From an uncultured Bacteroidales bacterium (GTDB lineage Bacteria > Bacteroidota > Bacteroidia > Bacteroidales > Bacteroidaceae), in assembly GCA_902774335.1 (NCBI GenBank), contig CACYHW010000014.1, positions 1-63,624 on the forward strand: 63,624 bases of DNA, in the 5' to 3' direction. The notes below the pieces were generated by a model. The model searched no databases and was not told the origin of the DNA. It was given only the letters and a program-made list of their open reading frames with translations. Shown piece after piece: positions 1 to 63,624 of this stretch (position 1 is the stretch's first letter; every line of letters starts with the position of its first letter). A program made the translations under genes and the position numbers.

Positions 1-1
1 G

Positions 2-172
2 TATGCCTTTGAGCGCATGACCGGAAGGCACGTGGAGGGTGTATCGGCCGTAGAGGGAAACAAGGAGCTCATGATCATCCCAGGCGCATCGCACGTGGAT
101 CTTTACGATGATGTAGCCGGTGTTATCCCCTACGACAAGATTGAATCATTCTTTAAAGCCAATCTGAAATGA
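2..172 (+). CDS. alpha/beta hydrolase, C-terminal fragment (cut by window edge)
   Basis: An open frame enters from the left edge and ends at TGA 170-172, giving 56 residues. The piece contains IIPGASHVDLYD followed by VIPYDKIESFF, which is the end of an alpha/beta hydrolase of the YcjY/acetyl-esterase-like group; the His in GASHVDLYD fits the catalytic His. The stop overlaps the start of the next gene by ATGA, so the two are probably cotranscribed and translationally coupled. The substrate cannot be read from this fragment. Confidence 0.7.
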   Translation, partial: YAFERMTGRHVEGVSAVEGNKELMIIPGASHVDLYDDVAGVIPYDKIESFFKANLK

Positions 173-1083
173 GAGCCAGGTTATTGAATATCGGACTATT
201 AGCATTATCGGTTATAGTTATGTCATGCAAGCAGAACGGCCCCATCACGATGAACCTGTACTACACGGGACAGAACGGCAGCGCACTCAAGTTTGTGCAG
301 GAGATGGAATCTACCGGTACGGCCGATGCCATCCGCCAGGAGGAGGGCAACCTGCGTTATGAGTACTTTATATCACAGGATCAGCCCGAGACCGTGCTCC
401 TTATAGACAGTTGGGCAAGCCAGGAGGCTCTTGACGCACACCACGCCACACCTATGATGCAGACCATCGCATCCCTGCGTGAAAAGTATGACCTCACCAT
501 GAGAGCCGAGCGTTATCACAGGGCCGATGAGGACCTTACCGCCGCAGATCAGATATTCATAAGAACCAAAACAGATAAAATGAGCAAATCAATTGTATTA
601 TTCTTTTCACACGCCGGCGATAACTACAGTGTGGGAAACGTAGAGGTTGGCAACACTAAAATCGTAGCCGATTACATTACCGATATTATCGGCGCCGACC
701 AGTTTGAGATAGTAACCCACAAGTATGACGGCATGGCATACACTCCGCTCATCGAACTGGCCAAGAAGGAGGCGGCCGATGGCGAACTCCCCCCGTACGA
801 GGGCAAGGCTCCGGATCTGACTGCATACGACACAGTATTCATAGGCGGTCCCGTATGGTGGGGCACCTACCCCCAGGTTATGTTCACGCTGTTCAAGGAC
901 ATCAATCTGGACGGAAAGACCGTAATCCCATTCACCACCCACGAGGGCAGCGGCCTGGCATCATGCGCAAGTGATGTAAAGAAAAAATTCCCCAAGGCCA
1001 ATGTAACCCAGGGATTCAGCATCTACGGCCACGAGGTCCGCTCCGGCAAAGCCAAAGTCGAGAAGTGGTTAAAATCTCTTTAA
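169..1083 (+). CDS. lipoprotein with ABM monooxygenase-like domain fused to flavodoxin
   Basis: The 304-residue protein starts with a lipoprotein signal ending VMSC (Cys20). Residues about 27-125 look like an antibiotic-biosynthesis-monooxygenase (ABM/quinol monooxygenase-like) domain, with the pattern NLRYEYFISQD and DSWASQEALDAH. From Met138 (SIVLFFSHAGDNYSVG) to the end it is a flavodoxin fold with GPVWWGTYP as the FMN-loop region. The likely role is redox handling of small quinone-like or electrophilic compounds at the cell envelope; this is inference. Oddity: Met138 is preceded by an A-rich stretch and looks like an ordinary flavodoxin start, so the protein may be a fusion of two once-separate genes, or the flavodoxin may also be made alone. 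Confidence 0.75.
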   Translation: MRARLLNIGLLALSVIVMSCKQNGPITMNLYYTGQNGSALKFVQEMESTGTADAIRQEEGNLRYEYFISQDQPETVLLIDSWASQEALDAHHATPMMQTIASLREKYDLTMRAERYHRADEDLTAADQIFIRTKTDKMSKSIVLFFSHAGDNYSVGNVEVGNTKIVADYITDIIGADQFEIVTHKYDGMAYTPLIELAKKEAADGELPPYEGKAPDLTAYDTVFIGGPVWWGTYPQVMFTLFKDINLDGKTVIPFTTHEGSGLASCASDVKKKFPKANVTQGFSIYGHEVRSGKAKVEKWLKSL

Positions 1084-1084
1084 A

Positions 1085-1150
1085 GCGACGCAAAGGGGTC
1101 GTTTAAGAATGCGTCAAACGGCGCAAAGGGGTCGTTTCCCTTTGCGTCGT
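1085..1150. repeat. type A hairpin repeat, two tandem units
   Basis: Two units at 1087-1115 and 1120-1148 share the core GGGGTCGTTT. The second has arms GCGCAAAGGG / CCCTTTGCG(T)C that pair almost perfectly; in the first the inner arm is AATGCGTC and pairs only at its outer end. The unit lies just after the stop of the flavodoxin gene and directly before a promoter -7 box. Confidence 0.9.
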
Positions 1151-1156
1151 TTTTTA

Positions 1157-1164
1157 TACCTTTG
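1157..1164 (+). promoter_or_regulatory. Bacteroidales-type -7 box for the BASS transporter
   Basis: TACCTTTG followed by CAC fits the TAnnTTTG -7 element of the main Bacteroidetes sigma factor. It lies 17 bases before the ATG at 1182 and begins eight bases after the second repeat unit ends. Confidence 0.6.
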
Positions 1165-1181
1165 CACGTCGGTAAAGGTTT

Positions 1182-2120
1182 ATGAAAAGAATCTGTCAAT
1201 TTGTATCCAAGTACATGGGTGTGCTGGTATTTGCGGCGGCAGTGCTGGCCTTCATATTTCCCGATGCGCTTTCAAGGATACGCCCCAAGGTTATCAATTA
1301 TCTGCTGGGCGTTGTGATGTTCGGCATGGGTCTTACACTCAATCTGGAGGATTTCAAGGTTGTGTTCAGCCGTCCCAAGGATATCATCATAGGCTGTCTT
1401 GCACAGTTTACCATCATGCCACTGCTGGCATGGGTGCTGGCACGTGTGTTCAGGCTCGATGATGCACTGGCATTGGGCGTTGTGCTGGTGGGATGCTGCC
1501 CGGGCGGTACGGCATCGAACGTAATCACCTATCTGGCCAAAGGCGATCTTGCACTGTCGGTAGGCATGACCGGCGTATCCACAATCCTGGCACCGCTGCT
1601 TACACCTGTGCTCACATGGGTGCTTGCCGGCCATAGTGTCCATGTGAATGTGTTTGGCATGCTGCTGAGCATACTCTGGGTGGTGATTCTGCCTATTGTC
1701 ATCGGCCTCATCATAAAGAGTCTGTGGCCAAAGTTTACCGATAAGGCCGTCGATTATCTGCCCGCATTCTCATCGGTGGCAATTGCATTTATCGTAGCGA
1801 TCATAATTGCGGCCAATGCCGATAAGCTGCTGGCAGGAGGAATGATAATAGTACTTGTGGTGATGCTCCACAACATATGCGGACTGGGACTGGGCTACTT
1901 TATTGGACGTCTGCTCAGGCTGTCCGAGCCCAAGAAACGGGCCATATCAATCGAGGTAGGCATGCAGAACTCAGGTCTTGCGTCATCACTTGCCACCCTG
2001 CATTTTGCCGCCTACCCCCTGGCCACCATACCCGGCGCCATTTTCAGCGTCTGGCACAACATCAGCGGTGCAATCGTAGCTTATATTTTCAGAAAACGTA
2101 AACAGGATGAAAGCAATTAA
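1182..2120 (+). CDS. bile acid:sodium symporter (BASS) family transporter
   Basis: The 312-residue protein has about ten hydrophobic segments and the family signatures VVMFGMGLTLNLEDF, VGCCPGGTASNVITYLAKGD and EVGMQNSGLASSLA (the crossover regions that bind Na+ and substrate). It resembles the bacterial BASS/PanS/YfeH branch, so the substrate may be an organic anion or a vitamin precursor rather than a bile salt. It overlaps the next gene by 14 bases, which suggests translational coupling with the DUF1593 lipoprotein. The start follows a clear promoter. Confidence 0.9.
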   Translation: MKRICQFVSKYMGVLVFAAAVLAFIFPDALSRIRPKVINYLLGVVMFGMGLTLNLEDFKVVFSRPKDIIIGCLAQFTIMPLLAWVLARVFRLDDALALGVVLVGCCPGGTASNVITYLAKGDLALSVGMTGVSTILAPLLTPVLTWVLAGHSVHVNVFGMLLSILWVVILPIVIGLIIKSLWPKFTDKAVDYLPAFSSVAIAFIVAIIIAANADKLLAGGMIIVLVVMLHNICGLGLGYFIGRLLRLSEPKKRAISIEVGMQNSGLASSLATLHFAAYPLATIPGAIFSVWHNISGAIVAYIFRKRKQDESN

Positions 2121-3522
2121 CCGAATAGCAGGCTTGATGTTTGCATTGTGTGCAGTCTTAATCTCATGTACCGGAAAGAAAGCAGAGACCGGTGCGCTCA
2201 AGCCCAGAATAGTTGTAATGACCGATATCGGCCCGTCGGAGGTGGAGCCCGATGACAATGAATCGGCCGTAAGGCTGCTGGCATACGCCGACCGCTTTGA
2301 GATAGAGGGCATAATCACCACAATAGGCTGGAACTGTGACCCTTATCCCAAGGACTGGGCTGAATATCTGACCCGCGTGATAGACGCATACAAGACCGAT
2401 GTGAAGAACCTTATGAAACGCTCCGGCCAGAGAAGGCACAAGAGCATAGAACAGGAGAACGACCGTCAGGAACTTGGTTACTGGCCCAGTTATGAGTACA
2501 TCAGCAGCCGTGCCATGATGGGCAGCACCCGTGCCGGCATCGGTGTGATAGGCCCCGATAATGACTCACCCGGAAGCCGTTTGCTGATCCAGCTGGCCGA
2601 TGAGGACGATGACCGCCCCATCTGGCTCTGCTCATGGGGAGGCGCCAACACATTTGCGCAGGCCGTCTGGCGCGTTAAACAGGAGCGCAGCCCGGAGCAG
2701 TTGCGCAAATTCCTGAGCAAGTTCCGCCTCTACACCATCACCGACCAGGATATGCAATGGAGCATGCGCATGAACCGCGCTTACAGTTCTCACCAATGGC
2801 TCCGGCGTGACTACGCACAGGAGCTGATGCTGGTTTGGGATGAGAGCGCCTGGCTCAACCAGAACGAGCTGGGCAAATCAAACTGGGACAAATACGAGAG
2901 CCTGATCCAAGGCAAGGGCGCCATGGGCAAGGTCTATCCCAAGTTCCTGTGGGGCGTTGAGGGCGATACGCCCAGTTTCCTGCACGTGATGCCCAACGGC
3001 CTGAACAATCCCGATGACCCCACTCAGGCGGGCTGGGGAGGTTACCATCAGTTCGGTATATCACCTGATCGTGAGACCTACGCCTGGACCAACTGGCAGC
3101 AGCCGCTCAAAGATATATCCGATCGTTATGAGCACAAGTTCTACCCCGATGAGTTCAACGATTTTGCCGCCCGCATGCAATGGGCCGATACCGGCAGTGG
3201 CAACCGCAACCCCGTAGCCGTCATAAACGGCAGTCAGGACCTTGGGCCTATGGAGTTATCGGGCAAAAACGGACAGGAAATAAAGCTGGACGCATCCCGT
3301 TCATTTGACCCAGACCGGGACAAGCTCACTTTCAGCTGGTGGTTCCAGGAATTCCCGGATGAGACCGTCTATCCCCTTATCAGCGACCCCGCATCGGCCA
3401 AGATCACCGTTACCCTACCCGATAAATCCAGCGGCAAGACCTACCATCTGGTCTGCGAAATTCACGACAACGGTCCGTTCAATCTTACCGCATACCGCCG
3501 TATAATAATTAATTGTAAATAA
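2107..3522 (+). CDS. DUF1593 / nucleoside hydrolase-like lipoprotein (Sde182 type)
   Basis: The 471-residue protein has a lipoprotein signal ending LISC (Cys21). An N-terminal domain begins RIVVMTDIGPSEVEPDDNES, a nucleoside-hydrolase-like Asp-rich metal site, and continues to about residue 350. The end (NRNPVAVINGSQDLGP to FHDNGP-type strands) is an Ig-like domain with FDPDRDKLTFSWWFQE, as in the carbohydrate-binding protein Sde182 family. It probably acts on a glycoside or glycan-derived nucleoside-like bond at the cell surface; the substrate is unknown. It is coupled to the upstream BASS transporter and followed after 7 bases by an epimerase-like gene. Confidence 0.85.
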   Translation: MKAINRIAGLMFALCAVLISCTGKKAETGALKPRIVVMTDIGPSEVEPDDNESAVRLLAYADRFEIEGIITTIGWNCDPYPKDWAEYLTRVIDAYKTDVKNLMKRSGQRRHKSIEQENDRQELGYWPSYEYISSRAMMGSTRAGIGVIGPDNDSPGSRLLIQLADEDDDRPIWLCSWGGANTFAQAVWRVKQERSPEQLRKFLSKFRLYTITDQDMQWSMRMNRAYSSHQWLRRDYAQELMLVWDESAWLNQNELGKSNWDKYESLIQGKGAMGKVYPKFLWGVEGDTPSFLHVMPNGLNNPDDPTQAGWGGYHQFGISPDRETYAWTNWQQPLKDISDRYEHKFYPDEFNDFAARMQWADTGSGNRNPVAVINGSQDLGPMELSGKNGQEIKLDASRSFDPDRDKLTFSWWFQEFPDETVYPLISDPASAKITVTLPDKSSGKTYHLVCEIHDNGPFNLTAYRRIIINCK

Positions 3523-3529
3523 GATAAAT

Positions 3530-4204
3530 ATGAAGATCATTCTGACAGGAGCCACCGGATATGTGGGTGAAGGCGTGATGCTGGAGCTGCTACGCTCCGG
3601 GCAGGTTGAGAAAGTGCTTTCAGTAAGCCGCAGGCCGGTTGAAATAGACAAATATGATAGTCTCAGGGCCGATGAAAAGAACAAGCTTGAGGAGTACATA
3701 GTAGATGACATGATGACCTTGAAGGAGGCTGCCCCCCTATTCCAAGGGTATGATGCCGTATTCTTTATTGCCGGAATCAGTTCCATAGGCGCCCCCGAGG
3801 ATGTTTACAGGACCATCTCATACGATATCCCCACACACTTTGCCGATATCATGCCGGGCAAGGAGAATATGACATTCATCTACCTGAGCGGCGCCGGCAC
3901 TAATCCCAATGGCCGTCAGTGGTGGATGAAGATTAAAGGTGCGACAGAGCAGTATATTGCCCAAGCCGGGTTCCGTTACGCATTTGCCTACAGGCCGGCA
4001 TTCATGCGCTGGGCCAAAGGGCAGCGGCATATACAGAAGATGCAGTATTGGTTCATCCCGTTCTACCCTATCAGCCGTCTTCTTGGTGGCGGCAACAGCA
4101 TGACTGAAGTTGCACTCTCTATGATTGCTTGCTCTCTTAACGGCTACGCCAAGTTTGCCATCGGCCCCAGAGATATAATTAAATTGGCAAAAACGACGCA
4201 TTAG
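3530..4204 (+). CDS. NAD(P)-binding epimerase-like protein (atypical SDR)
   Basis: The 224-residue protein begins MKIILTGATGYVGEGVM, the GxxGxxG dinucleotide-binding motif of extended/atypical short-chain dehydrogenases. FIYLSGAGTNPNG fits the catalytic Ser region, while the usual YxxxK is replaced by a weaker MKIKGATEQY pattern, as in NmrA/HTATIP2-like proteins. It is the last gene of the four-gene run starting at 169. The final codons (KTTH) and the stop TAG lie inside a type A repeat, so the repeat provides the C-terminus. The substrate is unknown. Confidence 0.8.
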   Translation: MKIILTGATGYVGEGVMLELLRSGQVEKVLSVSRRPVEIDKYDSLRADEKNKLEEYIVDDMMTLKEAAPLFQGYDAVFFIAGISSIGAPEDVYRTISYDIPTHFADIMPGKENMTFIYLSGAGTNPNGRQWWMKIKGATEQYIAQAGFRYAFAYRPAFMRWAKGQRHIQKMQYWFIPFYPISRLLGGGNSMTEVALSMIACSLNGYAKFAIGPRDIIKLAKTTH

Positions 4205-4230
4205 GGTCGTTTAACAATGCGTCGTTTTTT
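4190..4230. repeat. type A hairpin repeat, ATT variant
   Basis: Unit 4195-4223 has arms GACGCATT / AATGCGTC around AGGGTCGTTTAAC. Both arms have changed relative to the AAAGGG/CCCTTT variant, so base pairing is kept. It is preceded by AAAAAC and followed by TTTTTT, so it can act as a hairpin terminator in both directions between the convergent epimerase and GNAT genes. Confidence 0.9.
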
Positions 4231-4244
4231 TAACATTTGTCACC

Positions 4245-4679
4245 TCAAATTTTCTTGGTCATGCGGACACAGCAGAAGGTGTCCCCTTTGATTACGGGGC
4301 AGCAGCAGTCTTTGGTGTAGCCCAGTTTCTCATAAAAGCCCACTTTATTGTCGCGGCTATCCAGGACTGCGGTTTTGAAGCCCAGTTCGCGGGCCCAGTT
4401 TTCGGCCTCCTCAACCACCTGACGTCCCAGTCCCTGGCCGCGATATTCGGGCAGGACCACTACCCGGCCCAGATTTATATGGGTCTCGTCTATGGCGTAC
4501 AGACGACAGGTTGCTATGGGCAGGTAGTCATCAACAATGACTATGTATTTGGTCTGAGGCGTGTCGTGTTCGTCAAACTCGGCATCAAGGGTTATCTTGT
4601 GCTTGCGGGCCATGGCCTGGATTCGGACGTAGTACGCTCCCGCCTGCTGGGGAGTTCTGGTTGCGCGGATTATCTGCAT
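4245..4679 (-). CDS. GNAT family N-acetyltransferase
   Basis: The 144-residue protein has the GNAT acetyl-CoA loop LGRVVVLPEYRGQGLGRQVVEEAENWA (RGQGLG) and the C-terminal FYEKLGYTKD. Residues 20-55 give the N-terminal strands. Length is normal for a single-domain GNAT. The acceptor is unknown. It has its own promoter (TATCTTTG on the minus strand at 4699-4706). Confidence 0.88.
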   Translation of the reverse strand: MQIIRATRTPQQAGAYYVRIQAMARKHKITLDAEFDEHDTPQTKYIVIVDDYLPIATCRLYAIDETHINLGRVVVLPEYRGQGLGRQVVEEAENWARELGFKTAVLDSRDNKVGFYEKLGYTKDCCCPVIKGDTFCCVRMTKKI

Positions 4680-4698
4680 GTTGGTATTGTTTGATGCA

Positions 4699-4706
4699 CA
4701 AAGATA
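4699..4706 (-). promoter_or_regulatory. -7 box for the GNAT gene
   Basis: TATCTTTG on the minus strand, followed by TGCATC, lies 20 bases upstream of the ATG at 4679 and matches TAnnTTTG. Confidence 0.55.
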
Positions 4707-4720
4707 TTCTGTTTTTTCAT

Positions 4721-4812
4721 ACCTTTGGGATAATCATGGTTCAACGTTTATAATTACTAACCTTACAGACATGACTAACCAACAATTAAGAGAAAAGCCA
4801 TCAAACCGGTAA
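4721..4812 (+). pseudogene. possible 5' gene remnant: promoter plus 13-codon ORF
   Basis: On the plus strand a -7 box (TACCTTTG) is followed by ATG at about 4771 and MTNQQLREKPSNR then TAA. The start looks like that of a normal gene with a leader, but the frame stops after 13 codons and runs into the tail of the convergent MATE gene. It may be what is left of a gene lost by deletion. The alternative is a chance match or a small peptide/RNA. Confidence 0.3.
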
Positions 4813-4825
4813 GATAACTATAGCG

Positions 4826-6160
4826 TCAAACCAGGCTTTTGGTGGTCCAGCGGCGGGATTTCCATCGGCGAATAAAAATCAGTCCGCGTATGTTTTCGTC
4901 CAGGATCAGGGCACACCATAGGGCAATAAGACCTCCATGTATGCCGATGCCCAGTACCCAGCTGCCGCCCACGGCAACGGTCCAGCACACTATAATGCCA
5001 ACCGTAACAGGATAATAGATGTCACCGGCCGCACGGAGTGAGTTCACCCCGAAGAAGTTTATGGCACGGCCCACCTCTACCATGATATCAATCCAGAGCA
5101 CTATGGTTCCCATGCGTATTATATTCTCGTTATCGGTCAGCATGGAGAATATGGTATGACCAAAACAGGCCGTGGTGAATGACAGCACAAAAGTGACGGC
5201 AACCGAAATGCGCAGTACCCGTCGGCCCAAAGCAAACGCGGCGGTGTACTTTTTCATGCCGGTAAGATGCCCTATCACGATTGCCCCACCCTGCGCCGCC
5301 GCAAGCGAGAACAGGAACACGAAGGTGGTTATGGTCTGTCCGTATGTGCGCGTGGCCAGCTCGTCGTTGCCCAGCATATTGATGAAATAGGTAACCACCA
5401 CCATCGAAAGGCTGTAAGACATCTGCTCGCCGGCCGACGGAATACCCACCTTGAACAGCTTGCCGGTCTCGGCCCACGGGAACGGGCGGAACAGCCCCTT
5501 AGGCAGGTGCCCTATATACTTGCGGTAAAGCAGATACAACAGCAGGGCCGATGATAACGCGCGGCAGATCACCGTCGATATTGCCGCACCTCTAACACCC
5601 ATTGCCGGCAGACCGAACTTACCGAATATCAGTGCGTAGTTGCCCAGAATGTTGATCACATTGACCAGGCCCGATACAAACATAGGGTAATGTGCCTTGT
5701 CAACGCTCCGCAGGGCCGCTGCAGCCGACAGCGAAACCGCCTGGAAGAATGCAAACGCACCCACAATACGCATGTACGGGAACCCCTCCACATAAAGTTC
5801 ATCACGAGCGCCCATCATATTAAGCAAGCCCGATGCCCCGCCAAACAGGAACGCGCTGAAAGCCAGCCCGATAAGAAAATTGAACAGGACCGATACGCCC
5901 ATCACCTGCAGCACACGGTTACGCTGCCCTGCCCCCACATACTGCGAGCAGAGTATGGATGTGGCCATCGATATTACCTGGAATATAATGAATACGATAT
6001 TGACCAACTGATTGACCAGGCCCACCGCAGCCACGCTCTCATCGGAATAACGGCTCAGCATGAATGTATCGGCCGCACCCAATGTCATGACAAGCAGCGT
6101 GTCAATGAAAATTGGCAATGCTAAAGAAGCGAGAAGTCTGGTAAGTTTTCCGTATCTCAT
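4826..6160 (-). CDS. MATE family efflux transporter
   Basis: The 444-residue protein has twelve hydrophobic segments in two similar halves, typical of MATE (DinF/NorM-like) Na+- or H+-coupled drug exporters. The N-terminal region includes PIFIDTLLVMTLGAADTFMLSRYSDESVAAVGLVNQ, the family start. It is a single gene between the promoter region at 6161-6242 and the small remnant at 4721-4812. The substrate cannot be predicted. Confidence 0.92.
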   Translation of the reverse strand: MRYGKLTRLLASLALPIFIDTLLVMTLGAADTFMLSRYSDESVAAVGLVNQLVNIVFIIFQVISMATSILCSQYVGAGQRNRVLQVMGVSVLFNFLIGLAFSAFLFGGASGLLNMMGARDELYVEGFPYMRIVGAFAFFQAVSLSAAAALRSVDKAHYPMFVSGLVNVINILGNYALIFGKFGLPAMGVRGAAISTVICRALSSALLLYLLYRKYIGHLPKGLFRPFPWAETGKLFKVGIPSAGEQMSYSLSMVVVTYFINMLGNDELATRTYGQTITTFVFLFSLAAAQGGAIVIGHLTGMKKYTAAFALGRRVLRISVAVTFVLSFTTACFGHTIFSMLTDNENIIRMGTIVLWIDIMVEVGRAINFFGVNSLRAAGDIYYPVTVGIIVCWTVAVGGSWVLGIGIHGGLIALWCALILDENIRGLIFIRRWKSRRWTTKSLV

Positions 6161-6178
6161 ATTCAGACCGCAAAATTA

Positions 6179-6222
6179 GCAAAAACGACGCAAAGGGGTC
6201 GTTTCGTTTTGCGTCGTTTTTG
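6179..6222. repeat. type A hairpin repeat between divergent genes
   Basis: Unit 6187-6215 (GACGCAAAGGGGTCGTTT then CGTTTTGCGTC) is flanked by AAAAAC and GTTTTTG, so the hairpin extends to about 14 pairs with one weak spot. It lies between the divergently transcribed MATE and HAD genes, immediately before the HAD promoter. Confidence 0.9.
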
Positions 6223-6224
6223 CG

Positions 6225-6232
6225 TAACTTTG
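6225..6232 (+). promoter_or_regulatory. -7 box for the HAD phosphatase gene
   Basis: TAACTTTG followed by CATCAGG fits TAnnTTTG. It ends only 10 bases before the ATG at 6243, so the leader must be very short. The box starts ten bases after the repeat unit ends. Confidence 0.65.
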
Positions 6233-6242
6233 CATCAGGATT

Positions 6243-7037
6243 ATGACCGATAAGTACGCACTGTTTTTTGATATTGACGGGACGCTGGTGAGTTTCAACA
6301 CTCATCAGATTCCTTATTCAACCGTCCGCGCGCTGACCGATGCAAAGGCCAACGGGGCGCAGGTCTATATAGCCACCGGACGTCCCCCCATGATCATCAC
6401 CAATCTGGGCACAATTGAGCATCTTATTGACGGATACATAACCATAAACGGTGCGCTCTGTTACATCGGCCATGAAGTTGTGTGTTATAGGCCGATACCA
6501 AAGCAGGATGTCATAACCTGCGTACAGGATGCACAGGACAAGGAATACGGCCTGATTGTAGTAGGCCGAGACCAGGTAGCCGTGCTTGACCCTACCGGCA
6601 GCGTGGACCGCATATTCCGTCAGTATCTGAACGTAAGGGAGTTCGATAAACCGTCACCGCTTCAGGAACTGCTCAGCCAGGATGTCCTGCAGCTGACCGC
6701 CTTCTTTGATGCCGATTATGAAAAGCAGATGCTCCGGCGCATGCCGCACTGTGTATCGGGCCGATGGCATCCGGAGTTTACCGATATCACCTCCTGTGAG
6801 GCCGATAAGGGCAAAGGCATCCAGGCAATTGCCCGCCACATGGGTTTTGACCCCAGCCGCACCATAGCATTCGGCGACGGCGGCAATGACCTGTCAATGA
6901 TTCTGCAGGCCGGAATAGGAGTAGCGATGGGTAACGCCACCCCCGAGCTCAAACAACACGCCGACTACATCACCACCTCCGTCGATGAAGACGGCATCCT
7001 GAACGCCCTCAAACACTTCAACCTGACGCATTGTTAA
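6243..7037 (+). CDS. Cof-type HAD-IIB sugar/nucleotide phosphatase
   Basis: The 264-residue protein begins with the HAD nucleophile motif FFDIDGTLV (Asp10, Asp12). Motif II is YIATGRPP and motif IV is FGDGGNDLSMI followed by GVAMGNA. The cap domain of the IIB type lies between. These cytoplasmic enzymes dephosphorylate sugar phosphates, phosphorylated vitamins or flavin intermediates; the substrate cannot be told from sequence. The last codons (LTHC) and the TAA stop lie inside a type A repeat. Confidence 0.95.
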   Translation: MTDKYALFFDIDGTLVSFNTHQIPYSTVRALTDAKANGAQVYIATGRPPMIITNLGTIEHLIDGYITINGALCYIGHEVVCYRPIPKQDVITCVQDAQDKEYGLIVVGRDQVAVLDPTGSVDRIFRQYLNVREFDKPSPLQELLSQDVLQLTAFFDADYEKQMLRRMPHCVSGRWHPEFTDITSCEADKGKGIQAIARHMGFDPSRTIAFGDGGNDLSMILQAGIGVAMGNATPELKQHADYITTSVDEDGILNALKHFNLTHC

Positions 7038-7055
7038 ACGACCCCTTTGCGTCCT
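7022..7055. repeat. type A hairpin repeat, minus orientation, gene-terminal
   Basis: Unit 7025-7053 reads on the minus strand as GACGCAAAGGGGTCGTTT then AACAATGCGTC. It supplies the last codons and stop of the HAD gene and lies at the end of the convergent gene ending at 7062. Confidence 0.88.
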
Positions 7056-7061
7056 TCAAGC

Positions 7062-7544
7062 TCATTTCTTGCGCCTGAAAACCTTTCTCTTCAGGCTTCG
7101 CTGATAATCGGTAAGCGGGGCCTGATACTTTTCAGGGTCGTAAATAATAGGAATATAGTATTGAATATACTCCTTATAAGCCCCTGAAAGAGTCATATAT
7201 TCACTCTTATGTAACGGAAGCAGTATCACACCGTTGAATTTGGACACTGCCAATTCACTATTTCCAGGAACATGTCCCTCGCCTCCTCTTTCACGAATCT
7301 GTTTTTCAAGTTCTGTGCGTGCCCATTCTTCACCTCCGTCAACTCCATCCCATGTATTCATGTGCAAAGACTCAAATAATCTGGGCCAACCGGGAAACAA
7401 GACTTCATAATGATCCGGTTTGTTCTCCATCGAAAAGAAGGCAATCTCATCAAAACCAACTTCTTTCCAGTTCTTTCTTTTCTCCAGAACTGACAGGTCA
7501 TGCTTGAGGTTCTTGACACTTATCAGATAAGACTGAGTATGCAT
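7062..7544 (-). CDS. hypothetical protein, acidic-basic, no recognised family
   Basis: The 160-residue protein is soluble, rich in Lys, Glu and aromatic residues, with a basic tail (RSLKRKVFRRKK). No signal peptide or membrane segment is seen. The ATG at 7544 lies inside the end of the upstream M56 gene (47-base overlap); a later start at Met38 (7433) would remove the overlap, but the region before Met38 (VKNLKHDLSVLEKRKNWKEVGF) looks like real protein. Its place directly after the BlaI/M56 pair suggests the same transcript. Function unknown. Confidence 0.6.
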   Translation of the reverse strand: MHTQSYLISVKNLKHDLSVLEKRKNWKEVGFDEIAFFSMENKPDHYEVLFPGWPRLFESLHMNTWDGVDGGEEWARTELEKQIRERGGEGHVPGNSELAVSKFNGVILLPLHKSEYMTLSGAYKEYIQYYIPIIYDPEKYQAPLTDYQRSLKRKVFRRKK

Positions 7545-9042
7545 TACCTCTGACTCCTGTCAGCTTATATCCCTGAACGACCACAGTGTTGCCTTGCTTA
7601 TATGATGAAATAAGATTCTGAAGGAACGTTATCGCTTCATCAATGGCGCCAAGTTCAATCGACAGCACATCACCGCTCTTTTCTTTCAGACCCATAACCC
7701 AGAATGAATAGACACCCTGGGAAAGCTGGATACAGGATATGTATCCCTTATAGGGCTTGTCATTGGTCAATATTCCGTCATCATATATGCTCTTAAGGGA
7801 ATTCAGTTCCGGATACTGCATTTTCAGGCTGTCCAGTATTATGTCCGGGAGGCTCTGTGGCATTACCCTATTATCCTGATATGACAGAAGAGCCACCTGA
7901 GACTCCAGTAAGGAACCGTCAAAACGTGCCGATAAAGTCTGTTCCGTTTCAGGTTCATCATCCGGTAACTCTTCAACAACAGTCTCAACAGGCTGATTGA
8001 CAGATAAAGTGCTTTCATTTTCAAAATCTGACGCCAGCATCTTTTCCGATATTACCGGTTCTTCATTTGCTATCGGTTCAACAAATGATGTATTGGAAGC
8101 TATGTCATATACGGTGTTTGACATAAGTACAAGAGCCACTGTCAGCACCACCGGCAGATAAATGAGCTTAAGCAGATTGCCACGGCCGGAAAGCTTGCGG
8201 TTCATCATCTTGATTCTGGTGCGCAGACTGCTCTCACCCAGTCCGTTCACAAGCGGTATGGAGATTCCACCGGTTGCTATGCTCAGCAGACTTTGCTCAT
8301 ATTCCAGTTTGTCATAACCGGACTCAAGCACGGAGGCATCGGCCTGAAACTCCTGAACGCAGCAAAGGTCATGCCTTAACAGCCAGACGGCGGGATTGAA
8401 CCATTGGAATGCTGACAGGATATCAATGACCAACAGCTCTATGGAGTGATGGTGAGATATGTGTGAGTACTCATGACGTATTACTGCCGATGCACTGGAC
8501 AGGTCTGAATAATCTTCAGGCAGAACTATATAATTCATCCAACTGAAAGGACGGATGTTATCCTTTGAAATCACGATCTTGCAGCCGTCCCTTTCCGACA
8601 CGACACGTCCGCGACGGATTATCGTCCGGACTCTACTTGCAGACAGTAGTCTGAGTAAGATAAGACTTATCGTTCCAAATACATAAACGACCAATGCTAC
8701 GAGCATCCAATCTACATGCTTTTGAACCGCATCGGTTGAGACTGTAAACAGAGGCTGAGCCTGTGTTTGTATCTGAGCCGACATGTGACTCTGCGTTTGC
8801 TGTAAAACCGGTAGTTCCTGAAAACCGACAGGAGCAGAGGCAACTTCTGCGACGTCAGCCGGAGCCGGCCTGTGGATTGTGATTACGCAGAACGGCAGTA
8901 TATATGAGATTATCAAAGACGATACAAGGACTATACGTGCTGTACGGTGGAACGTTTCACGCCTCAGCAGCAGGTGGTACAGCGGCACGAATACCGCTGT
9001 GAGCAACGCCACCTTTAATATGTAAACAAGGAATGCGCTCAT
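7498..9042 (-). CDS. BlaR1/MecR1-like M56 membrane metallopeptidase with extra C-terminal domain
   Basis: The 514-residue protein has transmembrane segments near residues 5-20, 35-55 and 112-133, then the zinc protease motif HEYSH at residues 190-194 with FNPAVWLLRHDLCCVQEFQADASVL as the third-ligand region, and a further membrane segment near 295-315. This is the M56 family that senses a signal outside and inactivates a BlaI-type repressor. After about residue 390 there is an extra periplasmic domain ending VQGYKLTGVRGNAYSVL, which closely resembles the secreted protein encoded at 59885-60520. It starts 2 bases after the repressor gene ends. The inducing signal need not be a beta-lactam, and no lactamase gene is adjacent. 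Confidence 0.88.
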   Translation of the reverse strand: MSAFLVYILKVALLTAVFVPLYHLLLRRETFHRTARIVLVSSLIISYILPFCVITIHRPAPADVAEVASAPVGFQELPVLQQTQSHMSAQIQTQAQPLFTVSTDAVQKHVDWMLVALVVYVFGTISLILLRLLSASRVRTIIRRGRVVSERDGCKIVISKDNIRPFSWMNYIVLPEDYSDLSSASAVIRHEYSHISHHHSIELLVIDILSAFQWFNPAVWLLRHDLCCVQEFQADASVLESGYDKLEYEQSLLSIATGGISIPLVNGLGESSLRTRIKMMNRKLSGRGNLLKLIYLPVVLTVALVLMSNTVYDIASNTSFVEPIANEEPVISEKMLASDFENESTLSVNQPVETVVEELPDDEPETEQTLSARFDGSLLESQVALLSYQDNRVMPQSLPDIILDSLKMQYPELNSLKSIYDDGILTNDKPYKGYISCIQLSQGVYSFWVMGLKEKSGDVLSIELGAIDEAITFLQNLISSYKQGNTVVVQGYKLTGVRGNAYSVLSDKCQEPQA

Positions 9043-9044
9043 GA

Positions 9045-9404
9045 CTATTGCTGTTTTTTGATTTCCTTTATTATCTGCTCCAACTCCTCAACCGACAGTT
9101 TCTCATCCTTTAAGAATGACATCACCACGCTTGAGTATGAACTGCTGAAAAACTCATCGACTATACCGTTGATGCCGGACTTGCTGTACTGCTCACGGTC
9201 AACAATCGGATAGTACTGGTAATTGGTACCGAAGGCGTTGTGGCTCATAAAGCCGTCGGCCTGAAGTGTGCGCACCTGGTTGGACAGCGTGCCGAATGAT
9301 GGTTTGGGATCAGGATAGTGTTCCTGAAGCTCGCGGATGAACATGGGACCATAGGTCCAATAATAGTCCATGATGACTCGCTCCTTCTTGGTCAAACGTC
9401 TCAT
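9045..9404 (-). CDS. BlaI/MecI/CopY family transcriptional repressor
   Basis: The 119-residue protein has the winged helix of the BlaI family (LTKKERVIMDYYW, FIRELQEHYPDPKPSFGTLSNQVRTLQADGFMSH) and a C-terminal dimer helix (FLKDEKLSVEELEQIIKEIKK). ATG at 9404 is preferred over the TTG two codons upstream. It pairs with the adjacent M56 sensor; such repressors bind inverted repeats upstream of their own operon and are cleaved when the sensor is active. Candidate operators lie at 9427-9443 and 9469-9487. Confidence 0.9.
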   Translation of the reverse strand: MRRLTKKERVIMDYYWTYGPMFIRELQEHYPDPKPSFGTLSNQVRTLQADGFMSHNAFGTNYQYYPIVDREQYSKSGINGIVDEFFSSSYSSVVMSFLKDEKLSVEELEQIIKEIKKQQ

Positions 9405-9426
9405 AAGCAAATTATTTAATTGCGTC

Positions 9427-9487
9427 AGCGAAATGTTTTCGCTACAAATGAAACGAAAAATTATTGTTCAGCAAAATTTTTTCGCTG
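9427..9487. promoter_or_regulatory. candidate BlaI-type operators: two related inverted repeats
   Basis: A perfect inverted repeat AGCGAAA-TGT-TTTCGCT lies at 9427-9443. A second, related one (CAGCAAAA...TTTTCGCTG, one base short in one arm) lies at 9469-9487, about 43 bases away centre to centre. They sit 23-83 bases upstream of the repressor start, where an autoregulated BlaI operon should have its operators. Binding is inferred. Confidence 0.5.
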
Positions 9488-9489
9488 AA

Positions 9490-9563
9490 AATGACGCAAA
9501 GGGAAACGACCCCTTTGCGTCATTAAAAAACGACGCAAAGTGAAACGACCCTAATGCGTCATC
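9490..9563. repeat. type A hairpin repeat, two units in minus orientation
   Basis: Unit 9493-9521 has perfect 11-base arms (GACGCAAAGGG / CCCTTTGCGTC). Unit 9532-9560 is the mixed form GACGCAAAGTG / CCTAATGCGTC with weaker inner pairing. Both carry the core AAACGACCC (core read on the minus strand). The second unit provides the TGA stop of the XRE-zinc ribbon gene and separates it from the BlaI promoter region. Confidence 0.9.
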
Positions 9564-10008
9564 AGTTTTTCCAGTGCTTGAGTTGTGAGAGGTGGGAATC
9601 GTAGAAGGCGCGACGCTGTGCATCGGGCTGGTTATCAGGATTGGGCATGTGCTGCATCAGGAAATCCAGCAGAGTCTCCTTACTGTCATATGTGTATTTA
9701 CCATCGGTGTAACACCACTTGCAGTAATCCTCATTGAATGAGCCGTCCGGCTCCTTGCTTATCATGGAATCATCGGACAACGGCATTCCGCAACACTGGC
9801 AATAGAGTGTCTGCGGTGAGCCCAGGAGTGTATTGATAGATACGCCGAACTCGCGTGACAGAACCTTCAGCAACTCGGGATTGGGCTGTGTCAGTCCAGT
9901 CTCCCATCGGCTCACAGCCTGACGTGTAACATTGATGCGTTCTGCCATCTGCTCCTGCGTGAGATTGTTTTTTTCACGCAGATTCTTCAAGATTTCTTTT
10001 ACTTCCAT
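9562..10008 (-). CDS. XRE-family regulator with C-terminal zinc-ribbon domain
   Basis: From ATG 10008 the protein has 148 residues. Residues 1-62 are an XRE helix-turn-helix (NNLTQEQMAERINVTRQAVSRWETG). Residues 70-148 hold a zinc ribbon with Cys70, Cys72/73 and Cys96, Cys99 (CQCCGMPL and YCKWCYTDG) followed by a helical tail ending LKHWKN. The same C-terminal module is fused to a GNAT domain at 29435-30319. It is probably a DNA-binding regulator whose zinc module senses metal, redox or a partner; this is inference. An in-frame upstream Met (10065) is rejected because it would lie in the leader. Confidence 0.85.
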   Translation of the reverse strand: MEVKEILKNLREKNNLTQEQMAERINVTRQAVSRWETGLTQPNPELLKVLSREFGVSINTLLGSPQTLYCQCCGMPLSDDSMISKEPDGSFNEDYCKWCYTDGKYTYDSKETLLDFLMQHMPNPDNQPDAQRRAFYDSHLSQLKHWKN

Positions 10009-10160
10009 TTGAGTTTTTTGTTTGATTGATGATGCAAAGTTACGCCGCCCATTCACGCTTGTCAAGAAACATGTTGTTGCTATTGCCCCACAGAATATCC
10101 TGACCGCGATTATCAGTACAAAAAATTTACCACAAATATAAAAGAATTCTTGCCTATCCT

Positions 10161-10226
10161 TGGACGCAAAGGGGTCGTTTCCCTTTGCGTCAAATAGTAC
10201 AAAAGGGGTCTGTCCCCTTTTGTATC
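10161..10226. repeat. type A unit followed by a related hairpin with different outer stem
   Basis: Unit 10163-10191 has perfect arms GACGCAAAGGG / CCCTTTGCGTC. Immediately after, 10198-10224 is TACAAAAGGGG-TCTGT-CCCCTTTTGTA, a perfect 11-base hairpin with the same AAAGGGG/CCCCTTT inner stem but a different outer stem (TAC/GTA). It sits 5 bases from the end of the gene ending at 10231 and is followed by a T-rich stretch on the minus strand side. Confidence 0.88.
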
Positions 10227-10230
10227 ATTT

Positions 10231-11583
10231 TTAGAATTCCAGTTTGTAGTAGATGCAGTCTGAGTCCCGATAGAACTCGGTGGCACCCCAACGCTGCCAG
10301 TATGCGTGGGTTTTGAGCCGATGCATGACCGGTATGAATAAAAAGTCATAGTCTGCCTTGAGTTGCGGCATGACGGACATAAGCATATCGTAGTTGAGTC
10401 GTGTGCCACGGTACTCCTCAGCCACTATGAATGAGAATACGGCTGTGTAGCGCTGGGCATTCAGGCTGGCCAGCAGTTCGGGGGCATCGGTCAGGATCCG
10501 CTCAGTCTCCTCTTCTATTCTGTAATCGCTCATATTGAGGAGGCCGATAACCCTTCCCGCTTCATCGACCGCCTTTACGCTGAGCGGCCAGTTGAAGTGA
10601 AGGTCATGCACCCAGGTCTCAACCTCAGCGCGGTCAAAGCCGTACTCACGCACCATCCAGTCAACGGAGAGAGATGCATCGGCCGATGTCATTCTGTGCA
10701 ACGTGTATTGCATTGAAATGTGTACGACATTGAAACTCAACAGTATTTCGGGGTGATAAGAGAGTTTTGCCTTTCTCAGGCCGGGGATGCCCATATCCTC
10801 CTCCCGGTTTACGTAGATGTATTGCTCGGGCAGATGAGCGGCAAACTGCTGGTTTATTATGGCAAATGCGCCCTCAATGTTGCGGTCGGCCTTCTCTACA
10901 CAGATATCAAAAGTGTCATTGGTTACGGCTGCTCCGTAACAGAATGCAACCATACAACCGTCTACGAATATGCTGCCGCCTTCCATACCCAGTGATTCCC
11001 AATTGCTGAAAACGGTTTCCATAACCTGTCTCTCAGCATCTATAGTATCACTGGCATCTTTCTCCCCCTGCCATACCCCGGTAAGTCGGCGGCACTGATC
11101 AAACAGTCGGGGTGTGAGCGGGCGGTATTCAAATCCGGGATTATCGGCCCTGAAACGGTTTACATGATTGCGCTTGGCTTGCAGATGTCCGCCCTGCAAC
11201 AAAACCAGATCCAATCGGCGGTAGATGTAATCGTACTGCTCACGCATAGGCTCTACATCAATCTTAAATGGTGATAGAGCCGATAATTGAGAGTCCTCAA
11301 GTCCGTAAACAGTCAGTTTTCCGCCACTGTCCGACAGCAGTGCCCTGACCAGTTCCGGGGGCAGAGTATCATAGGCCGTACAGACCATATAGGCACGTTC
11401 CCCTTCGTAACTGAAGCGCAGAATAACGGCGTCCGGGAGCACACAAACCTCGGTATTGAACCAGAACTGCCACCCTATCAGGTTTGAAAAGGTATAATTG
11501 CAGTTGCGACGCCCGGAATTGAGCGTCACAGCCTGCATAGCCTCCCTGTCAGACAGAGTCAAAAGATGAAAACTCAGTTTCAT
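10231..11583 (-). CDS. two-domain acyltransferase: DUF2156/LPG-synthase-C-like plus GNAT
   Basis: From ATG 11583 the protein has 450 residues. Residues about 1-285 resemble the C-terminal domain of phosphatidylglycerol lysyltransferase (DUF2156), with the double GNAT fold pattern NHVNRFRADNPGFEYRPL and GGSIFVDGCMVAFCYG. Residues about 300-450 form a GNAT domain (FSFIVAEEYRGTRLNYDMLMSVMPQL and YWQRWGATEFYRDSD). No membrane flippase domain is present, so it may modify a lipid, peptide or small molecule. The promoter (TATCTTTG, minus strand 11590-11597) lies so close to the ATG that the mRNA is nearly leaderless. Confidence 0.8.
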   Translation of the reverse strand: MKLSFHLLTLSDREAMQAVTLNSGRRNCNYTFSNLIGWQFWFNTEVCVLPDAVILRFSYEGERAYMVCTAYDTLPPELVRALLSDSGGKLTVYGLEDSQLSALSPFKIDVEPMREQYDYIYRRLDLVLLQGGHLQAKRNHVNRFRADNPGFEYRPLTPRLFDQCRRLTGVWQGEKDASDTIDAERQVMETVFSNWESLGMEGGSIFVDGCMVAFCYGAAVTNDTFDICVEKADRNIEGAFAIINQQFAAHLPEQYIYVNREEDMGIPGLRKAKLSYHPEILLSFNVVHISMQYTLHRMTSADASLSVDWMVREYGFDRAEVETWVHDLHFNWPLSVKAVDEAGRVIGLLNMSDYRIEEETERILTDAPELLASLNAQRYTAVFSFIVAEEYRGTRLNYDMLMSVMPQLKADYDFLFIPVMHRLKTHAYWQRWGATEFYRDSDCIYYKLEF

Positions 11584-11589
11584 AGTTTG

Positions 11590-11614
11590 CAAAGATAAAA
11601 AATCATTATCTTCG
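11590..11614. promoter_or_regulatory. divergent -7 boxes
   Basis: TATCTTTG on the minus strand at 11590-11597 serves the gene starting at 11583. TATCTTCG on the plus strand at 11607-11614 lies 21 bases before the ATG of the truncated peroxidase remnant. Both match the TAnnTTTG class. Confidence 0.5.
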
Positions 11615-11634
11615 CTGCTACTAAACCTTACTGT

Positions 11635-11739
11635 ATGAAGAAGTTTATCGCGTCAATTATTCTCTTTATGGCTGCAACAGCCGTAATGGCACAGAAAGAT
11701 ATTTATTCTTTCAAAGTTAAGGACTCCAAGGGTGCCTAA
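11635..11739 (+). pseudogene. glutathione peroxidase remnant (first 34 codons)
   Basis: ATG 11635 opens a frame encoding a Sec signal peptide (MKKFIASIILFMAATAVMAQ) followed by KDIYSFKVKDSKGA and then TAA. The mature start is that of secreted Bacteroidales glutathione peroxidases, which normally continue for about 150 more residues with the CGFTPQY active site. Nothing of the rest follows; the convergent symporter gene ends 16 bases later. A promoter is still present. It looks like a 5' remnant left by deletion. The alternative, a genuine 34-residue secreted peptide, is less likely. Confidence 0.6.
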
Positions 11740-11754
11740 ATCAGAATCGTAAGG

Positions 11755-12954
11755 TCAATCCTGGCCGATGGACTTATCGGTCATGGCGCACACGCACGAG
11801 TCGGACCATACGTTCTCGGCAGTCTCAACCATATCAATGACGGTGTAGATGGGAAGTATTATTCCCAGAATAGCCACGGGAGCACCTATTCCGGACATAA
11901 GTGACAGTGTAAGGAAGAAACAACCCATGGGGACGCCGGCGTTTCCTATTGCCGATATCACCGATATAAGAATCCAAAGCAGTATGGTGCCCATAGTGAT
12001 GGGAGTCCCGCCGTTCTGCATGACAAACAGCGACGTTACCAGGATGAACGCCGCGCAACCGTTCATGTTGATGGTGGTGCAGATAGGCAGCACAAAACGC
12101 GCCACCTCCTTGCGTACGCCCAGACGGTTCTCGGCCGATTCCATAGTCACTGGAAGCGTGGCGGCGCTGCTCTTGGTAAAGAGTGCCATAAGTACGGCAG
12201 GACTCATACGTCCCAGAACATGAACGGGATTGAGACCGTTGGCCAACAGGAACAGCGGCAGTACCACAAAGAACTGTATGAAATTACCGCCCAACACCAC
12301 CAGAACGTACTTTCCGATAGAGTCGGCAATGACGCCGGCCGATAACTGGGCTGATAACTGAGCCGAGAAAGCCACGATACCAAGGGGCAGAGTCCAGATA
12401 AGACCGCGTATAAGCAGGAACAGAAGATCCTGCAAGCCGGTCAGTCCCTTGACCACAACCGCCTTGTTATCGGAATCCGGTAGTTTGGACAGGCCGATGC
12501 CCACAGCAAAGGCCAGCACCAGGAGTGAAAGCACATTGCCCTCCAGGAAAGGACGTACTATGTTGTTGGGAACAACCCCCAGGATATGATCCAGATATGA
12601 CAAATTTGTATTGAGGGCCGAGAACTGTGAACTATCGGCCTGAGATATGTCTGCAAGCGGCAGATTGCCCGGCTTGATGAGCACAAACAGCAATGCGCCT
12701 ATGGCTGCGGCGGCAAAAGTGGTAAGCAGCGTGTATGTGAGCGTTCTGCCGAATATCCTTCCCGAACCGTTTGAGCCGAATGTGGCAAAGGTGGTTATCA
12801 CGGCAAGAACAATTGTGGGTACTGCAAGCAGTTGGAACAGTCTTGTATAGACTGTAGCAATCACATTCATCACCTGATCAAGCCAGTGAATTCCCAATAC
12901 TCCCAGGACAGCACCTGCTGCAAGTGCTCCGATCCAAATAACTACCTTTTTCAT
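11755..12954 (-). CDS. dicarboxylate/amino acid:cation symporter (DAACS family)
   Basis: The 399-residue protein has eight hydrophobic segments plus two re-entrant loops. CTTINMNGCAAFILV is the family NMxG Na+-binding motif, and FTKSSAATLPVTME is the serine-rich hairpin. The family carries glutamate, C4-dicarboxylates, serine/threonine or cystine. Its ATG begins at the base after the TAA of the TonB receptor gene, so the two are coupled. The position at the end of a run with sulfur-enzyme genes makes a cystine (TcyP-like) or related amino acid substrate attractive, but this is inference. Confidence 0.92.
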   Translation of the reverse strand: MKKVVIWIGALAAGAVLGVLGIHWLDQVMNVIATVYTRLFQLLAVPTIVLAVITTFATFGSNGSGRIFGRTLTYTLLTTFAAAAIGALLFVLIKPGNLPLADISQADSSQFSALNTNLSYLDHILGVVPNNIVRPFLEGNVLSLLVLAFAVGIGLSKLPDSDNKAVVVKGLTGLQDLLFLLIRGLIWTLPLGIVAFSAQLSAQLSAGVIADSIGKYVLVVLGGNFIQFFVVLPLFLLANGLNPVHVLGRMSPAVLMALFTKSSAATLPVTMESAENRLGVRKEVARFVLPICTTINMNGCAAFILVTSLFVMQNGGTPITMGTILLWILISVISAIGNAGVPMGCFFLTLSLMSGIGAPVAILGIILPIYTVIDMVETAENVWSDSCVCAMTDKSIGQD

Positions 12955-14916
12955 TTACAGTTCAATAGTAAGATTCAAATAAACGTTACGGCCTTTCTGG
13001 GGGATGTTGTTCCAGTCGGAATAGGCGGAATAACGCTTGTCGAAAAGATTCTCAACACCTCCTCTGATTGAGATTCCGGAATTAACCTGATATTGCACGG
13101 ACAAATTTACAATATTCCAGGATTCGGTTTGGGTTTCGCCGTATTTTGGTGCATAGTTTGTCTGACGCGCATTACCGCGAACCTCAAGTTCGGTCTGTAC
13201 CCTACCCGTTCCGTACTGCAGTTGTGTACGCCAGGCCACAGGCGATATCAGGGGCAGGTTATCGCCCTCATCATCAAGACCGGCACTGTAACCCAGCTTG
13301 CCGTTCCAGGTCAGGCGGTCGGTAATCTGCCAGTCGGCGGTAAGCGACAAGTTGGCTATGGTGGCATGGTCCAGGTTCCTGTACACCTTGACGCCCTCGG
13401 CACCGACGGTCATAGCCGACAGCCGGTCATCGAGGCGGCCGATTATGTAATCCTTGAACAGGAAGACATTGGAATTGAGACTGACTGAGAATTCAGATTT
13501 CAGAATTGAGAATTCGGAATTCAGCTCAAAAGCCGACTCATTACTGAGATGAGGGTTGCCCATATAGTCATACTGGTCAAACGTATTGTTCAGGTAATAA
13601 CCGTAGGCCTCGGTCACCGTAGGTGCACGGCTTCCCCAGCCGGTACCAATTGAGAATTGAGAATTGAAAATTGACAATTGATACGATGCTGCTATGCGGC
13701 CGGTGGTCTGGTAGTAATGGTCGGTCATCAAGGGGAAGAAGACCTTCTGACCATTGTATCCTTCCTGGTTGTTGAGACGCTGGTTCTGCCATGCCACCTT
13801 GGCTGACAGACGCAGGGACTGCCTGGAATCAACACTCACGTTATCGGTCACCGCAAGACCGGTGTTGAGTGTGCCCACATCGGGCCATGTAACCATGTAC
13901 ATGGGTGCGGCACCACCGGGATACATGGTCATGTCAGCGAACAGACGGTTGTAGTACAGGTCATAATTGACTGCCACATCATGCTGCAGTTCCTGTCCGA
14001 CAGATGTGGTGAGCAGGCTGTAGAGACCTGTGGTCCAGCTGTCGCCGGGCATGTCCATGTGAATGAGCACATCGGGACGGGTGGTATCGTCCATGATGTG
14101 GATTATGTGGTTATAGTAGGCCTTGGTTTCCCAACTTGCCCAACCAAAAAGATGTTTGTACGAAAGTGATGTAATCAGTCCCTGAGCCTTAGCCACATCC
14201 ATGTTCAGTGCGGGATAGCCCACATCGGTGGCCCGATCAAAGATGAACGTGGTCTCCAGAACGTCGTTATCGGTCAACCTGAGTCCGGCATTGGCAAACA
14301 GATTGACTTTGCTGAACTGTGAGTAGTTGAGCAGCTCTCCCCCGCCCACGCGGTAGCAGTCGGCATCGCGGTAAAAGACGCCTGTGTTCAGGTATGTACG
14401 GTATGAACTGAATGCGGCATCAGCCCCATATACCTGCAGATGTCCGTTCCACTCGTGTCCGGCCGACAGGCTCACGTGCCTGGGATCGGCCTCAAAGCCC
14501 ACCTTGCGGAGCTTGAGGTCAAGCGAACCTCCAATGTTTCCGGTGGCCTGCGGATTACCGTCCAAACCGGAGTTCAGGCTGATACTCTGCAGATTGCCAC
14601 TTTCCACATACGAGGTTACAGGGTCCATCTTGTCCGTGCAGGCGTAGAATATCTTCATACCGTCAATGGTAGTGGAGAGTCTCTCCGTCTGCATGTTGTT
14701 GACTACGGGCTCCCATGCGTAGGAACCCCGTCGGACAAGGTTCACGTTACGCAGTTCGCCCAGATGTTCATCAATGCCGGCAACCGCTCCCTTGACTGAA
14801 CGTGTTCTTTTTCCTCTCTCATTTGATACGATGAGCACCTCGTCAAGGTTACGAACCCTGTCAAGCGTCACCGTATCGGTCATCAATAATGTTGTCAATA
14901 ATGCGGTTACCAGCAT
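12955..14916 (-). CDS. TonB-dependent outer membrane receptor
   Basis: From ATG 14916 the protein has 653 residues, with a hydrophobic leader, a plug (LDEVLIVSNERGKRTRSVKGAVAGIDEHL to about residue 140) and a 22-strand barrel ending in SIRGGVENLFDKRYSAYSDWNNIPQKGRNVYLNLTIEL, the usual barrel end with the terminal hydrophobic residue. It lacks the N-terminal carboxypeptidase-like domain of SusC. Two stretches, near 13485-13525 and 13646-13681, are built from the low-complexity AATTGAGAATTG repeat and give NSQFSI- and NSEFSI-like peptides in the barrel. Neighbours are a tandem YtkA/FixH-like lipoprotein upstream and a DAACS symporter downstream. Ligand unknown. Confidence 0.9.
   Translation of the reverse strand: MLVTALLTTLLMTDTVTLDRVRNLDEVLIVSNERGKRTRSVKGAVAGIDEHLGELRNVNLVRRGSYAWEPVVNNMQTERLSTTIDGMKIFYACTDKMDPVTSYVESGNLQSISLNSGLDGNPQATGNIGGSLDLKLRKVGFEADPRHVSLSAGHEWNGHLQVYGADAAFSSYRTYLNTGVFYRDADCYRVGGGELLNYSQFSKVNLFANAGLRLTDNDVLETTFIFDRATDVGYPALNMDVAKAQGLITSLSYKHLFGWASWETKAYYNHIIHIMDDTTRPDVLIHMDMPGDSWTTGLYSLLTTSVGQELQHDVAVNYDLYYNRLFADMTMYPGGAAPMYMVTWPDVGTLNTGLAVTDNVSVDSRQSLRLSAKVAWQNQRLNNQEGYNGQKVFFPLMTDHYYQTTGRIAASYQLSIFNSQFSIGTGWGSRAPTVTEAYGYYLNNTFDQYDYMGNPHLSNESAFELNSEFSILKSEFSVSLNSNVFLFKDYIIGRLDDRLSAMTVGAEGVKVYRNLDHATIANLSLTADWQITDRLTWNGKLGYSAGLDDEGDNLPLISPVAWRTQLQYGTGRVQTELEVRGNARQTNYAPKYGETQTESWNIVNLSVQYQVNSGISIRGGVENLFDKRYSAYSDWNNIPQKGRNVYLNLTIEL
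13485..13681. repeat. AATTGAGAATTG-type short repeats inside a coding region
   Basis: Two clusters (about 13485-13525 and 13646-13681) consist of near-tandem copies of GAATTGA or its variants. The same unit forms the intergenic repeat at 23826-23852. Inside the TonB receptor they remain in frame and encode FNSQFSI and LNSEFSILKSEFSV. Only the short unit is repeated; no transposase or target duplication is seen. Confidence 0.7.
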
Positions 14917-14944
14917 CTCCAAATACAAAACTTAATACAAAACA

Positions 14945-15904
14945 TCAAATTGTTACTTCCCAATAGAGCGAGCTGTAACCGTCGCTCAGGTCATCGCCGC
15001 CGGCAACAATGTTACCCTGGGCATCCTTTACGGTAAGGTGTATACGCCACCTGCCGGTCATGGTAAGGTTTACAGTACCCTGGTAGCTGCCGTCACTCTG
15101 GCGTGAAAGTCCTATGTTATCGGGCGATGTGTGGTTACCCATGTCAGGCATACGCGGATCAATCTCAATCACGAACTGCTCGCCGGCAAGACCATAAGGT
15201 GTTGTGGCAGGAGTGTTTTTCTTTGATACAAACGCTGTGATGGTATTCTTTCCGGTACTCCAATCCAACGGATTGACCAGTGACAGATAGTATGTGTCAT
15301 CACCCGCCTTGAATGACTTGAGCCACTGCTGACCGTCGGGCAGAGCATCGACAATTATCTCCTGCTCCCCGGTTGTTCCATCACTACCCAATACTGAGTA
15401 GTCGTAAGACAGAGTCCATGAACCGGCGTCGCTTGTGTTCATTACGAACGATACCCAACCGCGCTTTACCGCCAGATAGTTCTTGTTGAAGCTCTCCACG
15501 CCTGCGCTTACAGGTGTGCTGTGCTTCATGTTCATCTTGACCATCAGCATGATGGGTTTGAGAGCCGATATTTCAAAGTTCTTGATATAGTTTCCGTTTT
15601 TCTTCTTGGTAGCCACAAAGTATATGTCATTATAACCGCCATGGAACTTACCGGTCTTGGAATACGCAAACACGTTGTACTTATCGTCAATCACTGTCGA
15701 GAGTTCAGGTATGATCTTTACTGTCTGAAGGAACTTATAGACCTGCAACGCCTCCTCAGCCGAGCAGCAGTCTATGTCGCCGTCAATCGTAATACCCGGA
15801 ATCTCAATTTCCTGTTTTCCTAAATCATCATTTGAGTTGCAGGAGCTCAATACTGCTCCAAACAAGGCAACTGCTCCAAATTTCAAATACTTTCCAATAT
15901 TCAT
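14945..15904 (-). CDS. lipoprotein with two YtkA/FixH-like domains
   Basis: From ATG 15904 the protein has 319 residues with a lipobox ALFGAVLSSC. Two Ig-like modules follow. The first (about 75-180) contains MLMVKMNMKHSTPV, and the second (about 200-319) contains IDPRMPDMGNHTSP and GSYQGTVNLTMTGRWRIHLTVKD. The Met/His-rich MxM and MPxMxxH patterns with the beta-strand ending are typical of YtkA/FixH-like proteins, which often accompany copper handling. It lies 28 bases before the TonB receptor gene and is probably its partner. A metal role is inference; a general surface lipoprotein is the alternative. Confidence 0.7.
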   Translation of the reverse strand: MNIGKYLKFGAVALFGAVLSSCNSNDDLGKQEIEIPGITIDGDIDCCSAEEALQVYKFLQTVKIIPELSTVIDDKYNVFAYSKTGKFHGGYNDIYFVATKKKNGNYIKNFEISALKPIMLMVKMNMKHSTPVSAGVESFNKNYLAVKRGWVSFVMNTSDAGSWTLSYDYSVLGSDGTTGEQEIIVDALPDGQQWLKSFKAGDDTYYLSLVNPLDWSTGKNTITAFVSKKNTPATTPYGLAGEQFVIEIDPRMPDMGNHTSPDNIGLSRQSDGSYQGTVNLTMTGRWRIHLTVKDAQGNIVAGGDDLSDGYSSLYWEVTI

Positions 15905-15954
15905 GATACTCTGTTTTAAATCCACTTAAGCGTGGGGTTATTTTATAGTTCAAA

Positions 15955-16617
15955 TCACTTGCGTACAGGACGGAGATTATATCCCATGTAGCCGTATCCT
16001 CCTGTTCCGCCTAATCCTGCGGCATTTGCTATAGCTACAATACCTGCACCCTCATATCCGGGATCCTGCGATGCGGTCCAGATTGTGCCCTGGAATCCTT
16101 CCTTGCTCAGAGTGGTACCCGATATCTGACCACCGGCAGGAATGAATATGGAGTTACCGTTAGGGCCTATGAGTTTCAATCCTTTTACCCCATTGCTGGT
16201 TGTCCATTCATAGGTGGTGTTGTTCATCAGTTCCCTGACCTCACCGTAGGTGGGTGTTCTCCATTCACCACCGATATTCTTGGCAACGGGATCAAAATTT
16301 ACATTACCGGAGTAGTTTGCGGGTATGTTCTTTACATCCACATCCCTACGGTAGTTCTCACTGTCAAATGATGACAACGGTTCAAGTGATCCCCAGGCAT
16401 AATATCCGCCATATTCCTCAGGGGTGTTGGCTCCAAGGTTCTGGTCCGACCATTTGAGGCCGCTCGGAAGGCCCAGATCCACGGCATGTGAATCATACTC
16501 CACCTTCTTACCTTCATCCTTTATCTGTTCGCTGTCATCCTTGCTGCATGATGCAAGTGTCAAACCGGCAAGTGCAAGACCTATAAATAAATAATTCCTG
16601 TTCATAATCTTTTCCAT
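15955..16617 (-). CDS. surface lipoprotein with FISUMP/DUF1566-like domain
   Basis: The 220-residue protein has a lipoprotein signal ending LTLASC, an acidic linker, then HAVDLGLPSGLKWSDQNLGA and YYAWG, GGEWRTPTYGEVRELMN and GYNLRPVRK. This is the common Bacteroidales surface domain of the FISUMP/DUF1566 type (a C-type-lectin-like fold is usual). It lies just after SusD, where SusE/F-like accessory lipoproteins are found, so it may help bind the ligand at the surface. ATG at 16605 is an alternative start. Confidence 0.78.
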   Translation of the reverse strand: MEKIMNRNYLFIGLALAGLTLASCSKDDSEQIKDEGKKVEYDSHAVDLGLPSGLKWSDQNLGANTPEEYGGYYAWGSLEPLSSFDSENYRRDVDVKNIPANYSGNVNFDPVAKNIGGEWRTPTYGEVRELMNNTTYEWTTSNGVKGLKLIGPNGNSIFIPAGGQISGTTLSKEGFQGTIWTASQDPGYEGAGIVAIANAAGLGGTGGYGYMGYNLRPVRK

Positions 16618-16681
16618 GTTTTTAATTAAGGGACAGTTCCTTCTGTTTGTCCAGGCAGCAGGAACCGTCCCTACTTTCCAT

Positions 16682-18358
16682 TCAATAACCGGGGTTCTGG
16701 GCTATACCAAGGTCCTCACCGCTTAAGCCGGTGGGAATGGGCTGACGGTAGTGCTTGCCGCGAACGTTGTTGTACTTGGCAACCAGATGGTTGTGAACCT
16801 TTGTAAAGTATGCCTCCTGATCAGGTGTGTACTCGGCCAGATCCTTCCAGTTATCAGTAAAGTGCTTGTATGTTGAAACCTCCTTTACTGATGAGATAAG
16901 GTCTTTCCAACGGTATGAGTTAAGAACAGAGAACTGCTCATAGGTGAACTCATAATCCCACTCACGCTTGATCTGTGCAAAAGTAGGAGCATCTACAGTC
17001 TCGATGCCGGCACGTGTACGCAACTGGTTGAACGGCACTGCAGCCTCAGTGTTGCGACCCAGCTGAACCAGGGCCTCTGCCTTGATGAGGAGTACCTCGG
17101 CGTAACGGATCTCAATGCGGTCAACAGAGTTCTGGGTAATCTCAAGGTTCTCAGCATCCTCATAGCTCTGATCTACGCCCTTACCGTTGATAGGAGTATA
17201 TACAGGTGAGTAATATACGTGCTTATTACCGGTCTCTGGATTGGTGAGTTCTACAAAATAGGTCTTGGCAAGACGCTTGTCATCGGGGTACTCAGCCTTC
17301 CAGTCGTCATATACGTCATCATCGGCAGCCTCAGTATGGTTCTGGCTGTAGCCCTCACCATGCTCACCGTTCTGATACGGGAAGGTCCATGAGCAGTGTG
17401 TCTGGTGGTTACCCTGGGCATCCTTCTTGTCACCGTCATGGGCGATGGTGAACAGATGTTCGTTCTGACCCAGTTTATTGCTCTCATAATCACGGCCATA
17501 CAGTTTGCTGAAATCACTTGCCAGAGCCAGCTTGCCGCTGTTGATTACGCGGTCTGCATAATAGATTGCCTTCTCCAGACGGCCTGCGTTGAAAGTAAAC
17601 TCAGGATCGGTCTGGGTATTGGCGATTTCTGCCACCTGTGCGGCTGTAAGAGGATTGTCACCCCATACAAGATAGGTGCGTGCCAGAAGTGCCTGGGCGG
17701 CCTGCTTGGAAGGTACGCGCGGATCACCGTTGTAATCGTTCAGGAGTGACTCTGCTGCGGTAAAGTCCTCTACTATCTGAGCGAACACTACATCCAGTTC
17801 CTGACGTTCGGTGGTGCTGCCGCCTGCCTCAGTGAATACAGGCACCTCACCCCACAACTGAGCCAGTTTAAGGTAAGCCAGCGCACGCAGGAACTTGGCC
17901 TTTCCTACAGCAGCATTGTAACCTGCCTTTGATACCTTACCGGCCTCAAATGAGTTGGTGACGGTGGTGATAGCCTCATTAGCCTGAGCTATACCCAGAA
18001 AGAGGTGGTTGAATATCTTAACCTGATACCATGTGGTAGGCTCCTGCTCAAAGCGGCTGTTTACAGGACCTGCCTCACTCTCCTCACCCTCAAATGAGAT
18101 TAGTTTGTTTGAGTTAAGCTCGATAATGAATGAGAATGATGATGAAAGCGGCTGCCAGTGGCTGTAAACGCCGTTCACGAGTGAGAGTGCGCTGGCGTCG
18201 TCATCTACAACATTCTCGTTTGTTACCTGATTGTTTATACCGTCTTCGTCTTCTGAGCATGATATCAGACCGAATGAAAGTATTGCTGACAAAGCAGCAC
18301 TAAAGATCAAATTCACTCTTCCATGGTTGGAATAATTAGCAATGTTTCTCTTTTCCAT
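16682..18358 (-). CDS. SusD/RagB family nutrient-binding lipoprotein
   Basis: The 558-residue protein has a lipoprotein signal ending FGLISC, the TPR-like helical core and the SusD signatures RAYAYLKLAQLWGEVPVF-type (LRALAYLKLAQLWGEVP), ALLARTYLVWGD, and RIEIRYAEVLLIKAEALVQLGR, ending HYRQPIPTGLSGEDLGIAQNPGY. SusD proteins sit on the cell surface as the lid of a SusC channel. The gene is 30 bases downstream of the SusC gene. No glycoside hydrolase, sulfatase or anti-sigma pair is adjacent, which argues against an ordinary polysaccharide locus. Confidence 0.95.
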   Translation of the reverse strand: MEKRNIANYSNHGRVNLIFSAALSAILSFGLISCSEDEDGINNQVTNENVVDDDASALSLVNGVYSHWQPLSSSFSFIIELNSNKLISFEGEESEAGPVNSRFEQEPTTWYQVKIFNHLFLGIAQANEAITTVTNSFEAGKVSKAGYNAAVGKAKFLRALAYLKLAQLWGEVPVFTEAGGSTTERQELDVVFAQIVEDFTAAESLLNDYNGDPRVPSKQAAQALLARTYLVWGDNPLTAAQVAEIANTQTDPEFTFNAGRLEKAIYYADRVINSGKLALASDFSKLYGRDYESNKLGQNEHLFTIAHDGDKKDAQGNHQTHCSWTFPYQNGEHGEGYSQNHTEAADDDVYDDWKAEYPDDKRLAKTYFVELTNPETGNKHVYYSPVYTPINGKGVDQSYEDAENLEITQNSVDRIEIRYAEVLLIKAEALVQLGRNTEAAVPFNQLRTRAGIETVDAPTFAQIKREWDYEFTYEQFSVLNSYRWKDLISSVKEVSTYKHFTDNWKDLAEYTPDQEAYFTKVHNHLVAKYNNVRGKHYRQPIPTGLSGEDLGIAQNPGY

Positions 18359-18388
18359 AGTTTGATGTTATTTAATGGTTTGACATAA

Positions 18389-21300
18389 TCAGAATGAGAT
18401 GTTTGTTCCAAACAGAATAGTACGGGCCGATGGGTACGCGCCGGTATCCGTGCCGCTGCTCACCTCAGGATCGTAACCTCTGTACTTGGTGAATGTGAGC
18501 AGGTTCTGTCCGGTCACATAGACACGTGCGTTCACAGGAAAATCCCTTGAGAAAGGTATTCTGTAGCCGATGGTCACGTTGCGCAGCTTGAGATATGACG
18601 CATCCTCAACATAACGGCTGTCAATATATGAGAACGGACGCGGGTTCGATGCCAGAGGCAGCGTATTGCCTCCGCGCTCCGGAGTCCATGAGTCACGTAC
18701 GGTTGAGAGCACGTTATAGGAATCACCGGTGAGTTCCAGACGGCGACCCAGCGCGTTGTACACACGATTTCCGTAGTTGCCTGAGAATGAAGCCGACAGA
18801 TCAAACCTGCGCCATGTGTACTGTGTCGAGAATCCGAATATGAACTTGGGCTGAGTGCTACCCAGTATCTGACGGTCATTTCCGTCAATGCGACCGTTGT
18901 TATCGGTATCGACATACTTCACGTCACCGGGCTTGGGAGTAAGACCGTTCACGGTGGGCAGTTTGGTTACATCCTCACCGGCCTGTACTATACCGTCAAA
19001 CACCAGTCCGTAGAATGAGCCCAGAGCCTCACCGCGACGCAGTATCTGCTGGTTGTCACTACCCTGGATCACGTTGTCAGTAGCGCCCATATCGCTTATC
19101 ACGTTCTTGTTATAGGCTATGTTGGCCGATACGCTCCAAGACTTGCGCTTACGGTTTATCAGGTTGACGTCTACCGAGAACTCAGCACCCTTGTTTATCA
19201 CGTTGCCTACGTTCTGCAGCTGTGTAGTAACAGCGGCTGAGAAACCCAACGGAACCACAAGCAGCAGATCACTGGTCTTCTTATAGTACACATCGGTCAC
19301 TATATTGACCTTGTTATGCCACAAACCCAAGTCAACTCCTACATTATAACTTGCCGTGGTCTCCCACTTGAGGTTGTCGTTGGCTGTGTTCTTCTTGGCG
19401 TAACTGCTGCTGCCGCCGTATGAGCCGGTGGAGTATGAGGTGGTGTATGCGTAGTCGCTGATCTCCTGGTTACCTACCAGACCGGCCGATGCACGCACCT
19501 TGAGATAATCTATATCCGATACCTGGATCAGGAAAGGCTCCTTCTCCACGTTCCATGAAAGACCCAGTGAGGGGAAATAGCCCCAGCGGTGATGCTTGGC
19601 AAATCGACTGCTGTTATCGGCACGGAAGGTGGCGGTGGCATTGTATCGGTCCAGAAAAGAGTAGTTCAGACGTGCCAGCACTGAGTTGAGCGAGGCATCG
19701 CTTATACTTGTCTTGGGAGTGTAGACATTTGATCCGTCACCCAGGTTGTACTGTTTGAGCGACTCGTTGGTAAAGTGGTCTGTACGGATTGAAGATGAGA
19801 CCGATGTCTGGGTCTGGCGTGTGAATCCCACCAGGGCATCCAGGCTGTTCCTGTCATCCAGGTCGACGGCATAGCTGGCGGTATACTCCTGCTGCCATAC
19901 ATCGGTCTGACGGTTACCCACACCACCGATACCCTGGGTTGCCAGACCGAGTGAGGTATATGCTCCGGAGAAGTACTCCTGAGTAAGTTTCTCGCTGTTG
20001 AGTCCGACAGAGGCCTTTAATGTAAGACCACCCAGGCGGTAGCTGGCCCAAATATTACTCAAAAGATAGTTGTTTATGTTGTCGGCCACGCACTCATTAA
20101 GGTCATAGACCGGGTTGGCTGAGTGGTCACCGATAGCAAAGTATGCATACTCGTAGGGGTTCTTGAAGAAGTATGAACCATCCTCGTTATAGACCGGGAT
20201 CACAGGCGGAAGCAACAGGGCGTATACGAAACTGTTGGTTATGCCAGCCGAGTAAGGTGAAGAGTTGAACACCTGACCCTCGGTGGTGGTAAGGCCACTC
20301 TGCTTGGAGCGTCCGTATGTCACGTTAAGACCAAAGTTGAGTCCCTTCTTAAGCTCCCACTCCGTGTTTACATGGAAATTGTAACGCTCAAATCCGGAGT
20401 TCAGTATTATACCGTCCTGATCAGTGTAGTTGGCTGAGAAGGCGTAGCGGTTCTTCTGTGTGCCGCCGTTTATGCTCAGCTCATGGGTCTGCTGGATGGC
20501 GTCACGCGTCACTGCATCCTGCCAGTCAGTACCCTGTCCCAGAGTTGCTATCTGAGCATCGGTATAACCGCCCTTGTTGCCAAAGTAGTCCTTCTGCAGC
20601 TGTGCCCACTCGCCGGCATCGAGCAGATCCAGTTTTCTGGCAATACGGCTCACGCCCAGGCTGTAGCCATAACTGATGTTACTGTTCTCCTGGCCCAGAC
20701 TGCCCTTCTTGGTGGTGATCAGTATCACACCGTTGGCTCCGCGTGAGCCGTAGATGGCAGTGGCCGATACGTCCTTGAGCACCTCTATGCTCTCAATATC
20801 ACTGGGATTGATTGTGGCAAGCGGGTTGAGTGAGCCCTCTATGGCTCCCAGACCCGTGCTGTTGTTTACTGCGTCCTTGTAGTAGATGAATCCGTCAACA
20901 ACATACAAAGGCTCGTTCGATGCGTTCACCGAGTTACCGCCACGTATACGCAACTGGCTCTCGGCACCGGGCTGACCGCTGCTTGCGGTAACGTTAAGAC
21001 CCGATATAAGACCGCTCAGGGCTCCGTCAATCGTCGACTGACGTGTGTTTTCCAGGACATCGGCCTTGATGGTTGTCACGCTGCCTGTAAGTTGAGTACG
21101 CTTTTGTGTGCCGTAACCGATTATCACCACCTCCGATATAGTGTTCACGTTCTCGGCAAGTTCAATCACTATAGGCTCGGAATCATCGTACACGTCAATC
21201 TCCTGAGTGCGGTAACCTATGAACTCAACCTCAAGTGTGAGCGGAAGACTCTCGCTTGTCTCAAGACGGAAGTTACCCTCTATGTCTGTCACGGTACCGG

Positions 21301-21448
21301 AACCCTTGCCGGAGTTGACTACCACCTGTGCGCCTATCAGAGGCTCGGCGGTGGCGGCATCGGTCACTGTTCCTGTCAGAACGGCCTGCGACCAGGCTGT
21401 CACAGCAGTCGCAATCAAAGTCAAATGTGTCAGTATTATCTTTTTCAT
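18389..21448 (-). CDS. SusC/RagA family TonB-linked outer membrane protein
   Basis: The 1019-residue protein has a signal peptide (to about residue 20), a carboxypeptidase-D-like domain ([22 protein letters not shown], about 22-110), a plug with [22 protein letters not shown] and [50 protein letters not shown]-type signature, and a barrel ending [10 protein letters not shown]. It imports a ligand across the outer membrane using TonB energy together with the SusD lid. It follows the periplasmic binding protein gene by 81 bases in the same direction. Confidence 0.96.
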   Translation of the reverse strand: [1019 protein letters not shown]

Positions 21449-21529
21449 AAGTACAGTATACCCCTATGGAACAGGATTTCTGCCCCTGACCCGTTAATGT
21501 GTGTAATTCAAATATTATGTGCTAAATAG

Positions 21530-22414
21530 TTATTTCTGAGCCAGTTCTCTGTTTACGATGCGCTGCTGCTGTGCTATCAGTTCGTTCTGCGGAAGGTTCA
21601 GGAGTCCATAGCGGTGAAGCTGGGTTGTGCCCTGTGTAAGAACCCAACTTACAAAGTCGTTGATCACGCGGTCTGTATGGTCATAGGAGAATCCGATGGA
21701 ACCGACGGGAATCTCATCATACTCCTGCTCCTCAAGCAGACTGATGATATTGTCCAGGTTGGCTGCGTCCAGCACCTGACGTCCGTGCTTGTCCAGATCC
21801 AGAGGCAAGAGCACCAGCGATGAACCCGGCTTGCGGCTCTCCAGATCAAAGATGTTGGAAATGTAATTCACGGTAATGCCCAGCGGATCGCGGCTGATGG
21901 CGGCGGTAAGGTATGAGTCGTCGCCCGAAATTTTCTTGCCCTTGTAGTCGTTCACCTCCTCATGAAGGTATGATGCGTATACGCGTGAGGCCGACAACTG
22001 ACTGTTACCTGTGTAGACATGCACCTTCTGCTCAGCCTTGCTCTGCTCATCATCCTCTTCGTCACTGACAAAGAAGAGTGAGCGCAGTTTCTTGGCGTTG
22101 AGGCGGCGTGAAGCGGTCAGTTTTGCGGCCTCGGAACCCTTGACTGCAACCGGCAGTACGGCATAGCGTGCAAAGTTCACGGCCTGTTCATCGGTGGTAA
22201 GAGAAAGTACGTTCACGGCATCCTGTGTTTTTGCTGATATAAACCGGAATTCCACCTGTGAGTTGTTTTTACGGTACTCGTTTGCCAGATTCTCAACAAG
22301 AGGGCGTGCAAAATCGGGAACGCGCAGTGAAATGGTCTCCACGTTCTGTGCACTGGCTGCATTGGCAATCTGCAGGCCAAGAATCAAAGCGATTAATTCA
22401 AGTGTCTTTTTCAT
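21530..22414 (-). CDS. periplasmic substrate-binding-like protein (PBP type II fold)
   Basis: From ATG 22414 the protein has 294 residues with a Sec signal peptide (LGLQIANAASAQ). It has the pattern of a PstS/sulfate-binding-like PBP: RVPDFARPLVENLANEYRKNN at the start, LPVAVKGSEAAKLTASRRLNAKKLRSLFF, VHVYTGNSQLSASRVYASYLHEE, and INDFVSWVLTQGTTQLHRYGLLNLP at the end. No ABC permease or ATPase is nearby, so it may hand the ligand to the TonB/Sus system or act as a sensor. A TTG further upstream (22468) is rejected because it overlaps the promoter. The upstream promoter region matches that of the gene at 26398. Confidence 0.75.
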   Translation of the reverse strand: MKKTLELIALILGLQIANAASAQNVETISLRVPDFARPLVENLANEYRKNNSQVEFRFISAKTQDAVNVLSLTTDEQAVNFARYAVLPVAVKGSEAAKLTASRRLNAKKLRSLFFVSDEEDDEQSKAEQKVHVYTGNSQLSASRVYASYLHEEVNDYKGKKISGDDSYLTAAISRDPLGITVNYISNIFDLESRKPGSSLVLLPLDLDKHGRQVLDAANLDNIISLLEEQEYDEIPVGSIGFSYDHTDRVINDFVSWVLTQGTTQLHRYGLLNLPQNELIAQQQRIVNRELAQK

Positions 22415-22453
22415 ATTATATTCGGGCTGTTTGGTTTTCTTTTCATTTGCACT

Positions 22454-22485
22454 GCAAAGGTCGCTCAAATAGTATCACATTCCAA
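22454..22485 (-). promoter_or_regulatory. promoter/operator shared with the PLP-enzyme gene at 26398
   Basis: On the minus strand TTGGAATGTG is followed by CTATT and GCGACCTTTGC. Over 32 bases 27 are identical to 26421-26452. The CCTTTGC part fits the -7 box. The upstream part (GGAATGTG) is more conserved than a promoter needs, which suggests a regulator site. Confidence 0.6.
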
Positions 22486-22597
22486 CAAAACTCAAAAGTT
22501 TGGAAGAGATTGCATAATATTCAACATTTAAGTAGAATAGAAATGATTCAAAACCTGTTTTTGAACCGATTTAGTAGAATAATGTTCTTCGGGTAAT

Positions 22598-22632
22598 AAA
22601 AAAGCCCCCGGAAGAGGGCTCCCGGGGGCATT
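22598..22632 (-). terminator. strong intrinsic terminator after the MalY-type gene
   Basis: On the minus strand GCCCCCGG and CCGGGGGC arms (22604-22629) with a short AGCCCTCTT loop are followed by TTTTTTATT. It ends the transcript of the exporter and C-S lyase genes. Confidence 0.85.
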
Positions 22633-22646
22633 CAGTAAGGCTTATA

Positions 22647-23819
22647 TTATGATTCCAACGCCTGCCGCAATTGGTCCATCGCCTTTTTGAGTACCTCCCT
22701 GGGAGCACCCACATTGAGTCGCATGTATCCCTCGCCTCCCTTGCCGAACATCTCACCGTCATTAAGGGCCAGACGGGCCTTGTTCACAAAGAGGTCAATG
22801 AGCCCCTTGTGATCCAGATTCAGCCCGCGACAGTCAAGCCATACCAGGAACGTAGCCTGAGGACGCAGCGCCTTTATGCCGGGTATATACTTACTAAGGT
22901 AATCCTCCACAAAGCGGATGTTATCCTCTATGTAACTGATCAGTTCACGGCGCCAGGCCTCACCCTTTTTGAATGCGGCGATGATGGCTATGGTCGAGAA
23001 TATGGGCGGCTCGCTGAACTCATTTGCGTCAAGCCACTTGAACAGACGGCGGCGCAGGGTGTCATTGGGGACAATAGCGTATGAGTTCACAATACCGGCG
23101 GTATTGAATGTCTTGGAGGGTGCACCAAAGGTGATGCTTATCTGAGCAGCCTTGTCGCTGACGGTAGCAAACGGAATATGCTTGTTACCAAACAGAGCCA
23201 GGTCGCAGTGAATCTCGTCGCTTATGACAATGATATTGCGCTCGTAGCAGAAGTCGGCCAACCTGACAAGTGTCTCCCTGCTCCAGCATATTCCTGCAGG
23301 ATTGTGCGGGTTGCTCAGAATAAGCAGACGGCACTTTTCATCGGCCACAGCGGCCAGATTCTCAAAATCTATCTCGTAACTACCGCCCTCTACCCTTTTC
23401 AAAGGATTGAACACCACCTCGCGCTCGTTACCCTGCGGGGTAAGGCGGAAAGGGTAGTAGACAGGCGGCTGTATGATGACCTTTTCATCGGGCTTGACAA
23501 ATACGTTCACCACCGATCCCACGCCCTTCATTACGCCGGGAATATAGGTTATCCAATCCTCACATACCTTCCAGCCGTGATGCTCATAGACCCAGTTTGC
23601 GATGGTTGTCCAGAGTTCCTGAGGGGTTGTGGTGTAACCGAACAGCGAGTGTTCCAGACGCTTGCGCAGGGCATCGGTAATGAAACGTGGCGTTTCAAAG
23701 TCCAGGTCGGCCACCCAGAGGGGCAGCAGGTCGTCACGGCCATAACGCTCCTTGAGCACGCTGTACTTTAGCGCGTTCGTGCCGGAACGGTCAATTATTC
23801 TATCAAAATCGTATTTCAT
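22647..23819 (-). CDS. MalY/PatB-type cystathionine beta-lyase (PLP aminotransferase class I fold)
   Basis: From ATG 23819 the protein has 390 residues. It has the class I/II fold with GRDDLLPLWVADLDFETP (MalY/PatB N-terminus), SNPHNPAGICWSRE, IISDEIHCDL and the PLP lysine in FGAPSKTFNTAG, ending YMRLNVGAPREVLKKAMDQL. MalY/PatB enzymes cleave cystathionine or related S-conjugates to a thiol, pyruvate and ammonia. The gene lies 36 bases after the YeiH-type exporter, with a short AATTGAGAATT repeat between, and before a strong terminator. Confidence 0.92.
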   Translation of the reverse strand: MKYDFDRIIDRSGTNALKYSVLKERYGRDDLLPLWVADLDFETPRFITDALRKRLEHSLFGYTTTPQELWTTIANWVYEHHGWKVCEDWITYIPGVMKGVGSVVNVFVKPDEKVIIQPPVYYPFRLTPQGNEREVVFNPLKRVEGGSYEIDFENLAAVADEKCRLLILSNPHNPAGICWSRETLVRLADFCYERNIIVISDEIHCDLALFGNKHIPFATVSDKAAQISITFGAPSKTFNTAGIVNSYAIVPNDTLRRRLFKWLDANEFSEPPIFSTIAIIAAFKKGEAWRRELISYIEDNIRFVEDYLSKYIPGIKALRPQATFLVWLDCRGLNLDHKGLIDLFVNKARLALNDGEMFGKGGEGYMRLNVGAPREVLKKAMDQLRQALES

Positions 23820-23825
23820 GGCAGT

Positions 23826-23852
23826 TACCAATTGAGAATTGAGAATTGAGAA
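23826..23852. repeat. AATTGAGAATTGAG short tandem repeat, intergenic
   Basis: Three tandem copies of a 7-base unit (TTGAGAA) lie between the exporter stop and the C-S lyase start. The same unit occurs inside the TonB receptor gene near 13646-13681. Confidence 0.75.
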
Positions 23853-23854
23853 TT

Positions 23855-25150
23855 TTAGTTTTTAATTACTCCGAAAAGGATGCCGGCTACAAGCAGCGTG
23901 AACAGGATATTGAATCCCTGAGCTGTAAGGAATGCCTTGAGGGACTGGTTGTTCTCCTTGGCAAATATCTGCTTGAAGTTGGTCTCAAGGCCGATGCAGA
24001 CGAATGCGATTGAGAAGAATATGTTCTGGAAGTTCTTGGCCAGGCTCTTGTAGGCGATGCCGTCGGCGTTCTTGCCCGCAAAGAAGAGGCTGAACACGAT
24101 TGATGCCACAACCATACCTACCACGAACTTGGGGAAACGCTCCCAGATAACCTTACCGGATGTCTTTTCCACGCCCTTGGTGCCGCGCAGAGACCAGTAG
24201 AGCGAGATCAGGAATGCAGCAACACCAATAAGCACGTTCTGTGAAGCCTTGACAATGACAGCGGTGTTACCGGCCTCATCGCCCAGGATTCCGCCGGATG
24301 CAGCTACGGCAGCGGTGGTGTCGATGGTACCTCCAATCCAGGCGCCTGCCACCTGAGCCTGTGCCAGCTCATTGCCCGGGAACAGTATGGGCAGCAGCCA
24401 GTTGCAGAGCAGAGGCATGATATAGAGCATGGGGATGGCAACCACCATTACAAGAGAGATCACGTATGAGAGTTTCTTCTGGTCACCCTTGATAGTACCG
24501 CAGGTGGCGATGGCGGCCGATACGCCGCAGATACTTACGGAGCTGGCCAGCATGGTAGCCATCTCGTCGTCCACCTTGAAGACCTTGCGTGATATCCAGA
24601 ATCCGAAGTACCATACGCACAGCACAACTATCAGAGCCTGAGCCAGGCCGTATGCTCCGGACTTGAGTACCTCCTGATAGAGTACAGTAGCGCCCAGGCA
24701 GACAATACCTATCTTGATGTAGAACTCGCTCTGGATTGCGGGTTTGAGCCAATCGGGAACCTTGAAGAAGTTGCTTATTATCAGACCCAGGATCACGGCA
24801 AACAGCACTGCCTCAAGTCCGTATTTCTTGCAGAAAGGTATTGTAGCAAGAGCCAGCGAAACCACTGTGAGTAGGCATATTACCAGGAATGAAAGGAATA
24901 ATCCCCTGAAGGGTTTGCCGGTGAGCGCCTGCGCCAGATAAAGCAGAGCCAGCACAAACACGAATATGTAGACTGCACCCAGCCATCCCTGCAGGCTGCC
25001 CAGAGCGCTTGCACTCTGACTTGCCAGGATTCCGGGAATCTTGAAACTGTTCATTGTACTTGTAAACAGCACTGACAGGGCCAGTACGATAAATCCCAGA
25101 ACGACCACGATCCACTCGTCGTTCACCAAAGCTTTTCTTGAGTTACTCAT
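23855..25150 (-). CDS. YeiH/UPF0324 family putative sulfate exporter
   Basis: The 431-residue membrane protein has about eleven hydrophobic segments. GIVCLGATVLYQEVLKSG, SVSICGVSAAIATCGTIKGDQKKL and GAWIGGTIDTTAAVAASGGILGDEA are the signatures of the YeiH family (TIGR00698). Members are proposed to export sulfate or sulfite and are often under sulfur control. It is 36 bases upstream of the MalY-type enzyme and follows a -7 box (TATCTTTG on the minus strand near 25185). Export of an inorganic sulfur product would fit its place here. Confidence 0.92.
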   Translation of the reverse strand: MSNSRKALVNDEWIVVVLGFIVLALSVLFTSTMNSFKIPGILASQSASALGSLQGWLGAVYIFVFVLALLYLAQALTGKPFRGLFLSFLVICLLTVVSLALATIPFCKKYGLEAVLFAVILGLIISNFFKVPDWLKPAIQSEFYIKIGIVCLGATVLYQEVLKSGAYGLAQALIVVLCVWYFGFWISRKVFKVDDEMATMLASSVSICGVSAAIATCGTIKGDQKKLSYVISLVMVVAIPMLYIMPLLCNWLLPILFPGNELAQAQVAGAWIGGTIDTTAAVAASGGILGDEAGNTAVIVKASQNVLIGVAAFLISLYWSLRGTKGVEKTSGKVIWERFPKFVVGMVVASIVFSLFFAGKNADGIAYKSLAKNFQNIFFSIAFVCIGLETNFKQIFAKENNQSLKAFLTAQGFNILFTLLVAGILFGVIKN

Positions 25151-25222
25151 ATAGTTTTTAATTAGTTAGTGTTCTAAAAAACACAAAGATATAAACATTG
25201 GGTTACAATTAAAGTTATATCG

Positions 25223-26398
25223 TCACTGATTTAAGGCCTGACGGATATCGTCGAGTATATCGTCGGGATCCTCAAGGCCTATGGAAAGGCGTATGGTAGT
25301 CTGTCGTACATCGTTCTCTATGAGCTGCTGCTCGGGAAAGAGACCGAATATGGTCGATGCCGGATGGATGGCCAGCGTACGGTTGTCGAACAGGTTCGTG
25401 GCCCTGTGCACTAGATTCAGGTTGTTGATGAACCTGAAGCAGGCCTCCTTCGATGCCAGGTCGATTGCAATCATGGCGCCCGATGTGGGACCGAACTGCT
25501 TGCGTGCCAGCCCGTAGAAGGGGTTGTCCTCAAGGCCGATGTACGTAACCCTCTCTATGCCTTTTACCGAACGCAGACTACGGGCTATATACAGCGCGCT
25601 GGAGGCCTGACGCTGGTATCGGACATTAAGGGTCTCCAGACCCAGGGTCTGCTGATAGGCCGAGTACGGGTTCATATAGGCACCTATGTTAAACAGAAGA
25701 TCGCCCTTGATGCGCTGGTTGAAATCCGGAAATCTTCCGTAATCCAGAACCAGGCCGCCGAGCGATGTTCCGCCTCCTGAGAGGTACTTGGTGCTTGAAA
25801 GGACCTCTATGTCAACTCCCAGGTCCTTGAGGTGTGTCTCTGTGAACGGTATTACTGTAGAATCTGCAATTAACGGTATGTTCCTTTTTCTTGCTATGGC
25901 TGAGAGGGCCTGCAGATCGGCCACCTCCAGCTGCGGGTTTGTCACTATCTCCAGGTATATACAACAGGAGTCATCATCAACGGCGCTCTCCACCTCTTCA
26001 AGGTTGGTCAGGTCACAGAGCTTGGCCCCCACCCCGAAGTTTCGGAGCGTGCTTGTAATGAGTGACAGAGTATTGCCGAACAGATGGCGTGACGTCACTA
26101 TGTTCTTTCCCTGGGCCGATACAGCCAGCAGGGTGTTGCTTATGGCAGCCATGCCGGAGTTGAAGGCGCTCACATGGGCAGCACCGCTCAGGCGCTGTAC
26201 CCTGTGTTCCAGATTATTCACGGTAGGATTCTCCACGCGGGCGTAATCAGGACCCTTTATGCGACCGGTAAATACGTCGGCCATCTGACCGGCATCGGCA
26301 AACTCAAACGACACATTGGTATACAACGGTACTGATAATGAGCCATACACATCGGGGCGTACAAACGGGGTGTCAATGGCAATTGTCTGTTTATTCAT
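25223..26398 (-). CDS. Cys/Met metabolism PLP enzyme (OAH sulfhydrylase/cystathionine gamma-synthase type)
   Basis: From ATG 26398 the protein has 391 residues. It has the family signatures YARVENPTVNNLEHRVQRLSGA, AFNSGMAAISN, PLIADSTVIPFTE and the PLP lysine in VEVLSSTKYLSGGGTS-type (DIEVLSSTKYLSGGG). It catalyses gamma- or beta-replacement or elimination on homocysteine/cystathionine-type substrates; members may make homocysteine from O-acetylhomoserine or degrade methionine. It heads the sulfur region and shares its promoter sequence with the binding-protein gene. A longer frame to 26563 is rejected since it reads through the promoter. Confidence 0.88.
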   Translation of the reverse strand: MNKQTIAIDTPFVRPDVYGSLSVPLYTNVSFEFADAGQMADVFTGRIKGPDYARVENPTVNNLEHRVQRLSGAAHVSAFNSGMAAISNTLLAVSAQGKNIVTSRHLFGNTLSLITSTLRNFGVGAKLCDLTNLEEVESAVDDDSCCIYLEIVTNPQLEVADLQALSAIARKRNIPLIADSTVIPFTETHLKDLGVDIEVLSSTKYLSGGGTSLGGLVLDYGRFPDFNQRIKGDLLFNIGAYMNPYSAYQQTLGLETLNVRYQRQASSALYIARSLRSVKGIERVTYIGLEDNPFYGLARKQFGPTSGAMIAIDLASKEACFRFINNLNLVHRATNLFDNRTLAIHPASTIFGLFPEQQLIENDVRQTTIRLSIGLEDPDDILDDIRQALNQ

Positions 26399-26420
26399 AG
26401 GACTGTTTTTGTTTTTCGCC

Positions 26421-26452
26421 GCAAAGGTCGCCACAATAGCACCACATTCCAA
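26421..26452 (-). promoter_or_regulatory. promoter/operator shared with the binding-protein gene
   Basis: On the minus strand TTGGAATGTG, CTATT and GCGACCTTTGC match 22454-22485 at 27 of 32 positions. CCTTTGC fits the -7 box and lies about 23 bases before ATG 26398. Confidence 0.6.
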
Positions 26453-26625
26453 GCAACTTTTAAAATGCAGAAGAAAAGACAACAGCATCATTTGCACAGC
26501 AGAATAAAGACTAAGAAAAAGCCTCGAATAAAGGCCGATAATAGAATCAAATTCTATGGGCACTATATGTTACAGGTGCTTTTTCTACATTTTCAAATCT
26601 ATTAGGTAAATTATTATATAGATCA

Positions 26626-26633
26626 TAATTTCG
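26626..26633 (+). promoter_or_regulatory. -7 box for glsA-glsB
   Basis: TAATTTCG on the plus strand 24 bases before ATG 26657 fits the TAnnTTtG class. The rest of the region 26453-26625 holds only a short hairpin near 26545-26560 that I cannot assign. Confidence 0.45.
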
Positions 26634-26656
26634 CATTCGGAATATTGAATTATCTC

Positions 26657-27442
26657 ATGCCCAACCCGTACGAAATAGACATAGAACAGGTCATCAGGAG
26701 CCGGTTTCCAAATGCACCGCGACTGCTCACAAGGTTCATCCGCAAGCTTATCCATCAGGATTTCCTGAACAGATTCTTCTGTCAGGGATTTACCGGCATA
26801 GAGTTCTGCCATGAGGCGATTAAGTACCTCAATATCAGGATTGAAGTTGAGGGCACAATACCGCAGGGCGGCCCTTATACGTTCGTCTCCAACCATCCGC
26901 TGGGCGGAATTGACGGTCTGGCGCTGCTTGACCTGATAGGCGCCGACGGCAGGGACGTGAAACTTCTGGGCAATGATTTCCTGGCCGCCATCAAGGGCCT
27001 TGCACCAATGATAGTTCCCATCAGCAAGGTGGGCATGCAGAGCCGCTCGCTCAAGTCCGACATTGACCGGGCGTTCGGCAGCGACGTCAATATGCTGGTA
27101 TGTCCGGCCGGTAAGGTTTCAAGGAAGACAGGCGGAGTCATCCAGGATCAGAAATGGACCAAGACATTCCTTCAAAAAAGCATAGAAACCCAGCGTGACA
27201 TAGTTCCAATTCATTTTATCGGTGAGAATTCACGCAGGTTCTACCGCATCGGCCGTTTGGAGAAGTTCTTTCACCTGCGCTTTCCTTTAGGCATGCTGTT
27301 TCTGCCCGATGAGATGTACCGCGCCCAGGGCAGCACGTATCGCGTGGTGATTGGCCGCCCTATTCCATACCAGACTTTTGATTCATCCAAGTCCATTAAT
27401 GACTGGGCACAAGATATCCGCAAAACCGTTTACGAATTATGA
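26657..27442 (+). CDS. glsA: glycine-lipid O-acyltransferase (PlsC-like), GlsA
   Basis: The 261-residue protein is a PlsC-type acyltransferase. The HX4D-type motif is seen as FVSNHPLGGIDGLALLDL (NHPLGGID) and the second block as VPISKVGMQ. It is translationally coupled (ATGA overlap) to a GNAT-type N-acyltransferase. This order, PlsC-like gene then OlsB-like GNAT gene, is that of glsA-glsB in Bacteroides, which make N-acyl then O-acyl glycine lipids. The alternative name is an ornithine-lipid OlsA-like enzyme. It probably acts at the inner membrane. Confidence 0.82.
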   Translation: MPNPYEIDIEQVIRSRFPNAPRLLTRFIRKLIHQDFLNRFFCQGFTGIEFCHEAIKYLNIRIEVEGTIPQGGPYTFVSNHPLGGIDGLALLDLIGADGRDVKLLGNDFLAAIKGLAPMIVPISKVGMQSRSLKSDIDRAFGSDVNMLVCPAGKVSRKTGGVIQDQKWTKTFLQKSIETQRDIVPIHFIGENSRRFYRIGRLEKFFHLRFPLGMLFLPDEMYRAQGSTYRVVIGRPIPYQTFDSSKSINDWAQDIRKTVYEL

Positions 27443-28413
27443 AAAAGATCATCGACCCCGTAAGTGTTGACGTCCTTAAGTCACAGCTCAAGAAAGAGTT
27501 TTTTCTGCGTACCACCAACCATGGCGGCAACGAGATTTACGTAGTTGACAACACCAATGCGCCCGATGTGCTGCGTGAGATTGGCCGTCTGCGTGAGGAG
27601 GCTTTCCGCGCCGGCGGCGGTGGCACCGGTCAGGAGCTTGACCTGGACCGCTTTGACACCGATCCCGCCTACGGATACAAGCAGCTGGTGTTGTGGGACC
27701 CGGAGGCCGAGCGCATTATTGGCGGTTACAGGTATGCGCTGTGCAATAACATTGTCTATGACCGTACGGGGCAGCCGCACCTGACATCGTCGCATATGTT
27801 CAGGTTCTCCAGAAAGTTTATCAACAAGGATCTGCAGCATACTATCGAGTTGGGCCGATCGTTCGTGACGCTGGACTACCAGAGTTCCAAGGGCGGTGCC
27901 AAGAGCATATTTGCACTGGATAACCTGTTTGACGGTCTGGGTGCCCTCATGGTGATGTACAAGAGCAGCATGAAGTATTTCTTCGGTAAGATGACCATCT
28001 ACAGCCAGTACCCCACTCCGGCCCGCGAGATGATACAGGTGTTCCTGAACAAGTGGTTCGGAACGGCAACCCTGCGTCGCGTGGTACTCAAGAAACCGGT
28101 ACGCGTACTCCGTCCCTCCAAGTATATCAGGCTGTTGACCGGCAATACCTTCAAGGACGATTACCGCACGCTCAAGGCCTATGTATCAGGTTTTGGTGTG
28201 AGCATCCCGCCGCTTGTAAACTCATATATGAACCTGTCGCCCAGGATGGTCTACTTTGGTACCGGCTTGAATGATGAGTTCGGCGACGTCTATGACTCCG
28301 GCATCATGATTCCCTTCAAGTACATTGCCGACGACAAGATACGCCGCCACATAGATACCGTAAAGCCCGGACCACTGGCCAAACTGAGATTCTTACTCAG
28401 AAGGAAATTATAG
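27439..28413 (+). CDS. glsB: glycine-lipid N-acyltransferase (OlsB-like GNAT), GlsB
   Basis: The 324-residue protein has the OlsB/hemolysin-like GNAT signature LREIGRLREEAFRAGGGGTGQELDLDRFD and YKQLVLWDPEAERIIGGYRY, followed by FELGRSFVTLDYQ-type (IELGRSFVTLDYQSSKGG). It adds a 3-hydroxy fatty acyl chain to the amino group of glycine (or another amino acid) in the GlsB family. It starts in the ATGA overlap with glsA and converges on the GNAT gene ending at 28408, overlapping by 6 bases. Confidence 0.85.
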   Translation: MKKIIDPVSVDVLKSQLKKEFFLRTTNHGGNEIYVVDNTNAPDVLREIGRLREEAFRAGGGGTGQELDLDRFDTDPAYGYKQLVLWDPEAERIIGGYRYALCNNIVYDRTGQPHLTSSHMFRFSRKFINKDLQHTIELGRSFVTLDYQSSKGGAKSIFALDNLFDGLGALMVMYKSSMKYFFGKMTIYSQYPTPAREMIQVFLNKWFGTATLRRVVLKKPVRVLRPSKYIRLLTGNTFKDDYRTLKAYVSGFGVSIPPLVNSYMNLSPRMVYFGTGLNDEFGDVYDSGIMIPFKYIADDKIRRHIDTVKPGPLAKLRFLLRRKL

Positions 28414-28917
28414 TTTCATTATTTTGACAGGACGGTCGCCGGCACGATAGAGTTTGCTCAGCAAGTTAATCTGGCCGGTATCCTTAAAGCCGCACTTCTC
28501 AATAACGCGGCCCGATGCGGGATTGTCGATAAAGTAGTCGCACCACAGGGTCTTGAATCCCTTGACCTTGAGGCAGTAATCAACCATAAAGCGGGCAGCC
28601 TCGGTACACAGACCCTTGTTCCAATAGGGTTTGCCAATCCAATAGCCCAGCTCGGCATCGTTCTCCCCTATCTGAATGTTGCTCTCCCCGTATGTGTAAT
28701 AGCCGATACAGCCGATAGGCTCGCCTGTCTCCTTGAGCTCCAAGGCCCAGGTATGATCGTTATTGAAGAAGGTACGTATCACCTCCAGGCTGTCCTGCAC
28801 GCTCTGATGCGGCGGCCAGCCGGCACGCGGTCCCACATCGGGATCACAGGCATATTTATAAAGCGCCTCAGCGTCACTCTCACGCCACGGGCGCAGAATC
28901 AGTCTTTCTGTCTCCAT
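28408..28917 (-). CDS. RimJ/RimL-type GNAT acetyltransferase
   Basis: The 169-residue protein starts METERLILRPWRESDAEALY, the typical start of ribosomal-protein-type acetyltransferases, and has ELGYWIGKPYWNKGLCTEAARFMVDYC as the CoA region. Its start overlaps the previous stop by one base (TAATG), so it is the last gene of a tightly coupled run. Acceptor unknown. Confidence 0.9.
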   Translation of the reverse strand: METERLILRPWRESDAEALYKYACDPDVGPRAGWPPHQSVQDSLEVIRTFFNNDHTWALELKETGEPIGCIGYYTYGESNIQIGENDAELGYWIGKPYWNKGLCTEAARFMVDYCLKVKGFKTLWCDYFIDNPASGRVIEKCGFKDTGQINLLSKLYRAGDRPVKIMKL

Positions 28918-29438
28918 TATTGGTATTTTCCTGTTAGTATTCTGGTTCTGATACTCTTCACTGCAGGTTTGTAGTACTCAATCTCCATACCCTCAAGGAT
29001 ACGTTTGAGCTCTGCCATAAGCTCCGGATAGAAGGTGCTTATGCGGAAAGCAATCTTCATAGAGATAGCCTGAATGCCCGGCAGTTCCTCAACATCCACA
29101 GCATGTTCCAGACAGAAATCATACAGGTCAGAGCGCAGATCCTCCTCCTTCATCTCCAACCTGTCAATGATGTTGAGTGACAGCCTGCGGACCGATGAGC
29201 TATCGGTCTTAAGAGCCTGATCTATCAGCTCATCAAGCATGGGTTGCAGCTGAGCAATCTCCTTATCTGTAGCCTTTGTAAGCGTCCACAACGCATTTCT
29301 GGCAACTCGATGGTCCGTATCAAACGCAAACTGCCGCGTAAAACCAATAAAATCCCCACTATTGCGGACCTCACGGTAAACCGCCTGAGCATCGGCCTCA
29401 CCCTGTACGGAACGTATTATGTCAGCAGTCAGAATCAT
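28917..29438 (-). CDS. HEAT-like repeat protein
   Basis: The 173-residue protein is all-helical with repeating units such as HRVARNALWTLTKATDKEIAQLQPML and SSSVRRLSLNIIDRLEMKEEDLRSDL, characteristic of HEAT/armadillo repeats and related to short alpha-solenoid proteins of unknown role in this order. No catalytic motif is seen. It overlaps the upstream gene by ATGA. Probable adaptor; partner unknown. Confidence 0.65.
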   Translation of the reverse strand: MILTADIIRSVQGEADAQAVYREVRNSGDFIGFTRQFAFDTDHRVARNALWTLTKATDKEIAQLQPMLDELIDQALKTDSSSVRRLSLNIIDRLEMKEEDLRSDLYDFCLEHAVDVEELPGIQAISMKIAFRISTFYPELMAELKRILEGMEIEYYKPAVKSIRTRILTGKYQ

Positions 29439-30319
29439 TTATTTCTCCATCTTTTAAGCATCGGGAAGAATCCGTACATCATCTGCTTGTACTCGTCACG
29501 CGTCATGGGCTTGGGCATATTCTTATTAACTTCGTCAACAAACTGCGCGCAATGCTCAATCATTTCATCCATAGTCATTTCCTGCAGGAAATGGCCATCG
29601 GCATAGCAGTACTTGCAATAGTCAAAGTTTATGCTGCCATCGGCGTTTGTTCCGCAATCCTCATTCTTGGTTAGCGGCATACCGCAGCTCTGGCAGAACT
29701 GAGGCAGTTGACCGGGCTGAAAAGCCTTGACCTTAGCCGGGAACGTAGCCTCATACGCCTCAAACCCGGCGGGATCAGTATCGGCAACAAAGTAACCTGC
29801 AGGCGGGCAGTAAGTGCCCTCTCGCCCACTCCAATAACCTGGAATGAGTTCCTGAGCCAGGAAATAAGGTACATCCGATTCCCTGGGTTCAGCGTGATAA
29901 TGTATCTTGAGCTTGCTGGCCAGGTCAAACCCTGCATGCTTATAGAAATCTATATTACCCTCCATACAAAGAAGGCCGATGCCCATACTGCGGGCTTTAT
30001 CCAGTGCGTATTGAAGCAACTTAAGGCCATAGCCCTTGCGCTTGTAATCCGGATGGATGCTTATTGGCCCGAATGTCCATGACGGGAACTTTGTACCGTC
30101 ATCAAGCAGAATCTCTGCCTTTGAGAACATCACATGACCTATAATCTTACCGTCCTCCTCCATCACATAGTCCAGTTCCGGAATGAAATCAGGATTGCTC
30201 CTGTAGCGGTTAAGCACATAATGCTCTAGGCATCCGGGCTTATAAACGTTCCAGAATGCTTCACGTGTAAGATTCTCCACCTCACGCCAGTCCTTTTTCT
30301 CTTCTAATCTGATATTCAT
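29435..30319 (-). CDS. GNAT acetyltransferase fused to zinc-ribbon module
   Basis: From ATG 30319 the protein has 294 residues. Residues 1-150 are GNAT (FGPISIHPDYKRKGYGLKLLQYALDKA as CoA loop). Residues about 205-294 hold the module CQSCGMPLTKNEDCG and YCKYCYADG with a helical tail ending PMLKRWRNK, nearly the same as in the XRE protein at 9562-10008. The shared module suggests a common partner or metal. ATG 30319 overlaps the flavodoxin stop by four bases, which favours it over 30343. Confidence 0.85.
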   Translation of the reverse strand: MNIRLEEKKDWREVENLTREAFWNVYKPGCLEHYVLNRYRSNPDFIPELDYVMEEDGKIIGHVMFSKAEILLDDGTKFPSWTFGPISIHPDYKRKGYGLKLLQYALDKARSMGIGLLCMEGNIDFYKHAGFDLASKLKIHYHAEPRESDVPYFLAQELIPGYWSGREGTYCPPAGYFVADTDPAGFEAYEATFPAKVKAFQPGQLPQFCQSCGMPLTKNEDCGTNADGSINFDYCKYCYADGHFLQEMTMDEMIEHCAQFVDEVNKNMPKPMTRDEYKQMMYGFFPMLKRWRNK

Positions 30320-30885
30320 ATCTTTTTTATCGCTTTTATACATTTTCTTTTGTCCTTCTCTGAGAGCTCAGGATGCCATACTGTACCGCCCCGCTCTATT
30401 GTTGCTACAATCTTGAAACCGGCATAACGGCATATCTCACGCATGGCGCGGATTGCTCCGTGGGACTGGTTGAACCAGACGTTCCAGGGATACGGCGTTG
30501 TGCAGGTGCTCAGCAGAATACACATCTTTCCCTTGAGCAAAGGCTCCGGGAAACGGGGCGTATCGCGCATCATTCCATAGACCATACGGTCAAACAGCAG
30601 TTTCATCTGTCCGGGTATGTTGCCCCAGTAACACGGTGCACCCATGATTATGGCATCGGCCTCCTGGAGCTTTGTAATCATGCGCTGTGAGTCATCCTCA
30701 CCCAGCACGCACTTGTTCTTGGTGCGGCACACCATACAGCCTATGCAGGGTTTTACGCTCAAGTCATTGGTGTAAACGACATTAACGCTATCGCCCCTAT
30801 TCTCCGCCTCAACACGCATAATGTCAAGCATCTGCGATATGAGTCCCCTCTTCTTGGGGCTGCCGTTTATGATCAGGATCTTCAT
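30316..30885 (-). CDS. NADPH-dependent FMN reductase / flavodoxin family protein
   Basis: The 189-residue protein starts MKILIINGSPKKRGLISQMLDIM, the FMN-phosphate loop, followed by CIGCMVCRTKNKCVLGEDD, a four-Cys segment that may hold an iron-sulfur cluster as in iron-sulfur flavoproteins, and ADAIIMGAPCYWGNIPGQMKLLFDR. It overlaps the gene before and after by four bases each. Likely role: reduction of quinones or iron compounds; inference. Confidence 0.88.
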   Translation of the reverse strand: MKILIINGSPKKRGLISQMLDIMRVEAENRGDSVNVVYTNDLSVKPCIGCMVCRTKNKCVLGEDDSQRMITKLQEADAIIMGAPCYWGNIPGQMKLLFDRMVYGMMRDTPRFPEPLLKGKMCILLSTCTTPYPWNVWFNQSHGAIRAMREICRYAGFKIVATIERGGTVWHPELSEKDKRKCIKAIKKI

Positions 30886-31403
30886 ACTGACGGAACAATA
30901 ACATCCAAGGCCGATAAATCCACGTAGTCTATTCTCTGGCCGTATGTGGCAAGCACGGTGCGGCTTACGACATCAAGTTCGCTCTCCGGTTTCTTGGATG
31001 CCATTGAGCGCATCATTGACATAAGCATACGGTGTGAGAGCTTGAGATTGGGATAGTCAATACAGCCATGCAGATGGAAAATCCTGCTCTCGTCATATAA
31101 CTCCGCCGGAATCTGTTGTCTGATTATGCTGCGTATGCCCGAAACGTTCTCAGGATCCTTGGGGTCAATCATTCCCACGCTCACAATCACCAGCTCCTGA
31201 CCGCCCCGCATCTTACTTACGGTTTTCTTTAGTCCCGTTACCGTTCCGGCTACGACAGAGCCCATATAAACAACTTTATCATAGACTGTTAAATCCTTAA
31301 CCATGGAGTAATCAACAGCCTCAACGCCTGTCAGTTCTGACAGTCTATCAGCATAACGTTTGGTTGAGCCGTATCGGCTGGCATAAACTATAATCTTACT
31401 CAT
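30882..31403 (-). CDS. flavodoxin domain protein (HemG-like)
   Basis: The 173-residue protein starts MSKIIVYASRYGSTKRYADRLSELTG and has YDKVVYMGSVVAGTVTGLKK, the flavodoxin fold with the family TxT-like FMN loop (SRYGSTK). It resembles HemG/menaquinone-dependent protoporphyrinogen oxidase-like proteins without showing the long insertion clearly. It is coupled to the FMN reductase gene downstream. Confidence 0.85.
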   Translation of the reverse strand: MSKIIVYASRYGSTKRYADRLSELTGVEAVDYSMVKDLTVYDKVVYMGSVVAGTVTGLKKTVSKMRGGQELVIVSVGMIDPKDPENVSGIRSIIRQQIPAELYDESRIFHLHGCIDYPNLKLSHRMLMSMMRSMASKKPESELDVVSRTVLATYGQRIDYVDLSALDVIVPSV

Positions 31404-31444
31404 TAATCTTAACTAGTTAAACACGTGATAGACGATAAAGCCTC

Positions 31445-31792
31445 TCACTTGTTATGCCTCAAACTCTTTAGGTTTTCAAGCGCGGCGGGGTTATGAGTAT
31501 GGATTGCACCTACGGTTGGACATTTATCCAATTCGGGGCAATCCGCACAGGTGGTTACTCCACGCTTCAAAGCACACTGACGAACCTGACACAACTGGTC
31601 ACAGAAGAATGTCTTACGGCCACATGCGCGGCAACCGTCGCAGTTGATATGCTCCGGAAGTATAGACGCATTGTTAAGTTCTGCCCACAGTTTGGCGGTC
31701 TTTATACGCAGTTCCTGGTTATCAGTCTGTGTTGCTATGTAGGCATCGCATTTGGAACAATCCAAGCCACAAATTGCAATCATTTTTTCCAT
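31445..31792 (-). CDS. DUF3795 cysteine-rich protein
   Basis: The 115-residue protein starts MIAICGLDCSKCDAYIATQ after three residues (or at Met4) and has many Cys (CDGCRACGRKTFFCDQLCQVRQCALKRGVTTCADCPELDKC), as in DUF3795 proteins. The Cys pattern suggests zinc or iron-sulfur binding. It lies 3 bases after the methyltransferase-like gene. Function unknown. Confidence 0.82.
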   Translation of the reverse strand: MEKMIAICGLDCSKCDAYIATQTDNQELRIKTAKLWAELNNASILPEHINCDGCRACGRKTFFCDQLCQVRQCALKRGVTTCADCPELDKCPTVGAIHTHNPAALENLKSLRHNK

Positions 31793-31795
31793 ATA

Positions 31796-32275
31796 CTAAA
31801 ATCTGCGTGAATGTTTGCAATACTCCTGATACTCACTGCCAAAATCATGGCGCAGGCGCTTCTCTTCACTTAATACCTGCACGAACATGATGCAGAAGAA
31901 TGCCGCCCAAACCACAACCGCCTGCCAACTCCAGAGCCAAACGGCAGCACCGGCCAGATAAGTGAGTGTGCCTGTGAGCATGGGATTGCGGTTAATTCTG
32001 TACGGACCAGCCACCATAAGATGCTGTGTTCGCGGAGCAACCTCATGCCCGAACGCGTCCATAGGATTACCCTTGCCCTGCCGCTTCATGTAAACAATTG
32101 TCCACACGCTAAGCGACAGACCGCCAATCATAAGAACACCGGTAATAGACGCGCGTAAAGCACCTATGTGCTCCAAAGCCGGCATACCCGTAGCAAGCCA
32201 CATCACCGCGGGCATCAGCCCCACAAACAACACTCCTCCAAGCACATAGCCCAATATTTCACGTAACAGTTTCAT
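31796..32275 (-). CDS. isoprenylcysteine methyltransferase-like membrane protein
   Basis: The 159-residue protein has about four hydrophobic segments and the family pattern VAGPYRINRNPMLTGTLTYLAGAAVWLWS and EEKRLRHDFGSEYQEYCKHSRRF, matching bacterial ICMT/phospholipid-methyltransferase-like proteins. It could methylate a lipid or small thiol. It belongs to the minus-strand run from the acyltransferase. Confidence 0.82.
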   Translation of the reverse strand: MKLLREILGYVLGGVLFVGLMPAVMWLATGMPALEHIGALRASITGVLMIGGLSLSVWTIVYMKRQGKGNPMDAFGHEVAPRTQHLMVAGPYRINRNPMLTGTLTYLAGAAVWLWSWQAVVVWAAFFCIMFVQVLSEEKRLRHDFGSEYQEYCKHSRRF

Positions 32276-32311
32276 AATCGATATTTGTATAGTTTATCTA
32301 TCGGCAAGAAT

Positions 32312-33412
32312 TCAGCGTTTTTTCTCACCGAATACACACCAACGGACAAAAGGAATACGATGAAGCAGCTCGTAGATTGCGGGAGACAATGCAAATACTG
32401 CGATGGTAAGAATAATGTACATTGAAACGGGCGACAGATCAGTATGAACCTTCATCTGATAACCTAAGGCTGCAACAACCAGATAGTGAACGATATAGAG
32501 TCCGTAACTGCTGCGGGTCATATACTGTGAGAATGAGTTTGTGCAATCATAGCGGGCGTTGAACAGTCCCATCAATGCAAGACACATAAGCCAGCCGTAG
32601 AGGCAGTTCATGGGGCTGCACAGATACTGCGGTGAGGTATTGTTCTCTCCCCATGTGGTAACAATCAGAATGACGCCGGCAATTACAGCGCATATCATCA
32701 GCGGAATCCAGGCTTTCTTAACCTTCTCCTGCACCTCATCATGTGAGAATACAAAGTAGCCAATCAAGAATGTGGCAAAGTAGAAAACAGGTTTGTACAG
32801 GTTAAGCAGACCATCGGCCGAATCCTCACGCGGGTTCATAATCAATGTATGCTCTGCAGCCCAGTAGAGTATTCCAAGCAATAAGATCACAACTATCCCA
32901 CTCTTTCCGCAAAGGCTCCACAGCTTGTCCTTTCCGTCAAGTTTACGCACTAACAAAAAAATGAGTGAGAACAGCCACAAATCCTGAGCAAACCAAAGCG
33001 GACCGGTACCGGAAATTGCAAATAACATGTATTTGGCCACAAGCGGCATATCCTTGAATATGATCTCGGCAGCAGTAACCGTATTGAAATAGCCTACCAT
33101 CCAGTGGAATACAAACAGACCTATAGTACTGGGCACAAGCAGTTTAAGAGTACGCGAACGGAACCACTCACGGCCTGTTTTGCGCTGCAGTGAATATCGG
33201 GTGCTCATACCTGCCAGCAGGAAAAGCAGCGGCATGAACCAAGGATAGAGTATGTACATTACAATGTCCTGGTACTGCTGAAACTCCGGGAACTCACCAA
33301 AGCCACCGATACCGCCGAACACGCCCTTGTTGTTGTAAAAATATATTACATGATAGAACAGCACCAGCAGAACTGTTGCCCAGCGCAAATTGTCAATCCA
33401 ATGTTTCCTCAT
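32312..33412 (-). CDS. acyltransferase family 3 membrane protein
   Basis: The 366-residue protein has ten or eleven hydrophobic segments and the Acyl_transf_3 signature MRKHWIDNLRWATVLLVLFYHVIYFY with the conserved His and Arg (RYSLQRK). Such proteins acylate surface sugars or lipids. It heads the minus-strand run with its own -7 box (TACCTTCG at 33447-33454, minus strand). Confidence 0.9.
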   Translation of the reverse strand: MRKHWIDNLRWATVLLVLFYHVIYFYNNKGVFGGIGGFGEFPEFQQYQDIVMYILYPWFMPLLFLLAGMSTRYSLQRKTGREWFRSRTLKLLVPSTIGLFVFHWMVGYFNTVTAAEIIFKDMPLVAKYMLFAISGTGPLWFAQDLWLFSLIFLLVRKLDGKDKLWSLCGKSGIVVILLLGILYWAAEHTLIMNPREDSADGLLNLYKPVFYFATFLIGYFVFSHDEVQEKVKKAWIPLMICAVIAGVILIVTTWGENNTSPQYLCSPMNCLYGWLMCLALMGLFNARYDCTNSFSQYMTRSSYGLYIVHYLVVAALGYQMKVHTDLSPVSMYIILTIAVFALSPAIYELLHRIPFVRWCVFGEKKR

Positions 33413-33446
33413 TTTGTAAGCCCTCCCATGGCTAAAAATTGTTTAA

Positions 33447-33497
33447 CGAAGGTAGATAATTTGCAATTCAGTTGCACTCATTTTTTTAGTAAATTCG
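33447..33497. promoter_or_regulatory. divergent promoters of acyltransferase and hydrolase genes
   Basis: TACCTTCG on the minus strand at 33447-33454 serves the acyltransferase gene (start 33412). TAAATTCG on the plus strand at 33490-33497 serves the hydrolase gene (start 33513). Both fit the TAnnTTtG class. Confidence 0.5.
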
Positions 33498-33512
33498 CAA
33501 AAAAATAGAGGA

Positions 33513-34253
33513 ATGCTGTTCTACACATACGGAGGGGCCGATAAACCCACGCTGCTGCTGATTCCGGGACTTGGAGTCTCACACGAGATTTTCCTCCCGC
33601 TCATTGAACTGCTTAAAGATGAGTTCAGCATCACCACGGTCGATAATGACGGCTTCCTGCTGGGCCAGACATCACAGTTTACATCGGTCGATGACCTGGC
33701 CGTGCAGATAATAAAATATGTACAGAAGAACCTTGGCGGCAAACTGGATACAGCATATGGTCTTTCTCTGGGCGGCAAGATACTCTCCCGCGTATTGGAG
33801 CGTAACGAGATTGGCATCGGCCACGCAATAATGGACGCAGCCCCGTTGCTCCCCCTGCCCCGCTGGAGCGTTGATCCGCTGCGCTACTACCAGAGTTTCA
33901 ACGTCTGGACCTGCTACCACTGGACCGGATTCTGGCGCTTTGTCTTCCACTCACACTACTATGATGTGCTGCTTGACGAGTGCAAGAAGGTTTGGCCATA
34001 CGGCAAGGGCAAGGCCGTTCGTGACGGTTACAAATCGGTCTATACCAACAAGTTGGAGAGCATATCGGGCAATGACATCTACTTCTGGTACGGCACAAAG
34101 GAGGCATTCGTTGCAAGACCTCAGGCCGAGCATTTAAAAAAACTCTGCCCGAATGCACAGATAGAAATCTTCCCCAAGATGAACCACGGCCAGTTCCTTG
34201 TGGATCATCCCGATGAAGTAGCAAAACGGATTATTAAAATCACAGGATTATGA
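33513..34253 (+). CDS. alpha/beta hydrolase
   Basis: The 246-residue protein has LLLIPGLGVSHEIFLPLI (oxyanion region), YGLSLGGKILS as nucleophile elbow (GLSLGG, Ser) and MNHGQFLVDHPDEV with the catalytic His; the Asp is probably in YGTKEAFV-type loop region. It is a soluble cytoplasmic hydrolase of unknown substrate. The ZIP transporter gene starts 4 bases after its stop. Confidence 0.88.
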   Translation: MLFYTYGGADKPTLLLIPGLGVSHEIFLPLIELLKDEFSITTVDNDGFLLGQTSQFTSVDDLAVQIIKYVQKNLGGKLDTAYGLSLGGKILSRVLERNEIGIGHAIMDAAPLLPLPRWSVDPLRYYQSFNVWTCYHWTGFWRFVFHSHYYDVLLDECKKVWPYGKGKAVRDGYKSVYTNKLESISGNDIYFWYGTKEAFVARPQAEHLKKLCPNAQIEIFPKMNHGQFLVDHPDEVAKRIIKITGL

Positions 34254-34257
34254 TGAG

Positions 34258-35016
34258 ATGAAAGCTATACTTATTGGATTGTTTATCCCGTTCCTGGGAA
34301 CGGCGCTGGGTTCGGCGTTCGTGTTCTTTATGCGTAAGGAGATGCCGGCCATGCTGCAGAAGATTCTGCTGGGTTTTGCATCGGGCGTGATGGTGGCCGC
34401 ATCGGTCTGGTCGCTCATTATTCCGGGTATGGATATGGGCGGCATCAAGCCTGCAACCATCGGTCTGCTGGGCGGTTTTGCCTTCCTGCTGCTGATTGAC
34501 CATATCACCCCTCACCTGCACGCTACCGGTAGTCCCGAGGGTCCCAAGAGCCATCTGTCCAAGACCGCGATGCTGGCTCTGGCAGTCACAATCCACAATT
34601 TCCCTGAAGGAATGGCCGTAGGCGTAGCCCTGGCCGGTGCGTTGAATGGCGGTGCCGGCATGACCGCAGCTGGTGCATTCGCACTTGCGCTGGGTATTGC
34701 AATCCAGAACGTTCCCGAGGGCGCAATCATCTCCATGCCTCTGCGTGCTGCCGGTAACAGCCGCCTCAAATCATTCTGGGTGGGTGCGCTTAGCGGCATC
34801 GTTGAGCCCATAGGCGGTGCACTGGTAATACTGCTGGCATCGGCCGTAACTCCCATCATGCCGTTCATGCTCACGTTCGCAGCCGGCGCAATGCTCTACG
34901 TTGTAGTCGAAGAACTTATCCCCGAAGCATCGGAGGGCGAGCACTCCAACATCGGCACCATCGGTTTTGCCCTGGGCTTTACCCTTATGATGGTCCTGGA
35001 CGTTCTGCTTGGTTGA
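34258..35016 (+). CDS. ZIP family metal transporter
   Basis: The 252-residue protein has eight hydrophobic segments with VTIHNFPEGMAVGVALAGAL and IAIQNVPEGAIISMPL, the paired HNxPEG and QNxPEG metal-binding motifs of ZIP proteins. It takes up Zn2+, Fe2+ or another divalent ion. It is followed by a hairpin terminator. Confidence 0.93.
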   Translation: MKAILIGLFIPFLGTALGSAFVFFMRKEMPAMLQKILLGFASGVMVAASVWSLIIPGMDMGGIKPATIGLLGGFAFLLLIDHITPHLHATGSPEGPKSHLSKTAMLALAVTIHNFPEGMAVGVALAGALNGGAGMTAAGAFALALGIAIQNVPEGAIISMPLRAAGNSRLKSFWVGALSGIVEPIGGALVILLASAVTPIMPFMLTFAAGAMLYVVVEELIPEASEGEHSNIGTIGFALGFTLMMVLDVLLG

Positions 35017-35037
35017 AAAGGAGACAAAGGAAACAAA

Positions 35038-35066
35038 AAATGGCCGCCACAATGCGACCATTTTTC
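35038..35066 (+). terminator. intrinsic terminator after the ZIP gene
   Basis: Arms AAATGGCCGC and GCGACCATTT (one mismatch) with loop CACAAT are followed by TT and lie 22 bases after the ZIP stop. Confidence 0.65.
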
Positions 35067-35072
35067 GTATAA

Positions 35073-35175
35073 GGCGGGTAAGCTATCTGCATCGCGCCGC
35101 TACAACCGACGTACCTTTGCTGCCGTCAAGCCCTGGAGGGTTAGAAGGGAGCTGGCCGTGTAGGACTTACCCGAT
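35073..35175 (+). ncRNA. ffs: structured RNA, probable small SRP (4.5S) RNA
   Basis: No frame covers this stretch. CGGGTAAG (35075-35082) pairs perfectly with CTTACCCG (35166-35173), closing a molecule of about 100 bases. Inside, CTACA and TGTAG also pair. The apical part GTCAAGCCCT...AGGGAGCTGGCC aligns with the conserved 4.5S part GTCAGGTCC-GGAA-GGAAGCAGCC, though with a larger loop than GGAA and changed symmetric-loop bases. Length and closing stem fit a small-type SRP RNA. An alternative is another Bacteroidales-specific RNA. A covariance search would decide. Confidence 0.5.
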
Positions 35176-35244
35176 GCGAAATTACTGCTTTTATCTGAAA
35201 CAGCAATACTCTTTCAAAAGATTTCGTTAAATTTGCATCTTTGA

Positions 35245-35832
35245 ATGGAAGAGGAAAACGGAAATAGAATCATCAGGATAAACCTGCTACAGGTGTCCAT
35301 GACACTCGGCACCTATCTGGGCGTTTACCTTATACTTGCGTACGCATTTATCGCACTCACCGTCAAGCATACCGTGATGTCACTCGTGGCCTTACCGCTC
35401 ATGCTGGGAATACCGGTTGTGGCATATCTGCTTGTCAAGAGATTCCGCGACCAGAGCCAGGCCCCCTACTTCCCGTTCCCCATCTCATGGATCATCTCCA
35501 TACTCACATTCGTGTTCGCTACGGCACTCTCCTGCATGGCGGTCTACCTGTATCTGCGTTATGTTGACAAAGGCACCATCGCCGCCAACATGATGTCGGT
35601 CCTGGATGCATACACCAGGTCCACTCAGGCCAGCATATCGGCCATGACCGATCCCGAAGAGATTGCGCAGTACACCAAGGCACTGGAGATGATGCGCCAG
35701 AACATAACGATGGTATGCTCACTCACCCCGTCGGGATTTACCAAGCAGTTGATAAGTTCCTCGCTCATGTGGGGTAACATACTCTCAGTAATCATTGCAT
35801 TGATAACAGCTAAAAGGATCAGAATCAATTAA
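35245..35832 (+). CDS. DUF4199 membrane protein
   Basis: The 195-residue protein has four hydrophobic segments (LGTYLGVYLILAYAFIALTV, TVMSLVALPLMLGIPVVAYLL, ISWIISILTFVFATALSCMAVYLYLRY, LMWGNILSVIIALITA) with a polar loop, matching DUF4199 of Bacteroidetes. It is followed after 2 bases by a glycosyltransferase gene, a conserved pairing in this phylum. Function unknown. Confidence 0.8.
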   Translation: MEEENGNRIIRINLLQVSMTLGTYLGVYLILAYAFIALTVKHTVMSLVALPLMLGIPVVAYLLVKRFRDQSQAPYFPFPISWIISILTFVFATALSCMAVYLYLRYVDKGTIAANMMSVLDAYTRSTQASISAMTDPEEIAQYTKALEMMRQNITMVCSLTPSGFTKQLISSSLMWGNILSVIIALITAKRIRIN

Positions 35833-35834
35833 CT

Positions 35835-36791
35835 ATGGATATTTCAATCATTGTGCCGCTCCTGAACGAGGCGGAATCAATTCCCGAGCTCTTTGCGTGG
35901 ATAGGCCGCGTAATGACAGAGAACAAGTTCAGCTATGAGGTGATTTTTGTGGATGACGGCAGCACCGATGATTCATGGAAGATAATTGAAGGACTCAGGG
36001 CCGATAACCCCGAAATCGTCAAGGGCATCAAGTTCCGCCGCAACTACGGCAAGTCCCCTGCCCTGTTCTGCGGTTTCGAGATGGCTCAGGGCGATATCGT
36101 GGTCACTATGGACGCCGACCTTCAGGACAGCCCCGACGAGGTGCCCGAGATGGTGCGTATGATACGCGAGGACGGCTTTGACCTGGTATCGGGCTGGAAA
36201 AAGAAACGTTACGACGGCAAGTTCAGCAAGAACATACCCTCCAAGATATACAACTGGACCGCACGCAAGGTGACCGGCCTCAAGCTGCACGACATGAACT
36301 GCGGCCTCAAGGCTTACCGCAAGGAGGTGGTCAAGAACATCGAAGTGTACGGCGAGATGCACCGCTACATACCTTTCCTGGCCAAGAACGCCGGATTCGG
36401 CAAGATCGGCGAGAAGGTGGTTCACCACCAAGCACGCAAGTACGGCACCACCAAGTTCGGTCTGGACCGATTCGTAAACGGTTATCTGGACCTGATGACG
36501 CTGTGGTTCCTGAACAGGTTCGGCAAGCAGCCCATGCATTTCTTTGGTCTGTGGGGTTCGGCAATGTTCGTGCTCTGCTTTGCTGCAGTCATTGTTATAG
36601 GCATAAACAAGCTGGTTTGCCTGTCAAACGGCGTTCCTGTACGTCTTATCACTGATAATCCCTATTTCTATGTTGCCCTGACAGGTATGATCATGGGTAC
36701 GCTCATGTTCCTGGTGGGTTTCCTGGCGGAGTTGGTGAGCCGAAGCTCGCAGAACCGCAACGACTACAAGATTGAGAAGGAACTCAGGTAA
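35835..36791 (+). CDS. polyprenyl-phosphate glycosyltransferase, GT2 family
   Basis: The 318-residue protein has the GT-A fold start DISIIVPLLNEAESIPELFAW, EVIFVDDGSTDDSW, MDADLQDSPDEVPEM (DxD motif) and the C-terminal two membrane segments typical of GtrB/DPM1-like enzymes (MHFFGLWGSAMFVLCFAAVIVIG and FYVALTGMIMGTLMFLVGFLAELVSR). It transfers a sugar to undecaprenyl phosphate on the inner leaflet. It is coupled to DUF4199 and followed by mntP after 5 bases. Confidence 0.9.
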   Translation: MDISIIVPLLNEAESIPELFAWIGRVMTENKFSYEVIFVDDGSTDDSWKIIEGLRADNPEIVKGIKFRRNYGKSPALFCGFEMAQGDIVVTMDADLQDSPDEVPEMVRMIREDGFDLVSGWKKKRYDGKFSKNIPSKIYNWTARKVTGLKLHDMNCGLKAYRKEVVKNIEVYGEMHRYIPFLAKNAGFGKIGEKVVHHQARKYGTTKFGLDRFVNGYLDLMTLWFLNRFGKQPMHFFGLWGSAMFVLCFAAVIVIGINKLVCLSNGVPVRLITDNPYFYVALTGMIMGTLMFLVGFLAELVSRSSQNRNDYKIEKELR

Positions 36792-36796
36792 GCTAT

Positions 36797-37369
36797 ATGT
36801 CGGTTTTTGATTTGATACTGTTATCCGTTGCTCTGGCAATGGATTGTTTTACCGTGTCTATCACCAGCGGCCTTATTCAGAAGCGTCTGGTGTTACGCAC
36901 CATGCTGATCACGGCTCTTATGTTCGGACTGTTCCAGGGTCTTATGCCTCTTATAGGCTGGGCCGGCATGAGCCTGTTCAGCGAGGCTCTGGTACGCTGG
37001 GACCACTGGATAGCGTTCGGACTGCTGGCGTTCCTGGGCGGACGTATGATACTGAGCGGACTCAGGCCCGATGACAGCGAGAATGCGTTCGACCCCACAA
37101 AGTTCGGCACCACCCTTACCATGGCCGTGGCCACCAGCATCGACGCTTTGGCCGTAGGTCTGTCGTTCGGATGCGCCGGTTACACTACGTTTACAAGCAT
37201 ACTGCTTCCCATAATCATAATTGCAGCTGGATCGTTCCTGTTCACGGTTGTAGGTTTCATGATCGGCGTGTTTGCGGGCAGGCGCATCAACTTCCCGGTG
37301 GAGATTATAGGCGGTATCATACTTATTGGTATTGGAGTAAAGATCCTTATTGAACATCTTACTGCGTGA
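36797..37369 (+). CDS. mntP: MntP-type manganese efflux pump
   Basis: The 190-residue protein has six hydrophobic segments in two related halves. SVALAMDCFTVSITSG and ATSIDALAVGLSFG carry the conserved Asp residues of the MntP/YebN family, which exports Mn2+. The apbE-like gene starts one base after its TGA. Confidence 0.9.
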   Translation: MSVFDLILLSVALAMDCFTVSITSGLIQKRLVLRTMLITALMFGLFQGLMPLIGWAGMSLFSEALVRWDHWIAFGLLAFLGGRMILSGLRPDDSENAFDPTKFGTTLTMAVATSIDALAVGLSFGCAGYTTFTSILLPIIIIAAGSFLFTVVGFMIGVFAGRRINFPVEIIGGIILIGIGVKILIEHLTA

Positions 37370-37370
37370 T

Positions 37371-38390
37371 ATGAAAAAGTGGCACTACCCTTTCCTGGCG
37401 TTCCTGATTATAGGCACCATCGTGATCCTGTCGCAGAGCAAGCCCGCCAAGCCCGAGTACCGCACGGCACAGGGTCTGGTGTTCGGCACACGCTATAACA
37501 TTACATATCTCTATAACGAGGACCTCAAGGAGGATATCGAGCATACGCTTGCACTGGTGGACAGCGCGCTCTCCATGTTCAACCCGGAGTCGACCATATC
37601 GGCCGTAAACTCATCGGAGAGCATCGAGGTGGCCGATACCATGTTCCTCAAGGTATACCGACGCGCCATGGAGATATCGGACTGGACCGACGGCGCGTTT
37701 GACATTACGGTAGCTCCGGCGGTGAACGCTTGGGGATTCGGCTTCAAGCATGCGCAGGACATACGGCAGGCCACCATTGACAGCCTTAAGGAGATTACAG
37801 GATACCACAAGATTCACGAGAATAACGGACTGATTACCAAGGACGATGCACGTATCATGCTGGACTGCAGCGCCATTGCCAAGGGTTTTGGCAGCGACAT
37901 GGTAGCCCAGATGCTGCGCTCCAAGGGCATAAGCGACTTTATGGTGGAGATTGGCGGCGAGATTGTTCTGTCGGGACGTAATCCCAAGGGCAACGACTGG
38001 AACATAGGCATCAGTAAGCCTGTGGACGATTCGCTGTCGGTCAACAACGAGTTGCAGACGATTGTCAGCATTACCGATATCGCGATGGCCACATCGGGCA
38101 ACTACCGCAACTTCTACGTCAAGGACGGACGCAAGTACGCCCACACCATCGATCCGCACACCTGTCTGCCGGTAAGTCACAGCCTGCTGTCGGCAACCGT
38201 GTTTGCGGCCGACTGCGCTACGGCCGACGCGCTGGCGACATCGATGATGGTAATGGGTCTTGACAGCGCCTTGGCACTCTGCTCACGCCACCCTGAGATT
38301 CAGGCCTATTTCATTTACGAGGGTCCGGACGGTTCATTCAGCACTATAGGTTCGGGTGCCGATTCGCCAATTCACCAACAGGAGCGGTAA
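37371..38390 (+). CDS. apbE: FAD:protein FMN transferase (ApbE family)
   Basis: From ATG 37371 the protein has 339 residues with an N-terminal membrane anchor or lipoprotein-like segment (YPFLAFLIIGTIVILSQS). It has GLVFGTRYNITY, DGAFDITVAPAVNAWGF, ITKDDARIMLDCSAIAKGFGSDMVAQ and ATSGNYRNFYVKDGRKYAHTIDPHTCLPV, the ApbE motifs for FAD and Mg2+. It attaches FMN to Thr of NqrB/NqrC/RnfG-type proteins in the periplasm. It follows mntP by one base. No Rnf or Nqr genes are in the window. Confidence 0.92.
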   Translation: MKKWHYPFLAFLIIGTIVILSQSKPAKPEYRTAQGLVFGTRYNITYLYNEDLKEDIEHTLALVDSALSMFNPESTISAVNSSESIEVADTMFLKVYRRAMEISDWTDGAFDITVAPAVNAWGFGFKHAQDIRQATIDSLKEITGYHKIHENNGLITKDDARIMLDCSAIAKGFGSDMVAQMLRSKGISDFMVEIGGEIVLSGRNPKGNDWNIGISKPVDDSLSVNNELQTIVSITDIAMATSGNYRNFYVKDGRKYAHTIDPHTCLPVSHSLLSATVFAADCATADALATSMMVMGLDSALALCSRHPEIQAYFIYEGPDGSFSTIGSGADSPIHQQER

Positions 38391-38438
38391 TTTGGCCACA
38401 AATCGGCTCCAAAAACGTTCCAGCTGGCATTATTACCT

Positions 38439-38446
38439 TACCTTCG
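38439..38446 (+). promoter_or_regulatory. -7 box for the acyl-CoA ligase gene
   Basis: TACCTTCG, with CTTGG-like bases about 25 upstream, lies 29 bases before ATG 38475. Confidence 0.45.
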
Positions 38447-38474
38447 CGACAACAATAATTAATCCGAATTTTCC

Positions 38475-40127
38475 ATGTTGAAACTTGACAACTTTATCCG
38501 CCTCTTTGAGGGCGCTACAAGAGATTGCTGGGATCGTCCCGCTCTCAGTGATTTCCACAAATCAACCATCACATATCGCGAACTCGCAGAGCGCATATAT
38601 ACCCTGGATCTTATCTGGAAGAAGGCCGGCGTTCAGCCCGGCGACAAGATTGCCATCAACACCAAGAGCTGCGCACTGGGCGCATCGGTCTTTATGGCTG
38701 CCGTGAGCAAGGGTTATGTTGCCGTTCACCTTTATAATGCTTTCACCCCGGCCGATACACAGCGCCTGGTGAACCACTCTGACAGCAAGATTCTCTATAC
38801 CGAAAAGCGTGCTTTCGACGAGATGAACTTTGACGAGATGCCGCAGGTGCTCTGCGTGATCGATGCCGGCACAGGCAAGGTTCTGGCAAGCCGCAACGGT
38901 GTTGACCAGATTTATGCCCAGGCCGATGCACTGCTCTCTGCCCAGTTCCCCGCAGGCATGCAGCCCGCCGATTTCCAGGTTTGCAATCCTGACATTGATG
39001 ATGTGTGCGCCATTCTGTACACATCGGGCTCAACAGGCAACCCCAAGGGTGTCATGCTGACCTACCGCAACTATACAGCCAACGTACAGGGTATCCGTCC
39101 CGGATTCCCCTTCTACCCCCGCGAGAACTACCTGAGCCTGCTGCCTCACGCACACAGCTTTGGTCTTACCTGCGACGTGGTAATTCCTATGACAATGGGT
39201 ATGCACGTAACCGTTCTCGGTCTGCCCCCCATCCCGTCAAACGTACAGGCTGCTCTGCAGGAGGTAAAGCCCCGTATTTTCTACGGTGTGCCTCTGATCT
39301 TTGTAAAGTTTGCCGAGTATGTACTGGGCGAGGATATAAAGAGCCCCGAGGGCAAGGCAAAGCTGGCCGATTACAAGCACAACCCCGATTTCTGCAAGAT
39401 GCTGCATGACAAGCTCATCAACGCCATGGGCGGCAACATCGAGGTATTCGCCACAGGCGGTGCCGCAATCCCGTCGGAGGTTGAGTCTCTGCTGGTTTAC
39501 AAGCTGCAGCTCCCGTTCATCACCGGTTACGGTCTGACCGAGCTCGCACCTATCGTATCATACGGAAAACTTGGCAAGTACATTCCCAAGTCATGCGGTG
39601 AGTATCTGCCTGAGATTATGGAAATCAAGATTGACTCTCCCGATCCCGAGAACATTGCCGGTGAGCTCTCAGTAAAGGGTGATGTTGTATTCAAGGGTTA
39701 CTACAAGAACCAGGAGGCAACTGACCAGGTACTAAAGGACGGCTGGTTCCGCACCGGCGATATGGGTACAGTTGACAAGAACCGCAACGTATTCCTGCTG
39801 GGCCGCAGCAAGAACATGATCCTGGCCGGCAACGGACAGAACGTATACCCCGAGGAGATTGAGGTTATCCTGAACGAGCTCCCCTACGTAGCCGAGTCTA
39901 TCGTACTGCAGCGCGAAACCAAGATCATCGCCCTGATCGTTCCCAACATGGACGCTCTTGACAAGGCCGGCATCAACGCCGACGCTCTGGAGGCCATCAT
40001 GAAGCAGAACATCACCCTGCTCAACTCCAAGCTCCCCGCCTACTCAACCGTAAACGGATACGAGTTGCGCTTTGAGCCCTTTGCCAAAACTCCCAAGGGC
40101 AGCATCCGCCGCTTCATGTACAAATAA
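38475..40127 (+). CDS. AMP-binding long-chain acyl-CoA ligase
   Basis: The 550-residue protein has the adenylate-forming motifs ILYTSGSTGNPKGVMLT (A3 P-loop), GYGLTELAPIVSYG (A5) and GWFRTGDMGTVDKNRNVFLLGRSKNMILAGNGQNVYPEEIE (A7-A8). Length and order fit fatty acyl-CoA synthetases or acyl-ACP ligases (FadD/AAS-like). It activates carboxylic acids with ATP and CoA in the cytoplasm. The gene stands alone with its own promoter and is followed by a bidirectional terminator. Confidence 0.93.
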   Translation: MLKLDNFIRLFEGATRDCWDRPALSDFHKSTITYRELAERIYTLDLIWKKAGVQPGDKIAINTKSCALGASVFMAAVSKGYVAVHLYNAFTPADTQRLVNHSDSKILYTEKRAFDEMNFDEMPQVLCVIDAGTGKVLASRNGVDQIYAQADALLSAQFPAGMQPADFQVCNPDIDDVCAILYTSGSTGNPKGVMLTYRNYTANVQGIRPGFPFYPRENYLSLLPHAHSFGLTCDVVIPMTMGMHVTVLGLPPIPSNVQAALQEVKPRIFYGVPLIFVKFAEYVLGEDIKSPEGKAKLADYKHNPDFCKMLHDKLINAMGGNIEVFATGGAAIPSEVESLLVYKLQLPFITGYGLTELAPIVSYGKLGKYIPKSCGEYLPEIMEIKIDSPDPENIAGELSVKGDVVFKGYYKNQEATDQVLKDGWFRTGDMGTVDKNRNVFLLGRSKNMILAGNGQNVYPEEIEVILNELPYVAESIVLQRETKIIALIVPNMDALDKAGINADALEAIMKQNITLLNSKLPAYSTVNGYELRFEPFAKTPKGSIRRFMYK

Positions 40128-40150
40128 CCGATAAGGATTCCAGCTTAGAG

Positions 40151-40190
40151 TAAAAATTAAGGCGTCCCAATTGGGGCGCCATAATTTTTA
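40151..40190. terminator. bidirectional terminator hairpin
   Basis: AAAAATTAAGGCG-CCC pairs with GGGCGCC-ATAATTTTT, with a loop of AATT and A/T tracts on both sides. It lies after the acyl-CoA ligase and before the rubrerythrin gene read in the opposite direction, so it may serve both. Confidence 0.8.
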
Positions 40191-40368
40191 CCCGGCCTGG
40201 AAGGCCGGCAAGCGTAGTGAAACGAAGCGTGTTTCCAGAAGGAAACTAAAAAAAGGTTGTTTCAAATACGCAGATATCTTTCCATCCTGACGCTTAAGGC
40301 CTTTAGGCCATAAAGCGCATGGAAAACCGAGCGCACCGAAGCAGCGAGCCCCCGCCGCATGGAAATAA
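40191..40368. other. 178-base gene-free stretch with short hairpins
   Basis: Contains CCGGCCT-GGA-AGGCCGG at 40193-40209 and the palindrome AAGGCCTTTAGGCC near 40293-40306, but no credible coding frame; the frame running into it from the right edge is a reverse-strand shadow of rubrerythrin. No promoter or known RNA is seen. Function not assigned. Confidence 0.4.
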
Positions 40369-40905
40369 TCAATAGTTCTCCTTGTGAACCTCAAAGTATG
40401 CCTGAGGATGCTGGCAAACGGGGCAGATCTGAGGAGCCTTGGTGCCAACTACGATGTGACCGCAGTTGCGGCATTCCCAAACCTTAACCTCCGATTTCTC
40501 AAAGACCTTAGCGGTCTCGACGTTCTTGAGCAGAGCGCGGTAACGCTCCTCGTGCTGCTTCTCGATAGCGGCAACCATGCGGAAACGTGCGGCCAGTGCG
40601 GTGAATCCCTCCTGCTCGGCAGTCTTGGCAAAGCCCTCGTACATATCGGTCCACTCGTAGTTCTCGCCATCGGCTGCAGCGCCCAGGTTCTGAGCGGTAT
40701 CGCCTATGCCCTCCAGTTCCTTGAACCAGAGCTTGGCGTGTTCCTTCTCATTGTTGGCTGTCTCCTCAAAGATGGCAGCTATCTGTTCGAAACCCTCCTT
40801 CTTTGCCTTGGAAGCAAAATAGGTGTACTTGTTACGTGCCATTGACTCGCCGGCAAATGCGGCTTCCAGATTCTTCTCGGTCTGTGTTCCTGAATACTTA
40901 CTCAT
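40369..40905 (-). CDS. rubrerythrin
   Basis: From ATG 40905 the protein has 178 residues with the diiron four-helix bundle ([50 protein letters not shown], ExxxEHAK ligands, and [13 protein letters not shown]) and a C-terminal rubredoxin-like Fe site [23 protein letters not shown]. It detoxifies hydrogen peroxide in the anaerobic cytoplasm. The longer frame to 40977 is rejected as it runs through the promoter (TATATTCG near 40955 on the minus strand). Confidence 0.94.
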
Positions 40906-41007
40906 AATTGATATAGTTGAAATGATTAATAAATCCTTTTTATAGGTTCCATCCGCGAATATAAGACAAAAAACCAACTATGATAGATTGACGCGTCAAA
41001 AAAACAA

Positions 41008-41015
41008 TAACTTTG
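41008..41015 (+). promoter_or_regulatory. -7 box for the barrel protein gene
   Basis: TAACTTTG followed by CCAAA, with TTG about 20 bases upstream, lies 22 bases before ATG 41037 and makes the upstream ATG at 41013 unlikely. Confidence 0.55.
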
Positions 41016-41036
41016 CCAAAACCTTTTCAATTATCT

Positions 41037-42227
41037 ATGAGTAGAATTATTACCCGTGGCACATTATACAGAATGTGTATGCTCCTGTTTGCAGCAAGCC
41101 AGTTGCCGTTGTCTGCAAAAAAACGTGATGAGAATTACAAGAACTGGAACGAAGGTCCTCTTACATGGGCCGATTACCGCGCAGTAGAATCGCCAACTGA
41201 TCCGGGAATCCCTTCCGTTTCCGTTTTCAAGTACAGCACTACAAGGAAAAAAGTCAAAATTGAAAACTACAAGATTGTGTATAACCAGGTTGACTGCGTC
41301 CTGGACCGTGACAATTCGTGGTATGTTCCCGACATGGCCGATGAATTGTCGCTCAGGAGTAATCAGGTTGTATTCGATATATGGGAACTCTGCTCCCGAC
41401 AGGTTCAGACCAAATGTTTCGGCGAAACGACTCTGACTTTCAATAAAACCATGGACAGACATGCAGAACTGGCCCAGAACAGAATCGACCAGTTCGAGAA
41501 AGAGAGCGTTACTGAGAATGGCATAGACAGCGTCGTTTTAAGAAAATACGAAGAAGCCTTGAAGAGCGATCTCAAGTACACCAAAAGAAGGGAACCCGAC
41601 TTGTCGCTGGCGGGAAGAGTACCGGATATGCTTGGCATGTATTTTTCGTACGTTCATGAATCGTTCATCGGAAACACATCGGACTACCTTAAACCCATGA
41701 ACGGCATTTCATTAGGCTTTGATTACATTAACAAGAAAGACTGGTATTTTGATTTAGGAATGTCTTTTGCATTTTCAAGTCTTAAGGCTGGAGGCTTTTA
41801 TCATGACAATCAGTATAATTATGACTGGACAGCCGGCAAGTCCACGAACCATATGCGTATGTACCTGAATATCGGTCATGCAGCAAAACTGGACCAGTAT
41901 TACAGGATTATACCCTTTGCAGGCATCGCCTATGCCAGTCTTATACAGTCGACCGACACCCAGATTCCCAACAAAAAAAACGAATCATTCTATAGCAGCG
42001 AACTGAATGGCGTCTCCATTATGGCCGGAGTGAATGCCGACTGGATTTTCAGGCATTCTATTTTCCCGGATGAACGGCTTGATTCCAGCTTGAGATTCAA
42101 GCTGTTCGGCGCATATGACAAGCTGGGAGACAAGAGCATGTGGTCAGTTAATTTTGGAGTTGCAATCCATCTCAACGCCAAGACCTATAACGCTCCGATG
42201 TTCATTTACATCCCTATCATAATCTAG
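41037..42227 (+). CDS. outer membrane beta-barrel-like hypothetical protein
   Basis: From ATG 41037 the protein has 396 residues. The start MSRIITRGTLYRMCMLLFAASQLPLSAKKR looks like a signal peptide. The N-terminal half (WNEGPLTWADYRAV, then TFNKTMDRHAELAQNRIDQFEKES) resembles a DUF922-like or similar domain only weakly. The C-terminal half is a series of amphipathic strands (GISLGFDYINKKDWYFDLGMSFAFSSLKAG, MRMYLNIGHAAKLDQYYRIIPFAGIAYASLIQS, NFGVAIHLNAK) and looks like a small beta-barrel. Its stop is followed directly by a large type B repeat. Function unknown. Confidence 0.65.
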   Translation: MSRIITRGTLYRMCMLLFAASQLPLSAKKRDENYKNWNEGPLTWADYRAVESPTDPGIPSVSVFKYSTTRKKVKIENYKIVYNQVDCVLDRDNSWYVPDMADELSLRSNQVVFDIWELCSRQVQTKCFGETTLTFNKTMDRHAELAQNRIDQFEKESVTENGIDSVVLRKYEEALKSDLKYTKRREPDLSLAGRVPDMLGMYFSYVHESFIGNTSDYLKPMNGISLGFDYINKKDWYFDLGMSFAFSSLKAGGFYHDNQYNYDWTAGKSTNHMRMYLNIGHAAKLDQYYRIIPFAGIAYASLIQSTDTQIPNKKNESFYSSELNGVSIMAGVNADWIFRHSIFPDERLDSSLRFKLFGAYDKLGDKSMWSVNFGVAIHLNAKTYNAPMFIYIPIII

Positions 42228-42229
42228 CG

Positions 42230-42293
42230 GAGGTGACAAAGGGGACGGTTCCGTTTGGCATCGAGCCAAACGGAACCGTCCCCTTTGTCACCT
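42230..42293. repeat. type B hairpin repeat, complete, 28-base arms
   Basis: Two perfect arms of 28 bases (AGGTGACAAAGGGGACGG... and its complement) flank a 4-base loop region at about 42260. Core: AAAGGGGACGGTTCCGTTTG. It supplies the TGA stop of the mfd frame (from GGTGAC) and lies three bases after the stop of the barrel protein gene; it is likely a bidirectional terminator. Confidence 0.92.
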
Positions 42294-45200
42294 CATGATC
42301 GACTGCAGGAGGCTGATTGCGCGCTCCACGTCCGGAATGTCGGTGATGATGAGGCTGCGCTTGGTGCCGTCCTCGCGCAGGCGGCAGGTAAGCGGGTTCT
42401 GACCGATGAATGCCAGGATGGCGCCGAATGCCTCGCTCTCGTAATAGGGACTATCGGGGTTGGCTACAAAGAACAGGCTCATGCGGCCGGCCTTGAGGTA
42501 GATTTTCTCAATGCCAAGCTCGCGGCCCATGCGGCGCAGGGTGACCAGGCGGATAAGCTCGTCGGCCTGCTTTGGAATCTGGCCGAAACGGTCCTGCAGG
42601 CGGTCGCGGAAACGCTGGATATCGGCCTCGCGCTCCATGCTGTCCAGTTCGCGGTACAAGAGGATACGCTCGCTGCCGTCGGGCACGAATGAGTCCGGGA
42701 AACAGAGGTCCAGGTCAGTCTCAACGGTGCACTCGTCAACAAAACGGGATGCATCCATCGGAGTACTTCCAACAGCGCCCTGACCGGTACCTGTACCACT
42801 ACCCTTCTCCTTGGCCTCCTGCTCGCGGAACAGATCCTGAAACTCATCATTCTTAAGTTCGCGAACGGCCTCCTTGAGGATCTTCTGATAGGTCTCGTAG
42901 CCCAGATCGGCAATAAATCCGCTCTGCTCGGCACCCAGCAGGTTACCGGCGCCACGTATATCCAGATCCTGCAAAGCCAGCTGGATTCCGCTACCCAGAT
43001 CGCTGAAACTCTCAATGGCCTGCAGGCGGCGGCGGGACTCATCGGACAGTGATGCCAGAGGCGGCGCCAGCAGATAGCAGAACGCTTTCCTGTTGGAACG
43101 CCCTACTCGACCGCGCATCTGGTGCAAATCACTCAGACCAAAGTTCTGTGCCGAGTTTACAATGATTGTATTGGCGTTGGGTATATCGATTCCGTTCTCA
43201 ATGATAGATGTGGCTATAAGCACATCGTAGTCATAGTTGATGAATCCGGTAAGTATCTTTTCAAGTTCATCGGGATCCATCTGTCCATGACCGATAGCCA
43301 CGCGGGCATCAGGCACCTCACGCTCCACTATGGCTGCCAGATCGGGCAGTGACGATATGCGGTTGCTCACGATAAAGAGCTGGCCGTTTCGGCTCATCTC
43401 AAAGTTGACGGCCTCGCGGATGATATCGGGACTGAACACATGGAGTTCGGTCTGTATGGGATAGCGGTTGGGCGGCGGAGTCTGGATGACAGAGAGGTCA
43501 CGGGCGCCCATGAGCGAGAACTGAAGGGTGCGCGGTATGGGTGTGGCGGTCATAGTGAGCACATCCACGTTGGCACGCAGCTGCTTGAGTTTCTCTTTGA
43601 CCGATACGCCGAATTTCTGCTCCTCATCAATAATGAGCAGGCCCAGGTCCTTGAACTTGACCTGCTTGCCGATGAGTTTATGCGTACCTATTACGATATC
43701 TATCTTGCCGTTCTTGAGGTCCTCCAGAATAGCGGCCACCTGTGCGGCACTGCGGGCGCGTGACAGGTACTCCACCCTGCACGGGAACTCTTTCAATCTA
43801 TCCCTGAATGTCTGATAGTGCTGGAAAGCCAAAATGGTAGTCGGCACAAGAACCGCAACCTGCTTGTTATCGGCCACAGCCTTGAAGGCGGCACGCCCAC
43901 ATCACCGCAGATGAGGCGGTCCATGGGGCGGCTGCTCTCCATATCCTGCTTTACGTCCTGGGTGGCCTTGAGCTGGTCGGGGGTATCCTCATACATGAAA
44001 CTGGCCTCCAACTCATTCTGCAAATAAGAGTCAGGGCTGTAGGCAAAGCCCTTCTCCTCCAATCGCTTGGCGTACAGTTTGATAAGGTCACGGGCAATGT
44101 CCTTGATCTTGCCCTTGGTGCGTTCCTTAAGATTCTCCCAGGCGCCGGTGCCCAGCTTGTTTATATGCGGCTCCTCACCCTCCTTGCCCTTGTACTTGGA
44201 TACCTTGTGCAGGGCGTGGATGGATACGAACACCACGTCGTCATTCTTGTAAATGATCTTGATCTTCTCCTGATAGCCCCCACCCTGAGGCACGCGAACC
44301 AGACCGCCAAACTTACCCACGCCGTGGTCCATATGAACCACATAATCGCCAATCTGGAACTCCTGCAACTCCTTAAGCGTAAGCGCCACCTTTCCGTTGC
44401 GGGCACGCTCGCTGCGCAGGTTATACTTGTGGTAACGGTCAAATATCTGATGATCGGTAAAGAAGCAGCACTTAAGAACGCCGTCAGCAAATCCCTCATG
44501 CAGTGTCTTGCCGATGGTCTCAAACTGTATGTTCTCGCCGCGCTCAGTAAATATGTCGTGCAAGCGCTCCCCCTGCTTGGGATTATCGGTCAGAATATAA
44601 ATCCTGTAACCCTTTACAATATAATCGGTCAGCGTCTGTGACACCAGGTCAAAGTTCTTGTGGAACAGCGGCTGCGGCGTTGTATCGAATGTGATTGTGG
44701 CCGATGCCACACCGGTGGGTTTGTTGCCGAACTCCACCACGCGGAAATCGGTTGTCTTGCGCAGAAAGTCTTCGGCCGTAAGCAAGCGAGGCATCTCAAC
44801 AGGCTCGGCATTATCGGTTGCGGAGGCGTTGACCTGACGCATGCGGGCTGCCAGGCTCTCCTGATCGGCCACTTCATTACTTACTGTGGTCATGCGGTCA
44901 GCGGTCAGCAGCAAGTCCTTGACAGCCAGCACGGTATCGGCCGGCAGGAAATCCATCAGCGATACCTGTGCGCCCTCAACCTTGTCCATATCGGGCACAA
45001 CCACCACGCTGTCCTTTTTCTCGGTTGAGAGCTGCGTATCGACCGAGAACTGACGTATGCTGTCTATGTCATCACCAAAGAAATCCAGGCGGAACGGATA
45101 TTCCGATGAGAACGAGAACACATCCAGTATGCTGCCACGCAGGGCAAACTGCCCCGGCTCATAGACGTAATCCACGCGGTTGAACCCCAGTTCCAGCAGC

Positions 45201-45691
45201 AAGCTCTGCAGTTCCTCGCGGTCCAGAGTCTCGCCTACGCTCAGACGTATTGACTTGTCCTCCAGGCTGGATTTGGACACCACCTTCTCGGCAAGTGCAT
45301 CGGCCGATGTCACTATTACGAGCGTATCGGCCCCGGGCTCAACGGTGGTAAGGCGGCTCAGAACCTCGGTGCGCAGTATCTCGCTGGCATCGTCCTTCTG
45401 GCCGTACTTGGCGGCGCGGCGGAATGCCGACGGGAAATAGAGCACGTTCTGATCGCCCATGGTCTGCACCATGTCATGGTAGAAATAGGCAGCCTCCTCC
45501 TGGTCGTTAAGTATAATAAGGATGCAGGGCTTACCCCCGTTCCGGGCCACTCCACAGAACAAAAGCGGAGCCGAAGACGCACGAAGCCCTTGCAGAAAAA
45601 CGTTTCCGGTGCGTTTTCCCGCAAGTTCCTTAATCAGCGCCTTGGTCTGCGCCAACCCGCCGTAAAGGCCACTAAGATCCGCCAATGTCAT
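42288..45691 (-). pseudogene. mfd: mfd, transcription-repair coupling factor, frameshifted and lacking Walker A
   Basis: The gene spans 3404 bases, not a multiple of three. The 5' part (43793-45691, 632 codons with a foreign tail) has the UvrB-homology and RNA-polymerase-binding parts (VEPGQFALRGSILDVFSFSSEYPFRLDFFGDDID, GDYVVHMDHGVGKFGGL). The 3' part (from codon at about 43892 to 42288) has IGTHKLIG, IIDEEQKFGV, TATPIPRTLQFSL, and QMRGRVGRSNRKAFCYLL. The break is right after DRLICGDVG at about 43894: the expected FGKTEVA Walker A is missing, consistent with a 25-base deletion. The original would be about 1143 codons, a normal length. It could also be an assembly error. Function: removal of stalled RNA polymerase and repair recruitment. 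Confidence 0.85.
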
Positions 45692-45789
45692 AGCAGCTGC
45701 AAAGATAGTGCAAGCCGAGAGGAGAAAAAAGGAACTTGTTCATTTTTTATCCCGAGGCGCAGCCTATCTTCAAAGCGAAGCTTTAAAGT

Positions 45790-45815
45790 TCCAAAGGGGA
45801 CGGTTCTGTTTGGTC
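45790..45815. repeat. type B half-element
   Basis: CCAAAGGGGACGGTTCTGTTTGG lies upstream of the mfd promoter, without the complementary second half. It forms only a short self-stem (CCAAA / TTTGG). Confidence 0.75.
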
Positions 45816-45950
45816 TCATTTTCAATAATCCCCACCACAAATTTATCGTTTTTCAATAAATTTTTTACGTTTTTCTTTGGCAGATTAAGAAACGCACTTA
45901 TCTTTGCACCGAAAATATTTATCGAATAACAATAAAACAACTTTCCAATT

Positions 45951-46670
45951 ATGAACAAAAAATTAAAAATTTACTGCTCCCTGTTTGTTTTAGCACTGAT
46001 TTGGGCAGTGGCTTCAAACATCAGGATAACCCGCATGTCAACCAGCTACGGTTATGACGATACAAAACATGACGGTTGGAGTTTTGGGCAGATGCCTGAG
46101 AGTTACATTACACGTGATACTATCATCTATGAAGATGGGGGAATGTCAACATCCTCTTCATGGGCAACAACACGCATTCCGGTCAAAGTGAAACATCGTA
46201 CAGGTTCCAAGAACTATTTGCAGTCAACGGTAAACGGGAAAAACCTTATGGTTGATCTGGATCAGGTTACCGTGTTGCTTCCTGCCGAAAAAAACTCTTT
46301 AACTGTTTCCTTATTCATTATTTGGGCAGTTACAGCCATAGTGATAATATGGATATTATGTCTGGCTATAAAGATTATCCGCAGCATCCGCAGGGGTGAG
46401 ATATTTGTTACAAAAATGGCAGGTTATTTGGAGACAATAGGTATCCTTCTTTCCGCGAACTATGTATTTGGAGGAATCGTTGGAACCATCTGGTATCACA
46501 CTTTCATCAAAAACATACAACTTGTGGATTATTATGTACTGCCTTTCAACAGTGTCACAAAAGGAACCGGTGGCGGTCTGTGGATTCTGACCGGACTTGG
46601 TCTGATGATAATCTCGCAGATAATACTCATGGGCAAAGACCTGAAAGAGGAACAGGATCTGACAATCTAA
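45951..46670 (+). CDS. DUF2975 membrane protein
   Basis: The 239-residue protein has an N-terminal membrane segment, a periplasmic-type domain and three more segments (LFIIWAVTAIVIIWILCLAIKII, ILLSANYVFGGIVGTIWYH, LWILTGLGLMIISQIILMG). It matches DUF2975, which is usually paired with a small XRE regulator as here (12 bases downstream). The -7 box near 45899-45906 (TATCTTTG) precedes it. Function unknown. Confidence 0.8.
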   Translation: MNKKLKIYCSLFVLALIWAVASNIRITRMSTSYGYDDTKHDGWSFGQMPESYITRDTIIYEDGGMSTSSSWATTRIPVKVKHRTGSKNYLQSTVNGKNLMVDLDQVTVLLPAEKNSLTVSLFIIWAVTAIVIIWILCLAIKIIRSIRRGEIFVTKMAGYLETIGILLSANYVFGGIVGTIWYHTFIKNIQLVDYYVLPFNSVTKGTGGGLWILTGLGLMIISQIILMGKDLKEEQDLTI

Positions 46671-46682
46671 AACACCGCGACT

Positions 46683-46883
46683 ATGAGCATAATAGTAAAC
46701 GTTGACGTTATGATGGCCAAGCGCAAGATGTCATCGGGCGAACTGGCCGATAAGATTGGCATAACGCAGGCCAACCTATCCATACTCAAGACCGGAAAGG
46801 CCAAGGCCATACGATTCTCCACGCTCGACGCCATCTGCAAGGCGCTGGACTGCCAGCCGGGCGATATACTTGAATACAGATAA
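46683..46883 (+). CDS. small XRE-family regulator
   Basis: The 66-residue protein is a single helix-turn-helix: VDVMMAKRKMSSGELADKIGITQANLSILKTGKAKAIRFSTLDAICKALDCQPGDILEYR. It resembles YozG-type regulators that accompany DUF2975 proteins. It probably controls its own operon. Confidence 0.88.
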   Translation: MSIIVNVDVMMAKRKMSSGELADKIGITQANLSILKTGKAKAIRFSTLDAICKALDCQPGDILEYR

Positions 46884-46886
46884 GTA

Positions 46887-46925
46887 AAAAAGGTGCCAAA
46901 CGGAACCGTCCCTTTTGGCACCTTT
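46887..46925. repeat. type B short variant, terminator-like
   Basis: AAAAAGGTGCCAAA pairs with TTTTGGCACCTTTTT, closing the core CGGAACCGTCCC. It follows the XRE stop by three bases, and its T tail makes it a terminator. The next gene's promoter follows directly. Confidence 0.85.
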
Positions 46926-46958
46926 TTATTATATTTGTGCGTTATATCAGAACAAACT

Positions 46959-47711
46959 ATGAAAACTAACCAGAGCATAGTAATTATCCCCACCTATAAC
47001 GAGAAGGAGAACATAGAGAATATCATCCGTGCCGTAATGGCGCTGGAGGATAATTTCAACATACTTATCATTGATGACGGTTCGCCCGATGGCACCGCAG
47101 CCATAGTAAAGGGACTCATGGAGTCCGATTTCAAGGACCGCCTCTTTATCGTGGAGCGCAGCGGCAAACTGGGCTTGGGAACTGCTTACATCACCGGTTT
47201 CAAGTGGTGCATTGAGCGCGGTTACGACTACATCTTTGAGATGGATGCCGATTTCTCACACGCACCGGCCGACCTGCCCCGCCTGCTGAGCGCCTGCCGC
47301 GATGAGGGTTACGACGTGGCCATCGGCTCACGTTATGTAAGCGGTGTGAATGTAGTCAACTGGCCCATGGGACGCGTGCTGATGTCATATTTTGCATCCA
47401 AGTACGTTCATTTTGTCACCGGTCTGCCCGTTCACGATACCACCGCCGGATTCAAATGCTACCGCCGCGAGGTGCTGGAAACAATTGAACTCGACAAGAT
47501 ACACTTCAAGGGCTACGCCTTCCAGATTGAGATGAAATTCACCGCCTACAAGTGCGGCTTCAAGATCAAGGAGGTGCCCGTAATATTCGTGAACCGCGAG
47601 CTTGGTACTTCAAAGATGAGCGGAGGCATATTCAGCGAGGCTCTGTTCGGCGTGATCCGCCTTAAGATTGCCAGCTGGTTCCGCAAATATCCACAAAAGA
47701 AAACAGCCTGA
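46959..47711 (+). CDS. polyprenol monophosphomannose synthase (DPM1-like GT2)
   Basis: From ATG 46959 the protein has 250 residues: QSIVIIPTYNEKENIENIIRA, IIDDGSPDGTAAIVKG, FEMDADFSHAPADLPRLL (DxD) and GSRYVSGVNVVNWPMGRVLMSYFASKYVHFVTGLPVHDTTAGFKCYRREV, the catalytic-domain signature of DPM1-type enzymes. It moves mannose (or a related sugar) to polyprenyl phosphate on the cytoplasmic side. It is followed by pyrC after 6 bases, a common order in Bacteroides. A start at 46893 would lie in the repeat and is rejected. Confidence 0.92.
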   Translation: MKTNQSIVIIPTYNEKENIENIIRAVMALEDNFNILIIDDGSPDGTAAIVKGLMESDFKDRLFIVERSGKLGLGTAYITGFKWCIERGYDYIFEMDADFSHAPADLPRLLSACRDEGYDVAIGSRYVSGVNVVNWPMGRVLMSYFASKYVHFVTGLPVHDTTAGFKCYRREVLETIELDKIHFKGYAFQIEMKFTAYKCGFKIKEVPVIFVNRELGTSKMSGGIFSEALFGVIRLKIASWFRKYPQKKTA

Positions 47712-47717
47712 CACCAT

Positions 47718-49055
47718 ATGAGCCGGACTCTAATCAAAGACGCAACGGTGGTCAACGAGGGGCAGGTGCTTAAGGCATCGGTCCTGATTGACGGCGATGT
47801 CATTGCCGGCATATTCACTCAGGGTAACCTTCCCGAGGCCGATCAGGTGATCGATGCCAACGGCCGATGGCTCCTGCCCGGTGTCATTGACGACCATGTA
47901 CACTTTCGCGATCCCGGTCTGACACATAAGGCCGATCTCACCACCGAGAGCCGCGCAGCCGTAGCAGGAGGCGTGACCACGGTGTTCGATATGCCCAACT
48001 GCATACCCCAGACAACCACGCTGGAGACCCTGAACGACAAGTTCAACAGGGCAGCCGAGTGCTGCCTGGTGAACCACTCGTTCTACCTGGGTGCCACTCA
48101 CGATAATATCGAAGCCGTAGAGCAGCTGGATCCCGCCGGCGTTTGCGGTGTCAAGCTCTTTATGGGATCAAGCACAGGCGGCATGCTGCTGGACGACAAG
48201 CAGTCCCTCAAGAGGCTTTTCAATGCCGCCAAGGTTCCCGTGGCCGTCCACTGCGAGGAGACATCCATCATAAACGACAACATGGAGCGTTACATGCAGG
48301 AGTGCGGAGGCGAGCCTCCCATCCAGTATCACCCGCTCATTCGCAGCGAGGAGGCCTGCTACGTATCCACAGCCAAGGCTCTGGAGGTGGCATCGGGCAC
48401 AAACGTAAAGCTGCACATACTGCATATAACCACTGCCCGTGAGCTGGCTCTGTTCGGGAAAGGTCCTCTGGAAGGCAAGCAGTTCACGGCCGAGGCCTGC
48501 CCGGCACACCTGTGGTTCACCGATCAGGATTACGAGACAAAAGGTACATATATCAAGTGTAACCCGGCCATAAAGACGGCCGCCGACCGCGAGGCCCTGC
48601 GCCGCGCACTCACCGACGGCACAGTGGATGTGGTTGGTACGGACCATGCGCCCCATCTCTATCTGGAGAAACAGGGCGGATGCAAGACAGCCGCATCAGG
48701 GATGCCCGTTCTGCCCTACTCGCTCCCCATCATGCTGGAGTTGCAGGACCAGGGTGTTCTGAGCCTGACCGATGTGGTGCGCCTGATGTGCCACAATCCT
48801 GCACAGCTGTTCAGCGTCAAGGAACGCGGTTACATACGCCAGGGCTACAAGGCCGACCTCACGCTGCTGTCACACCTGCCGCAGGGCTGGACCGCAGGCC
48901 CTGAGAGCAATCCCACCAAGTGCGCATGGAGCCCGTTCGAGGGCGAGCTGTTCCACTGGAAGGTGGATTCCACATGGGTTAACGGACACATGGTTTACAA
49001 CGAAGGAAAGTTTGACAACACAGTCTACGGACAGAAAGTATTATTTGACCGATGA
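47718..49055 (+). CDS. pyrC: dihydroorotase
   Basis: The 445-residue protein has the amidohydrolase metal motif DDHVHFRDPGLTHKADL (His60, His62), the carboxylated-Lys region, HCEETSIIND, LHILHITTARELALF and VGTDHAPHLYLEKQ. It closes carbamoyl-aspartate to dihydroorotate in pyrimidine synthesis. It overlaps plsC by four bases (ATGA). Confidence 0.94.
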   Translation: MSRTLIKDATVVNEGQVLKASVLIDGDVIAGIFTQGNLPEADQVIDANGRWLLPGVIDDHVHFRDPGLTHKADLTTESRAAVAGGVTTVFDMPNCIPQTTTLETLNDKFNRAAECCLVNHSFYLGATHDNIEAVEQLDPAGVCGVKLFMGSSTGGMLLDDKQSLKRLFNAAKVPVAVHCEETSIINDNMERYMQECGGEPPIQYHPLIRSEEACYVSTAKALEVASGTNVKLHILHITTARELALFGKGPLEGKQFTAEACPAHLWFTDQDYETKGTYIKCNPAIKTAADREALRRALTDGTVDVVGTDHAPHLYLEKQGGCKTAASGMPVLPYSLPIMLELQDQGVLSLTDVVRLMCHNPAQLFSVKERGYIRQGYKADLTLLSHLPQGWTAGPESNPTKCAWSPFEGELFHWKVDSTWVNGHMVYNEGKFDNTVYGQKVLFDR

Positions 49056-49798
49056 TAAAAGCACTCTACCTGATCTATCAGATATTCATTGCACTTCCTA
49101 TCATGATCGTAGTTACCATCATTGTGGCCCTGTTCACAATGATAGGCTCAATATTCGATGACCGTTTCTGGGGCTACTGGCCTGGAATGATCTGGGGACG
49201 TCTGTTCTATCTGTTCTTCTTTATCCCCGTCCACGTCCATGGACTTGAGAACATCAAGGAGGGACAGTCTTACGTGATCGCTCCCAACCACCAGAGCTAC
49301 TGGGATGCATTCCTGGTGTACGGATTCATCGGCATCAAATTCAAATGGATGATGAAGAAGGAACTGGGCAAGATTCCCTTCGTAGGCTGGGCATGCAAGG
49401 CAGCGGGCTGCATCTTTGTGGACCGCAGCTCAAGAGTAAACTCTATGGAGAGCATCCGCAAGGCCGAGTCCAAGCTCAAGGACGGCATGTCAGTCGTGAT
49501 ATTCCCCGAAGGAACACGTACTCCCGACGGCAAGATGGGCCGATTCAAACGCGGCGCCTTCCTTATATCCCAGGAGCTGGAGCTCCCTATCCTGCCTGTT
49601 ACCATAGACGGCAACTACGACGTCATGTCCCGCAGCGCCAAATGCGTGACCTGGCATCCCGTACACATGACCGTTCACGAGCCCATAATGCCCAAGAGCG
49701 GCAAGGGACTCACGGAGCAGGAGCAGACTCAGCTTATGAATGAGACTGCACGGCAGGTAAACGCAATAATTCAGGAGACCCTGGACAAGGGTTATTAA
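49052..49798 (+). CDS. plsC: 1-acyl-sn-glycerol-3-phosphate acyltransferase
   Basis: The 248-residue protein has an N-terminal membrane segment pair and the motifs APNHQSYWDAFL (HX4D), KKELGKIPFVGWACKAAGCIFVDRS and VIFPEGTRTPDGKMGRFKRGAF, ending with TIDGNYDVM. It makes phosphatidic acid. It overlaps pyrC and meets the convergent DUF4369 gene in a 4-base overlap of stops. Confidence 0.92.
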   Translation: MIKALYLIYQIFIALPIMIVVTIIVALFTMIGSIFDDRFWGYWPGMIWGRLFYLFFFIPVHVHGLENIKEGQSYVIAPNHQSYWDAFLVYGFIGIKFKWMMKKELGKIPFVGWACKAAGCIFVDRSSRVNSMESIRKAESKLKDGMSVVIFPEGTRTPDGKMGRFKRGAFLISQELELPILPVTIDGNYDVMSRSAKCVTWHPVHMTVHEPIMPKSGKGLTEQEQTQLMNETARQVNAIIQETLDKGY

Positions 49799-50496
49799 TC
49801 GATTTCCTCAGCACGGGCATAGCCCATACGGCGAATGTAGCCGTTCACGTAGGACTGACGCAGGAACTTTTCCGGAGCAGCGTCAAGGATACGGCGTAAC
49901 AGCGGGGATATCTCGGTAGCGGGTGCGGCGCTGAGCATCATGAAAACGCCCACAGCGGCAGGCTCGCCGTAATTCTGTTTCATAAAGGTGCATATCATAT
50001 CCTCACACTCATCCACGATGATTCGGAGCGAATCCTGTATCACCTCCATGCGCTCGGCATCGATACCTGTGCGTGACAGGCCCAGACGACGCTGTATCAT
50101 ATCCTCATAACGGTTGTCGCAGGCAACCTTCTGGTGCAGGAATGTGTAGAACAGATCGTTCTGACGGGTGCCCGAAACATGCATCTTGGTGGGCAGAAGA
50201 CTGATTGTGATGTTTCCCCTCTCCAGGTAGACAGGTGTGAGAGGCTGCCCTTCCCTGCACAGGAACACCAGACGTGTCGAGTCAACACTGCCCTCCATCT
50301 GGAAACGGCCGTGATTGACAAAGCATGAGTCAAACTTGGTGGTACGGTTGGGGAGGAATTCGATGAGTGAGAGTTCACGGCCCTCAAATCCGGATGTCTC
50401 GACAATGCCGTCTATCGTGTAGTGCCCTGCACATGACACAAAAGCAAGCATCAAGCTTGCAATGACCAGAGCAGATTTAAAGCATCGTCCAAACAT
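49795..50496 (-). CDS. DUF4369 lipoprotein
   Basis: From ATG 50496 the protein has 233 residues with a lipobox LAFVSC. The mature start YTIDGIVETSGFEGRELSLIEFLPNRTTKFDSCFVNHGRFQMEGSVDST is the DUF4369 beta-domain found in Bacteroidetes thiol-disulfide proteins. The C-terminal half is helical with no thioredoxin CxxC, so it is not a redox enzyme. Function unknown. Confidence 0.85.
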   Translation of the reverse strand: MFGRCFKSALVIASLMLAFVSCAGHYTIDGIVETSGFEGRELSLIEFLPNRTTKFDSCFVNHGRFQMEGSVDSTRLVFLCREGQPLTPVYLERGNITISLLPTKMHVSGTRQNDLFYTFLHQKVACDNRYEDMIQRRLGLSRTGIDAERMEVIQDSLRIIVDECEDMICTFMKQNYGEPAAVGVFMMLSAAPATEISPLLRRILDAAPEKFLRQSYVNGYIRRMGYARAEEID

Positions 50497-50640
50497 GTAT
50501 TTTAATCCTTTTCGGGGGAACAAAATTACAATTCAGGACAAAACGAAAACCCGTTTTATTATTCTTTAATGCAACTCCGCCGCCGCTCGGCTAAAAGTTG
50601 TTAAATAAGCGGAATCCGTTTATACTCTGTTATGTTAATA

Positions 50641-51069
50641 TTATTTATTGTCGCCCGATTCCTTGGACCGGCTGTCCAGGCGGAAAGATGAGTAGAGTTC
50701 AAAGACGGCGCCGATGCACAGGGTTACTATCCAGTTGTTGCGACGGGTCAGGGCAAGCAGGAAGGTGCGCAGATCGGCCCCCATGGAGAGATCGGCCAGA
50801 ATACGCTCGTGCAGGCCGTCGGCAAACATCAGCGCGGCGGTTATGAGCAGGAAGCAGGCACCGGTCACCTGCTGTGCGCGCAGGCGGCGGATTATGCGGT
50901 CCGTGCCGTCGTATCGGTCGGCAAACTGTCCTACGGCGAACAGAAACGAGCCGGCAAGGTAGAGATAGGGAGCATACTCCCACCCCGTTATCATGACGGC
51001 TGCGCCGAACAGGAGCAGTACACCTCCTACGGTTGTGAATGATTCTATGAGTCTGTTTTCTTTGTTCAT
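50641..51069 (-). CDS. four-segment membrane protein, conserved hypothetical
   Basis: From ATG 51069 the protein has 142 residues with four hydrophobic segments (FTTVGGVLLLFGAAVMITGWEYAPYLYLAGSFLFAVGQF, VTGACFLLITAALMFADGL, WIVTLCIGAVFELYSSFRL) and a short charged tail. It lies 4 bases after the DivIC/FtsB-like gene. Function unknown. Confidence 0.65.
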   Translation of the reverse strand: MNKENRLIESFTTVGGVLLLFGAAVMITGWEYAPYLYLAGSFLFAVGQFADRYDGTDRIIRRLRAQQVTGACFLLITAALMFADGLHERILADLSMGADLRTFLLALTRRNNWIVTLCIGAVFELYSSFRLDSRSKESGDNK

Positions 51070-51073
51070 AAGG

Positions 51074-51379
51074 TCAGCGGGGGGGTTCCAGGAACAGATC
51101 CTCATCCTCACGGTGCATGTTGTACCTCTCGCGGGCAATGCGGTCTATCACCAGACTGTCGTTGTTAAGGTCGTTGAGTATCAGCTCGTTCTCCCTTTTG
51201 AGCTCGTAGCTCTTGCGCAACTGCTCCTGGAGAGCGCGGATTTCACGCTTCTGGACTATGCGCTTGACCAGGCTGTTGTCGCTCGCTACGGATATGACAA
51301 GCACGAACAGCACAAACACAATCAGATACTTGTGTCTGCCGATGAATGTCTTGAGCTGTATCAGGAATCCGTTGTCCAT
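51074..51379 (-). CDS. FtsB/DivIC-like septum formation initiator
   Basis: The 101-residue protein has one N-terminal membrane segment (HKYLIVFVLFVLVISVASD), then a coiled coil (REIRALQEQLRKSYELKRENELILNDL) and the end DSLVIDRIARERYNMHREDEDLFLEPPR, the classic DivIC/FtsB end with ARERY. It is a cell-division protein of the FtsQBL type. A -7 box may lie near 51400. Confidence 0.88.
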   Translation of the reverse strand: MDNGFLIQLKTFIGRHKYLIVFVLFVLVISVASDNSLVKRIVQKREIRALQEQLRKSYELKRENELILNDLNNDSLVIDRIARERYNMHREDEDLFLEPPR

Positions 51380-51455
51380 ATTGCTTGCTTTTCCGTGTGC
51401 AAAAATAACTCAAAAAATCGGAGTACCTGATGGGGAGTTGGCCGAAAAAAATCAG

Positions 51456-51463
51456 TATCTTTG
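51456..51463 (+). promoter_or_regulatory. -7 box for dnaX
   Basis: TATCTTTG with TTGG about 20 bases upstream (51438-51441) lies 19 bases before the dnaX ATG at 51483. Confidence 0.6.
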
Positions 51464-51482
51464 AAACTAATTGAATTCAGTT

Positions 51483-53231
51483 ATGGAAGATTACATTGTT
51501 TCGGCCAGAAAATACCGTCCGCTCACGTTTGACAGCGTGGTTGGCCAGAAGGCTCTAACCACTACGCTCAAGAACGCCATCAGTTCGGGCAAGTTGGCTA
51601 ACACCTATCTGTTCTGCGGCCCCCGCGGCGTGGGAAAGACTACCTGCGCGCGTATCTTTGCCAAGACCATCAACTGCACCAACCGCGGTAAGGACGGCGA
51701 GGCGTGCGGCGAGTGCGAGTCCTGCAAGAGCTTCAACGAGGAGCTGCGTTCATACAACGTGTTTGAGCTTGATGCCGCCAGCAACAACTCGGTGGACGAT
51801 ATCCGCAACCTGACCGAGCAGGTACGCATACCGCCCATGAACGGCAAGTACAAGGTCTATATCATAGACGAGGTTCACATGCTGTCACAGGCTGCCTTCA
51901 ACGCCTTCCTCAAGACCCTTGAGGAGCCGCCCAAGTATGCAATCTTCATTCTGGCTACAACCGAGAAGCATAAGATCATTCCTACCATACTGTCACGCTG
52001 CCAGATCTATGATTTCAGCCGTATAAGCAACAAGGATATCATAGAACACCTGCAGAACGTGGCCAAGAAAGAGGGTGTCACAACCGAGCCCGAGGCTCTG
52101 GCAATCATAGCCGAGAAGTCCGACGGCGGAATGCGCGACGCACTCTCCATATTTGATCAGGTGGTAAGCTTTACCGGCGGTCAGGTTACCTATCAGAAGA
52201 CCATCGAGAACCTGAACGTGATAGACTATGACTATTACTTCCGCCTGACGGATATGTTCCTGGAAAAGCGTATCCCTGAGTCGATGGTCCTGCTCAACGA
52301 CATCCTGGCCAAGGGATTTGACGGCAGCCACCTGATAAGCGGTCTGATGCTCCATCTGCGCAACCTGCTGGTAAGCCGTGATGAGTGCACCCTGCCCCTG
52401 CTCGAGGTGAGCGACGAGATGCGCGAGCGTTACAAGGCACAGGCAGCCAAGTGCTCTCCCAAGTTCCTATACCGCGCCCTCAAGATCTGCAACGACTGCG
52501 ACCTGAACTACCGCATCAGCAAGAACAAGCGTCTGCTGGTGGAGCTCACGCTCATACAGGCAGCCCAGGCCGATGAAGACGACGACAGTAGTGGGCGCAA
52601 GCCCAAGAGATTAAAACCCATTTTCAAAAAAGCAGCTGCCACAGCACAGGCAGCTCCGGCAGCGGCAGAGCCCAAGGCCACCGCTAAGCCGGTTACGGCG
52701 CAGACCGTGCAGCAACCCGCACCACAGCCTGCGCGCAAGAACGTCATACCCACCCTCAAGGGCGGAAGCATATTCACATCCATCTACGGAAACAAGCCTG
52801 CAGGCCGTCCTGAGCAGCCGCACGGACGTCAGACAGTACAGGTTATCGACCAGGAACAGCATCCTGCCAAGCCGCTTACGTCCGATGCCCTGCAGAACAG
52901 CTGGAACGACTTTGCGGCAACCCTGCCCCGCCAGGACACTCCGCTCAAGAACCGCATGATCAACTGTCATCCGGAGGTCAAGAGCGACACCATGTTCAGC
53001 GTCCAGGCAGGCAACCCCATGATGGCCGACGAGATCCGTCAGGCCCAGGACCGCATATTGAACTTTATCCGCGGCAGATTCAGCAATCCCGCAATTGATA
53101 TGGAGATTGTGGTGGATCAGTCCCGCAACGTGGAGCACATCCTTACCCGCGAGGAACAGTATGCAAAAATGAAAGCCTCCAATCCTGCCCTTGCAGAACT
53201 GGAGACTGTATTTGGCCTCGAACTGAGGTGA
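51483..53231 (+). CDS. dnaX: DNA polymerase III subunit gamma/tau
   Basis: From ATG 51483 the protein has 582 residues. The clamp-loader AAA+ ATPase begins YIVSARKYRPLTFDSVVGQKAL; Walker A is FCGPRGVGKTT, the zinc Cys are in NCTNRGKDGEACGECESCKSF, Walker B is IIDEVHMLSQAAFNAFLKTLEEPP. A long Ala/Pro-rich linker (about 380-470) and a C-terminal domain follow. It loads the sliding clamp. The stop TGA at 53229-53231 begins a type B repeat. Confidence 0.96.
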   Translation: MEDYIVSARKYRPLTFDSVVGQKALTTTLKNAISSGKLANTYLFCGPRGVGKTTCARIFAKTINCTNRGKDGEACGECESCKSFNEELRSYNVFELDAASNNSVDDIRNLTEQVRIPPMNGKYKVYIIDEVHMLSQAAFNAFLKTLEEPPKYAIFILATTEKHKIIPTILSRCQIYDFSRISNKDIIEHLQNVAKKEGVTTEPEALAIIAEKSDGGMRDALSIFDQVVSFTGGQVTYQKTIENLNVIDYDYYFRLTDMFLEKRIPESMVLLNDILAKGFDGSHLISGLMLHLRNLLVSRDECTLPLLEVSDEMRERYKAQAAKCSPKFLYRALKICNDCDLNYRISKNKRLLVELTLIQAAQADEDDDSSGRKPKRLKPIFKKAAATAQAAPAAAEPKATAKPVTAQTVQQPAPQPARKNVIPTLKGGSIFTSIYGNKPAGRPEQPHGRQTVQVIDQEQHPAKPLTSDALQNSWNDFAATLPRQDTPLKNRMINCHPEVKSDTMFSVQAGNPMMADEIRQAQDRILNFIRGRFSNPAIDMEIVVDQSRNVEHILTREEQYAKMKASNPALAELETVFGLELR

Positions 53232-53234
53232 AAA

Positions 53235-53299
53235 GGTGACAAAGGGGACGGTTCCGTTTGGCACGCGCCAAACGGAACCGTCCCCTTTGTCACCTTTTC
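53235..53299. repeat. type B hairpin repeat, complete
   Basis: Arms AAGGTGACAAAGGGGACGG... and complement, 28 bases or more, flank CACGCG near 53264. Same core as the copy at 42230-42293. It lies between dnaX and the convergent eda gene, ends both, and gives the TGA stop of eda. Confidence 0.92.
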
Positions 53300-53961
53300 A
53301 GATTCTTCACAAATTCAATGCACTCACGGATCTTGGTCTCAATGAAACCAAAGTCACCGTTGGCGATAACGTCCTTAGGAGTAAGCTGAGAGCCCAGTCC
53401 AACGCAAGCCACACCAGCCTTGAACCAAGCCTCAAGGCTTGCAGGCTCCGGTGATACACCGCCCGAAGGCATAATCTCGGTCCAGGGGCACGGTCCCTTG
53501 ATGGCCTTTACGAACGAAGGGCCGCCAACCTCGGTTCCGGGGAAGATCTTCACAATCTCGCAGCCCAGTTCCTCGGCTGTATTGATCTCGGTCAGAGTAC
53601 CGCAGCCGGGAATCCATGCAATCTTACGGCGGTTGCAGATCTTAGCCATATCGGGGTTGAGACTGGGTGAAACGATGAATCCGGCACCCAGCTGGATATA
53701 GAGCGCTGCAGTTGCGGGATCGCTTACAGAGCCCACACCCATAATCATGTCAGGGCACTCTGTGGCGCACCATTTGTTTACCTCGGCAAAAACCTCATGC
53801 GCATAGTCGCCGCGGTTGGTGAACTCGAATACACGGGCGCCGCCTTTGTAGCAGGCCTTTACCACATTCTTGACAAGTTCCACGTCCTTGTTGTAGAACA
53901 GGGGAACTATTCCGGTGCTTACGAATGTATTGAGCACCTGTAATCTCTTGAATCGGCTCAT
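53290..53961 (-). CDS. eda: 2-keto-3-deoxy-6-phosphogluconate aldolase
   Basis: The 223-residue protein has the class I aldolase TIM barrel with VVKACYKGGARVFEFTNRGDYAHEVF, MGVGSVSDPATAALYIQLGAGFIVSPSLNPDM and IPGCGTLTEI...AEELGCEIVKIFPGTEVGGPSFVKAIKGPCPWTEIMPSGGVSPE; the Schiff-base Lys is in VKIFPGT. It splits KDPG into pyruvate and glyceraldehyde-3-phosphate. It follows kdgK by 12 bases. Its stop is provided by the repeat. Confidence 0.95.
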   Translation of the reverse strand: MSRFKRLQVLNTFVSTGIVPLFYNKDVELVKNVVKACYKGGARVFEFTNRGDYAHEVFAEVNKWCATECPDMIMGVGSVSDPATAALYIQLGAGFIVSPSLNPDMAKICNRRKIAWIPGCGTLTEINTAEELGCEIVKIFPGTEVGGPSFVKAIKGPCPWTEIMPSGGVSPEPASLEAWFKAGVACVGLGSQLTPKDVIANGDFGFIETKIRECIEFVKNLKR

Positions 53962-53973
53962 AGCGGTATATGA

Positions 53974-55005
53974 TTAGCGGGCTACGCGACCTGATGCGTC
54001 GCCACCCATAAGTTTTTCTACTTCACTTACAGTCACACGGTTGTAGTCACCGTAGATGGTGTGCTTGAGGCATGATGCTGCAACAGCAAAATCCAGAGCC
54101 TTCTGGTCATCCTCATAGACGCGCAGTCCGTAGATGAGACCGCCCATGAATGAGTCGCCACCGCCTACACGATCAACTATGTGCGTGATATCGTACTCTC
54201 TTGACTTGTAGAGTTTCTTGCCGTCGTACAGGACACCGGCCCACTTGTTGTGGTTGGCGTTGATGGAGCCGCGCAGTGTGGTGATAACCTTCTTGCAGCG
54301 CGGGAAACGGGCCATGATCTGCTTTGAAACCGACTCGTACGCATCGGCATCAACCTTACCGCCTGTTACGTCCACGCCCTCGGGCTTGATGCCAAGAGCC
54401 ATCTGTGCGTCCTCCTCGTTGCCCAGGACGATGTCGGTGCAGGCAACCAGGTCGGGCATTACCTCGCTGGCCTTCTTACCCCACTTCCACAGGTTCTTGC
54501 GGTAGTTAAGGTCGCATGATACGGTGATTCCCTTCTCGTTGCACTTCTTGACTGCCTCCAGGCATACCTTGGCTGCACCCTCGGAGATAGCGGGAGTGAT
54601 ACCGGTCCAATGGAACCAGCCTGCACCCTCCAGAACCTTGTCCCAGTCAATCATACCGGGTTCAATCTTTGCGATCGATGAGCCGGCACGGTCGTAGATG
54701 ACCTTACTGCCGCGGCTCACGGCACCTGTCTCAAGGAAATAGATGCCCAGACGGTCGCCGCCCAGAACCACATCGCTAACGTCCACGCCAAAGCCGCGGA
54801 GCTCACGCAGGCAGGCTGCTGCTATATCGTTGTCGGGAACTCTTGTCACAAATGATACGGGAAGTCCGTAGTTGGCAAGCGATACTGCCACATTGGCCTC
54901 ACCGCCACCGTAAGTTGCACTCAGCATGTTGCCCTGTCCGAAGCGCTCGTAGCCCGGAGTGGCAAGACGAAGCATAACCTCGCCGAAAGTAACTGTCTTT
55001 GTCAT
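53974..55005 (-). CDS. kdgK: 2-keto-3-deoxygluconate kinase
   Basis: From ATG 55005 the protein has 343 residues and the PfkB fold: TFGEVMLRLATPGYERFGQGNMLSATYGGGEANVAVSLANYG at the start and VDRVGGGDSFMGGLIYGL near the end (GGGD catalytic Asp). With eda it converts 2-keto-3-deoxygluconate, from hexuronate breakdown, to pyruvate and GAP. A promoter with TAACTTCG lies on the minus strand near 55030. Confidence 0.95.
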   Translation of the reverse strand: MTKTVTFGEVMLRLATPGYERFGQGNMLSATYGGGEANVAVSLANYGLPVSFVTRVPDNDIAAACLRELRGFGVDVSDVVLGGDRLGIYFLETGAVSRGSKVIYDRAGSSIAKIEPGMIDWDKVLEGAGWFHWTGITPAISEGAAKVCLEAVKKCNEKGITVSCDLNYRKNLWKWGKKASEVMPDLVACTDIVLGNEEDAQMALGIKPEGVDVTGGKVDADAYESVSKQIMARFPRCKKVITTLRGSINANHNKWAGVLYDGKKLYKSREYDITHIVDRVGGGDSFMGGLIYGLRVYEDDQKALDFAVAASCLKHTIYGDYNRVTVSEVEKLMGGDASGRVAR

Positions 55006-55091
55006 AAACAATATGTTTTCTGGCCGCGAAGTTACACAAAGCCTACGAAATGACACTTATAACCGGGCCAATAAATCAACTGCGAACAAAT

Positions 55092-55120
55092 AAAAACGGG
55101 AAGGCCTCACGGTCTCCCCG
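55092..55120 (-). terminator. intrinsic terminator after the DASS gene
   Basis: On the minus strand CGGGGAGACC-GTGA-GGCCTTCCCG (GNRA-type loop, one mismatch) is followed by TTTTTATTT. It lies 105 bases after the DASS stop. Between them a further hairpin, CTCCGTG-AGAA-CGGAG, is seen. Confidence 0.75.
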
Positions 55121-55224
55121 ATTCTATTGCAGATGTAGTCTATGGACACCTGCAAACTCCTCCGTTCTCACGGAGTCATCATCAAACAAGTAATAAAACT
55201 ATCAAACATAGAAATGTATAGTCA

Positions 55225-56748
55225 TTATATCAATCCGCTCTTACCGGCGAATACAAGCACAACATAACCCAACGTCAGTCCTATCACGCCCATGATGACA
55301 CCTACCTTGATCATGTCCTTCTGCTCGATGAAGCCTGTTGAATGTGCAAGAGCATTGGGCGGGGTCGATATGGGCAGCACCATGGAGAGCGACGAGCCCA
55401 AAGCCACGCCGATAAGCAGTGTTGATACGCCGCCGAAAGGCTCCAGGTTCTGTGCGGCCGACATTCCTGCCAGTGCCAGTATGGGGATAAGGAGGTTAGC
55501 GGTAGCCGTATGCGAAATGAAGTTGGCAAGCAGGTAGCAAATCAGACCTGAGCCGATGATCATAAGCACGGGCGGCCACTCGTTGAAGGGTATCGAAGCT
55601 ACAAGATGCTTGGCCAGACCGGAATCCTGCAGGGCAAGACCCAGGGCAAAACCACCGGCTACCATCCAAAGGATGCACCAGTTAATCTCGGCCAGATCAT
55701 ACTTGGTAATGATACGTGTCACGCAGAACACGCCCACAGGCAGCATGGCAACTACGTTTGCATCGACATGGGTCCACTTGTCGCTCATCCAGAGCAGTAC
55801 AGTAAGACCGAATGTCACGTAAACAACAATCTCCTGCCAGGGTTTGAGCACGCGTTCGGGGCTCTCCTCTATCTTGAGTTCAATCTGTTTCTGTGTAAAG
55901 GGGAACAGGAATCTGATTACAATCCACGAGATAACAAGCAGCACAAGAGTAAGCGGAAGCATGATGGTCATCCAGTCGCCGAATCCTATGTTCATGTTCA
56001 TACCTTCAGGATCGTTCAGGAACTTGATGGCAATGGCGTTAGGAGGTGTTCCGATGGGTGTAGCGATGCCTCCCAGATTGGCTCCTACCGGGATAGCCAG
56101 CGCAAGTGCCAGACGTCCCTTACCGTTGGCGGGCAGTGACTTGATGACCGGAGTAAGGAATGTGAGCATCATGGCTGCCGTTGCGGTATTGGACAGGAAC
56201 ATGGAGAATACGCCGGTTACCAGGATGAATCCCAGCAGCACGTTCTCGGATTTGGTGCCGAAAGGCTTGAGCAGCGCCTTGGCCAGTTTGATATCCAGTC
56301 CTGCCTTGGTTGCTGCAAACGCCAGCATGAATCCGCCAATAAAGAGCATGATAACCGGATCGGCAAAGCAGGCCATGATCTTGCGGCTTGACATGAGTGT
56401 TCCGAACTGCGGGTTATCGTCTATATTAAGCCTGAACAGGCTCAGGCTGTTGTCGCTGGCGGTAAACAGAAGTATTACGATGATTGCAACCGATGTCGCC
56501 CATGAGGGTATGCCCTCGGTGATCCACATGATGGTTGCGAAACAGAACAGGGCTATGACTCTCTGCTCAATCACGGTAAGATTATCGATTCCGAATGCGG
56601 TCGAAGGAAGGTTCCACACCACAAGACCGACGATGATTCCAAGAAGAACCTTGAGAACACGCCATGAGATGGGCATGACGGCTTTCTTCTGCGCCTTCTG
56701 CTTATCCTTCTGCTTAACCAAATCGGATCCTAAGAATGTTTTTTGCAT
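55225..56748 (-). CDS. DASS/SLC13 family anion transporter (dicarboxylate type)
   Basis: The 507-residue protein has 11-12 membrane segments, with SNTATAAMMLTFLTPVIKSL (first SNT motif) and ANFISHTATANLLIPILALAG (second SNT-like), PIGTPPNAIA and ISTPPNALAHSTG, the Na+/carboxylate sites of DASS proteins. The family moves succinate, citrate, other C4-dicarboxylates or sulfate with Na+. The start is Met1, followed by a basic Lys-rich tail (KQKDKQKAQKK). It is preceded by a cobalamin riboswitch (56940-57122), and followed by its own terminator, so it forms a single-gene B12-controlled unit. Confidence 0.9.
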   Translation of the reverse strand: MQKTFLGSDLVKQKDKQKAQKKAVMPISWRVLKVLLGIIVGLVVWNLPSTAFGIDNLTVIEQRVIALFCFATIMWITEGIPSWATSVAIIVILLFTASDNSLSLFRLNIDDNPQFGTLMSSRKIMACFADPVIMLFIGGFMLAFAATKAGLDIKLAKALLKPFGTKSENVLLGFILVTGVFSMFLSNTATAAMMLTFLTPVIKSLPANGKGRLALALAIPVGANLGGIATPIGTPPNAIAIKFLNDPEGMNMNIGFGDWMTIMLPLTLVLLVISWIVIRFLFPFTQKQIELKIEESPERVLKPWQEIVVYVTFGLTVLLWMSDKWTHVDANVVAMLPVGVFCVTRIITKYDLAEINWCILWMVAGGFALGLALQDSGLAKHLVASIPFNEWPPVLMIIGSGLICYLLANFISHTATANLLIPILALAGMSAAQNLEPFGGVSTLLIGVALGSSLSMVLPISTPPNALAHSTGFIEQKDMIKVGVIMGVIGLTLGYVVLVFAGKSGLI

Positions 56749-56939
56749 AGTTTGTTTATTATCAGTTAATTACTTATTGCCACAATGGTATATTAAGGTA
56801 CACAACTCACACTCTGCGCACAAAACGTCATGCACAGCCAAGCGAAGCCTGAGCTCCGCTAATCTCTGAAATTACATCAATCGTTTCAGACATTCGTCGT
56901 ACCCGCCCTATCCACGGGGCATAAGTAAAACTCTGAACT

Positions 56940-57122
56940 TGAGGCAGGTCTTCTGACTTATCTCATTGATTCAGGAACCTTCCCGGCATAATGCCAGTGG
57001 CGTTTGTTGCCGTCATGGGAGCGACGGCTCATCCTGAACCGGGATCTGAGAAATACAGCAGCGGGACTGTCCGGGAATCTCACCCGTGTTCCCTATTGAA
57101 TCTGACTTAACAGATACCTCAA
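56940..57122 (-). promoter_or_regulatory. cobalamin (B12) riboswitch
   Basis: On the minus strand the parts come in order: GGGAACACGGGTG, GATTCCCGGACAGTCCCGCTG then CTGTA (the GGGAAxxxGGTGxAAxTCC...CxGxxCCGCxxCTGTA box), GCCACTGG, GGGAAGG, and the end AGTCAGAAGACCTGCCTC, which pairs with GAGGTATCTG near 57122. All are in the correct spacing of about 183 bases. Downstream is the DASS gene at 56748, with about 190 bases of leader that could form the expression platform. Vitamin B12 forms are expected to lower expression. Confidence 0.93.
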
Positions 57123-57208
57123 TTCGGATGCAAATCTAAGCAAAAGGGATGATTTATGATGTGCGTATAAATATAATTTTTCTTATTTTTTCGCACTGTG
57201 GGCGGCTT

Positions 57209-57439
57209 CTACGGCATATCGTCGTCGGACTTGCCGTCACGCTTCTTCTGCTGGAGGTACAGAATGACGGGAATACCGAAAAGTACAAGGAGCGCTATGA
57301 CCGTTATTCCATAATAAAGTGTGGGAGTTACGCCGAAAAACAGGGTCAGGACAAACTGCAGAATCTCCGACAGGGCTACGCACAGAATAATGCTGAGAAT
57401 AGGCCTTTCCTTGAGTATCCTTAATATTTTCCTAATCAT
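57209..57439 (-). CDS. small two-segment membrane protein
   Basis: The 76-residue protein MIRKILRILKERPILSIILC... has hydrophobic segments at about 14-33 and 40-62 and a charged end KKRDGKSDDDMP. Nothing identifies a family. It has a single start near 57439 and no partner. Function unknown. Confidence 0.55.
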   Translation of the reverse strand: MIRKILRILKERPILSIILCVALSEILQFVLTLFFGVTPTLYYGITVIALLVLFGIPVILYLQQKKRDGKSDDDMP

Positions 57440-57549
57440 AAGTCCCTAAACAAGATGCTTTCATGCACTATTGATTTAACAAAAATACACAATAAAAATC
57501 ATTTTACAACATTTTGTCCCTATTTTTTACCGAATGGAATCAGGGTGTC

Positions 57550-57581
57550 AAAAAAACACCGGACCTGAGGGCCCGGTGCTC
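57550..57581 (-). terminator. intrinsic terminator after the cytidylate-kinase-like gene
   Basis: On the minus strand CACCGGGCCCTCAGGTCCGGTG forms a 6-7 base stem (CACCGG / CCGGTG) followed by TTTTTTT. It lies 20 bases after the gene end. Confidence 0.8.
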
Positions 57582-57600
57582 TTTGGGAATATGGATACGG

Positions 57601-58242
57601 TCAGCTTATGTACGAAAGGATGATATCTACTGCCTCATCCTCGGTCTTTCCCTCCATATTAATAACAAGGTTGTAATTGCGCAGGTCATATCGGCTCTGC
57701 CCTGTGTAACGCATCACGTAGTTCTCACGGGTCTTGTCCACGGAGTCCACTATCTCCCCGGCCAGCTTCTGTGACATCTTCTGCTTTTGCTGGATGCGTT
57801 TGATACGGCTCTCGCGTGAGGCGGTGATGAATATGTCCACCTTGTTTGGTCTGTCCTTGAGCACAAAGAATCCCGAGCGGCCGGCTATCACGCACGATCC
57901 CTCATCGGCTATGGCGTTCAGTATCTCCTTTTCGGCATCAAAAACGGTCTTGACGCTAACCTGGGGTGTGAACTCCTGAGTGTACTCGCTTGAGCCCACC
58001 AGGGTGTTTGCCTTGGGAACGGGAGCCACCATTTCCAGAAAATCGGACAGCCAGTTCTTTTTCTTTCCCCTGAGCTCCTCGATTTTGACGGAATCGATGG
58101 CCAGTTTTCTTTCAAGTTCCTCTATGAGTTGTTTGTCGCTGTAGTGCACTCCCAGTTTCTGGGCCAGTTTGCGGCCAACGGTGCGTCCGCCGGAGCCTAC
58201 CTCGCGGCTGATGGTTATTACAAAAGGATCATTCAGTTTCAT
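57601..58242 (-). CDS. cytidylate kinase-like family protein
   Basis: The 213-residue protein has a P-loop-like start ISREVGSGGRTVGRKLAQKLGVHY, then DKQLIEELERK, GSCVIAGRSGFFVL and ITASRESRIKRIQQKQKMS as NMP-kinase-like parts. It belongs to the cytidylate-kinase-like family (PF13189) and not to canonical Cmk. Role unknown, perhaps in nucleotide or RNA metabolism. Confidence 0.88.
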   Translation of the reverse strand: MKLNDPFVITISREVGSGGRTVGRKLAQKLGVHYSDKQLIEELERKLAIDSVKIEELRGKKKNWLSDFLEMVAPVPKANTLVGSSEYTQEFTPQVSVKTVFDAEKEILNAIADEGSCVIAGRSGFFVLKDRPNKVDIFITASRESRIKRIQQKQKMSQKLAGEIVDSVDKTRENYVMRYTGQSRYDLRNYNLVINMEGKTEDEAVDIILSYIS

Positions 58243-58391
58243 AAGCGTTGTTACTTTCAGTCCGTTTTTATTATAAGTGCAAATTTAAGCTATTCTTTGA
58301 GATTGCGAATTTTTTCAAAAAAAATCGGTTATTTTTGAAAGGAATCCAGGAAATCGTTGTCTAAACGTACAAACGATTGTTTCCAGAACAC

Positions 58392-58874
58392 ATGCAGAAT
58401 TTAGAATTAGAATTTACAAAAATGGTCAGGGAGCACCGTAAAACCATATATTCGGTGTGCTATTTCTTCTCTGACAACCCGACAGTAGTCGATGACCTTT
58501 TCCAGGAAGTGTTGGTTAATCTTTGGAAAGGATTTCCCGAGTTCAGGAACGAGAGCAGTCTTAAGACCTGGATATGGCGTATCAGCCTTAACACCTGCTG
58601 CTCCATCCAAAAAAGGGATAAACGGAATGTGCCAACCGTTCCGCTGCTTATCGACAAGGATCTGTTCAGTGAGCAGGACCAGGTGGGCCGACAGGTAAAG
58701 ATGCTGTACGACAGGATCAACAAACTGGAGGTGTTTGACCGCGCTATTATTCTTCTGTGGCTGGAAAGCATGAGTTACGATGAGATTGCAGCTATCGTGG
58801 GAATATCCACACAGGCTGTTACGAGCAGATTGTTCCGCATCAAGGAGCAGCTCAAATCAATGTCTAACAATTAA
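58392..58874 (+). CDS. ECF-type RNA polymerase sigma factor
   Basis: From ATG 58392 the protein has 160 residues with region 2 (RKTIYSVCYFFSDNPTVVDDLFQEVLVNLWKGFPEFRNESSLKTWIWRISLNTC) and region 4 (EVFDRAIILLWLESMSYDEIAAIVGISTQAVTSRLFRIKEQLK). A membrane protein gene follows after 12 bases, and may be an anti-sigma-like partner, although it lacks a typical zinc anti-sigma domain. Confidence 0.93.
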   Translation: MQNLELEFTKMVREHRKTIYSVCYFFSDNPTVVDDLFQEVLVNLWKGFPEFRNESSLKTWIWRISLNTCCSIQKRDKRNVPTVPLLIDKDLFSEQDQVGRQVKMLYDRINKLEVFDRAIILLWLESMSYDEIAAIVGISTQAVTSRLFRIKEQLKSMSNN

Positions 58875-58886
58875 AAAGTTTGTACT

Positions 58887-59834
58887 ATGGCTAACGAGAA
58901 TATTAGATTAGACGAGCTCCAGGAGCTCAGAGAGACATACAATCTGATGAATGAGAGGCTGGATACCCAGGAGATCATAACCCCTGAGCAGATACGCGAA
59001 ACCATCAGAGAGAAAGTTGAACTGCTTGAGACCGAGGTAAAGTCCGCACTCATTTGGGGTTACCTGCTGGGATTCCCCATCCTCACCCTGATAATCCACT
59101 TTGACCGCGGACTCTCCCCTACAGCCTTGTGGATTGCCGGAATATTCGGCTTTGCGACAATTCTGTTGAACGCACTGATACTGCACAAGGTAAGCCGAAA
59201 GGATTTTATTGAACTTGACCTGCAGACCCTCATGTTCAGAGAGCGGAGATACCGCAGGCTGTACCTGATATCCATAGCATCGTTCTTCCTGTTCTGGACA
59301 GTATATGCCTACGTATTCATAAGCATCGGCTGCGGCATTATTTATACCCTGGCGCTTGTGACACTTGACATACCCAGATTCTACAAGGCATTTGTAAGAG
59401 CATACAGGGAGGGACTTCAGGGAACTATTGACGCCACCCCCAACCCCTTGAGCATCATCGCCAGGATTACAGCCATTGTATTGATGTCAATATGCATCAT
59501 TTTCCTGGCAGGCGCTTCGGTCCTCTATATAATAGCCGTCTTCAAGACATATAATGATGAAAGCTTCAACACCTATTTTATCCTGACTCCGCTCTCTTTG
59601 CTGAGTGCCCTTATAGCATTCATACCCTTCATCATCAATTTAATTAAGAACAGATTGAGTCAGGGAATACCCACCATATCAATTATCGGCTTTACAATAG
59701 CGGCCGTAATGCTTACCGCAATGACGGTAATCAGCAACATACAGCAGGGTAACAATAATTACTTCAGCCCTCTGATAATGCTGGTCGTAGCGGTAGGAAT
59801 CCTTTTCCAAGCCTACAAGAGGAGGAGAAAGTAA
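58887..59834 (+). CDS. multi-pass membrane protein, possible partner of the ECF sigma factor
   Basis: The 315-residue protein has an N-terminal cytoplasmic helix region of about 50 residues (NIRLDELQELRETYNLMNERLDTQEIITPEQIRETIREKVE) and seven hydrophobic segments. No known family is recognised. The N-terminal helix may bind the sigma factor, as in anti-sigma proteins, but this is inference from the operon. A terminator follows. Confidence 0.6.
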   Translation: MANENIRLDELQELRETYNLMNERLDTQEIITPEQIRETIREKVELLETEVKSALIWGYLLGFPILTLIIHFDRGLSPTALWIAGIFGFATILLNALILHKVSRKDFIELDLQTLMFRERRYRRLYLISIASFFLFWTVYAYVFISIGCGIIYTLALVTLDIPRFYKAFVRAYREGLQGTIDATPNPLSIIARITAIVLMSICIIFLAGASVLYIIAVFKTYNDESFNTYFILTPLSLLSALIAFIPFIINLIKNRLSQGIPTISIIGFTIAAVMLTAMTVISNIQQGNNNYFSPLIMLVVAVGILFQAYKRRRK

Positions 59835-59837
59835 AAA

Positions 59838-59880
59838 CAAAGCAGGGACAGACATCTGATTGCCTGTCCCTGTTTTTTTA
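59838..59880 (+). terminator. intrinsic terminator after the ECF operon
   Basis: AGGGACAG pairs with CTGTCCCT around ACATCTGATTGC, followed by GTTTTTTT. It lies just after the membrane protein stop. Confidence 0.85.
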
Positions 59881-59884
59881 TCCA

Positions 59885-60520
59885 TTATCTGGGATTACGT
59901 AAGCCATGAACCTCGATCGGAGAGTTGGTATTCCTTACGGTCTTGGTTTTTATTGTTCCCGCCGGGGTTACCCTCATGGTCTTGAACTCGGCATCATAAT
60001 CACCGCTCCTGACCAGAGTCTCCATTGACGCCACCCTGTTTATATGACTCAGGACGGTCATTCCGAATTCCATGGAAGAGATGTCGATCAGATACTTCCC
60101 GGTGGAGCCGATGCCCTCAAAGCGTCCCTCGGGCAATATCCTGTAGGTATTGTTCCTTACTCCTCTCAAGGTATATCCGTCAATCTTGAGAGTACGTCCC
60201 GACTTGTACGACGACACCAGATTCTCTAACGCGGGGACTGCCTTGTCTATGGTTCCAAGACTGATGACGGCCGGCTTCTTTTCACCCTGAGGCGCAATGA
60301 CAAGGCTATACATGGAATCCACCCTCAGGAATGCCGATACACAATCATGACTGAAACCGTTTGTGACCACGATGCCGTTCTCGGATTCATCGTAGATGTC
60401 ATTCACCTGTTCAAGGTTCCAAACCGTAAGTTCCGGCAATTCGGCTTTCGCCGATTTGGTCTGTGCCGGAGCAGACAGACTTACAACGCACAAAAAGGAC
60501 GCAAACAGAAGTTTTCTCAT
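59885..60520 (-). CDS. secreted protein homologous to the C-terminal domain of the BlaR1-like sensor
   Basis: From ATG 60520 the protein has 211 residues with a signal peptide (LLFASFLCVVSLSAPAQ). IYDESENGIVVTN, VISLGTIDKAVPALENLVSSYKSGRTLKIDGYTLRGVRNNTYRIL align with IYDDGILTN and LSIELGAIDEAITFLQNLISSYKQGNTVVVQGYKLTGVRGNAYSVL of the M56 protein at 7498-9042. An unrelated 90-residue tail ends NTNSPIEVHGLRNPR. A -7 box (TATCTTTG, minus strand 60555-60562) precedes it. Role unknown; it may bind the same ligand as the sensor. Confidence 0.8.
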   Translation of the reverse strand: MRKLLFASFLCVVSLSAPAQTKSAKAELPELTVWNLEQVNDIYDESENGIVVTNGFSHDCVSAFLRVDSMYSLVIAPQGEKKPAVISLGTIDKAVPALENLVSSYKSGRTLKIDGYTLRGVRNNTYRILPEGRFEGIGSTGKYLIDISSMEFGMTVLSHINRVASMETLVRSGDYDAEFKTMRVTPAGTIKTKTVRNTNSPIEVHGLRNPR

Positions 60521-60702
60521 ATGCAACAATAGTTTTAGTAATAAGGACCTGTACAAAGATAGGTTCCTTTGGGCAAACTCGGATATGACTTCGCAGTCAA
60601 GGAAGCAGATGCTTTTTCAGCTCGTTTCTGAAACAAAAGTACTTGCACCTGCGTCCAAAATCAAGAAAAAAGCGTTGCAAAAACGTTGCAAAATCGTATC
60701 AG

Positions 60703-60766
60703 AGGTGACAAAGGGGACGGTTCCGTTTGGCACGTGACGCAAAGGGGTCGTTTAACAATGCGTCAC
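60703..60766. repeat. composite repeat: type B half joined to a type A unit
   Basis: 60703-60733 is the first half of type B (AGGTGACAAAGGGGACGG then TTCCGTTTGGC). 60736-60764 is type A (GACGCAAAGGGGTCGTTTAAC then AATGCGTC). The two share only CGTG at the junction. The type A unit supplies the TGA stop of the lipoprotein gene ending at 60763. Confidence 0.85.
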
Positions 60767-61659
60767 TGTTTGGTGAAGACGTGACCTATATCGAACAATA
60801 CGCTGTAAGCGGTATTGTTGTTGACTATGAGCGCGAATGTTATTCCATTCTCGTGATGGTTCACAGCATTTTGAGATTGGGCTGTCTGCCACTGGATATT
60901 GAATGGGTTCTGATCATCTCCATTATTGTCAGGGCTCACAAACATCTCAGTCCGGCCTATTGATACTATGCCGTCTTTATAGGTGTATGCGCCTTTATAA
61001 AGCTTATCAAAATTGCCGTCATATAGTTCAACGTCGTCACCGCTAAAGCGTAAAGCCACTGTTATATCGTCATCTTTTTCCTTGCAGAACCATGTACCCT
61101 GAAGCAAAGACTTATCGGACGGCAGATTGGTGGCTCCTTTCTTGAAATAGATAGATGAACTCTCTATATCCTGTGATGTAGGCGTTACAGGACCATTGAA
61201 CCATTCAATACGCAAAACAGACCCTTGACAAAGAAGGCTGACACGTATGGTGTCTGTGCCTATGTTTTCATGTATGGTATCCCATCTGGCCTGCTCAATA
61301 TCATCAACAACTGTAGCAAAACGGTCTCGGGACATTGTTACATTGTCTGCGACAAGATTGCCCTCAATAATTGGACCGTATTTGCCCTCGTCACGGTACT
61401 GATAAAAAGGCTTATACTGACTTTCTTCATAAAAAGAAAGAGTGTATGAGTATTGGTAAGAGCCATCAGGGGCTATTAGAGCTGAATCTGCGCTGATTTG
61501 ATCGGGCGTAACAAGCGTAAGGTGCCATTCGCCGGCCAGATCCTGTAATGTAATGGTGGCTGACTGCTGATCATCATTACCCATTTTATCATCATTGTTA
61601 CATGATACCAGTAACGGCATGGCTATAATTGCACATGCAAAAGTCCTTTTTATACCCAT
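60763..61659 (-). CDS. lipoprotein of a tandem paralogous pair (downstream copy)
   Basis: The 298-residue protein has the lipobox AMPLLVSC and an acidic start NNDDKMGNDDQQSATITLQDLAGEWHLTLVTPDQIS, then repeated beta-strands resembling lipocalin-like or DUF-type surface domains, with FKKGATNLPSDKSLLQGTWFCKEKDDDITVALRFSGDDVELYDG in the second half. It is about 70 percent alike to the gene at 61785. The two halves may be two similar lipocalin-like modules. Stop lies in a type A repeat. Confidence 0.75.
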   Translation of the reverse strand: MGIKRTFACAIIAMPLLVSCNNDDKMGNDDQQSATITLQDLAGEWHLTLVTPDQISADSALIAPDGSYQYSYTLSFYEESQYKPFYQYRDEGKYGPIIEGNLVADNVTMSRDRFATVVDDIEQARWDTIHENIGTDTIRVSLLCQGSVLRIEWFNGPVTPTSQDIESSSIYFKKGATNLPSDKSLLQGTWFCKEKDDDITVALRFSGDDVELYDGNFDKLYKGAYTYKDGIVSIGRTEMFVSPDNNGDDQNPFNIQWQTAQSQNAVNHHENGITFALIVNNNTAYSVLFDIGHVFTKQ

Positions 61660-61710
61660 TGTCTTTTCAGTTTATGTAAGATGTTGGGCAAAGATAGTAA
61701 AACTGGTTTA

Positions 61711-61757
61711 ATGACGCAAAGGGGTGACGCAAAGGGGTCGTTTAATAATGCGTCACT
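61711..61757. repeat. type A repeat with a partial tandem duplication of the left arm
   Basis: A left-arm copy (GACGCAAAGGGGT) at 61713 is followed by a full unit 61726-61754 (GACGCAAAGGGGTCGTTTAAT then AATGCGTC). Lies between the two lipoprotein genes, upstream of one and downstream of the other. Confidence 0.88.
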
Positions 61758-61784
61758 TTTGTAATCATTGAAATAGACCATGTA

Positions 61785-62696
61785 TTACTGTTTGTTGAAG
61801 AGGTAACCTTGATCAAAAAATACGGTGTATGCAGTCTTGTCGTTGGCTATGAACGCGAATGATATTCCTTTCTCTTTATTAAAGTTATAAACATTTAGAG
61901 ATTGGGCAGTCTGCCACTGACTGTCAAAAGGATCTGCGGCATTAATGTTATTAATTCCACCATCGATCGCAAACATTTCATTTTGGCCGATAGATACTAT
62001 GCCGTCTTTATAAGTGTATGCGCCTTTGTACAGTCTTACAAGAGCACCGTCATAAATTTCAACGTTGTCGCCGCTAAAGCGTAAAGCCATTGTTATAACG
62101 CCATCTTTATCCTTGGAGTACCATGTACCCTGGAGTAAAGACTTATCGGACGGCAGATTGGTGGCTCCTTTCTTAAAATAGAGATACACACTCTTTACAT
62201 CCTGAGATGTAGGCGTTGCCGGACCATAGAAGTATTCAAAACACAATACTGACCCTTGGCAAGGAAGGCTTATACGTGTGGTATCTGTGAAGATGTTATC
62301 AGGTATGGTATCCCATCTGGCCTGCTCAATATCATCAACAACAAAAGCATAACGTTCTCTGGCCATTGTTATGTCTTCTACTATAAGATTGCCAATAACA
62401 AAAGGACCGTATTTGCCCTCGTCACGGTACTCGTAGAATGTCTTATACTCATCTTCCTCTTTCTCATAAGGAGAATAAATGTATGAGTATTGGTAAGAAC
62501 CATCGGGGTTTATAAAATATGTTTCAGAAGTTATTTCATAGGGGGTGACAAGTGTAATGTTCCAGTCTCCTGCCAGATCCTGTAATGTAATGGTGGCAGA
62601 CTGCTGATCATCATTACCCATTTTATCATCATTGTTACATGCTACCAATAACGGCATGGCTATAATTGCACATGCAAAAGTCCTTTTTATATCCAT
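61785..62696 (-). CDS. lipoprotein of a tandem paralogous pair (upstream copy)
   Basis: The 303-residue protein has the lipobox AMPLLVAC and is closely similar to the gene at 60763 over its whole length: NNDDKMGNDDQQSATITLQDLAGDWNITLVTP, QARWDTIPDN, FKKGATNLPSDKSLLQGTWYSKDKDGVITMALRFSGDNVEIYDG. The second half repeats the theme of the first (LAGDW, LLQGTW), suggesting two lipocalin-like modules. The leader and promoter (ACTATCTTTG) are also duplicated. Function unknown. Confidence 0.75.
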   Translation of the reverse strand: MDIKRTFACAIIAMPLLVACNNDDKMGNDDQQSATITLQDLAGDWNITLVTPYEITSETYFINPDGSYQYSYIYSPYEKEEDEYKTFYEYRDEGKYGPFVIGNLIVEDITMARERYAFVVDDIEQARWDTIPDNIFTDTTRISLPCQGSVLCFEYFYGPATPTSQDVKSVYLYFKKGATNLPSDKSLLQGTWYSKDKDGVITMALRFSGDNVEIYDGALVRLYKGAYTYKDGIVSIGQNEMFAIDGGINNINAADPFDSQWQTAQSLNVYNFNKEKGISFAFIANDKTAYTVFFDQGYLFNKQ

Positions 62697-62747
62697 TGTT
62701 TATTCAGTTTATGTAAGATTTTTGACAAAGATAGTAAAACTGATTTA

Positions 62748-62804
62748 ATGACGCAAAGGGGGACGCAAAGGGGGACGCAAAGGGGTCGTTTAACAATGCG
62801 TCAT
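62748..62804. repeat. type A repeat with two extra left arms in tandem
   Basis: GACGCAAAGGGG starts at 62750, 62762 and 62774, then TCGTTTAAC and AATGCGTC ending at 62802. This is the same unit as at 61711 but with one more left arm, upstream of the paralogous lipoprotein gene. Confidence 0.88.
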
Positions 62805-62960
62805 GTCCGAAGGTGCGATGTTTTGGCTGTGGCGGTGGTTTGTGAGATTTGGATATATGGCCCACTCCCCTACTACCATTCTGCTGCCATTTGCAGTGGG
62901 GATACTGGCACTCTCCTGCCCGCCCGCGATATAGGGATCTCGGGTGTGAGGGCATCGGCC
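62805..62960. other. 156-base gene-free stretch
   Basis: It holds no credible frame. The plus frame from 62803 gives 43 residues (with WLWRWFVRFGYMAHSPTTILLPFAVGILALS) and the minus frame 62704-62973 is a repeat-derived shadow. I see no promoter, terminator or RNA fold. It may be a decayed gene end. Confidence 0.35.
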
Positions 62961-63434
62961 TCAAAGAATGCAACGCATCAAGACCTCTTCGCCATCATCG
63001 GACAAAATCCTGAAGCCGGCTTTCTGGTACATACGCATGGCATAGTTTGCCTTCTGAACGGAGAGGGAGACGCTCTTATACCCATCGGCTTTGAGGAGTT
63101 CCAGCATCTGGCGGAGCATATCTGTGCCTATACCCAGGTTCCGGTATTCCTTATACAGGGAGATTGCAATTGAAGGGACATCATCGGCTATATGGCCGTA
63201 GTCGTTCATGATGCGGCTCCAGATAGCACCTACTATCTTATCCCCCACCTCTGCTACCAGGCAACGGTCTGCGGGCATCTGGCCAAAGTCACGGATATAG
63301 ACCTGCAGGTTCTCATCATCGAGAATACTCCTGGAAGGTGCGGCAACACCTTCGGGGATGAAGATTGCCTCATAGAGGAAATCTCCAAGTATTGGTATTT
63401 CTTCTTTCCTTATTGGTCTTATCTGGTAATTCAT
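62961..63434 (-). CDS. GNAT family N-acetyltransferase
   Basis: From ATG 63434 the protein has 157 residues: MNYQIRPIRKEEIPILGDFLYEAIFIPEG, IAISLYKEYRNLGIGTDMLRQMLELLKADG as the CoA loop, and MYQKAGFRILSDDGEEVLM near the end. Acceptor unknown. The longer frame to 63542 is rejected because it crosses a promoter. Confidence 0.9.
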   Translation of the reverse strand: MNYQIRPIRKEEIPILGDFLYEAIFIPEGVAAPSRSILDDENLQVYIRDFGQMPADRCLVAEVGDKIVGAIWSRIMNDYGHIADDVPSIAISLYKEYRNLGIGTDMLRQMLELLKADGYKSVSLSVQKANYAMRMYQKAGFRILSDDGEEVLMRCIL

Positions 63435-63488
63435 TAGATGCTTGAATTTATTGGCGCAAAAGTACCTAAAAAAAATATGATTATGGTT

Positions 63489-63600
63489 TATCTTTGCCAC
63501 TGCAAACAAGGAGAGAGAAGATTGGCCCGGAAACCGGTTCATCTAAATTTCAATTATTGGAAAAGGACTGATAAGGCTGGTCGTGGAACCGGCCTTATCT
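63489..63600 (+). promoter_or_regulatory. promoter and leader hairpin pointing out of the window
   Basis: TATCTTTG (63489-63496) fits the -7 box on the plus strand. Downstream, ATAAGGCTGGT pairs with ACCGGCCTTAT (63571-63597) around CGTGGA, without a T run. It looks like a structured leader for a gene beyond the right edge. Confidence 0.45.
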
Positions 63601-63624
63601 GCTGTTATACGGGGGTTATGGAGC

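Follow-up and report, generated by a model that had tools for sequence, protein, structure and literature searches.

Cobalamin riboswitches usually stand before genes for B12 transport, B12 synthesis or a B12-free replacement enzyme. In the contig studied here, a stretch of 63,624 nucleotides from an uncultured Bacteroidales bacterium that we refer to as the window, such an element precedes a gene for a transporter of the DASS/SLC13 family, which raises the question of what a B12-responsive RNA might accomplish at such a gene. Succinate and propionate from Bacteroidales of the gut and rumen feed microbes and host, and B12 decides between the two acids, an effect usually explained by the B12-dependent methylmalonyl-CoA mutase itself. 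An earlier note, made from the DNA sequence, had suggested that the transporter is switched on when B12 is low and then exchanges or exports succinate.

The riboswitch is complete, as the earlier note had claimed. On the minus strand, positions 56925-57136 match the Rfam family RF00174 at 88.7 bits, above its gathering threshold of 31.5, with an E-value of 1.4e-20; the match covers the model in full length (positions 1-189 of 189), and the B12 box is intact (AAGTCAGAAGACCTGCC at 56959, minus strand). The end given in the earlier note, 57122, lies 14 nt inside the aptamer as bounded by Rfam. Apart from this element, a small SRP RNA is the sole Rfam match in the window. At the 5' end of the aptamer lies the promoter motif TAnnTTTG (TAGATTTG; 57131..57138, minus strand), which we take to be the -7 box consensus of Bacteroides. 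Counted when its first position falls no more than 30 nt ahead of the aptamer and no more than 1 nt inside it, this motif is present in 25 of 26 riboswitch-DASS loci, compared to 4.8% of 5000 random places. A hairpin with GUGGAU in its loop follows the aptamer (56905..56920, minus strand) and recurs in the leaders of congeners; judged from its sequence, it is the probable P13/L13 partner of L5, with a presumed kissing role.

No B12 genes were found near the locus, in line with what had been claimed before: the window holds no second cobalamin riboswitch, and none of the ORFs in the 44-63.6 kb region appeared B12-like when inspected by eye, the families of four of these ORFs being tested. The search of the window genome (87% complete, 29 contigs) yielded one further cobalamin riboswitch, L003; the ORFs behind it carry DUF4465, TonB plug, DUF5074 and periplasmic-binding-protein domains, and this set of genes looks like one for B12 uptake. 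In a sample of 61 genomes, we counted 12, 10 and 4 cobalamin riboswitches in three members of genus g10 (G045, G072 and G093, respectively), and between one and seven per genome in the other genera. Elsewhere in the window, an Mfd-like ORF (transcription-repair coupling factor; 43793-45691) ends early for an Mfd protein, with a tail that looks unrelated by eye; perhaps this reflects a frame shift in the assembly. Two lipoprotein-like ORFs that closely resemble each other, each about 300 aa long, are arranged in tandem at 60763-61659 and 61785-62696.

The gene led by the riboswitch (55225..56748, minus strand) encodes a protein of 507 aa whose assignment to the DASS/SLC13 family is borne out by NCBIfam TIGR00785 'dass' (246.4 bits versus a cut-off of 198.6) and by matches to Pfam CitMHS and Na_sulph_symp. 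By these family matches, the first structural gene behind the riboswitch lies outside the usual B12 targets, as the earlier note had stated. The riboswitches for B12 uptake and synthesis in Bacteroidota, as described for Xylanibacter ruminicola KHP1 in passages of PMC11575231, share with that of the window the aptamer family, the 5' position and the likely OFF direction of control; their known first genes, however, encode TonB transporters and cobalamin functions. Among the best matches in the open-access literature, searched by titles and abstracts, we found no report of a DASS gene led by a cobalamin riboswitch at its 5' side. The text of PMC11575231 describes two of the four riboswitches of KHP1, and an earlier sighting of a DASS target within the tables of that paper is possible. 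Riboswitches have been tied to dicarboxylate transport in another way: according to passages of PMC9943018, the targets of antisense-acting riboswitches include Na+/H+-dicarboxylate symporters. Those elements are of mixed classes, sit 3' of their targets in antisense orientation and concern a transporter of another name, whereas the window's riboswitch is a 5' element in sense orientation.

The pairing is not confined to the window. In a family sample of 399 genomes, 151 carry a DASS homologue at E up to 1e-150, giving at least 150 DASS genes; upstream DNA was examined for 120 of the 150 that were listed, the remaining 30 lying outside the count. A cobalamin riboswitch on the same strand lies upstream of 23 of these 120 genes, compared to about 0.11 expected if riboswitches were placed on genes at random. 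The positives comprise two of eight genes in the window genus, 12 of 16 in g15, all seven in g22 and two of 13 in g30, that is, four of the 16 genera with DASS (P about 4e-6 under the same simple random model). No upstream riboswitch was found in the other 12 DASS genera, 11 of them judged by the DNA of part of their members; in genus g24, judged by coordinates, G059 and G084 each possess one riboswitch, on contigs other than those with DASS. In further sets of loci, riboswitch-led DASS genes are present at one of 18 order-level loci (L137 of G270, a member of another family) and at three of 24 named loci (L010, L020 and L022), of which L010 is the locus of G030 in the window genus. Since the search set out from the window genus, the independent finds are those in the other three genera, in G270 and at L020 and L022, which come from two named MAGs.

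Positives were called with a B12-box pattern and then checked against Rfam, which recovered a riboswitch in 20 of 20 pattern-positive loci (that of L231, on the other strand, is uncounted) and in none of 20 pattern-negative ones. The count may be low because the pattern missed L003 of the window genome, and at least five upstream stretches are shortened by contig ends (L203, L204, L208, L227 and L242). With 23 of 120 genes found against about 0.1 expected, and this in several lineages, the pairing of riboswitch and DASS goes beyond chance and is no accident; an arrangement first noticed at a single locus is thus recurrent in the family.

No riboswitch was found upstream of the other 97 DASS genes. 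Among these are the six nearest homologues of the window gene (L005-L009 and L025; 90-91% identity); a LysR-type gene lies upstream of DASS in L005 and L007, and the remaining four appear similar in their upstream DNA. On the DASS tree, with branch support by SH-aLRT alone and row L002 discounted as a truncated copy of the window protein, the riboswitch label requires eight changes, at least six of which are imposed by branches with support; some of these changes may be losses. Since close relatives manage without the aptamer, one might regard it as a relic devoid of regulatory effect. This is extremely improbable in view of the full-length match, the intact B12 box, the promoter motif that accompanies the aptamer at nearly all loci and the conservation of the riboswitch at the DASS genes of g15 and g22.

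The layout of the locus bears on whether the riboswitch acts on DASS or on its neighbors. Read along the minus strand, it comprises the promoter motif, the aptamer, the GUGGAU hairpin, a leader ORF, DASS, a hairpin block, kdgK and kdgA. The putative leader ORF (21 codons, MSET...; 56828..56893, minus strand) starts 12 nt past the P13-like hairpin and falls within the 176 nt that separate the aptamer from the ATG of DASS; this distance and the intervening ORF weigh against the reading preferred below. Behind DASS, positions 55088..55217 (minus strand) match positions 5704-5833 of locus L080 and appear to be the 3' hairpin block of an ancestral riboswitch leader; the block is closed by a hairpin followed by a T run (55092-55120, minus strand), identified by eye and by its conservation in relatives. 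The next genes encode a kdgK-like PfkB kinase (53974..55005, minus strand), assigned by family matches and found behind the riboswitch leader in congeners, and a kdgA-like KHG/KDPG aldolase (53290..53961, minus strand; NF005499 above cut-off).

The structure of the 3' block is conserved in 15 relatives, with a consensus energy of -23.35 compared to -2.28 +/- 1.76 (lowest value -6.08) in 40 column shuffles, and 12 of its 22 pairs are changed on both sides. A genus-wide search for the exact pattern of the 3' hairpin, from which the window's own copy deviates, gave 13 matches in 12 of 37 genomes and none for the reversed control. Twelve of the matches sit in riboswitch leaders; that of G030:C4 comes after DASS, which is also the order in the window. 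The remaining match is from G019, on a contig without a listed riboswitch. A terminator scan near the locus returned six sites versus 5.7 expected, and the hairpin at 55092-55120 was not among these sites. In contig C30 of G019 (L153, about 1500-1720), the leader is kept in its 3' half before a PEGA-domain ORF and kdgK, and another ORF takes the place of the aptamer. A long-range helix that would close the leader's first half, noted by eye, was not supported: it fell below all 100 shuffles in one of 17 leaders and, in several, equaled or exceeded the shuffle mean. The proposal that a single gene is controlled stands in so far as the T-run hairpin intervenes between DASS and kdgK, and is weakened by the fact that kdgK and kdgA come next on the same strand.

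The congener G026 shows how the locus may have arisen. At its locus L080, the riboswitch leader is followed by the 3' hairpin block, a PEGA-domain ORF, kdgK and kdgA. Window positions 57191-56879 match L080 5282-5595, and between this block and the matching 3' block lie 1,661 bp with DASS in the window, compared to 108 nt in L080. On this evidence, DASS would either have entered an existing leader or have departed from it in G026. The arrangement of L010 equals that of the window. The leader thus seems to predate DASS at this place and to serve other genes in congeners. In the window genus, kdgK directly follows the riboswitch leader at L077, L079 and L086, and a PEGA-domain ORF follows it at L078, L080-L085 and L128, the last of which ends before kdgK. 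At these loci, a long structured cobalamin leader precedes genes of KDG/KDPG metabolism. The same type of leader precedes an operon of an M49-like lipoprotein, DASS2 and a porin in seven congeners (L067, L068 and L070-L074; family assignments tested on L067) and stands directly before DASS2 in an eighth (L069). A homologous leader ORF is open over 89-97 codons in all eight DASS2 leaders, which have a C-terminal stretch of it in common.

These leaders of congeners would suit a riboswitch that targets the leader ORF or kdgK-kdgA and merely has DASS caught in between, as would the 108 nt that face the DASS stretch in L080 and the closeness of the leader ORF to the P13-like hairpin. Such a reading is nevertheless very unlikely: in g15, g22, g30 and G270 the riboswitch heads DASS in places without kdgK, and in the window the conserved T-run hairpin separates the two. 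We consider it highly probable that the riboswitch controls DASS, with B12 as its presumed ligand and OFF as the presumed direction.

What might the transporter carry? The earlier note had brought in the B12-dependent methylmalonyl-CoA mutase, and its genes, mutAB, are indeed present in the window genome. They were found in 13 of 13 tested genomes with a riboswitch-led DASS (as first or later gene), and in 25 of 40 tested genomes whose DASS has no riboswitch there, the other 15 being without mutAB (Fisher P 0.006 over the 53 genomes, or 0.036 with a single genome for the window genus; both values are rough since the genomes are related). In g15, the order riboswitch, DASS, accC, BCCP and mmdA-like gene was found at all seven loci examined (L115 and L264-L269) of the 12 that have the riboswitch. 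The carboxyltransferase scored 719 bits, below the mmdA cut-off of 998.8, and may, next to a biotin carboxylase, belong to an acyl-CoA carboxylase. No operon of this kind was found near two DASS genes of g15 without riboswitch (G427 and G623:C136). In g2, mutA-mutB and one of the two DASS genes are divergently arranged at four of five loci (G066, G037, G350 and G088, the last having an AspT-like gene in between); the fifth contig (G381:C19) ends too early for mutAB to appear. At all four loci oadA follows, and oadB as well in G066, G037 and G350, the stretch of G088 ending earlier. No riboswitch was found at these mutAB-divergent genes of g2. The neighborhoods with mutAB, oadAB and acyl-CoA carboxylase genes point to C4-dicarboxylates as the substrate, and most simply to succinate.

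Near the aptamer of another genome (L127, G015:C36), a mutase gene itself comes into play: the aptamer (4844-5063, minus strand) occupies the gap from the 3' end of mutB (4617, plus strand) to the following gene; it is on the strand opposite to mutB and points at it, with a hairpin and a T-rich run about 270 nt further on. Possibly, this element of a single genome specifies an RNA next to the mutase genes that is under B12 control. In the window genome, an AspT/YidE-like transporter gene is divergent from mutAB (G000:C6; L134 2047-3738 and 3986-8020). A succinate exporter of Corynebacterium belongs to this family. The AspT/YidE-like protein is a second candidate succinate carrier, which weighs against reading DASS as the exporter. 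The second DASS gene of this genome (G000:C15; L076 9673-11130 and 12349-14640) is preceded by a LysR-type gene and an M49-like ORF, and metE, for the B12-independent methionine synthase, comes next on the other strand; no riboswitch was found at this DASS gene.

Members of the DASS family transport sulfate, citrate and dicarboxylates, as the family name and passages of PMC7553777 state, and the window transporter might carry sulfate, citrate or another anion, with a link to B12 through, for instance, methionine or sulfur metabolism. The metE gene next to the second DASS operon would suit this idea. So would the sequence motifs: the window protein has the first SNT motif and SHT as the second, in place of which other riboswitch-led DASS proteins have SNT or SNS, so that a single substrate shared by all of them is not assured. 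Its first substrate loop, TPPN, is however near the SPPN of VcINDY and unlike the GPN of the citrate carrier, in a residue comparison with these two, and the neighboring mutAB, oadAB and acyl-CoA carboxylase genes of two genera speak for dicarboxylates. We hold a non-C4 substrate to be distinctly unlikely and a C4-dicarboxylate to be the likely one, with succinate suggested by the genome context.

The direction of transport is harder to read. Like VcINDY and LaINDY, the window protein is a DASS member with the first SNT motif and a PPN-type loop; it differs from both in its second motif, and its sequence speaks for a cotransporter in some respects and for an exchanger in others. Exchangers of the LaINDY type are marked by basic residues in place of Na1 and Na2. 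The His of SHT aligns with Asn378 of VcINDY at the Na2 site, a residue that, according to passages of PMC9098524, swings off this site without Na+; in the exchanger LaINDY, as passages of PMC7553777 describe, a His occupies the Na2 site. Taken together, these two observations make an exchange mode thinkable for the window protein. In a PDB search, 11 sequences were matched with VcINDY as the best one, and LaINDY was absent even at E 10. By sequence, the protein thus groups with importing Na+ cotransporters, which weighs against export or exchange.

This kinship would fit a transporter that takes up malate, fumarate, aspartate or succinate under B12 shortage. With the mutase idle, the return of CO2 and the Na+ pumped by the decarboxylase would be lost, and a ready C4 acid for fumarate respiration would pay. 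In Phascolarctobacterium faecium, passages of PMC7568257 describe a DASS gene beside the succinate pathway cluster and DASS genes that rise in co-culture with a succinate producer. DASS is tied there, too, to the genes for converting succinate to propionate. The proteins were interpreted as importers, which weighs against export, and no riboswitch is mentioned in these passages, whereas the window gene is riboswitch-led. Import of succinate, on the other hand, would serve a propionate formation that needs B12, yet OFF control would make the carrier at low B12; in addition, the window protein has a His for the Na2-site Asn, although this does not hold for all riboswitch-led DASS proteins. Release of succinate at low B12 would suit OFF control more than import does. 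We regard import at low B12 as unlikely and, given riboswitch control and a C4 substrate, favor with some reserve net export or exchange as the presumed direction.

According to this preferred reading, an OFF-type cobalamin riboswitch would control a DASS transporter for C4-dicarboxylates. With plentiful B12, the aptamer would bind B12 and DASS expression would fall; when B12 is short, the transporter would be made. The methylmalonyl-CoA mutase would then be idle, succinate would be the last product within reach, and the transporter would release it, alone or in exchange for another dicarboxylate. We assign a probability of roughly 0.45 to this entire chain, in which B12 shortage switches on an exporter or exchanger of C4-dicarboxylates such as succinate. 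The proposal of the earlier note is supported in part, by the recurrence of the pairing, by mutAB and by the gene neighborhoods. The 97 DASS genes without a riboswitch, the six nearest homologues among them, weigh against it.

Passages of PMC11575231 provide a physiological setting. OFF control by B12 is described there as the rule for most cobalamin riboswitches; strain KHP1 formed propionate solely with B12, its succinate being lower (P = 0.07), and some of the strongest changes concerned genes close to riboswitches. All four cobalamin riboswitches of the strain lie away from genes of the propionate pathway, for which the authors argue for post-translational control, so that a link of riboswitches to propionate formation is not general (PMC11575231). 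If the main reading is true, it would add a route via gene expression to the effect of B12 and name a candidate succinate carrier. For the genomes considered here, our data suggest that B12 shortage alters the movement of the very acid that B12 would let turn into propionate.

More tentatively, and with doubt prevailing, one may ask whether B12 riboswitches control genes of central carbon metabolism beyond uptake, namely the DASS exporter or exchanger, the M49-like/DASS2/porin operon and kdgK-kdgA. In the window genus, such control would run through a composite leader of aptamer, leader ORF, several hairpins and the T-run hairpin that is able to take up genes. The supply of B12 would then set the split between succinate and propionate in part through transport, and the LysR-type genes would represent an alternative wiring in close relatives.
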